A stretch of DNA of 28,398 nucleotides from a virus. Under the pieces are notes generated by a model. That model saw nothing but the letters and a program-made list of their open reading frames with translations, did no database searches and had not been told where the DNA came from. The position numbers were made by a program, and so were the translations under genes. The stretch covers positions 1 through 28,398 of the IMG/VR virus record IMGVR_UViG_3300004369_000918. The stretch is one strand, 5' to 3'. Position 1 is the first letter of the stretch. Each line of letters starts with the position of its first letter. Positions 1-28,398 of the stretch are shown here, one piece after another.

Positions 1-321
1 ATTTTTGCTTTTAACATACTATAAACATAAGGCAGTTTGGCTTGCGAGTCAAGCAATTCAGCAAGAAAGATTCAACTAATTTCCTGCACTATTCTCTTGG
101 GTTTGGTTGCGTTAAACACAGACAGTTTTTTTGTGTTCGGGCGGTTGGATTGCGTGCAGGTGGTGGGGTAGTACTCAGGCGGTGAGGTTGACCCCCCCCT
201 ATTTTTTGAATTTTTCAAGGTTGTCAGCACCTAAAATAACGCGGGGGGCCCCCTTTCTCATTCTCCCATTAAAAGGAAAAGCTTCGAGCTAGACGGATTC
301 CCAAAAAAAAAACTGGGTGTT
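1..321. other. Non-coding stretch with homopolymer runs
   Basis: I see no convincing gene here on either strand. The stretch contains an unusual density of homopolymers: a C8 run near 191-198, a G6/C5 block near 242-252, and an A10 run near 303-312. The G/C block is self-complementary but has no loop, so it is not a classical terminator. The A-run is flanked by CCC and TGGG and could form a weak hairpin downstream of the minus-strand gene that ends at 322. No tRNA cloverleaf was found. It may be an intergenic region next to a genome or contig end. Confidence 0.4.
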
Positions 322-522
322 TTAGGACTTAGGGTGTTTCTTTTTAATGTCCGACATTAACACCCTTAATACGTCATCAAAATTGTCTCCCTTTTTTATA
401 AGCGCTGCAGGCGTTTGATTATCGAGGCCTGGATGGGGGGTTTTTAGCCACTGAGTGGCGTTATAGGAGTTATATTCTCCGGCCAGCTTCGAAAAGATTT
501 CGTATTTTTTGTCTTTTTTCAT
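322..522 (-). CDS. Small MbcA/ParS/Xre (DUF2384)-like protein
   Basis: A 66-residue protein. The centre (W-L-K-T-P-H-P-G-L-D-N-Q-T-P-A-A-L-I, then G-D-N and a leucine-rich end) resembles the toxin-binding domain of MbcA/ParS/Xre antitoxins, which typically reads W..-P-x-x-x-L-x-G-x-x-P-x-x-L. Only this C-terminal-type domain is present; there is no Xre helix-turn-helix and no adjacent RES-type toxin. The ATG at 522 is preferred: a longer reading frame to 597 would add a cysteine-rich, hydrophobic extension crossing the promoter region and running into the divergent phoH gene. In phages such stand-alone domains could be antitoxin mimics or regulators, but that is inference. Confidence 0.55.
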   Translation of the reverse strand: MKKDKKYEIFSKLAGEYNSYNATQWLKTPHPGLDNQTPAALIKKGDNFDDVLRVLMSDIKKKHPKS

Positions 523-568
523 TGTTAGGACAATGTATATTACACAGAAAAAGTGTATCTTATAGGGA
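523..568. promoter_or_regulatory. Divergent promoter region between DUF2384-like gene and phoH
   Basis: Only 46 bp separate two divergent start codons. On the plus strand, GTGTATCTT at 553-561 lies 7 nt before the phoH ATG (569). On the minus strand the mirror GTGTA (545 down to 541) lies 18 nt before the ATG at 522. The two GTGTA elements form an inverted repeat (TACAC 541-545 / GTGTA 553-557). The plus-strand box belongs to the window-wide GTGTATAAT family and predicts a nearly leaderless phoH transcript. Confidence 0.5.
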
Positions 569-1303
569 ATGGCTAGAAAAAGACATACTACTTCCACACC
601 TGCTTCAGTTAACGCCGAGTGGCTTACTTTTAAAATTAAGTCCCACCCATTAAGCCAAAGGCAGAAGGAATTTCTTCATCTTAGCCTATCAGAGGATGTG
701 AGTGTCATTTTTGTGTCAGGACCAGCGGGCTCAACAAAAACTTATATGGCGGTTCTAGCGGCGCTTCGGGAGGTTCAAAAAAATGCAGAGAAGAACTTGA
801 TTTACGTCCGCACCGTTATAGAGAGTGCCGACAGGAACCTCGGGTATCTTCCTGGAGACGTTGAGGAGAAGTTTAATCCGTATATGGCTCCTTTAAGGGA
901 TAAGCTTGACGAGATAATGTCGCCTTCTCAAAGCCCTAGTGTCTTAAGCGACCTGCTCCATAAAGGAAGGATTCAAGCGATGCCTATAAACTATCTACGA
1001 GGCGCCAGCTTGAACGATAGCATAGTGATAGCTGACGAGGCTCAAAACTTTACGTTTAAAGAACTTACCACTCTAATTACGAGAATAGGTAAAAACACCA
1101 AGCTGTTTATCTGCGGGGACTTAATGCAAAGCGACATCAATGGAAGAAGTGGATTTCGGGAGATGATTAAACTGTTTCAAGACGCCGAAAGCGAAGAGAG
1201 GGGGATTAATTGCTTTGAATTCTTTGAGGAAGATATACGGAGGAGTGAAATACTGAAATTCATAATCAAGCGTCTTTATAAAAAAGAGTGTAAAAAGTCC
1301 TAA
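569..1303 (+). CDS. phoH: PhoH-like ATPase
   Basis: 244 residues, typical of compact phage PhoH proteins that keep only the P-loop ATPase domain. The Walker A motif is G-P-A-G-S-T-K-T at residues 51-58 (the usual form is GPAGTGKT, so the second glycine of the GK pair is replaced by threonine). The Walker B/DEAQN motif is I-V-I-A-D-E-A-Q-N at 152-160, followed by the characteristic phage segment L-F-I-C-G-D-L-M-Q-S-D. PhoH proteins bind and hydrolyse ATP and are related to helicase superfamily 1; their role in phages is unsettled (RNA metabolism or phosphate stress have been proposed). First gene of the plus-strand block, with a GTGTAT promoter box just upstream; its TAA overlaps the next ATG. 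Confidence 0.9.
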   Translation: MARKRHTTSTPASVNAEWLTFKIKSHPLSQRQKEFLHLSLSEDVSVIFVSGPAGSTKTYMAVLAALREVQKNAEKNLIYVRTVIESADRNLGYLPGDVEEKFNPYMAPLRDKLDEIMSPSQSPSVLSDLLHKGRIQAMPINYLRGASLNDSIVIADEAQNFTFKELTTLITRIGKNTKLFICGDLMQSDINGRSGFREMIKLFQDAESEERGINCFEFFEEDIRRSEILKFIIKRLYKKECKKS

Positions 1304-1938
1304 TGGAAGAATTCGCCACAATACTTGGAGCCATAATAACAGGCGCCGCAACAATAACGAGCGTATGGTTCGCTCATTGCTACGTAAAGAAAACATTAAA
1401 TACACGCCGCAATCCAGTAGCTGACGACGCAGCTCAAAGCGCTAATGTATATACCGCTCTACAGCATATATTGAGCAAAATGGGGGGGGATAGGGCTTAT
1501 GTTCTAGAGTTCCACAACGGAGGCCATTACTACTCGGGAAGAGGGCAGCAGAAATTTAGCTGCACACATGAAATAGCAGTAAAGGGCATAAGCCGAGAGT
1601 GCGACAATTCGCAGGATCACCGGGTATCAAATTATCATACATATATAACTGAGTTGATAGATAAAAACAGGTACGCTTACTCTAATATAGAAAACTCAAC
1701 AGACAAAGCTTTTACATCGGTGCTGTCAGGAGCTGGAGTTAAAAGTATATATAATGTACCAATAAAGACATTGAACGGTAAAATAATAGGAATACTGGGA
1801 GTCGATTACGTAAAATCATACGCGAGCAACGACAGCACAGGCTTTGGCGAAATAAAGGAAGAGGATGTTTTTTTAAACCAGCAAGCTCGAAAGCTAATGG
1901 AGAATCAATCAAAAGTTATAGCCGGTTACTTAATCTAA
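1303..1938 (+). CDS. Membrane-anchored GAF-like domain protein
   Basis: 211 residues. Residues about 5-26 form a hydrophobic helix (start F-A-T-I-L-G-A-I-I-T-G), a probable single membrane anchor, followed by the basic stretch K-K-T-L-N-T-R-R. From about residue 45 on, helix-strand patterning with R-A-Y-V-L-E-F-H-N-G (64-73) and a late I-Y-N-V-P-I-...-G-K-I-I-G-I-L-G-V-D segment resembles a GAF fold, a small-molecule or nucleotide sensor domain. No catalytic domain follows, so it could act as a membrane sensor or host-interaction protein. Its ATG overlaps the phoH stop (TAATG), so it is translationally coupled. The GAF assignment is by eye; the ligand is unknown. Confidence 0.55.
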   Translation: MEEFATILGAIITGAATITSVWFAHCYVKKTLNTRRNPVADDAAQSANVYTALQHILSKMGGDRAYVLEFHNGGHYYSGRGQQKFSCTHEIAVKGISRECDNSQDHRVSNYHTYITELIDKNRYAYSNIENSTDKAFTSVLSGAGVKSIYNVPIKTLNGKIIGILGVDYVKSYASNDSTGFGEIKEEDVFLNQQARKLMENQSKVIAGYLI

Positions 1939-1961
1939 GTATTAGAAAAAGTAAAAAAATA

Positions 1962-1967
1962 TATTAT
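1962..1967 (+). promoter_or_regulatory. -10-like TATTAT box before the zinc-ribbon gene
   Basis: TATTAT in an AT-rich 38-bp gap, 9 nt before the ATG at 1977. It fits the pattern seen at other operon starts in the window, with the box placed so that transcription would begin within a few bases of the start codon. It lacks the GTG prefix of the best matches and the local AT-richness weakens the call. Confidence 0.35.
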
Positions 1968-1976
1968 TATATCATA

Positions 1977-2315
1977 ATGAGTTCAGTTTTTTGTACATCT
2001 TGCGGCACGAAAATGGATTTCGCTGGAGTAAAGCCTAAGTTTTGCTCCTCATGCGGAAATTCGATGGTTGTTGGAGGGGTTGCAGAAAAAGGGAGCGCAT
2101 CACTAAAACAAGGGTCTATTGCCCTAGCAGAAGATGAAACTAATTATGATAGCGTCCCCCGACTTTCTAAACTTGAATATGAATGTGATTATGAGGGGTT
2201 GTCAATTCGGCAGCACAACATGGGGCAGCTGCTGAATGAAAAAGAAAGCAAAGAAGGGCAAGATCGATCTCCCCGCAAAGCCCCCCGTAAGCTCCCCCGT
2301 AGACCCTCCGGCTAA
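1977..2315 (+). CDS. Zinc-ribbon small protein
   Basis: 112 residues. Four cysteines C6-x2-C9 and C23-x2-C26 form a typical zinc-ribbon (F-C-T-S-C-G, then F-C-S-S-C-G-N). The middle is acidic and low in complexity; the C-terminus is Pro/Arg-rich. The last 80 nt overlap the sigma-factor gene in another frame, an unusually long overlap. The zinc ribbon may bind nucleic acid or RNA polymerase; together with the following sigma-like gene it recalls transcription factors pairing a zinc ribbon with a core-binding domain, but this is inference. The start is supported by the -10-like box and by the zinc ribbon beginning right after the initiator Met. Confidence 0.6.
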   Translation: MSSVFCTSCGTKMDFAGVKPKFCSSCGNSMVVGGVAEKGSASLKQGSIALAEDETNYDSVPRLSKLEYECDYEGLSIRQHNMGQLLNEKESKEGQDRSPRKAPRKLPRRPSG

Positions 2316-2988
2316 AACATCCTACGAGGATAATTCGGAAGTTGTAGACGAAGAGCTTTCAAAACGTCGCAAGAGTTGGTTCTTAACGTCTATAGCATGG
2401 ATTGATTACGATGATGTATGCCAAATCATTAGGATACATGTATTTCGTAAATGGGCTCAATGGGACCAGGCAAGACCCTTACGACCATGGCTCAATAAAA
2501 TAATCAGCAATCAGTTTAAAAATATACTTAGGAATTATTACGCAAACTTTGCTAGGCCGTGTTTGAATTGCCCTTTTAATTTAGATGATGAATCTTGCGG
2601 GTTTTCCGATAGCGGTCGGCAGGACACCACGTGCCCTCTTTTTAAGAAATGGACAAACACCAAAAAGAATGCTTACGACGTTAAGGTGGCTCTTCCCATA
2701 GACGGGAAGGAGTTTTTGCTTGATCATGGTAACTCTGATATATTTTTTGATTTCGAGAAAGCCACTAAACGCATTCAGGATGTATTAAAGACCAAGATTT
2801 CCCAAAAACAATTTGAACTTTTTGAACTTTTATTTATAAGAAACATAGATGAACTTGAGGTCGCGAATATAATGGGGTATAAAAGCTCAGAATCAGGAAG
2901 GAAGGCTGGCTACAAGCAAATAAAAAATACCAAAAAACTAATCAAAGATTTAGTAATGAAAATAATAAAAGAGCAGGATTTATTTTAA
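2236..2988 (+). CDS. Sigma-70-like transcription factor (putative late sigma)
   Basis: 250 residues. Residues about 53-105 look like sigma region 2: W-I-D-Y-D-D-V-C-Q-I-I-R-I-H-V-F followed by L-R-P-W-L-N-K-I-I-S-N-Q-F-K-N, the conserved 'WL..I..N...N' core-binding/-10 segment. Residues about 186-245 resemble region 4 with a helix-turn-helix. Between them lies an insert with four cysteines (109, 112, 121, 133), a possible zinc site. The N-terminal 30 residues are lysine- and proline-rich and overlap the upstream zinc-ribbon gene by 80 nt in another frame. Phage-encoded sigma factors (for example T4 gp55) switch host RNA polymerase to late promoters; the head and tail genes downstream share a short -10-like box that this protein could recognise. 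Confidence 0.65.
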   Translation: MKKKAKKGKIDLPAKPPVSSPVDPPAKTSYEDNSEVVDEELSKRRKSWFLTSIAWIDYDDVCQIIRIHVFRKWAQWDQARPLRPWLNKIISNQFKNILRNYYANFARPCLNCPFNLDDESCGFSDSGRQDTTCPLFKKWTNTKKNAYDVKVALPIDGKEFLLDHGNSDIFFDFEKATKRIQDVLKTKISQKQFELFELLFIRNIDELEVANIMGYKSSESGRKAGYKQIKNTKKLIKDLVMKIIKEQDLF

Positions 2989-2989
2989 A

Positions 2990-4033
2990 ATGGAATTAAC
3001 TGAAGAACAGAAGAAATTAATTAGGGAAAACTATGAGAGCACCCCAGACCTCATTGAATTAACTCGATTAGCGTTCGGCGACGACGAACTGGACGGAAGA
3101 ACAAAAGAAGGTCGCGCGGTTAGGGAGTTTCTCGCCGCTGAAGAATTCAACTATAATACTACCCAGATTGTAAAAAAAACATCTATAGAGTTAACTGGGG
3201 ATCAAAAAGGGTTTATTGAAGAGCATGCTAAAGACGGCATGAACAGTCTTCAGATAGCAAGATTAATCTTCCCAGACAAAGAAGTCCGCAACTTAAGTTC
3301 CGAGCAGCGGGTTGTATTTGAATACATGAAGACGGAGCTTAATCCTTACTTCTACGAAGAGGAGAGGGCTACCACGCGACATAAGGCTCCCGTAACTTTT
3401 GACGAGACCTTAGCTAGGTTAAACAAGGCCTCGCAGCAGCACTTAGTACAGGGGAAGATGAATCCGGACGAGCGAGAGGGGGTTAAGAAGCTTATAAAGT
3501 TCCTTTCGTCCCCTCGTTACATGCAGACTATAAATAATTATAAATCCCAGAATGATAGAGATTTATTTGAATCCGAGTATATAAGAACAACCTGGGATAA
3601 ACCAGACTTAACTGCAGATGAGATAAATTTATATATTAATGTTTGTGTTGATTATATTAACTTAAAGAATATCTCATCTCATATAGAAAAATTAAACATA
3701 ATGTTTAATGAAATAGAAGATCAACAAGAAATGACAGTAAGGTTGGCGGAAATATTAAAATCTAAAACAGATGAATATGACAAATGCGAGAAGCGCATGG
3801 AGTCATTAATCAAGAAGCTAAACGGAGATAGGGCGGCGCGAATGAAAGACAGGCATAAGGACAATGCGTCTATTCTATCTTTGGTAAGAAACTTTCAGCT
3901 AGAAGAAGGAAGAAGAAAAATGATTGATTTAGCCATTAGAGAGAAAGAGGCCGTGGGGAAAGAGATAGACCGTTTAGAGTCCATGGAATCATGGAAAGCT
4001 AGAATTTTAGGAATAAGTAAAGATAATATGTAA
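2990..4033 (+). CDS. Possible small terminase subunit (duplicated HTH-like N-terminus)
   Basis: 347 residues. Two similar segments at about 1-50 and 66-115 begin L-T-E-E-Q-K-K-L-I and L-T-G-D-Q-K-G-F-I and continue with helical D-L-I-E-L-T-R-L-A-F / S-L-Q-I-A-R-L-I-F, suggesting duplicated helix-turn-helix modules. The C-terminal half is strongly helical and charged (about 210-330), consistent with coiled-coil oligomerisation. DNA-binding N-terminus plus oligomerising C-terminus, a few genes upstream of the large terminase, fits a small terminase subunit, which recognises the phage genome for packaging. No signature proves this; a transcription regulator is the alternative. It starts 1 nt after the sigma-factor stop, so it is cotranslated. 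Confidence 0.4.
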   Translation: MELTEEQKKLIRENYESTPDLIELTRLAFGDDELDGRTKEGRAVREFLAAEEFNYNTTQIVKKTSIELTGDQKGFIEEHAKDGMNSLQIARLIFPDKEVRNLSSEQRVVFEYMKTELNPYFYEEERATTRHKAPVTFDETLARLNKASQQHLVQGKMNPDEREGVKKLIKFLSSPRYMQTINNYKSQNDRDLFESEYIRTTWDKPDLTADEINLYINVCVDYINLKNISSHIEKLNIMFNEIEDQQEMTVRLAEILKSKTDEYDKCEKRMESLIKKLNGDRAARMKDRHKDNASILSLVRNFQLEEGRRKMIDLAIREKEAVGKEIDRLESMESWKARILGISKDNM

Positions 4034-4038
4034 TCTAT

Positions 4039-4044
4039 TATAAT
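4039..4044 (+). promoter_or_regulatory. -10 box TATAAT before the 57-aa gene
   Basis: Perfect TATAAT ending 8 nt before the ATG at 4053, in an otherwise 19-bp intergenic gap. The same geometry as at 11355 and 18034, predicting an mRNA with a leader of only about 2 nt. No recognisable -35 hexamer or GTG prefix. Confidence 0.45.
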
Positions 4045-4052
4045 ATAAAATC

Positions 4053-4226
4053 ATGAAATACGTAAAAATAAAAATCGGCGATTATGACATTAAAAAACTT
4101 AATGAAATTTTCGAGAATGAAAAAGAATTCAAGCCTGCGGCTCACGAAGACCAGGTGATTATTGATATAATGCGGCAATGCATTGATAAGGAAAACATCA
4201 TAGAAGAAATAGAGGAGCCAGAATAA
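4053..4226 (+). CDS. Small acidic hypothetical protein (57 aa)
   Basis: A 57-residue reading frame from ATG 4053, beginning M-K-Y-V-K-I-K-I-G-D-Y-D and ending with an acidic tail E-E-I-E-E-P-E. It fills the gap between the possible small terminase and the nuclease gene, has a TATAAT box 8 nt upstream, and its TAA overlaps the next ATG (TAATG), as in other gene pairs here. These context features support a real gene. No family recognised; the alternation of basic N-terminus and acidic C-terminus suggests a small helical binding protein, without further evidence. Confidence 0.65.
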   Translation: MKYVKIKIGDYDIKKLNEIFENEKEFKPAAHEDQVIIDIMRQCIDKENIIEEIEEPE

Positions 4227-4603
4227 TGACGAAAGTTGGAAGCGCGACTTACCCCACTCCTTTTGTTTATGTAATTAAGGAAATAGTTAAATACATAGAC
4301 GGCGACACTATAGATGTTGTTATCGATTTGGGTTTTAGTACATTTGTTAAAAAAAGAATAAGATTGTACGGAATTGATACCCCCGAGACAAGAACGCGCG
4401 ACAGGGAAGAGAAGAAGCGCGGTTTAAGGGCCAAGGAGCGACTCATAGAGCTTTGCGAGGACTCCGAGGGCCCCTTGGTGCTCATTTCGCATGGAGTAGG
4501 CAAATACGGCCGCGTACTAGGAGAAATAAGATCTGATGGAAATGTTGTTATAAATACGGTCCTCGTAGTGGAAGGGCATGCTAAAGAGTATTACGGGAAG
4601 TGA
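4226..4603 (+). CDS. Staphylococcal nuclease-like (SNase/thermonuclease) protein
   Basis: 125 residues, one SNase-like OB-fold domain without signal peptide. The calcium and catalytic residues of Staphylococcus thermonuclease can be matched: D25-G-D27-T, R46-L-Y-G-I-D51-T52-P-E54, and K-Y-G-R96, corresponding to D21, R35, D40, T41, E43 and R87 of the model enzyme. The active site therefore appears complete. The family hydrolyses DNA and RNA using calcium. Lack of a signal peptide suggests action in the host cytoplasm, perhaps host DNA degradation or genome processing near packaging. It overlaps both neighbours (TAATG upstream, GTGA downstream). Confidence 0.85.
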   Translation: MTKVGSATYPTPFVYVIKEIVKYIDGDTIDVVIDLGFSTFVKKRIRLYGIDTPETRTRDREEKKRGLRAKERLIELCEDSEGPLVLISHGVGKYGRVLGEIRSDGNVVINTVLVVEGHAKEYYGK

Positions 4604-5523
4604 ACGAATGCAAAATATGCCAGTCGGCCTTCGACTCCGAGCGGGGGCTCCACCTCCATTTATCTAAAAAACATTCTATTACTTTAGCTGAATATTATAC
4701 TGCATATCATCCCAGGCTAGATAGGTTAACCAATGAAAATCTACCTTTTAAAAATAAATATGATTATTTTAATATTGATTTTCTAAATAGAAAAAATATG
4801 ATTAAATGGGCCGAAACCGGCCCAGAAGAAGAAGTTAAGGAATATATTTTAAGGCAACTAAAAAACAGAATAGATCAGAAGAAACTTTCCTACGCGCCGT
4901 GTCATTTAGAGCTGGAGCTAAGGGGTTTGCCTCCTATAGATTTATATAGAAATTTATTTGAAAGCTACAGCTTCGCATGTAATAAAATAAATATTAAGCC
5001 ATTATTTTCAAAAAAAATAATGAAAGGGTTTTTTCAGACGTCATCTAATTTGGATAATATAAAAATATTCATCGACACTCGGGAGCAGAAGCCTCTAGAG
5101 TTCAATAATTGCTCTAAGATGAAACTAGACTTCGGGGATTATGCTATAGGGGGCGATCTGTATAGCTATTCATACGTGGACAGGAAAAGCGAATCCGACT
5201 TTAAGAGTACCATGACAACGGGCTATGAAAGGTTCAGAAGAGAAATAGTTCGCGCCAAATCTTTTAATGCATATTTGTTTGTGGTTATAGAGAGTAGTAT
5301 CGAGAAGATTAAAAAGAATAATATATTTGCCCCTCATAAGTCTAACCTCTCATTTGTATGGAACAGAATGCGTTTGCTGACGCATGACTTTAAGGGTAAT
5401 TGTCAATTTATATTTTCTGGAAACAGGTCTTCCTCTCAAGAACTTATTCCCAAACTACTAGCTAATGGTAAGGATTTATGGGATGTAGACGTTCAATATT
5501 ATCTAGATAAGCATTATGAATAA
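4600..5523 (+). CDS. C2H2 zinc finger + ERCC4/XPF-type nuclease
   Basis: 307 residues starting with GTG (4600), whose TG is shared with the upstream TGA stop. An N-terminal C2H2 finger is visible: C4-x2-C7-x12-H20-x4-H25, of the type common in phage endonucleases. After a helical linker, residues about 155-280 carry an ERCC4-type nuclease signature: I-F-I-D-T-R-E (156-162), L-D-F-G-D-Y-A (177-182) and V-D-R-K-S-E-S-D (193-200). The XPF/ERCC4 active site normally reads E-R-K-x3-D; here the glutamate is aspartate, a conservative change. Such enzymes cut branched or structured DNA. Its place between another nuclease and the terminase suggests a role in resolving replication intermediates before packaging (inference). 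Confidence 0.75.
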   Translation: MNECKICQSAFDSERGLHLHLSKKHSITLAEYYTAYHPRLDRLTNENLPFKNKYDYFNIDFLNRKNMIKWAETGPEEEVKEYILRQLKNRIDQKKLSYAPCHLELELRGLPPIDLYRNLFESYSFACNKINIKPLFSKKIMKGFFQTSSNLDNIKIFIDTREQKPLEFNNCSKMKLDFGDYAIGGDLYSYSYVDRKSESDFKSTMTTGYERFRREIVRAKSFNAYLFVVIESSIEKIKKNNIFAPHKSNLSFVWNRMRLLTHDFKGNCQFIFSGNRSSSQELIPKLLANGKDLWDVDVQYYLDKHYE

Positions 5524-5716
5524 AAGCTCCGACTATAAACAGATCATCCTTGAAAGGGACAGGGAAATATCAGATCTTCTCGTGTTGATCGAAACCCTTC
5601 AGACTAATCTCAGCTCTATCTCCTCTATGCTCAGCGAAGACCAGAAGAAATCAATAGAGACCCATAGCTACAAATGGTGTATGCGGTGGAGGATGGAGGA
5701 GTCCGAGCGGAGATGA
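5516..5716 (+). CDS. Small helical hypothetical protein
   Basis: 66 residues; a helical heptad-like N-terminal half (I-I-L-E-R-D-R-E-I-S-D-L-L-V-L-I-E-T-L) suggests a short coiled coil, and the C-terminus is rich in Trp, Arg and Glu. The start overlaps the nuclease stop by 8 nt and its TGA overlaps the terminase ATG at 5713 (ATGA), so it sits in a continuous coupled chain. No family recognised. Given its position it could be a packaging accessory protein. Confidence 0.55.
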   Translation: MNKSSDYKQIILERDREISDLLVLIETLQTNLSSISSMLSEDQKKSIETHSYKWCMRWRMEESERR

Positions 5717-7584
5717 CCTGGGAGCCCGGATTAAACCCCTCCTTTTCGTCCAAGTCTTTTCGATCCAACGAGGAGCTTGAGAAAATTGAAGGCTTTCTAG
5801 AAGAAGAAGAAGCAAAGATAGTTCTCTGCGAGTTCTTGATGAACAATGTGGGATTCACTACGAGTCTTCTAGCGGGGATTGAGTTATTCCCTTTTCAGAA
5901 TATTGCTATTAAGTCCATGTTAGATGGGGACTATTTTCTAGGAATATGGAGTCGAGGAATGTCGAAATCTTTTAGTGCGGCTATATATTGCTGTTTAGAT
6001 GCAATATTTAATCCTGGGACTCAAATAGGTATTCTTGCAGCTACTTTCCGCCAGTCGAAGATGATATTCGAAAAGATTGAAGAGATTGCTGCGAAGCCTC
6101 AGGCTTCACTGCTCGCTCAATGCATTACCAAGAAGTCAAAAAGAAATGATCAGTTTACCCTGGAGATCGGTGATTCTAGGGTGGTGGCGCTTCCCCTCGG
6201 AGATGGGTCAAAACTTAGGGGTTTTAGATTTCATACAATAATTATAGATGAAATGCTTTTAATGCCGGAGAACATTTACAATGAAGTTATACTGCCATTC
6301 TTAAGCGTAGTAAAGGACCCTACCGAAAGGAAAAAAGTACAAGACATAGAAGGTAGGCTAATTGCGCTAGGAAAAATGAAGGAAGAGGAGAGGACGAAGT
6401 GGCCAAGTAATAAACTAATAGCTCTATCATCAGCGAGTTACAAGTTCGAATATTTATATAAGCTTTACGAAAGGTTTGAGGATTTAATAATAAACGGAGG
6501 AGGGGATGCGGATCAGGCAAAAAGGACAATCATGCATCTTGGCTATGACGTCGCTCCTCCTGAACTATATGATAAAAACCTAATCGACCAAGCGAAGGCA
6601 ACAATGAGTTTCTCGCAGTTTGATAGGGAGTTTAATGCAATTTTCACGGACGATAGTTCGGGGTTCTTTAAGACATCCACAATGGCTGACTGCACGGTAG
6701 AAGCGGGTCAGGAGCCATGCGTAGAAGTCAAAGGAGATCCGTCAGATAAATACATTCTAGCGTTTGATCCTAGCTGGTCTGAAAGCGAAGGGTCTGACGA
6801 CTTCGCTATGCACGTTTTAAAACTAAATGATCAAACGCAATCAGGAACATTAGTGCATAGTTATGCGATGCCGGGGCTCAAGATGCAAGATCATATTAAC
6901 TACTTCCACTATGTTCTTAACGCTTTTAACATTGTGGCAATAGTGGGAGATTACGGAGGAGGAGTGCAATTCCTTCAAGGGGCTAACGCTAGCTCTACAT
7001 TCGTCAAGGACGGAATAAATATCCAAGAAATCACAGCAAACCTAGACGATAACGAAAACTACCAAGAGCGCTTAATTGAGCTTCGAGAGCAATACAGCAT
7101 AGAAAAACAGAAAATTTGTATTTTAAGAAAGCCTACTTCAGATTGGATCAGAAGGGCTAATGAACTTTTGCAGACCAATTTAGATCACAAAAAAATATGG
7201 TTTGGAGCTATAGCTCTTAATGACAACTTCCTATCTCAGACTCGAAAGAAGATACCAATTAAAAGCCTTACTTTTATGCCGGAGTACGCTTCCTTAAATA
7301 AGGCTTCTGAGGAATCTAAAATGATAGATTTCGTGGAACATCAAGCGGACATGATAAACCACACCAAAAGCCAATGTGCATTAATTCAGGTAAAGTCTAC
7401 TCCTCAAGGACATTTAACATTTGATTTGCCTCAAAACTTAAAGCGTCAATCAGGCCCTCATAAAACGCGAAAAGACTCTTACTCAGCCTTGGTTCTAGGG
7501 AATTGGATGGTTAAGACTTATTACGACATGATACAGGCAGAGGCGAAGCCGGTGATTTCGACATTCACTCCTTCCTTCATCTGA
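5713..7584 (+). CDS. terL: Terminase large subunit
   Basis: 623 residues from ATG 5713. I prefer this start to the ATG at 5674 because it gives an ATGA overlap with the upstream gene, as elsewhere in the window. The ATPase domain has a degenerate Walker A, W-S-R-G-M-S-K-S (79-86), and Walker B H-T-I-I-I-D-E (174-180), with the preceding F-P-F-Q adenine-contact region at 59-62. The C-terminal nuclease has acidic residues in I-L-A-F-D-P-S-W (D352), V-G-D-Y-G-G-G (D413) and M-I-D-F (D539), matching the RNase H-like terminase nuclease. It translocates DNA into the prohead through the portal and cuts the concatemer. Walker A lacks the usual G directly before K, as in several phage terminases. Confidence 0.92.
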   Translation: MTWEPGLNPSFSSKSFRSNEELEKIEGFLEEEEAKIVLCEFLMNNVGFTTSLLAGIELFPFQNIAIKSMLDGDYFLGIWSRGMSKSFSAAIYCCLDAIFNPGTQIGILAATFRQSKMIFEKIEEIAAKPQASLLAQCITKKSKRNDQFTLEIGDSRVVALPLGDGSKLRGFRFHTIIIDEMLLMPENIYNEVILPFLSVVKDPTERKKVQDIEGRLIALGKMKEEERTKWPSNKLIALSSASYKFEYLYKLYERFEDLIINGGGDADQAKRTIMHLGYDVAPPELYDKNLIDQAKATMSFSQFDREFNAIFTDDSSGFFKTSTMADCTVEAGQEPCVEVKGDPSDKYILAFDPSWSESEGSDDFAMHVLKLNDQTQSGTLVHSYAMPGLKMQDHINYFHYVLNAFNIVAIVGDYGGGVQFLQGANASSTFVKDGINIQEITANLDDNENYQERLIELREQYSIEKQKICILRKPTSDWIRRANELLQTNLDHKKIWFGAIALNDNFLSQTRKKIPIKSLTFMPEYASLNKASEESKMIDFVEHQADMINHTKSQCALIQVKSTPQGHLTFDLPQNLKRQSGPHKTRKDSYSALVLGNWMVKTYYDMIQAEAKPVISTFTPSFI

Positions 7585-8289
7585 ATGTCATTCTTCGTAG
7601 AAAATAAAATCAACGGGAAGCGTGAAGCTATCTCTTATGCTAGATGGCTTGAAGGCAGGGAGGTGTTCCTCTGCGGAAGCGGTCCGTCGATAAAAACCGC
7701 CGACAAGGATTTTATTGAATCAAGTGAAAAGGTTATAATGTGCCTTAATGCTTCATTTCAATTCATTCAGCCCGACATCTGGATGGGAATGGATGCGCCT
7801 GAAGTATTCAATGGTAGGATTTGGGAGTACATAGAAAAAAAAGAAAGAGAGCGAAGGCTTCCCGGTTTATTTCCTAATACCATGGACTGCGTTAGGATTT
7901 GCAACTGGGGCCATCGAGATGAGATCGCAAATGGATTTCCATTAAAAAAACATAGCAATGTTCGGTTTATATGCGCAGCAGAGTCTAAGGACGACAATCC
8001 TCAATTTGTTGGAGATTTTATCAACTTTTTATTTGAAGGTAATACTTTCTCTACGGCGCTTCATGTTTTACATTGGCTCAAGCCAAGAAGGGTTAATCTT
8101 GTGGGGTGTGACTTTGGAGGCCGTAGATCGGGGCCTAGGGCCCCTTCCCCCAACAGGAAGATTAACTTTAAAAACTCTATCGAATCCCTTAGGATTGCGG
8201 CTCGAAGAAGCTCCGTAGAGTATATATCATGCACTCCAGACTCTCCGATTAACGAATTCCTAGAGTATAAAAATATAGAAGACTCGTAA
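7585..8289 (+). CDS. MptE/DUF115 (Maf-like) superfamily protein
   Basis: 234 residues. V-F-L-C-G-S-G-P-S (27-35), V-I-M-C-L-N-A-S-F (50-58), P-D-I-W-M-G-M-D (63-70) and, after the helix G-N-T-F-S-T-A-L-H, R-R-V-N-L-V-G-C-D-F-G-G (168-179) match the Rossmann-like core shared by MptE pterin pyrophosphokinases, DUF115/Maf flagellin glycosyltransferases and some sialyltransferases. The size fits the core alone. It begins directly after the terminase stop with no gap and is separated from the portal by a promoter. In phages this fold most often suggests nucleotide-sugar-dependent transfer; with the DegT aminotransferase two genes on, glycosylation of a virion protein is a reasonable hypothesis. 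The substrate cannot be read from the sequence. Confidence 0.65.
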   Translation: MSFFVENKINGKREAISYARWLEGREVFLCGSGPSIKTADKDFIESSEKVIMCLNASFQFIQPDIWMGMDAPEVFNGRIWEYIEKKERERRLPGLFPNTMDCVRICNWGHRDEIANGFPLKKHSNVRFICAAESKDDNPQFVGDFINFLFEGNTFSTALHVLHWLKPRRVNLVGCDFGGRRSGPRAPSPNRKINFKNSIESLRIAARRSSVEYISCTPDSPINEFLEYKNIEDS

Positions 8290-8295
8290 AGTCCC

Positions 8296-8338
8296 AAAGT
8301 TAACTTTAGACTTTTCTTTGGACTTTTCTGAACTTTAG
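8296..8338 (+). repeat. Palindrome and ACTTT direct repeats upstream of the portal promoter
   Basis: A perfect 12-bp palindrome AAAGTTAACTTT (8296-8307) is followed by two copies of GACTTTTCT (8309-8317 and 8321-8329, 12 bp apart), while AACTTTAG occurs at 8302-8309 and 8331-8338. Four ACTTT cores thus lie within 36 bp just upstream of, or overlapping, the portal promoter. This looks like a regulator binding site; no known operator is recognised. Confidence 0.45.
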
Positions 8339-8346
8339 TGTATAAT
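8318..8346 (+). promoter_or_regulatory. Promoter of the portal/head operon
   Basis: AGTGTATAATT contains a perfect TATAAT (8341-8346) preceded by GTG, with TTGGAC (8318-8323) at an ideal 17-bp spacing. The -10 box ends 5 nt before the portal ATG (8352), so the expected start of transcription is at the ATG itself: a leaderless mRNA. This is the best promoter match in the window. Confidence 0.65.
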
Positions 8347-8351
8347 TTGTT

Positions 8352-10403
8352 ATGTCAAGACAATATACTAAAAAATCAGATTATTGGAAAAGGTTCTCAA
8401 AGAAAGAGAGTCCGCAGCCAGGAATAGAGAGTTTAATAGAAGGGTCAAGGCCTGTGCCCGAGGCGTCGCCATCTAGTCCGGGAGAGCCGTATTACGAAAG
8501 CTCCAGCGCCTCTTCTCGGTCCCAGGAGGCATCAGGAGGAAAGAGTACAAACTTTCGAAGAAACTCTGCTACTAATCAGCGAAAAGCGTTCAAGTACTCA
8601 AACATCGCAGAAGGAAGCCTTCCTTACTCATATGGAGGAAGTTATATTACTCCTAGGGAATCAATCCTCCTATGCCAGAAAGCTTACGCTAATATCTCTA
8701 TATTTCGTAATGCCATTGATGTCATGTCTGAATTCACGAACTCTGATATTCATCTAAGCGGCGGAAATGAAAAGTCAAGAAGGTTTGTAGAAAAATGGCT
8801 TGAAAAAATACAGATATGGCGCGTTAAAGATCAATACTTCCGGGAATACTATAGGTCCGGGAATGTGTTCATGTATAAGCTAGAAGGAAAATTCGGCAGT
8901 GAAGACTTAATAAAGTTAAGCCAGGTATATGGATCCAAAATGAGCGCTTCTATGTTTGAGAAAATACCTATTGCTTATGTTTTTCTTAATCCTTATGATT
9001 TTGTGGCTACAAGAGCTTTAGCCTATAAGGTGTTCGGCCTAAATACTGAAGAGTATGGGGTTTATAAAAAGATGCTTAGTGAATACGATATTGAACGCCT
9101 CCGAGACCCCAAGAACGCCTATGACAAAGAAGTATTCGATTCGCTTCCACCGGAAACAAGAAAGGAAATAAAAGAGGGCGCCTACGGGGCGGATGGGGTT
9201 CTTGTTAAGTTGGATCCTAAAAAGTTAATTTATTCTTTTTATAAAAAGCAAGACTACGAACCTTTTGCTATTCCTTTTGGGTTTCCAGTGCTTGATGATT
9301 TAAATTGGAAACTAGAGCTCAAGAAAGTAGATCAAGCAATAACCAGAACTATTGAAAATGTTATACTATTAATAACCATGGGAGCTCCTCCGGACAAGGG
9401 AGGGATAAACCAAAACAATCTGCAGGCGATGCAGCAGCTTTTTAGAAACGAAAGCATAGGGCGCGCATTAATAGCGGACTGGACAACAAAGGCGGAATTT
9501 GTAATTCCGGACATGAATAAGGTCTTGGGTCCAGAAAAATATCAAATCGTCAATGAAGATATTCGAGAAGGGTTGCAGAATATTATTGTAGGAAAAGAAA
9601 ACTACTCCAGCACCCAGGTTAAGGCTCAGATCTTCCTGGAGAGGCTAAAGGAGGCTCGGAACGGATTTCTTTCAGACTTTTTACAGCCTCAAATTAAACA
9701 AGTATGTCAAAGAATGGGTTTCAGGGACTATCCTCGCGCGGAGTTCGTAGAAATAGACATTAAGGACGAAGTTCAGCTCCAGCGAGTTGCTACGAGGCTT
9801 ATGGAACTGGGAATAATCACCCCGGAACAGGGCATGATCGCGATGAAGGAGGGCATATATCCTAGGCCAGACGAGATGGAATCGGCTCAGGAGAAGTTTG
9901 TTGACGCTCGAAAGAAGGGGTACTTCGTTCCTATTGTGTCCGCGCAGCCTTTTGATCATCAAGAATCCCCCGAGGTTCTAGCTCCAGCTCCTTCAAAAGA
10001 ATCTAGCGGTATAAAAGAAAAAGGCAGACCTGCGGGAACATCTAAGGAAGGGGATAAGATTTTCGCCAGGCAAAACATCCAAGATACCATATATAAAATA
10101 GAAGGGCTAGTCGCCCATACAGAAAAGGGGCTCAAGGCTAAGCTGAATAAAAAAAGGATATCAAAAGAGCAAAGAAAGATGGTGGACACCCTGACTGAAA
10201 ACGTTATAATGTCAACGGAAAAAGATCAGTGGGAGAATAAAATAGATGCATGCATAAAAGACTTCAACGAAATAGAAGACCTGGATGTCATGGACAAGGT
10301 TCTCGAACTAAGCGAAGCTCATAAGCTAGCCTCTTATCCTGCTGCTATTTTATACCATAGCGCTACCGAAGAGTCCGACGCGAGCGTTCCCAAAGATGAT
10401 TGA
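8352..10403 (+). CDS. Portal protein
   Basis: 683 residues. Position directly after the terminase block and before protease, scaffold and capsid fits a portal, the dodecameric ring through which DNA enters the head. The N-terminal 75 residues are Ser/Pro-rich and probably disordered; then Y-I-T-P-R-E-S-I-L-L-C-Q-K-A-Y-A-N and I-F-R-N-A-I-D-V-M-S-E-F begin the portal core, followed by Y-R-S-G-N-V-F-M-Y-K and a long helical stem around residues 320-480. The C-terminal 150 residues (Pro-rich linker, then charged helices) may form the crown or a separate accessory domain. It lacks a Shine-Dalgarno sequence but has a promoter ending 5 nt upstream. Its stop overlaps the aminotransferase start by 8 nt. 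Confidence 0.8.
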   Translation: MSRQYTKKSDYWKRFSKKESPQPGIESLIEGSRPVPEASPSSPGEPYYESSSASSRSQEASGGKSTNFRRNSATNQRKAFKYSNIAEGSLPYSYGGSYITPRESILLCQKAYANISIFRNAIDVMSEFTNSDIHLSGGNEKSRRFVEKWLEKIQIWRVKDQYFREYYRSGNVFMYKLEGKFGSEDLIKLSQVYGSKMSASMFEKIPIAYVFLNPYDFVATRALAYKVFGLNTEEYGVYKKMLSEYDIERLRDPKNAYDKEVFDSLPPETRKEIKEGAYGADGVLVKLDPKKLIYSFYKKQDYEPFAIPFGFPVLDDLNWKLELKKVDQAITRTIENVILLITMGAPPDKGGINQNNLQAMQQLFRNESIGRALIADWTTKAEFVIPDMNKVLGPEKYQIVNEDIREGLQNIIVGKENYSSTQVKAQIFLERLKEARNGFLSDFLQPQIKQVCQRMGFRDYPRAEFVEIDIKDEVQLQRVATRLMELGIITPEQGMIAMKEGIYPRPDEMESAQEKFVDARKKGYFVPIVSAQPFDHQESPEVLAPAPSKESSGIKEKGRPAGTSKEGDKIFARQNIQDTIYKIEGLVAHTEKGLKAKLNKKRISKEQRKMVDTLTENVIMSTEKDQWENKIDACIKDFNEIEDLDVMDKVLELSEAHKLASYPAAILYHSATEESDASVPKDD

Positions 10404-11343
10404 TCTATTCAACCTCCAATCTCACGTTATAGATACTAGTCTTTTCTCTCACGCCCTTCACGATGAAGGGGTGGAGATTTTTGAGAAAGAGTTCGCAGAA
10501 TATGTAGGAAGTAAATACGCGTGCTCGATAAATAGCGCAACTAACGCTATATTTCTGTCTCTATTAAATAAAAACTCTATAATAAAAGTTCCAAGTATTA
10601 TTCCTCCTGTAGTATTAAATGCAATCATCACCTCAGGTAACAGAATAGAATTTACAGATAACATCAAATGGGTGGGCGGGTCATACGTTCTACATGAGCT
10701 AGGTGACTATAAGATAATAGATTCAGCCCAAAAAGTTGAAAAAGACCAATTCAAGAAAGAGGCAAAAAATCAAGACCTGATGATATTTAGCTTTTACCCC
10801 ACAAAGCCAGTAGGGTCATATGACGGGGGCATGATCGTGTCTAATGACAAAGAAAAGATAGAGGGATTTAAAACTTCTGTAATGAATGGATGCAGGAGTC
10901 AGAAGAATAGCTGGGATAGGTCCATAGTTGCTCCGGGGTGGAAAATGTACATGAGCTCAATACAGGCGTTTGTGGCTCGGAAATCTCTCTGGCAACTACG
11001 TGGCAAAAATATTAAATTAAATAATATTCGAGATCATTATAACAATAAGCTCAGTCTAGAAAACACAAGCCTTCATTTATATAGGGTAAATGTAAAAAAC
11101 AACAAACAGGCCAAGGAGGAACTTCTCAAGCAAGGCATTCAGTGCGGAATTCATTATGAATGCGCTCACCAAAATAAAGTTTACGCTTCGTCCAGCAGTC
11201 ACACTAAAGATGCATTAAAAGGAGGGAGCCTTCCCAACTCGAGCCATGAAGAAGCTCATTCATTAAGTATTCCTTTTCACGAAAAATTAAAAGAAAAAGA
11301 TTTAAATTATATTATTAATAATATACAGAAATGGCTAGAATAA
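10396..11343 (+). CDS. DegT/DnrJ/EryC1-type PLP aminotransferase
   Basis: 315 residues, shorter than the usual 370-400. F-A-E-Y-V-G-S-K-Y-A-C-S-I-N-S-A-T-N-A (33-51) matches the N-terminal phosphate-binding region, I-I-D-S-A-Q (107-112) supplies the PLP-contacting Asp109 and Gln112, and F-S-F-Y-P-T-K-P-V-G (131-140) contains the expected Schiff-base Lys137, followed by D-G-G-M-I. The fold-type I active site thus seems intact. The family transfers an amino group to keto-sugars to make amino sugars such as precursors of nonulosonic acids or dTDP-amino sugars. It is coupled to the portal gene by an 8-nt overlap, so it is expressed with the head proteins, an unusual place. Possible partner: the MptE/DUF115 protein upstream. 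Confidence 0.8.
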   Translation: MIDLFNLQSHVIDTSLFSHALHDEGVEIFEKEFAEYVGSKYACSINSATNAIFLSLLNKNSIIKVPSIIPPVVLNAIITSGNRIEFTDNIKWVGGSYVLHELGDYKIIDSAQKVEKDQFKKEAKNQDLMIFSFYPTKPVGSYDGGMIVSNDKEKIEGFKTSVMNGCRSQKNSWDRSIVAPGWKMYMSSIQAFVARKSLWQLRGKNIKLNNIRDHYNNKLSLENTSLHLYRVNVKNNKQAKEELLKQGIQCGIHYECAHQNKVYASSSSHTKDALKGGSLPNSSHEEAHSLSIPFHEKLKEKDLNYIINNIQKWLE

Positions 11344-11351
11344 TATTTTAA

Positions 11352-11360
11352 GTGTATAAT
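11352..11360 (+). promoter_or_regulatory. GTGTATAAT promoter box before protease/scaffold gene
   Basis: GTG followed by a perfect TATAAT (11355-11360), 8 nt before the ATG at 11369, in a 25-bp intergenic gap. No -35 match at the right spacing. Predicted mRNA leader about 2 nt. Confidence 0.55.
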
Positions 11361-11368
11361 TAGATTAA

Positions 11369-12973
11369 ATGGATTCTAGCTTTAAATATACATCTTCATT
11401 TTCTAGCAAGATAGCTCCTCTGTCTAATCCCTCGGGCATTGATGAAATTATTGCCAGTGAATCATTAAGACCGTTAAGAGGGATAGCTCCGCCCGATATT
11501 GATCTTGAAAAGAATATAGACCTAATAGGCTTGGTATTTAACGCAGCTGTCGCAAACCGTTTTAATAAAAATGATGACGGGATAGATACGGAGACAGCTT
11601 TATCTATTAAGGATTACTTTGTACACAAGCCCGCCAATATAGAACATCAAAAGTCTCGAGTGGTGGGGCATATTGTTTCCGCTGCATTATCCAAGTACGG
11701 CACTAGTGAGCTTCTAGACGTTGCCGAAGCTGCTCTTTCGACGGATCCTTTTAATATCTCTTTATGCGCGGTAATATATAAAACAATTAATCCTGAGTTC
11801 GCGGAATTGGTGCAGAGATCTGTTGATCCTGATGACGAATACTATCAAAAAGTTTCCGCAAGCTGGGAAATAGGATTCAATTCATATAAGCTGGCGCTAG
11901 GAAGTCGCATATTAAAAGAAGCGGAAATTATTTCAGACGAAGCCCACGTCGGCGAACTTAAAAAATATTTAAAAGCCTACGGTGGAGATGGCAAGACTGA
12001 GGACGGAGTTCCTATATATAGATTGATCTCAGGAGAGATCTTTCCTTTAGGTATAGGATTTACCTCCAATCCTGCAGCGGAAGTAAAAGGCGTTGAAGTG
12101 CTGAAAGACGATGGCATGGATTTAAATTTTAAAGAAAAAAGAAAGGCTAAAAGCACTTCTTTCGAGACAGCGAAAAACTTTACAACTCAAAAAAACTCAC
12201 AAATAAATTCCCATTTTGCTAAAAATGATGTAAATCTTAGCAGGGAAACTAAAAACGTAAAAGATATGGAAACTCAAGAAATTGTTCAAAAACTAGAAGA
12301 AGTTCTCTCGGAGCACTCCGAGCAGAAAGACTTTTCGGAAAAGGCCGTGGCAAATGTTGCTAAATTATTTCACGACACCATACTAGAAAAAAACGAGATA
12401 TGGAAAAAGGAGTCTGTAGAGAAAGAGACCGCCATAAAATCCCTACAAGAAGCGGCAATCGCTAAGGACTCAGAGATTGAAGATATGAAAAAGCAGCTTT
12501 CCTCTACAGTGGAAGACCTAGTTAAGCTTCAGGAATCTGACGCAAAAAGGATTGCCAATGAAAACTTTAACAGTAGAATGAGTCTTCTTGACGACGTCTA
12601 TCAACTAGAGGACGAAGATCGCGCAATCCTCGCTTCAGAACTAAAAGAAGTAGGCGTTGAAGACTCGGAGTTCGTGGCATACCAAGCCAAGCTCGCCGTA
12701 TCATGGAAGGCTAAAACTAAAGCCTTTATTGAGGAACAAGAAAAACTATTCGAAGAAAAGGTAGCTGCGGAAGTTTCCAAGCGCCTAACTAATATAGATT
12801 CCGAAAACCCCAAACCAAATCCTGAAGAAGTCGTAGAGGCAGCTATGGAAAATATTGAAGGAGAGGGAGAAGTGGTCTTGAATAATAATGGCGACGCGTC
12901 TCAGGAGGCACTAACCCTAAGGGAAAAGTTTAAGAGATCTTTCAATAAAGAAAACGTTTCTATTCAATACTAA
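11369..12973 (+). CDS. Prohead protease-scaffold fusion
   Basis: 534 residues. The N-terminal 230 residues look like a herpes/T4-type prohead serine protease: K-P-A-N-I-E-H-Q-K-S-R-V-V-G (87-100) with candidate His93, and K-V-S-A-S-W-E-I-G (161-169) with candidate nucleophile Ser163 or Ser165. After a low-complexity linker (about 250-295), residues 300-470 are a long charged helical/coiled-coil region and the C-terminus is acidic then basic, as in scaffolding proteins. The protease matures the prohead and digests the scaffold. An in-frame ATG at 12266 (residue 300), exactly where the coiled coil begins, could give a separate scaffold product, as in other phages with nested protease/scaffold genes, although no strong ribosome site precedes it. 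Confidence 0.7.
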   Translation: MDSSFKYTSSFSSKIAPLSNPSGIDEIIASESLRPLRGIAPPDIDLEKNIDLIGLVFNAAVANRFNKNDDGIDTETALSIKDYFVHKPANIEHQKSRVVGHIVSAALSKYGTSELLDVAEAALSTDPFNISLCAVIYKTINPEFAELVQRSVDPDDEYYQKVSASWEIGFNSYKLALGSRILKEAEIISDEAHVGELKKYLKAYGGDGKTEDGVPIYRLISGEIFPLGIGFTSNPAAEVKGVEVLKDDGMDLNFKEKRKAKSTSFETAKNFTTQKNSQINSHFAKNDVNLSRETKNVKDMETQEIVQKLEEVLSEHSEQKDFSEKAVANVAKLFHDTILEKNEIWKKESVEKETAIKSLQEAAIAKDSEIEDMKKQLSSTVEDLVKLQESDAKRIANENFNSRMSLLDDVYQLEDEDRAILASELKEVGVEDSEFVAYQAKLAVSWKAKTKAFIEEQEKLFEEKVAAEVSKRLTNIDSENPKPNPEEVVEAAMENIEGEGEVVLNNNGDASQEALTLREKFKRSFNKENVSIQY

Positions 12974-12984
12974 AAAAAATTTAA

Positions 12985-12997
12985 TTAATCAGAGGAA
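12985..12997 (+). promoter_or_regulatory. Shine-Dalgarno before the decoration gene
   Basis: AATCAGAGGAAAAAACAATG: the AGAGGA core lies about 7 nt before the ATG at 13004. This is a clear ribosome binding site, unlike most operon-leading genes in the window, and fits high expression of a structural protein. Confidence 0.6.
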
Positions 12998-13003
12998 AAA
13001 ACA

Positions 13004-13750
13004 ATGGCTATTCGACTACTACCATTCAGACAATACAACGACCACAACGTCATTAACCTATTTGCGGGGGACTTCTCCGATGGCGCTGCTTTAGCTACGC
13101 CCTTTATCAATGGGAACAACGATAACGGGGTATTCGTTAAAGTTAAAGTCGGGGACATGACCCGAGCTCCTGTTGAATATGTCACTAACACCTACTTGGG
13201 AAAAACTGATTACCCCTACATCGGTAGAGATCAGTACCCGATAGTTCCGCTGACATTTGAGCCTGCGACGACTGGATCGGCGTGTTTGGGCGTGACCCTC
13301 AATCAAACGTTGACTCACGATGAAAATGGCGAAAAGCTTCTTTATTATCCGCAAAAAGCGCTTGAGATGCAAGCAATGCTCACTGGGCAAGCCGTCCCGA
13401 TCTTGAGTAAAGGCCTTATCACCTTGAACTCAACAGCGGTGGATGAAACTGCGGCGGTCACAAGTTCATGGATGTTGCCAGGTCAACCAATCGCTCTTTC
13501 TCCTTACAATGCCGGTAAAGTCACCGGCATGTCGAGAGCTCAAGTTGATGCGAATAGCTCTTTGATTGCCGCTCGTCCTACATTAGTAGGTCAATGCTTG
13601 GCAACCGGAGAGCGCGTTTCACAAGCTGGAACAGACAACCGAGCGGATTACTTCGGGGGAGAAACTTCCGGCGGTACCGTTACCGGCAAATACTTCGTAG
13701 TCCAGATTGATTGCGCTAATCCAAATATTGGACTGCAGCTTGGATCCTAA
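13004..13750 (+). CDS. Probable head decoration/stabilisation protein
   Basis: 248 residues between scaffold and major capsid protein, the usual place of a capsid decoration protein. The sequence is rich in Gly, Thr, Ala and Asn with few charged stretches and strand-like patterning, typical of virion surface proteins: R-L-L-P-F-R-Q-Y-N-D-H-N-V-I-N-L-F-A at the start, G-K-Y-F-V-V-Q-I-D near the end. Base composition is visibly more G+C-rich than the upstream genes, shared with the capsid gene, and a good Shine-Dalgarno precedes it, both signs of high expression. No family signature was recognised, so the name rests on context. Confidence 0.6.
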   Translation: MAIRLLPFRQYNDHNVINLFAGDFSDGAALATPFINGNNDNGVFVKVKVGDMTRAPVEYVTNTYLGKTDYPYIGRDQYPIVPLTFEPATTGSACLGVTLNQTLTHDENGEKLLYYPQKALEMQAMLTGQAVPILSKGLITLNSTAVDETAAVTSSWMLPGQPIALSPYNAGKVTGMSRAQVDANSSLIAARPTLVGQCLATGERVSQAGTDNRADYFGGETSGGTVTGKYFVVQIDCANPNIGLQLGS

Positions 13751-13800
13751 TATACTTTAACATAAAAAACTTACTTACTTAATTCACAGAGGACGCCTAA

Positions 13801-14916
13801 ATGAAAATCACACTTAAAAGAACCGACGAACAGGTAGAGCTTGTAAAGGCTATGGCCTCAAAGAATCGCGACGTCGCGTATGAAGCACAAATGGCTCTAG
13901 CGGAGTTCATTGGGCCTGTTTTGGCTGAAGTCGTTAATCAGGCGCCGACCCTGAGTAACCTATTCACGTCCTTTCAATTCAACGACATGGATAGTCCGAG
14001 CATCCCGCTTGATCTATACTACGACATCACCGCTCCGGATTATGTCAAAGTTTATAGTACATCGGCGCCTGGAGGTCTTCCGACGAACACGGTAACACCT
14101 ACAGCTAGCGAGCTTAAGTTTACTACGTATCGGTTGGATAGTGGCGTAGACTTCGATAAACGATATGCTGCTAAGTCAAGGCTTGATGTAGTAAGTAAGT
14201 CTTTTACCCGTGTGGCTCAGGAAATTTTACTTAAACAAGAAAACACGTCTTCCAGCCTTGTTCTCGGGACGTTGGCTGATGCTACTACCAACGGCAAGGG
14301 CCATTGTATTAACGCTACGAAGAATGTCATCCTCGATGACTTCAATCAGCTCCTTACTCTCGCGAAGAGGATTAATACGGCCTGGACGGGGGGAACTCCT
14401 GAAAACCGCATTAAGGGAATTACGGATATGCTCGTATCTCCAGAGGTTGTTCAAAGTCTTAGGTCCATGGCCTATAACCCCATCAATACGATTGGTACCG
14501 CAGCTGGAGGCACCGCCGACGCAGCCGGGCCAATCGCCGCTACTGATAGCATGCGTGATGAGATTTATCGTAACGCTGGTATTCCCGAATTTTATGGGGT
14601 TAGCCTAATGGAGATCAATGAGCTTGGTCCTAATCAAAAATTTCAACTCCTCTGGAAGTCCCTTGGTGGAAAGGTACTGGGAAGTACCGGTGCCGCTGTA
14701 GCCAAAGGTGATGACTTGGCAATTGGTATTGACCGATCCCGAGACTCTTTATTCCGGGCCGTGGCTCTTGATTCTGAAACAGGATCTGAGTTTACACTCC
14801 TTGCGGATGATCAGTACAGCGTGCGCCAACAAAAGATTGGCTACTATGGCTCAATCGAAGAAGGTCGCATGATTCTCGACAACCGCGTTGTTACAGGCAT
14901 TACGGTTGCTAACTAA
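13801..14916 (+). CDS. Major capsid protein (HK97-fold)
   Basis: 371 residues, preceded by GAGGA at 13788-13792 (CACAGAGGACGCCTAAATG). A helical N-terminus (1-50) is followed by a segment with mixed strands (S-I-P-L-D-L-Y-Y-D-I), L-K-F-T-T-Y-R-L-D-S-G-V-D-F, a long helix (V-S-K-S-F-T-R-V-A-Q-E-I-L-L-K-Q-E-N) resembling the HK97 spine helix, the A-domain (D-M-L-V-S-P-E-V-V-Q-S-L-R) and a closing strand region. This order, together with position after scaffold and decoration genes and before connector genes, supports a major capsid protein. Codon use is biased and G+C-richer, as in highly expressed genes. A strong terminator follows. Confidence 0.8.
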   Translation: MKITLKRTDEQVELVKAMASKNRDVAYEAQMALAEFIGPVLAEVVNQAPTLSNLFTSFQFNDMDSPSIPLDLYYDITAPDYVKVYSTSAPGGLPTNTVTPTASELKFTTYRLDSGVDFDKRYAAKSRLDVVSKSFTRVAQEILLKQENTSSSLVLGTLADATTNGKGHCINATKNVILDDFNQLLTLAKRINTAWTGGTPENRIKGITDMLVSPEVVQSLRSMAYNPINTIGTAAGGTADAAGPIAATDSMRDEIYRNAGIPEFYGVSLMEINELGPNQKFQLLWKSLGGKVLGSTGAAVAKGDDLAIGIDRSRDSLFRAVALDSETGSEFTLLADDQYSVRQQKIGYYGSIEEGRMILDNRVVTGITVAN

Positions 14917-14941
14917 AACGAGCAACCCATACCCTTTCAAG

Positions 14942-14968
14942 AAATCCACTCTTTCGAGTGGATTTTTT
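14942..14968 (+). terminator. Rho-independent terminator after the capsid gene
   Basis: Perfect 10-bp stem AAATCCACTC / GAGTGGATTT (14942-14951 and 14956-14965) with a TTTC loop, followed by T residues. It closes the head operon 26 nt after the capsid stop. Confidence 0.85.
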
Positions 14969-14990
14969 GTTTCTCAGTCTTATCATATAT

Positions 14991-14999
14991 GTGTACAAT
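14991..14999 (+). promoter_or_regulatory. GTGTACAAT promoter box
   Basis: GTG followed by TACAAT (14994-14999), 22 bp after the capsid terminator. The ATG at 15022 lies 22 nt beyond the box and has its own Shine-Dalgarno (AAAGGATG), so this transcript has a short conventional leader. Confidence 0.45.
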
Positions 15000-15021
15000 C
15001 AATTGAATAAAGGATGACAAT

Positions 15022-15369
15022 ATGAAAAAACACAAAATAGAAGAATACACAGACGGTAGAGCTAGCTCATTGGATTTGGAGAGCATAGAGAGTATATTGG
15101 GGAACTCAGCGAACAATCCGTTTGAAGTTATAACAGATGCAGATCTACAGGACAAGATGCAGAGCCTGTCTCTTATTGACCTTCAAGCTTTTGCCGTAAG
15201 GGCAGGTGTTTTCCCATCTGGGAACAAGGTAGCTATTAAAAACCGGCTAGAGAAAGCGTTTTCATCCTATCGAAAAGGGGCGAGTCAAATTCAACTGACA
15301 CAGCATATGGTTAGTCCCGACTCGAGGGCCGGGAAACAAGCCCTTAAGATACTAGAAGGAAACGGCTAA
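15022..15369 (+). CDS. SAP-domain protein
   Basis: 115 residues with AAAGGATG as ribosome binding site. Residues about 47-80 (M-Q-S-L-S-L-I-D-L-Q-A-F-A-V-R-A-G-V-F-P-S-G-N-K and following R-L) match the SAP fold, a helix-extended loop-helix DNA-binding motif with the typical S-L-x2-x-D/E-L and G-x3-S-G-x-K signatures. Placed after the capsid and before a probable connector gene, it might be a virion protein that contacts the packaged DNA end, or a neck-associated protein; the role is inferred. Its TAA overlaps the next ATG (TAATG). Confidence 0.6.
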   Translation: MKKHKIEEYTDGRASSLDLESIESILGNSANNPFEVITDADLQDKMQSLSLIDLQAFAVRAGVFPSGNKVAIKNRLEKAFSSYRKGASQIQLTQHMVSPDSRAGKQALKILEGNG

Positions 15370-15911
15370 TGGCGTACAATCAGCTGGGTACTCTGGCCTC
15401 CGGCATTCTCCAGTACGAGTTCGATTTCATTACCGGGGGTTCAGCTCAGGCTTCAGAGCTATTGATTATATCTGGAACGTTAAGTGGTTTGATAGGCGAG
15501 CTTAATACTTTAATCAATCAAAATTTTGGATTTACTACCGGAAGCGATATAAGCCCAAGCCTTAGAAACGAAGAGCTCTCCATACTGCAAGAGCTCTACA
15601 TACGCGACAACAACACCAAGCAGGCCAGAAAGCTTCTCAGGGGGATTTATGACGTCGAAACTTCCAGCTCAATTGCCGGAGATGCGGAGTGGACTGAATT
15701 AAGAGAGGGGGATACCGTCATCCGTCGAAGCTCAGCCTCTTCCTCCAGTAGCGCTAAAACCCGTCTCGACACCGCTAGATACTTCAGAGAGTTGTCCATG
15801 GCGGCTGGCGATAAAATTAAAGATCTTGTGTATAAGTATAATCTTTATGGTGCGGTTCCTCGCCAGGTAGCCGGCGATGACGGTTATACCGTATCCGGGC
15901 GGTCTACTTAG
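15369..15911 (+). CDS. Probable head-tail connector protein
   Basis: 180 residues, mostly helical (Q-A-S-E-L-L-I-I-S-G-T-L-S-G-L-I-G-E-L-N near 27-50; L-R-N-E-E-L-S-I-L-Q-E-L-Y-I-R-D), with a Ser-rich patch near residues 118-130. Size, helical content and position after the capsid are those of a head-completion/adaptor protein bridging portal and tail. No specific motif proves it. Starts by TAATG overlap with the SAP gene and ends 5 bp from the stop of the convergent minus-strand gene. Confidence 0.45.
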   Translation: MAYNQLGTLASGILQYEFDFITGGSAQASELLIISGTLSGLIGELNTLINQNFGFTTGSDISPSLRNEELSILQELYIRDNNTKQARKLLRGIYDVETSSSIAGDAEWTELREGDTVIRRSSASSSSSAKTRLDTARYFRELSMAAGDKIKDLVYKYNLYGAVPRQVAGDDGYTVSGRST

Positions 15912-15916
15912 GTTTA

Positions 15917-16903
15917 TTAAGTATTGTGGAGCTTCATTAGATCCTCCATGCTTAAGGATCCTCCTTTCTCTATGGCTGCCTGATGAATGGATTTGCCTCT
16001 TGATTTTTCTATTCCCAGGTACTCCAAATCTTCTGTAGTAGCGCCGACAAGAGTAGAGCCGCCCCCGGCCGATCCTTCCATATCTGCTTTTATTTTCGCC
16101 TTAGAAGCGTCATCAACATTGCCAAAATCTAGTAATGCGCTTGGGTCTTTTCTTATTTTTTCGGGAATTTGCGCATTTTTCTCAAAAATATTTTTAAATA
16201 TCTTAGTATATACAATAAGTTTTAATTGATTATCCGAGAGCTCAACTATAGGTTTTCCATAAAAGCCAACAGTATCCCCAGAGAAGGGGAAGTAAATATA
16301 AAAGAAATCCTGAAGAACTAATTCTTGAATTTTTTGCTCGCTTAAATAAGCCGTAGTATCATTGAAGAGCCTTATGAGATTAGTCATTTCGGAATAAGTT
16401 AGCTCTTCCGCTGTTGATTCCGTCAAAAGGGGGGAAGAACACTCCGTGTTTAAGAAATATGAATTAATAATGTAATGGTCATTAGCGCGAGCTGAAGCGT
16501 AGGTCTCGCAACAATTCCCTACTAGGGAAGTTTTCTCCGTGAGTTTTTTCTGCAGAGACTCTTCGGCCTTCTCTATGTTTCGATTGTGAGAGTCAATGGC
16601 GCTTTTTAAGAAGAGGGCTTTCTTATTGTCCCTCATTGCTCTTATATAACTTTGTTGCTCCTCTATGAATCTGTCATCTTCAGGAGTCCAAAAACCTTCA
16701 TCGATTTGAAAGGACAGAGAGTCTTTTTCTGTGGGCAACCCTCTGCCCTTAGCCCTTTCATAGTGATCCTCGTAGACATCATTATAATCCACTTGATCAT
16801 GGGTGGACAGATGCTTAATGTATACCCTTTTCGAGTCAAGAAAGGCGGAGGAGTACCCCCTTACGATGTCCCTGAAGGCTTTTCTGTATTCTTCGCCTTC
16901 CAC
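15917..16903 (-). CDS. Conserved phage protein, possible tail assembly chaperone (C-terminal partner)
   Basis: 328 residues with GTG start at 16903; no in-frame ATG occurs until about residue 90, so GTG is the only reasonable upstream start. The protein is helical, with a charged coiled-coil-like region near 100-125 and a Gly/Ser-rich segment near 282-290. It lies in the same reading frame as the upstream gene, separated by one TAA and two codons (AAT AAT), and has no clear Shine-Dalgarno. This arrangement raises the possibility of a readthrough fusion, recalling the G/GT chaperone pair of other phages, which is normally made by frameshift and encoded just before the tape measure. No family is recognised with certainty. 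Confidence 0.45.
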   Translation of the reverse strand: MEGEEYRKAFRDIVRGYSSAFLDSKRVYIKHLSTHDQVDYNDVYEDHYERAKGRGLPTEKDSLSFQIDEGFWTPEDDRFIEEQQSYIRAMRDNKKALFLKSAIDSHNRNIEKAEESLQKKLTEKTSLVGNCCETYASARANDHYIINSYFLNTECSSPLLTESTAEELTYSEMTNLIRLFNDTTAYLSEQKIQELVLQDFFYIYFPFSGDTVGFYGKPIVELSDNQLKLIVYTKIFKNIFEKNAQIPEKIRKDPSALLDFGNVDDASKAKIKADMEGSAGGGSTLVGATTEDLEYLGIEKSRGKSIHQAAIEKGGSLSMEDLMKLHNT

Positions 16904-16909
16904 ATTATT

Positions 16910-17689
16910 TTATATATTATCGTTCTCGATGTCCGCCTCTAGGCTTTCGAAGTCTGATCTTTCCGCGCCAGCGCTAAAGTACCACAAACTAATAAACGAT
17001 AAAAGCTTTGACCGACTGCTATCAAAGATCTGATTAATTTCATCTCCTTCAGCCTCCTCCATTTTGTAATAAGAATCAAGCCTTTCTTCGTGTGTCTCTC
17101 CTACGAAGAAACTAGCTAGTTCGCTGTCCTCCTCATCCTCTTTTTTAATATTAACAATAGATAGAAGGTACCATAAGATCGCCCTATTTTGAGCCTTAAC
17201 CTCGGCAGTATGATTAAAAAGAGCCTGATAAGAGGATTCTATCTCTACTATGCCTTTTCGAGATTCCATCATCTCTTCCTGGATTTCGGTGGATTTCTTT
17301 TCCTCTGCAGGCGTCTTGGCCTTTTTAAGATCGAGCTTTAGCCATTTATTCTGCAAATCCGAAAGCTTACTATATAATCGAGTAAGGGATGTGGCGTCAC
17401 TCTCCGAAAGAAGCCCTCCTGTGTCTGAGTACTTCTTGGCGAGCATAGCTTTCGTGAGAATCCCCTTCTTGATGCATCGGCTCATTTCTATACTGTACTC
17501 CATGTCCGCCTCTTCTATTTGTCTTCGGCTTGGCTGCTTGAGCACTATCCTGTACGGGACCTGTTCTTGAGTGCTTACGCTCACCGAATGCTCCTCCGTC
17601 TTTCCCGTCTCCTTATTCTTCTTTTTACGGACTTGTTCCTTGGTTACTTCCTCTTCCTTGGAAACTGTAAATGAATATATTTCTTTCAT
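16910..17689 (-). CDS. Conserved phage protein, possible tail assembly chaperone
   Basis: 259 residues, starting 9 nt after the stop of the upstream minus-strand gene. An N-terminal strand-rich part (about 1-55) with a Lys-rich insert is followed by helices: R-R-Q-I-E-E-A-D-M-E-Y-S-I-E-M-S, then K-K-G-I-L-T-K-A-M-L-A-K-K-Y and a charged region (110-165). The pattern 'E..-(M/F)-x-S-(I/V)-...-K-G-I-L-T-(R/K)-A-M-L' recurs, as I remember, in proteins near tail genes of large phages that are thought to be assembly chaperones. The assignment is tentative. Same-frame adjacency to the next gene, interrupted by one TAA, is noted there. Confidence 0.45.
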   Translation of the reverse strand: MKEIYSFTVSKEEEVTKEQVRKKKNKETGKTEEHSVSVSTQEQVPYRIVLKQPSRRQIEEADMEYSIEMSRCIKKGILTKAMLAKKYSDTGGLLSESDATSLTRLYSKLSDLQNKWLKLDLKKAKTPAEEKKSTEIQEEMMESRKGIVEIESSYQALFNHTAEVKAQNRAILWYLLSIVNIKKEDEEDSELASFFVGETHEERLDSYYKMEEAEGDEINQIFDSSRSKLLSFISLWYFSAGAERSDFESLEADIENDNI

Positions 17690-17698
17690 GTGTGGATA

Positions 17699-17989
17699 TT
17701 ATTTTTTAAAGTTAAAGCTTATAGTAAATTTTTCTGAGTGAGATTCAATTTTCCTAATACTATTATTACCTAGGTCTAGTATCTTTTTTCTTAGATATTG
17801 AAGCTTGTCATCATCGAAATAATTAGCCTGGTCAATTATCGCGTGGTATTTCTTCGGCAAATTATCGTAAAGCTTGCCAAAGTTCTGCTCGTGGTCAAAG
17901 TTAAGGTCTTCTATTAAAACCAAGAATTCCTTAAAAAGGTCCTTAGTGTTCCTCGTGACCACCTCATTAAAAATTGTTTCAGCTTCCAT
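17699..17989 (-). CDS. Small acidic helical protein
   Basis: 96 residues; first gene of the minus-strand operon. Helical, acidic in the first two thirds (L-F-K-E-F-L-V-L-I-E-D-L-N-F-D) and basic near the end (N-F-K-K). No family recognised. The ATG is 7 nt downstream of a TATAAT box on the minus strand, the same close spacing as for plus-strand genes, supporting this start. Cotranscribed with the two possible chaperone genes. Confidence 0.6.
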   Translation of the reverse strand: MEAETIFNEVVTRNTKDLFKEFLVLIEDLNFDHEQNFGKLYDNLPKKYHAIIDQANYFDDDKLQYLRKKILDLGNNSIRKIESHSEKFTISFNFKK

Positions 17990-18047
17990 TCCTATAATTA
18001 TAATAATAAAAAATATTTATTTTTCAATTAGTGTATAAGATATTGAC
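17990..18047. promoter_or_regulatory. Divergent promoter region with two -10 boxes
   Basis: Between divergent starts at 17989 (-) and 18048 (+). Minus strand: TATAAT (18002 down to 17997), 7 nt before the ATG. Plus strand: AGTGTATAAG with GTG at 18031-18033 and TATAAG at 18034-18039, 8 nt before the ATG. Both predict transcripts with almost no leader. The 58-bp gap is strongly AT-rich. Confidence 0.55.
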
Positions 18048-18515
18048 ATGTCTTCCTATATTACAAATGCCATAAAAGCCCAATATGAAACAGTAATGCA
18101 GAATATGCACGATACCTTCGCGAGGCCTGTTATTGCATATAAGGATTCAACGAAAGTTATCATAAGCACAAATGCTGATTACAACTACCTGTACAGCAAT
18201 GTCAAGGGAGACGCCACCAAGTCCATAAAGAACGTAGTTCAGTTCCAGACATTTAACGCTAGAATCCTCTATGAAGACAAGCAAAGAGAAGAAATGGTGG
18301 ATGGAGCAGCTAACTCCTCCATGAAGGTGCAGAGGCCTATTGGAGAGGTAAGGATGAAAGTGGACAAGACTGGCTACGATTATATTAAAGACGCAAAACG
18401 CATAGAGATAGACGGAACGTTATTTTATAAAGCTACGGACGTAAGGCCTCATGGACTATTTGTGCCAAAATTCTTCACCTACTACCTAAGGCCAACCGAA
18501 GAAACAGATGCCTAA
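18048..18515 (+). CDS. Probable neck/head-closure protein
   Basis: 155 residues. The pattern of an N-terminal helix (Y-I-T-N-A-I-K-A-Q-Y-E-T-V-M-Q), then strands and a C-terminal extended region (Y-I-K-D-A-K-R-I-E-I-D-G-T-L-F-Y-K-A, then D-V-R-P-H-G-L-F-V-P) is compatible with a small beta-barrel head-closure or stopper protein, which seals the portal after packaging. The position at the start of the neck/tail operon supports it; no diagnostic motif is seen. Led by the AGTGTATAAG box 8 nt upstream; overlaps the next gene by 8 nt. Confidence 0.4.
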   Translation: MSSYITNAIKAQYETVMQNMHDTFARPVIAYKDSTKVIISTNADYNYLYSNVKGDATKSIKNVVQFQTFNARILYEDKQREEMVDGAANSSMKVQRPIGEVRMKVDKTGYDYIKDAKRIEIDGTLFYKATDVRPHGLFVPKFFTYYLRPTEETDA

Positions 18516-19092
18516 CTCAAAAGTAACAATAAACGAAAGGGCTGCCGCTCGACACATAAAAGCGCAACTACATAAAGATCCGCATCTAAATCGAGAGCTC
18601 GAGAAGATGGCGGATAGGAATTTTGAAAAAATAAAAAGGGACTTCATATCGGAATTCATGGCTCATGAGGTAACTTCGGAGCTAGGACGTGGAAGTGGAG
18701 AATTATTTTCTTTTATCGGATTCCCCCGAGGATCAACCCCTATAACTCCATTGCTAAGCCTGCTAGAAGATAGAATATCCATTATATACCGAAAATTCAA
18801 TCGGAGAGGTAATGCCCAATTCACTATAAACCTGCCCAGCGAAACCGAGATTGTGCGAAGATCGCCGATGCCATGGGCGGCAGGCATAAGTTGGGCCAAG
18901 GGTATTGAGAATGGAATTCCTGATTTTGGAAAATTCCTAGAAATAGAGGGGCGCCCAAGTTCAAGGTCCGAAGGGGGGATTCAAACCCCGGGCAATATTA
19001 ATAATCGCCAATTCTCTAGACAGCCCTATATATTTCAAATGCTTTCTAGATATATTAAAATATTCTCTCAGTTTGGATTCCGCTTAAAATGA
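18508..19092 (+). CDS. Probable tail-completion/neck protein
   Basis: 194 residues. Basic, with a helical N-terminus (A-A-A-R-H-I-K-A-Q-L) and a middle with P-M-P-W-A-A-G-I-S-W-A-K-G-I-E-N-G-I, a segment type seen in HK97 gp10-like tail-completion proteins, where a Gly-rich motif near a conserved helix joins tail to neck. The similarity is by impression only. Coupled by overlap to both neighbours (8 nt upstream; ATGA downstream). Confidence 0.4.
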   Translation: MPNSKVTINERAAARHIKAQLHKDPHLNRELEKMADRNFEKIKRDFISEFMAHEVTSELGRGSGELFSFIGFPRGSTPITPLLSLLEDRISIIYRKFNRRGNAQFTINLPSETEIVRRSPMPWAAGISWAKGIENGIPDFGKFLEIEGRPSSRSEGGIQTPGNINNRQFSRQPYIFQMLSRYIKIFSQFGFRLK

Positions 19093-19952
19093 AACCGTTA
19101 TTCCAGCATAAAGCAACCACCAGCTTCGCCATGTGGTTTAATAATTTCCTACTCCGCAAGGGAGAAGCTTATTCCAATAAAACGGGAACCTTGTTTTACC
19201 AGGAGGATGATCGACTGGATCCGAAGTATATAGCGTATGCATCTCCATACAAACAGTGGGTATTCGACTCCAGCATTACCGGGGCCGATATCCCGAGCGG
19301 AGTATATGTTGATGGAAATTTTGTAGAGAGGGGGGAGACGGGGCTCACGATAGACTTTGATAATGGAAGGGTTTTGTTTAGTGGAGAATATGTTGACAAT
19401 TCACGAGATGTTTCGGGTTCATTTGCCGTAAATGATATTAACTTTTATCTAACGGATGAAACTGAAGAGAATTTGGTGGTGGAAAATAAATATGACATAA
19501 ATAGCCGATTCAAGCAGGGGGTTTCTGGAATTAAGCCTTACAATCAAGTCGTTCCCGCAGCTTTTATCTCTATGCAAAAGAGCCACAATGTTCCATTGGC
19601 TTTTGGGGGCGAAGACCAAACTAAACTCACTTATCGAATAGTAGGGCTAACAGAAAACCTGTACCAGTTGGATGGAATAATCTCTCTTTGTACTGACGCT
19701 AGCTATGAGGTGTTTCCTGACATGACGTACATGGGATACCCCCTCAATGAACTCGGAGACCTTAAAACCGGAGGGTATAATTATGTAAATTCAGCAAACG
19801 AAAAAATACCTGGCCAAAACGTTTTTATGGTAGACGCTACCTACGCCTCGAAGATAAGCGACCGAGTAACGAACAAGTATAATCCTGGGCTATTTCTTGG
19901 CTTTATTGATTTTGAGGTTTCTAGGTTTAGATACCCTAGGTCCGATGCTTAG
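19089..19952 (+). CDS. Probable tail structural/terminator protein
   Basis: 287 residues; strand-rich with many aromatic and Gly/Asn turns (G-L-T-I-D-F-D-N-G-R-V-L-F-S-G-E-Y near 104-120). D-F-D-N-G-R-V-L-F is the kind of phrase found in beta-barrel virion proteins. It lies between neck genes and tail tube genes, the usual place of a tail terminator, although at 287 residues it is larger than most. Starts by ATGA overlap with the upstream gene. No family recognised. Confidence 0.4.
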   Translation: MKPLFQHKATTSFAMWFNNFLLRKGEAYSNKTGTLFYQEDDRLDPKYIAYASPYKQWVFDSSITGADIPSGVYVDGNFVERGETGLTIDFDNGRVLFSGEYVDNSRDVSGSFAVNDINFYLTDETEENLVVENKYDINSRFKQGVSGIKPYNQVVPAAFISMQKSHNVPLAFGGEDQTKLTYRIVGLTENLYQLDGIISLCTDASYEVFPDMTYMGYPLNELGDLKTGGYNYVNSANEKIPGQNVFMVDATYASKISDRVTNKYNPGLFLGFIDFEVSRFRYPRSDA

Positions 19953-19992
19953 GAAAAAAATTCCCATTTAAGGTAAATAACTGTAAATATTA

Positions 19993-20001
19993 GTGTATAG
20001 A
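19993..20001 (+). promoter_or_regulatory. GTGTATAGA promoter box before tail tube operon
   Basis: TTAGTGTATAG: GTG at 19993-19995 and TATAGA at 19996-20001. Unlike the others it lies 50 nt before the start codon (20052), giving an estimated leader of about 43 nt. It is the only long leader in this promoter family. Confidence 0.5.
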
Positions 20002-20051
20002 TTTAAGACGGGAACAAAAGAACGCCCTAATAACCTTTAAAAGAAAAAGTC

Positions 20052-21347
20052 ATGGCACACCGAAATAGAGTAATATATCAAAGCGAGGCCTTGTTCGTTA
20101 GCCCTCTGGCGACGGGCTATCATGCTACGGGAGAACCCACTAGCTACGTTACTAAGGGAAGTAAACAATATGCCATGGTAGCTCCCGGAGCGGACCCATC
20201 CTTTACCACCGAAACCTTTGCCTCGCAGCAAGAGAGAAGCATTGCTCATCAACTTAAGCGTGTTCAGTCGGCTAACTATAGCTTTACCGTAAATCGTCAA
20301 GACGTGAACCAATTTGGGCAACTATCCAGGATAGACAGTCTCGTGGTAGATACTCCGTCAGTGACTATGGATTTCAGCTATTTAATTACCGACGGTGAAA
20401 ATGAAAGGTTGCTCAATTTCGTAACCGATGGGATTACTAATACATTCAGCGGACATATTGATCCAGAGATTTCGAACGTCGGGCAAAACTTCTTTATTCT
20501 TACGGTTCCAGAAGGAGCGGATGCATATTTGGGCGATCAGACTTCTACCGGATCCAATACCGTAATATCTCTCGGGAATGGATATTTAAGCGATTATTCC
20601 ATGGAGGCTTCTGTGGGGGCATTCCCTACAGCATCTTGTTCTGTGGAGGGTTTTAACATTCAAAGTACTGCCACGGGAGAGGCTTGCCTGCCCATACCAG
20701 CTATTGACCCTAGTGATGGGAGTAGAGAGTGCTATAGGACTTTCACGCTTCCCGCTGCCTCAACTGGATCGGGAGTCGCAGCTTTAAGGCCTGGAGATAT
20801 CACGCTTAACTTGAACAACGCCGGCCTTCTTTCGAAGCAAACGGTTTATGATGGAAACAGCCAGACTCCTTCGGCTGGATCAGCTCACGTTCAATCGGTA
20901 TCCATTAGCATCCCAATGTCGAGATCAGTTCTTCAGCGTCTTGGGAATACTTTCGGATTCTCTCGGGAAATTGACTTTCCTATATCGGCAACCTTAACTA
21001 TCAACGCTCTTGTCTCGGAACTCAAGCAAGGAAATATGCTAGACTTAATCTGCGGGAGTAATGAAAACGACCTCACCGTGTCATTAAGAAACCCCGAATG
21101 TATTGAGTGTAATAGGGGGTCATCCCCAATGGGCATTTCATACATACTGAAGGGGGCGACTCTTGAAAGCGAGTCTTATAGTTCGGCAATCGGCGATAAT
21201 AAAACAGTGGACCTTACCTGGAGTACTCAGATAGGAGGACCGGAGGATCTGATTAAAGGATTATTCATATCCGGATCCAGTGCGAGGTTCAGTCCTGTAT
21301 TTCAAAAAGAGAATGGCCAGGTACATATGGGTCTAGTAAGGCCGTAA
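20052..21347 (+). CDS. Tail tube-like structural protein, copy 1
   Basis: 431 residues. Closely related to the next gene and, more distantly, to the third. Shared landmarks: M-A-H-R-N-R-V-I-Y-Q-S-E-A-L-F-V-S-P-L at the start; L-K-R-V-Q-S-A-N-Y-S-F-T-V-N-R-Q-D-V-N (about 73-91); D-G-E-N-E-R-L-L-N-F-V; A-H-V-Q-S-V-S-I-S-I-P-M-S-R; and G-L-F-I-S-G near the end. A strand-rich, Gly/Ser-rich protein made in several copies immediately before the tape measure gene fits a tail tube. Residues about 22-70 differ completely from copy 2, suggesting an exposed loop or domain. The tube assignment is from position and family look, not from a solved motif. Confidence 0.6.
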   Translation: MAHRNRVIYQSEALFVSPLATGYHATGEPTSYVTKGSKQYAMVAPGADPSFTTETFASQQERSIAHQLKRVQSANYSFTVNRQDVNQFGQLSRIDSLVVDTPSVTMDFSYLITDGENERLLNFVTDGITNTFSGHIDPEISNVGQNFFILTVPEGADAYLGDQTSTGSNTVISLGNGYLSDYSMEASVGAFPTASCSVEGFNIQSTATGEACLPIPAIDPSDGSRECYRTFTLPAASTGSGVAALRPGDITLNLNNAGLLSKQTVYDGNSQTPSAGSAHVQSVSISIPMSRSVLQRLGNTFGFSREIDFPISATLTINALVSELKQGNMLDLICGSNENDLTVSLRNPECIECNRGSSPMGISYILKGATLESESYSSAIGDNKTVDLTWSTQIGGPEDLIKGLFISGSSARFSPVFQKENGQVHMGLVRP

Positions 21348-21399
21348 AGCCATAATTAGCCAAAAATCATAATTTAAAAAAAAATAGAAGGACAAAGCA

Positions 21400-22758
21400 A
21401 TGGCACACCGAAATAGAGTAATATATCAAAGCGAGGCCTTATTCGTTAGCCCATTATCCACGGGGTATCATAGCACGGGTGATACAATAGTGGCAAGCGG
21501 ACCAGGGGCTGGCCTACACGCAGGGAAGAACGTTGGTCCGATGTCGGCTACGCTGGCGGCCGGTAGAAGCAAAAACGGGTTTTTCGAGATGCAGACGGGA
21601 ACTATTATTCAGCAGTTAAAGCGTGTTCAGTCTGCCAATTATAGCTTTACGGTAAATCGTCAAGACGTAAACCAATTTGGGCAACTATCCAGAATAGACA
21701 GCCTAGTGGTCGACACCCCCACGGTGACTATGGACTTTAGTTACCTTCCCACTGACGGCGAAAATGAAAGGTTGCTCAATTTCGTAACCGATGGGATTAC
21801 CAATTCATTAAGTGGTCATATTGATCCAGAGATTTCGAACGCTGGGCAAAACTTCTTTATTCTTACGGTTCCAGAAGGTAAGGACGCCTATAAGGGAGAC
21901 ATGACAAAGACAGGGTCCAATACCGTAATATCTCTCGGCAATGGATATCTTTCCGACTATTCCTTGGAAGCCTCAGTCGGTTCTTTTCCTACAGTTTCAT
22001 GTACAGTAGAAGGGTTTAACATAAAGACGGACGTTACCACCATTACTGGGGGCGGTCCCGTCGGTTACGGCGACTCTGAATTTAGCGGACTTCTCGTTCC
22101 TGCTATCGATCCTTCCGACGGATCTAGGATTTGCCATAGAACGTTTGTTCTTCCCGAAACAGTAACGGGGGTTGGAGTGAGCGCATTACGACCCGGCGAC
22201 ATTACTCTAGACTTGGCTAATGCCGGCCTTCTTTCCAAGCAAACGGCTTATGACGGAAAGAGTCAAACCCCTACAGCTGGATCAGCTCACGTTCAATCGG
22301 TATCTCTTAGCTTGCCAATGTCAAGATCGGTTCTTCAACGCCTTGGAAATACGTTTGGATTCTCTCGGGAAATTGACTTTCCTATATCGGCAACTTTGAC
22401 CGTCAATGCTCTTGTCTCGGAAGTCAAGCAAGGAAATATGCTAGACATAATCTGTGGGAATAATGAAAACGACTTAGTCGTAACCATGCGGAATCCGGAA
22501 TGCATTGAGTGTAATCGCGGGAGTTCCCCCACTGGCATTATGTACACATTGAAGGGGGCGATTCTTGAAAGCGAGTCTTATAGCTCTGCAATCGGCGATA
22601 ATAAAACAGTGGACCTTACTTGGTCGGTTCAGATAGGCGGCCCCACCGACAGAAAGAGGGGTCTTTTCATCTCTGGATCATCGCCGTATATAACGCCCCC
22701 TATGTGGAAAACGGGGAATGCGGTTGCTGACGGCTATTTCCCCGGGCGCATTCGATAG
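21400..22758 (+). CDS. Tail tube-like structural protein, copy 2
   Basis: 452 residues, preceded by GAAGGA 7 nt upstream. Its first ~50 nt differ from copy 1 at a single base, and further blocks are almost identical at DNA level (for example near 21765-21800 versus 20393-20430, and 22363-22445 versus 20953-21040), while others differ at most synonymous sites. Three regions are unlike copy 1: residues ~22-70, an insertion near residue 205-225, and the last ~20 residues. The common core suggests that both proteins can occupy equivalent positions in the tail; the variable parts may be surface exposed. Recent duplication with patchy homogenisation is the likeliest history. Confidence 0.6.
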   Translation: MAHRNRVIYQSEALFVSPLSTGYHSTGDTIVASGPGAGLHAGKNVGPMSATLAAGRSKNGFFEMQTGTIIQQLKRVQSANYSFTVNRQDVNQFGQLSRIDSLVVDTPTVTMDFSYLPTDGENERLLNFVTDGITNSLSGHIDPEISNAGQNFFILTVPEGKDAYKGDMTKTGSNTVISLGNGYLSDYSLEASVGSFPTVSCTVEGFNIKTDVTTITGGGPVGYGDSEFSGLLVPAIDPSDGSRICHRTFVLPETVTGVGVSALRPGDITLDLANAGLLSKQTAYDGKSQTPTAGSAHVQSVSLSLPMSRSVLQRLGNTFGFSREIDFPISATLTVNALVSEVKQGNMLDIICGNNENDLVVTMRNPECIECNRGSSPTGIMYTLKGAILESESYSSAIGDNKTVDLTWSVQIGGPTDRKRGLFISGSSPYITPPMWKTGNAVADGYFPGRIR

Positions 22759-22781
22759 GCAAGGATTTAAAAATAATACTT

Positions 22782-22815
22782 AAAAATACACCACGGGCAT
22801 CCGTGGTGTATTTTT
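22782..22815. terminator. Perfect 15-bp hairpin, bidirectional terminator-like
   Basis: Left arm 22782-22796 and right arm 22801-22815 are exactly complementary over 15 bp, with a GCAT loop. The arms are A5 + TACACCACGG and its complement ending in T5, the form of a bidirectional Rho-independent terminator. It lies 24 nt after the copy-2 stop and only 5 nt before the ATG of copy 3. The right arm also contains GTGTATTTT (22806-22814), a match to the promoter box family. Confidence 0.8.
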
Positions 22816-22819
22816 GTAT

Positions 22820-23974
22820 ATGAGGAATACGGTAAAATACAATACACTAGGGATAGTAGTAAGCGATTCTCCCGCTTACTCGCCTAAAACGACAGGGCTT
22901 AATCAGCTGAGTAGAATACAGAGCGCTGATTTCAATATAGACATACAGAGAGAAAATATAAAGAGTTTTAATTCCTGTGATTTTCTTGACCGAAAAATCG
23001 TAAAGGCTCCAGAGGTGTCGTTTTCTTGCTCTTATCTTTTAACCGACGGAAGAAACGAAAAACTACTAGGGTTGAATATAGCCCATAAAGGCGGAGCTAT
23101 GCCCTTCGCTACCTGCCTAAGTGGTTTATCGGGAGATATTAATGCGTTTGTGGGGGTAGCTCAAGACCACTCCTCATTTAATTTTATTACCGGAGGGGGA
23201 AGTCTTCAGGGGATAGATTTTATAGGATTTGGAAATTGTTTTTTAACCGATTACTCTATAAACGCCCAAGTAGGAGCTTTTGCCACAGCCAACGCTTCTT
23301 TTGCGGCTTCTAATGTTAGATATAGTTGTTATGGTGATCACACATATAATACAGAGGCGATGGGGATCCCGAATCCTTCCGTCAATCGAACCGGGTCCGG
23401 AGAGTATTTAAATGTGTCGGGGTTTAATTATACTGGAGATGGATATAGCCCAGCAATGGGAGCCATCACTCCGGGGGGGATAACTTTAGAGTTAGAAAAT
23501 CTAAGGATGATAGGCGGCCCTAGTCTTTCAGGGAATTCTGATTGCAATAATATCCCTATATCTTTAAACGCTCAGTCTGTGTCGATTTCTCTTCCCGTAG
23601 ACCGAGTTGATTTAAAAGGATTAGGGTCGGCTCATATATATAATAGAAGAATAAAATTTCCAATAATGGGGTCTTTAAACACTTCAATATTAGCAAATGA
23701 ATTTAACACAGGAATACTTAATGATATTTTATGTTCAGAGATAGATCAGGCTATAACTTTAAACATAGATAACTCCCAATGCCTTCCTAACAAGTGCATA
23801 CCTCAAAAAACAGGGGCAATGAAATTTAAAATAAATAACGCCAGGCTGGACTCTTACTCTTTATCAACAGACATCGGGGGAAATGCTTTGGCGGATTTAA
23901 CATATTCATTTTCGGACGGGAGCCGATATAAAGGATTATTTATGAGTGGAAATTACGCCCAGGTTCCTACTTAA
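22820..23974 (+). CDS. Tail tube-like structural protein, copy 3 (divergent)
   Basis: 384 residues from ATG 22820. A TTG at 22814 would add two residues but lies inside the terminator hairpin, so ATG is preferred. Clearly homologous to copies 1 and 2 in the core (L-S-R-I-Q-S-A-D-F-N-I-D-I-Q-R; L-T-D-G-R-N-E-K-L-L-G; A-Q-S-V-S-I-S-L-P-V-D-R; final K-G-L-F-M-S-G), but shorter, without the conserved N-terminal opening and with little identity elsewhere. Base use is more A+T-rich than in copies 1-2. It may form a specialised ring, for example at the tube end or baseplate junction. No Shine-Dalgarno; the GTGTATTTT box ends 5 nt upstream. Confidence 0.55.
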   Translation: MRNTVKYNTLGIVVSDSPAYSPKTTGLNQLSRIQSADFNIDIQRENIKSFNSCDFLDRKIVKAPEVSFSCSYLLTDGRNEKLLGLNIAHKGGAMPFATCLSGLSGDINAFVGVAQDHSSFNFITGGGSLQGIDFIGFGNCFLTDYSINAQVGAFATANASFAASNVRYSCYGDHTYNTEAMGIPNPSVNRTGSGEYLNVSGFNYTGDGYSPAMGAITPGGITLELENLRMIGGPSLSGNSDCNNIPISLNAQSVSISLPVDRVDLKGLGSAHIYNRRIKFPIMGSLNTSILANEFNTGILNDILCSEIDQAITLNIDNSQCLPNKCIPQKTGAMKFKINNARLDSYSLSTDIGGNALADLTYSFSDGSRYKGLFMSGNYAQVPT

Positions 23975-23976
23975 AG

Positions 23977-23986
23977 GTGTACTAAT
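23977..23986 (+). promoter_or_regulatory. GTGTACTAAT box and Shine-Dalgarno before the tape measure gene
   Basis: GTGTACTAAT (23977-23986) resembles the promoter box family but with a weaker -10. It is followed by AGAGGGAATAAGGA directly before the ATG, so translation could use a conventional ribosome binding site. Confidence 0.35.
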
Positions 23987-24002
23987 AAAGAGGGAATAAG
24001 GA

Positions 24003-27000
24003 ATGGCATCAATCAATATAGACGTAGGGGCGAACGTAAACTTAAATCCGGGTTCCGTACGGAGGGTTAAGCGAACAGCCAAATCGCTTCTGGATGAGAT
24101 ATCAGGAGGGGCTCGAGGGGTTAATTTCAATATTAACTCAGATAGCTTTACTCAGCCCCTGGGTAAGATCACTAGCTCTGCTAATGAATTTACAAAATCC
24201 ATGGAAGCGTCCAACGCCCGGGTTTTGGCATTTGGGGCTTCCGTGGCTATTATCAACGGGATTCAGAACGCTTTCGCAAGTCTAGTAAGAACATCTATAG
24301 AGCTAGAGAAAACATTAACAGATATAAATGTAGTCCTAGGAGCCTCTTCTGCTACTTTGGAGGGATTTGGAAACAAGCTTTTTGCTGTTGCGAAAAACAC
24401 TGCATCCAGTTTCAGCGTAGCGGCAGAGGCTGCTCTCGAATTTTCACGACAAGGTCTTTCGATGGAGGAGACCCTTAGGAGGACTAATGACGCCCTTACC
24501 CTAACTAGGCTTACCGGTATGGACGCCGCCGAGTCCGTGAAAGGATTAACTGCAGCTATTAACGGGCTAGGAGACGCCACTTTAAACACCACTAATATAA
24601 TAGATAAAATGGCAGCGGTTGACGTTAAGTTTGCGGTTAGCGCAGAGGACCTAACGAAAGGAATAGAGAGAGCTGGCGCTGTAGCAGTAGACGCCGGACT
24701 AAATATAGATACCCTACTCGGTCTAATTGCATCTCTGCAACAAACTACTGCGCGAGGCGGACCTGTTATAGGAAACGCCCTTAAGACTATTTTTACAAGA
24801 ATACAAAGACCTAAAACCCTACAGGCGTTGGAAGACATGAATATAGTCGTTCGGGATTTAGGGGGTGGCGTTCTTGGCGCTGACAAGATATTGGCAAATT
24901 TGGCTAAAACTTTCGATGGGCTGACTCATTCTCAGCAGTCTAACGCCGTTCAAATGACTGCAGGTATTTTTCAAGCTAACATCCTCAGGTCTATCCTGAG
25001 AGACCTGAAAAAAGATCAAAGCCTCTTTGCCTCGGCTACAAATGTGGCCGCAAACGCTAGTGGGGAAGCAGCTAAAAAGACTGAGATGTTAAACAAAACA
25101 ATGTCCGCTCTTTCGTCTCAAACCGCTACCTCTATTCAGGAGCTCACCGAAACAGTGGGGAATATTATGTTAGCCCCGGGAATAAAAGATGTTCTTTCAT
25201 CTATTAAATTTGTAGCCGATTTTTTCAACAAAGTATTCGGGGGAGGAGAGGAGAAAGGTAACAAATTCGCTACCGGCCTTCTTGCTGGGCTAGGAAATGT
25301 TTTAACAGGCCCGGGGCTGGCTCTTATGGCGGCTGTATTCGGAAAGCTTTTAATTGGTGTAACGAAATTTGGAGCCCAGGGAATTGCAGAAATAACGGGA
25401 ATGGTTTCAGCTAAATCGAAGCAGAAGGCTATAGAGGAAAAAATATTATTAATACTTCAAACAAACAAAAAAGTAATCAGGGATCTTAGCCTCCTGGAGG
25501 GGCAGAGAGGGGAGCAAGAAAAGTACATTCTCGGTTTAATAGAGAGACAGACCGCAGCCCTAGCGAGTCAACAGGCCTTGTCTCGAGGTGTGGCAGCTGC
25601 CGCAGTAAGTAGAGGGGTCTCGGCAGACCTCGTGCTACCTACACGTGGAAGAGGCACTTCAGCCAGAACGCCAGCTTCTTCGGGATTCATACCGAATAGT
25701 CAGAATGATAATCGAGCGGCGGCTGTCGGGTTTGTTCCTGCTCAACAAGAAAGGAGGGCGGCGAGAAAAGGAGGTTACACTCCGGGGCCTATAGCCTCTA
25801 TGGATATCCCGAGATTTGGATCGGTGGTATACAATAAAGCAGAAACAGTAAAGCAGTTTCCGCAATTTAGTCAGCCTGCTATCATGCCACCTCATTCTAG
25901 CAAAGCGGGGCAGAAGTATGAGAAAAGCTTCAAAAAAGCTCACGGGTTTGATCCCTATAGCTCCGACGGGCTTATCCCCAACTACGCTATAAGAAATAAT
26001 CCCAGGATGAAGGTTCACGGTCCTCCGGCTGGATTCGGAACCGGAATCCCTTCAGCAGTAGCTGGGCGCCTAGCAAAGTCTAGGGCAGGGCTCGAGGGTA
26101 ATATGGAATTTTCGATTGCAGCCTCTCTGCTCAAAGGGGGTTCGTTTTCCTCTTTAGTTACTCGGCCCAATGGTCAAAAAGTACAGGTTGATATAGGGCA
26201 ACTTCTTCAAACCTTAGGGCATCGCAATATACATTCCACAATCCCAATCGCTCCCACCGCATATCCTGTGTCTCCCACGACAGGAAGGCTTACGGGGGAA
26301 GCTAGGAAAATTCTAGGATCTTCTAATTCTGGCAAGAAAGGGGATTACGGAGAGGATGTCTTTATGAAATCCCAAGAAGGGTCGGGGTTTGTGGCGACCT
26401 CCAAAAATGCCGTAGTAGACGCTATAGCCGCAGGACGTACGCCAAGAGAGATAAAGGCAGGGGCTATAGATCTGGGCGAGGTGGCCAAAAAAAGCATAAG
26501 ACTTTATTCCAACACAGGATTTCGAGAACAATTGCTTTCCGCATCCAAGGCTAACATGAATTCAGCAGATCCCGCAAAAAGGCAGGCGGCGGCGGATCTT
26601 CAAGTCGCCACAAAGAATCTAGAGACCGACAATATAGTTAATGGGCTAATGGAGCTGGCTAAGGCTGGACTGTGGAAGCCTCAAATGAAGCAGGGAGTGG
26701 CCCTCTCGGACTTATTACAAAAGGGGACGCTTGGGACATCACTACGTAGTGGGGATATTCCCATAGGAGGTGAAGAGACAGCCCTACTACAACGCTTCGG
26801 CCTGGCTTCAGGGATGATTCCGAATTTTTCTGGGGGGCGACGACCTTCGGTCAATCCGGACAATATAGGAGGAATAATAAAGTGGTTAAATGGAAACCCA
26901 GGAGCGAGCCTTAAGGATCTAAACAAGAAGTTCTCGATGGGTGGTCAGCCCGGGCACTGGGCGAATCCCAGGTACCCGAAAGCCAAGAGCCTTGAAGCAG

Positions 27001-28398
27001 GAATGAAACAGGCTGGTAAAATGCCAGAATATAAGGATTTCCAGCGTTTAGTAGGGGGCGCAGCTAAACAGGGGGTGTCCATCAGGACAAAGAGCTCAGC
27101 GACTAAAGACCAAATTCTGAAGTTAATAAGTTCATCTAACGCTAAAAACCCTCTAACCATGTCGGAATTGAGTGCCAAAACTGGCATCGCGAGTTTCACA
27201 TTAGACACCTGGAAGAAGGATCGAAGGCTGCCCCACGGCATAGATGGAGTAACGGCATCTCACGAGGCAGGGGCGATGAAAGCCATTGATCAGGTGAGGA
27301 GTCCTAGCGAAAGGGTTCGTCACAAAGGGTCAATGCAGTCTACTGGTCGAGGCCCTATCACCTTTAAGAGTTACGGAAAAGATCTCTTTATTCGCGGTCA
27401 ACTAGGAGCAATATCTGGAGCTACGTCCAAAAGCAAGAAACTCTTGGGCGCCCAGGCTTCCGAGCTGGCTGGCAATTTAGTTGGAGCTAAAGAGGGGAGC
27501 CCCCTGCTAAAGGACCCAGTAACTGGAAAAAGTATAGCTTCAGGAAATGTAGAGCTGGATGACAGGATAATGTCTCGAGTTAAGATAATAAATCCCATAG
27601 AATCCGCGAGAGGAAAGAGCCGAGCAATCGGACAAGGGATCGCAGATATGACGGAAGGGAAGTGGAATAAAATGGACGATAAGCAGAAAAAAGCATGGAT
27701 GATACAGGCGTCAGCCGACCCCGCCAAAAGTGCCAGCTTTAGGAGAGCTAAGGGGGCGGCTTGGGAAGGTTGGTCTGCCAAAACCATGGGAGCTACCTAC
27801 GGAACCCCTACAGGGGAGGGGATGAAATCCACCCCTCTTAACCCTTTAGTAAAAAGATCTCAGAGTGTTGCGAAAGGGTCCTTCAACGGGCGCAACGCGC
27901 CCCTTATTGAGGGAGGGAGGTATCCTGTTGACGCTATTAACGTAGCCGCGCTGGACAAAGTCATGAAAAACAAGACTTACCGACCCTCGGACGTTTTCTC
28001 GACCGAAGCCAAGTCTTCAAAGACATTATTTGGGTCGGCGTTAGACTCCCAGGGCGGCTCCCAAGGGCAAATCTTAAAGGCGACAGCGCTTAAGCATCTC
28101 CGAACTGCTCTTCTTCAGGGATATCCTCTTCATAAATTCAAGGAAGGAAATCCTAACCCGGCGATATTCGACAGCGTTCATTTGGGAACGATGAATATGG
28201 TAACCCCTTCAAAAATTGCCGGAGCAAGGAAAGCTGCCGGAGGATTTATTCCAAACTTAGCGAGAACGCCAAACGCCAATTTCGGGCCCGATTTCTCCGG
28301 AGGATTGGTTCCGAATTTTGCGATAGCTAAAAGCGTAAGGGATAATCTGCGAAAAGAACCCGATGGCCAAATCTCTCCGAATTTTGCGATAGCTAAAA
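24003..28398 (+). CDS. Tail tape measure protein (incomplete, runs off window)
   Basis: At least 1465 residues, open at the window end. Residues ~70-330 match the phage tail tape measure core (PhageMin_Tail type): V-A-I-I-N-G-I-Q-N-A-F..., L-E-K-T-L-T-D-I-N-V-V-L-G-A-S, S-R-Q-G-L-S-M-E-E-T, G-N-A-L-K-T-I-F-T-R-I. Hydrophobic helices near 425-460 may enter the host membrane. From ~560 on the protein becomes modular: motifs G-x-[IV]-x-x-N-x-A type (prolines at 564, 659, 940, 1417, 1437, 1459), a winged-helix-like segment near 1030-1080, and a nuclease-like domain at ~1245-1400. The family sets tail length and is ejected with the DNA, so embedded domains could be delivered into the host. Confidence 0.85.
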   Translation, partial: MASINIDVGANVNLNPGSVRRVKRTAKSLLDEISGGARGVNFNINSDSFTQPLGKITSSANEFTKSMEASNARVLAFGASVAIINGIQNAFASLVRTSIELEKTLTDINVVLGASSATLEGFGNKLFAVAKNTASSFSVAAEAALEFSRQGLSMEETLRRTNDALTLTRLTGMDAAESVKGLTAAINGLGDATLNTTNIIDKMAAVDVKFAVSAEDLTKGIERAGAVAVDAGLNIDTLLGLIASLQQTTARGGPVIGNALKTIFTRIQRPKTLQALEDMNIVVRDLGGGVLGADKILANLAKTFDGLTHSQQSNAVQMTAGIFQANILRSILRDLKKDQSLFASATNVAANASGEAAKKTEMLNKTMSALSSQTATSIQELTETVGNIMLAPGIKDVLSSIKFVADFFNKVFGGGEEKGNKFATGLLAGLGNVLTGPGLALMAAVFGKLLIGVTKFGAQGIAEITGMVSAKSKQKAIEEKILLILQTNKKVIRDLSLLEGQRGEQEKYILGLIERQTAALASQQALSRGVAAAAVSRGVSADLVLPTRGRGTSARTPASSGFIPNSQNDNRAAAVGFVPAQQERRAARKGGYTPGPIASMDIPRFGSVVYNKAETVKQFPQFSQPAIMPPHSSKAGQKYEKSFKKAHGFDPYSSDGLIPNYAIRNNPRMKVHGPPAGFGTGIPSAVAGRLAKSRAGLEGNMEFSIAASLLKGGSFSSLVTRPNGQKVQVDIGQLLQTLGHRNIHSTIPIAPTAYPVSPTTGRLTGEARKILGSSNSGKKGDYGEDVFMKSQEGSGFVATSKNAVVDAIAAGRTPREIKAGAIDLGEVAKKSIRLYSNTGFREQLLSASKANMNSADPAKRQAAADLQVATKNLETDNIVNGLMELAKAGLWKPQMKQGVALSDLLQKGTLGTSLRSGDIPIGGEETALLQRFGLASGMIPNFSGGRRPSVNPDNIGGIIKWLNGNPGASLKDLNKKFSMGGQPGHWANPRYPKAKSLEAGMKQAGKMPEYKDFQRLVGGAAKQGVSIRTKSSATKDQILKLISSSNAKNPLTMSELSAKTGIASFTLDTWKKDRRLPHGIDGVTASHEAGAMKAIDQVRSPSERVRHKGSMQSTGRGPITFKSYGKDLFIRGQLGAISGATSKSKKLLGAQASELAGNLVGAKEGSPLLKDPVTGKSIASGNVELDDRIMSRVKIINPIESARGKSRAIGQGIADMTEGKWNKMDDKQKKAWMIQASADPAKSASFRRAKGAAWEGWSAKTMGATYGTPTGEGMKSTPLNPLVKRSQSVAKGSFNGRNAPLIEGGRYPVDAINVAALDKVMKNKTYRPSDVFSTEAKSSKTLFGSALDSQGGSQGQILKATALKHLRTALLQGYPLHKFKEGNPNPAIFDSVHLGTMNMVTPSKIAGARKAAGGFIPNLARTPNANFGPDFSGGLVPNFAIAKSVRDNLRKEPDGQISPNFAIAK
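25680..28398 (+). repeat. Dispersed G-x-I-P-N-x-A motif repeats in the tape measure
   Basis: Six copies: S-G-F-I-P-N-S (25680), G-L-I-P-N-Y-A (25968), G-M-I-P-N-F-S (26811), G-F-I-P-N-L-A (28242), G-L-V-P-N-F-A (28302) and Q-I-S-P-N-F-A (28368). The last three are 60 and 66 nt apart. A 22-bp stretch is repeated exactly at 28311-28332 and 28377-28398, so a tandem array probably continues past the window. The widely spaced copies bracket unrelated domains. Confidence 0.75.
27732..28230 (+). other. PD-(D/E)XK nuclease-like domain within the tape measure
   Basis: Residues about 1244-1410 of the tape measure. A helix with R-A-K-G-A-A-W-E-G-W (Glu1255) is followed by Y-P-V-D-A-I-N-V-A (Asp1310) and, 25 residues on, F-S-T-E-A-K-S-S (Glu1335-x-Lys1337). 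This order, helix Glu, then D, then E-x-K on neighbouring strands, is the restriction-endonuclease-fold active site. The downstream helix (G-Q-I-L-K-A-T-A-L-K-H-L-R) also fits the fold. The domain lies between the third and fourth P-N-F-A motifs. The assignment is from pattern only. Confidence 0.5.

Follow-up and report, generated by a model that had tools for sequence, protein, structure and literature searches.

The tape measure protein encoded at the end of the analysed viral DNA (the window, a whole IMG/VR record of 28,398 bases) is modular: past a conserved core it consists of interchangeable domains spaced by GFIPNFA-like motifs. We regard it with roughly even confidence as a carrier of virion-delivered cargo, in which PD-(D/E)XK-like nuclease modules are included. 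An earlier note on this DNA had proposed one nuclease-like domain at residues 1244–1410 as a single unusual cargo of the tape measure. The general idea of nuclease cargo is borne out by another module of the same protein, designated as M1, and by related families in 69/80 relatives, while the domain named in the note is its weak part; in place of a single unusual cargo, a class-wide, modular, and swappable arrangement was found in these relatives.

Architecture of the tape measure protein

The open reading frame P0001 (24003..28397, plus strand) is the last one in the window, is sited after the tail genes, and runs off the contig end, with 1465 aa read of a longer product. Its identification as a tape measure protein in the earlier note was upheld by matches to PhageMin_Tail (E 1.5e-23) and to the PHROG tape measure family (E 1.6e-41), and no RNA polymerase domain was detected in it by Pfam or PHROG scans. 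The conserved core occupies residues 1–540 (24003..25622, plus strand), with 54–59% identity in A2 and phmmer E values down to 3e-183 against other GFIPNFA tape measures. It is followed by a constant module at residues 561–655 (25683..25967, plus strand; YNKAETVKQFPxxxQPAIMPP...HGFDPY), which is conserved in A2 and opens with the linker motif GFIPNS. Similar linker motifs, which recur between modules, are GLIPNY at residues 656–661 (25968..25985), GMIPNF at residues 937–942 (26811..26828), GFIPNL at residues 1414–1419 (28242..28259), and GLVPNF at residues 1434–1439 (28302..28319), all on the plus strand, and the GFIPNFA-like motifs of this protein therefore start at residues 561, 656, 937, 1414, and 1434.

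The search with the linker motif yielded hundreds of tape measure stretches, and the search anchored on the core and constant module of the window yielded 189 relatives, with 80 loci kept. The literature search (subscription papers and supplements lying mostly outside it) turned up neither a paper with the motif string GFIPNFA nor any mention of PD-(D/E)XK modules within tape measure proteins.

Nuclease-like modules

Module M1 (residues 662–936; 25986..26810, plus strand) lies between the motifs GLIPNY and GMIPNF and belongs to the A4 family of 29 divergent members. Its putative active-site set (26352..26492, plus strand) consists of E784 (26352), D806 (26418), E816-x-K818 (26448 and 26454), and K830 (26490); these five residues are invariant in 29/29 A4 sequences, which are 14–32% identical to the window, and D, E, K, and K of the set are invariant in the A6 alignment as well. 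Full-length relatives of M1 are present in L292, L269, L321, L323, and L310. Purifying selection acts on M1 at the sequence level (dN/dS of ~0.08–0.21 in close pairs where computable).

In the M1 part of the AlphaFold model of residues 655–1412 (pLDDT mostly 75–97 from residue ~705 onward and ~75–95 across 776–833) the predicted elements are a helix at 776–789 with E784, a strand at 797–798, a strand at 807–808 that adjoins D806, a strand at 815–817 with ExK, and a helix at 824–833. This order matches the alpha-beta-beta-beta-alpha core, but the strands are of 2–3 residues and the fold library gave no match. Like the PD-(D/E)XK superfamily, M1 carries E in the first helix, D in the second strand, and (D/E)-x-K in the third strand, in the predicted order of that fold; unlike its described members, M1 has no family-level match and is known here from sequence and prediction. 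Since the residue signature is present and neither a family nor a fold match was obtained, the module is termed PD-(D/E)XK-like and is given no named family. In Pfam, NCBIfam, PADLOC, and PDB sequences the M1 family had no significant match to a known nuclease family, and the sole nuclease lead was a non-significant match of one member to the EC869-like CDI toxin (E 0.031). A weak CG17282 match of A4 was rejected, as it spans the N-terminal half of M1, away from the active site. The 758-residue model (residues 655–1412), a poor query, gave only low-scoring unrelated chains in the fold search; no PD-(D/E)XK entry was among them, which is no sign that such a fold is lacking.

According to the residues and the model, M1 would be a nuclease module of PD-(D/E)XK-like type whose active-site set is intact and which is presumably catalytic. 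A different fold for M1 and its relatives, with the conserved acids and lysines kept for other chemistry or for a structural purpose, is improbable. Such a fold would explain why known PD-(D/E)XK families remained unmatched in library and fold searches and why the model strands are short, but the spacing and order of the residues, their E-V-K-S-G context, and the invariance of E, D, and ExK fit the superfamily signature, and the predicted element order agrees with PD-(D/E)XK.

The A1 family includes 75 copies in 71 GFIPNFA ORFs and has the signature GxxFE..D..[DE]xK..[KQ], which is complete in 74/75 copies. None of these modules, those of A1 included, was identified as a known nuclease by a match in Pfam, PHROG, NCBIfam, PADLOC, or PDB sequences, and lectin matches of the A1 profile in PDB were discarded as short and repeat-based (per-domain E ~0.5). 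The AlphaFold model of A1 (pLDDT 76) is of helix-strand-helix-strand-helix order, and the fold search with this model gave nothing at Z ≥2 in the VIA second look and nothing in the viral library. Profile iteration links A1 to a third set (F3), some members of which have a changed lysine: in L016, L041, L102, L253, and L269 the lysine of [DE]xK is replaced by His or Tyr (e.g., ADAH, GDAY), which may mean that the active site is altered or lost. One or more of the three sets (M1, A1, and F3) occur in 69/80 relatives of the window tape measure and in 164/208 motif-bearing ORFs; some tape measures carry two families, and many family copies end directly before a GFIPNFA-like motif.

The stretch named in the earlier note, a candidate second PD-(D/E)XK-like copy at residues 1244–1410 (27732..28232, plus strand), does contain the four residues where they were claimed: E1255 (27765, in GAAWEGW), D1310 (27930, in YPVDAIN), and E1335-x-K1337 (28005 and 28011, in FSTEAKSS). 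M1, which that note overlooked, is much better supported as a nuclease-like site. The bare pattern E..D..[DE]xK is frequent by chance, being present in 51–87% of shuffles and in 82% of unrelated 477-aa pieces, and this favours the reading that the stretch is no nuclease-like domain and that the four residues coincide in a cargo module of another kind. The strict pattern G..[FYW]E / hDh / h[DE]hK, which was drawn up after the window was seen, is found in 0–0.05% of shuffles and in 1/3,720 length-matched unrelated pieces (0.03%); its chance is ~0.0003–0.0005 per stretch, and ~0.0003 for a module-sized one. It is nevertheless present in 4/186 unclassified modules of GFIPNFA tape measures, namely, in residues 1244–1410 and in L002, L006, and L093, where 0.05 were expected, which argues against coincidence; so does the position of the segment directly before the GFIPN motif, where many copies of the related family also lie.

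Other results favour coincidence. Searches for relatives of residues 1244–1410 gave none in IMG/VR (peptide pattern), in 50,697 GenBank phage records (tblastn, E 10), in PDB sequences, or in the ORFs of 391 loci. The family-block score is at chance level (p ~0.5), the blocks being built from the related family and the score being low in power, as the accepted M1 family fails it too. Family profiles gave no support, and membership of the stretch in the A1 family was rejected because the profile alignment was limited to the GFIPN motif. In the AlphaFold model of residues 655–1412, built with no relatives for 1244–1410, the surroundings of the four residues are mostly helix with pLDDT ~28–39, and in this low-confidence, uninformative part the alpha-beta-beta-beta-alpha core was not seen around E1255–K1337. 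With a post hoc pattern, no homologue, no profile support, and a low-pLDDT model, the domain at 1244–1410 is plausible but unproven. From its sequence we lean slightly towards a divergent PD-(D/E)XK-like copy, and chance coincidence, which concerns this stretch alone and is compatible with the nuclease reading of M1, is a somewhat less probable but serious competitor.

Upstream of this stretch, residues 1027–1095 (27081..27287, plus strand) are helix-turn-helix-like according to a weak VIA fold match, the best one being to 1t6s_A, a hypothetical protein of Chlorobium tepidum (Z 4.5, 61 aligned, rmsd 2.8); they also align with several RNA polymerase complex chains at Z ~3. Probably, the string also contains a second, divergent module with this helix-turn-helix-like segment ahead of it (residues ~1027–1410 together), the module noticed in the earlier note.

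Exchange of modules and other module types

Recent in-frame module exchange is observed among related tape measures. The cores of L316 and L323 are 94% identical, with no module in common at >70% coverage, and for L311 and L312, the cores of which are identical, 2/3 modules are in common. Conversely, the cores of L322 and L367 are 75% identical and share a 250-aa module that is 97% identical, and those of L314 and L322 are 67.5% identical with one module 92.6% identical. An earlier survey was unable to confirm any genuine recent domain shuffling in tape measures (PMC10684548), whereas the swapped modules described here would represent a concrete case of it. A conserved carrier with exchanged modules, which is the mark of polymorphic toxin-like delivery systems, is present, and the modules may act as effectors.

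Enzyme types other than nucleases are represented by a nucleotidyltransferase-related module in L048:4835-6037:-, which matches the cytidyltransferase-related region PF16581 above the Pfam cut-off (E 3.2e-8), and by GNAT acetyltransferase modules in related tape measures (E 7e-8).

Several more modules were noticed on inspection. The module L310:14438-15160:+ contains the P-loop-like sequence GPSGAGKTEYAKTLG and has a weak AAA match (E 0.014). A module starting with LYRG(T/N)SPR recurs in L086:505-1284:-, at residues 836–1092 of the L269 tape measure, and from residue 1465 of the L297 tape measure; its likeness to ADP-ribosyltransferases was judged by eye, and Pfam gave no match for the L086 copy. 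A module with YDFDETLATYP is present in L253:3538-4002:- and at residues 937–1100 of the L292 tape measure, and the L253 copy, resembling a HAD phosphatase by eye, has no Pfam match either. Residues 870–1066 of the L311 tape measure and 893–1104 of the L004 tape measure look like staphylococcal nuclease (DGDSxxA, YGRxL). Assignments of modules by eye as ART-like, kinase-like, HAD-like, or SNase-like received no confirmation from Pfam and were not used as evidence. A short conserved module, NPLxxAIxREKxAGxPxxxI...NPxGLxVxNTRDEPxG, is found in the tape measures of L253 (residues 2320–2397), L004 (1309–1386), L293 (1608–1693), and L269 (1542–1619), and it seems to end the cargo string ahead of the C-terminal part.

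Proposed delivery, known systems, and genomic setting

Tape measure proteins exit the tail at infection. The tape measure lies in the tail tube and would come out together with the genome or before it, so that its modules would reach or cross the host membrane. There a nuclease module would cut nucleic acid, the likeliest targets being host, plasmid, prophage, or defence-related DNA or RNA. The lambda tape measure protein touches host inner-membrane proteins during injection (PMC13190303). What speaks against such delivery is size: a tail tube can hardly accommodate a folded domain this large, and to pass through it the modules would have to unfold, or else sit at the end of the tube. More tentatively, one widespread class of aquatic-phage tape measures may be cargo strings, in which a constant ruler core precedes swappable enzyme domains and each virion delivers several effectors, mostly nucleases, before phage gene expression, with the GFIPNFA-like motifs serving, as part of the same joint reading, as docking or cleavage signals.

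It is rather unlikely that the nuclease-fold modules handle the phage's own DNA, by binding or trimming the end of the genome that goes first, either in the tail or during entry. The near-ubiquity of the families (69/80) would suit such a housekeeping role, and their site inside the DNA conduit would suit genome contact, but close relatives swap or lose the families and have unrelated modules in their place, some tape measures carry two families, and modules of other kinds match enzymes that do not act on DNA, e.g., GNAT. It is also improbable that the modules are selfish inserts, endonucleases spreading homing-style into tape measure genes with no benefit to the virion. The in-frame swapping among relatives, the helix-turn-helix-like segment adjoining the nuclease-like stretch, and the reported frequency of homing nucleases at phage exchange borders (PMC10448857) would all accord with it. 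However, the modules lie in the tape measure frame with a conserved motif as boundary, include non-nuclease enzymes, and showed, on unsystematic inspection, neither an intron or intein nor an empty cognate site.

Enzymes fused to tape measure proteins are already known, and the best reading of swappable PD-(D/E)XK-like cargo modules is that they are a variation on these. The tape measure protein gp96 of Thermus phage P23-45 carries a fused virion RNA polymerase, which is proposed to act in DNA entry (PMC10770324). As in the present case, the enzyme domain is part of the tape measure polypeptide itself; however, the RNA polymerase is N-terminal and belongs to one group of tape measure proteins, whereas here nuclease-like modules of many types lie past the core and are swapped between close relatives. 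The Tme effector of Streptomyces davawensis (PMC11126660) is remotely homologous to tape measure proteins and has an endonuclease domain behind its tape measure-like part, but this domain is an EndA-type DNA-entry nuclease with the DRGH motif in a contractile injection system, in contrast to PD-(D/E)XK-like modules in a phage genome. The Sle1-type effectors of contractile injection systems in Actinobacteria (PMC13277306) also combine a tape measure-related carrier with diverse exchangeable domains; in these the domain is C-terminal and the system is a bacterial injection system, while the aquatic-phage tape measures have a domain series with a repeated motif. Polyvalent proteins, which occur in phages and conjugative elements (PMC5512222), likewise line up diverse effector-like domains within a single polypeptide; tape measures go unmentioned in that paper, whereas here the carrier belongs to the structural proteins of the tail.

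Should the modules enter the cell, tape measures would offer virion-delivered effectors a major route that has gone undescribed; these effectors would act before gene expression and evolve by module exchange like polymorphic toxins. Owing to the GFIPNFA motif such tape measures are easily found, which makes the idea directly testable.

Two contigs from genome collections, belonging to Flavobacteriaceae MAGs, carry a tape measure core 54–57% identical to that of the window, which hints at a Bacteroidota host; probably, it is an aquatic member of this phylum, as a lead from sequence likeness. Elsewhere in the window, three ORFs at 15917-17989 lie on the minus strand within an otherwise plus-strand structural gene block, the two longer ones having no Pfam match. 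A sigma-70 region 2 match just above the cut-off (E 1.1e-5) is located at 2236-2988, and a PhoH-like protein (PF02562, E 1.2e-50) is encoded at 569-1303.
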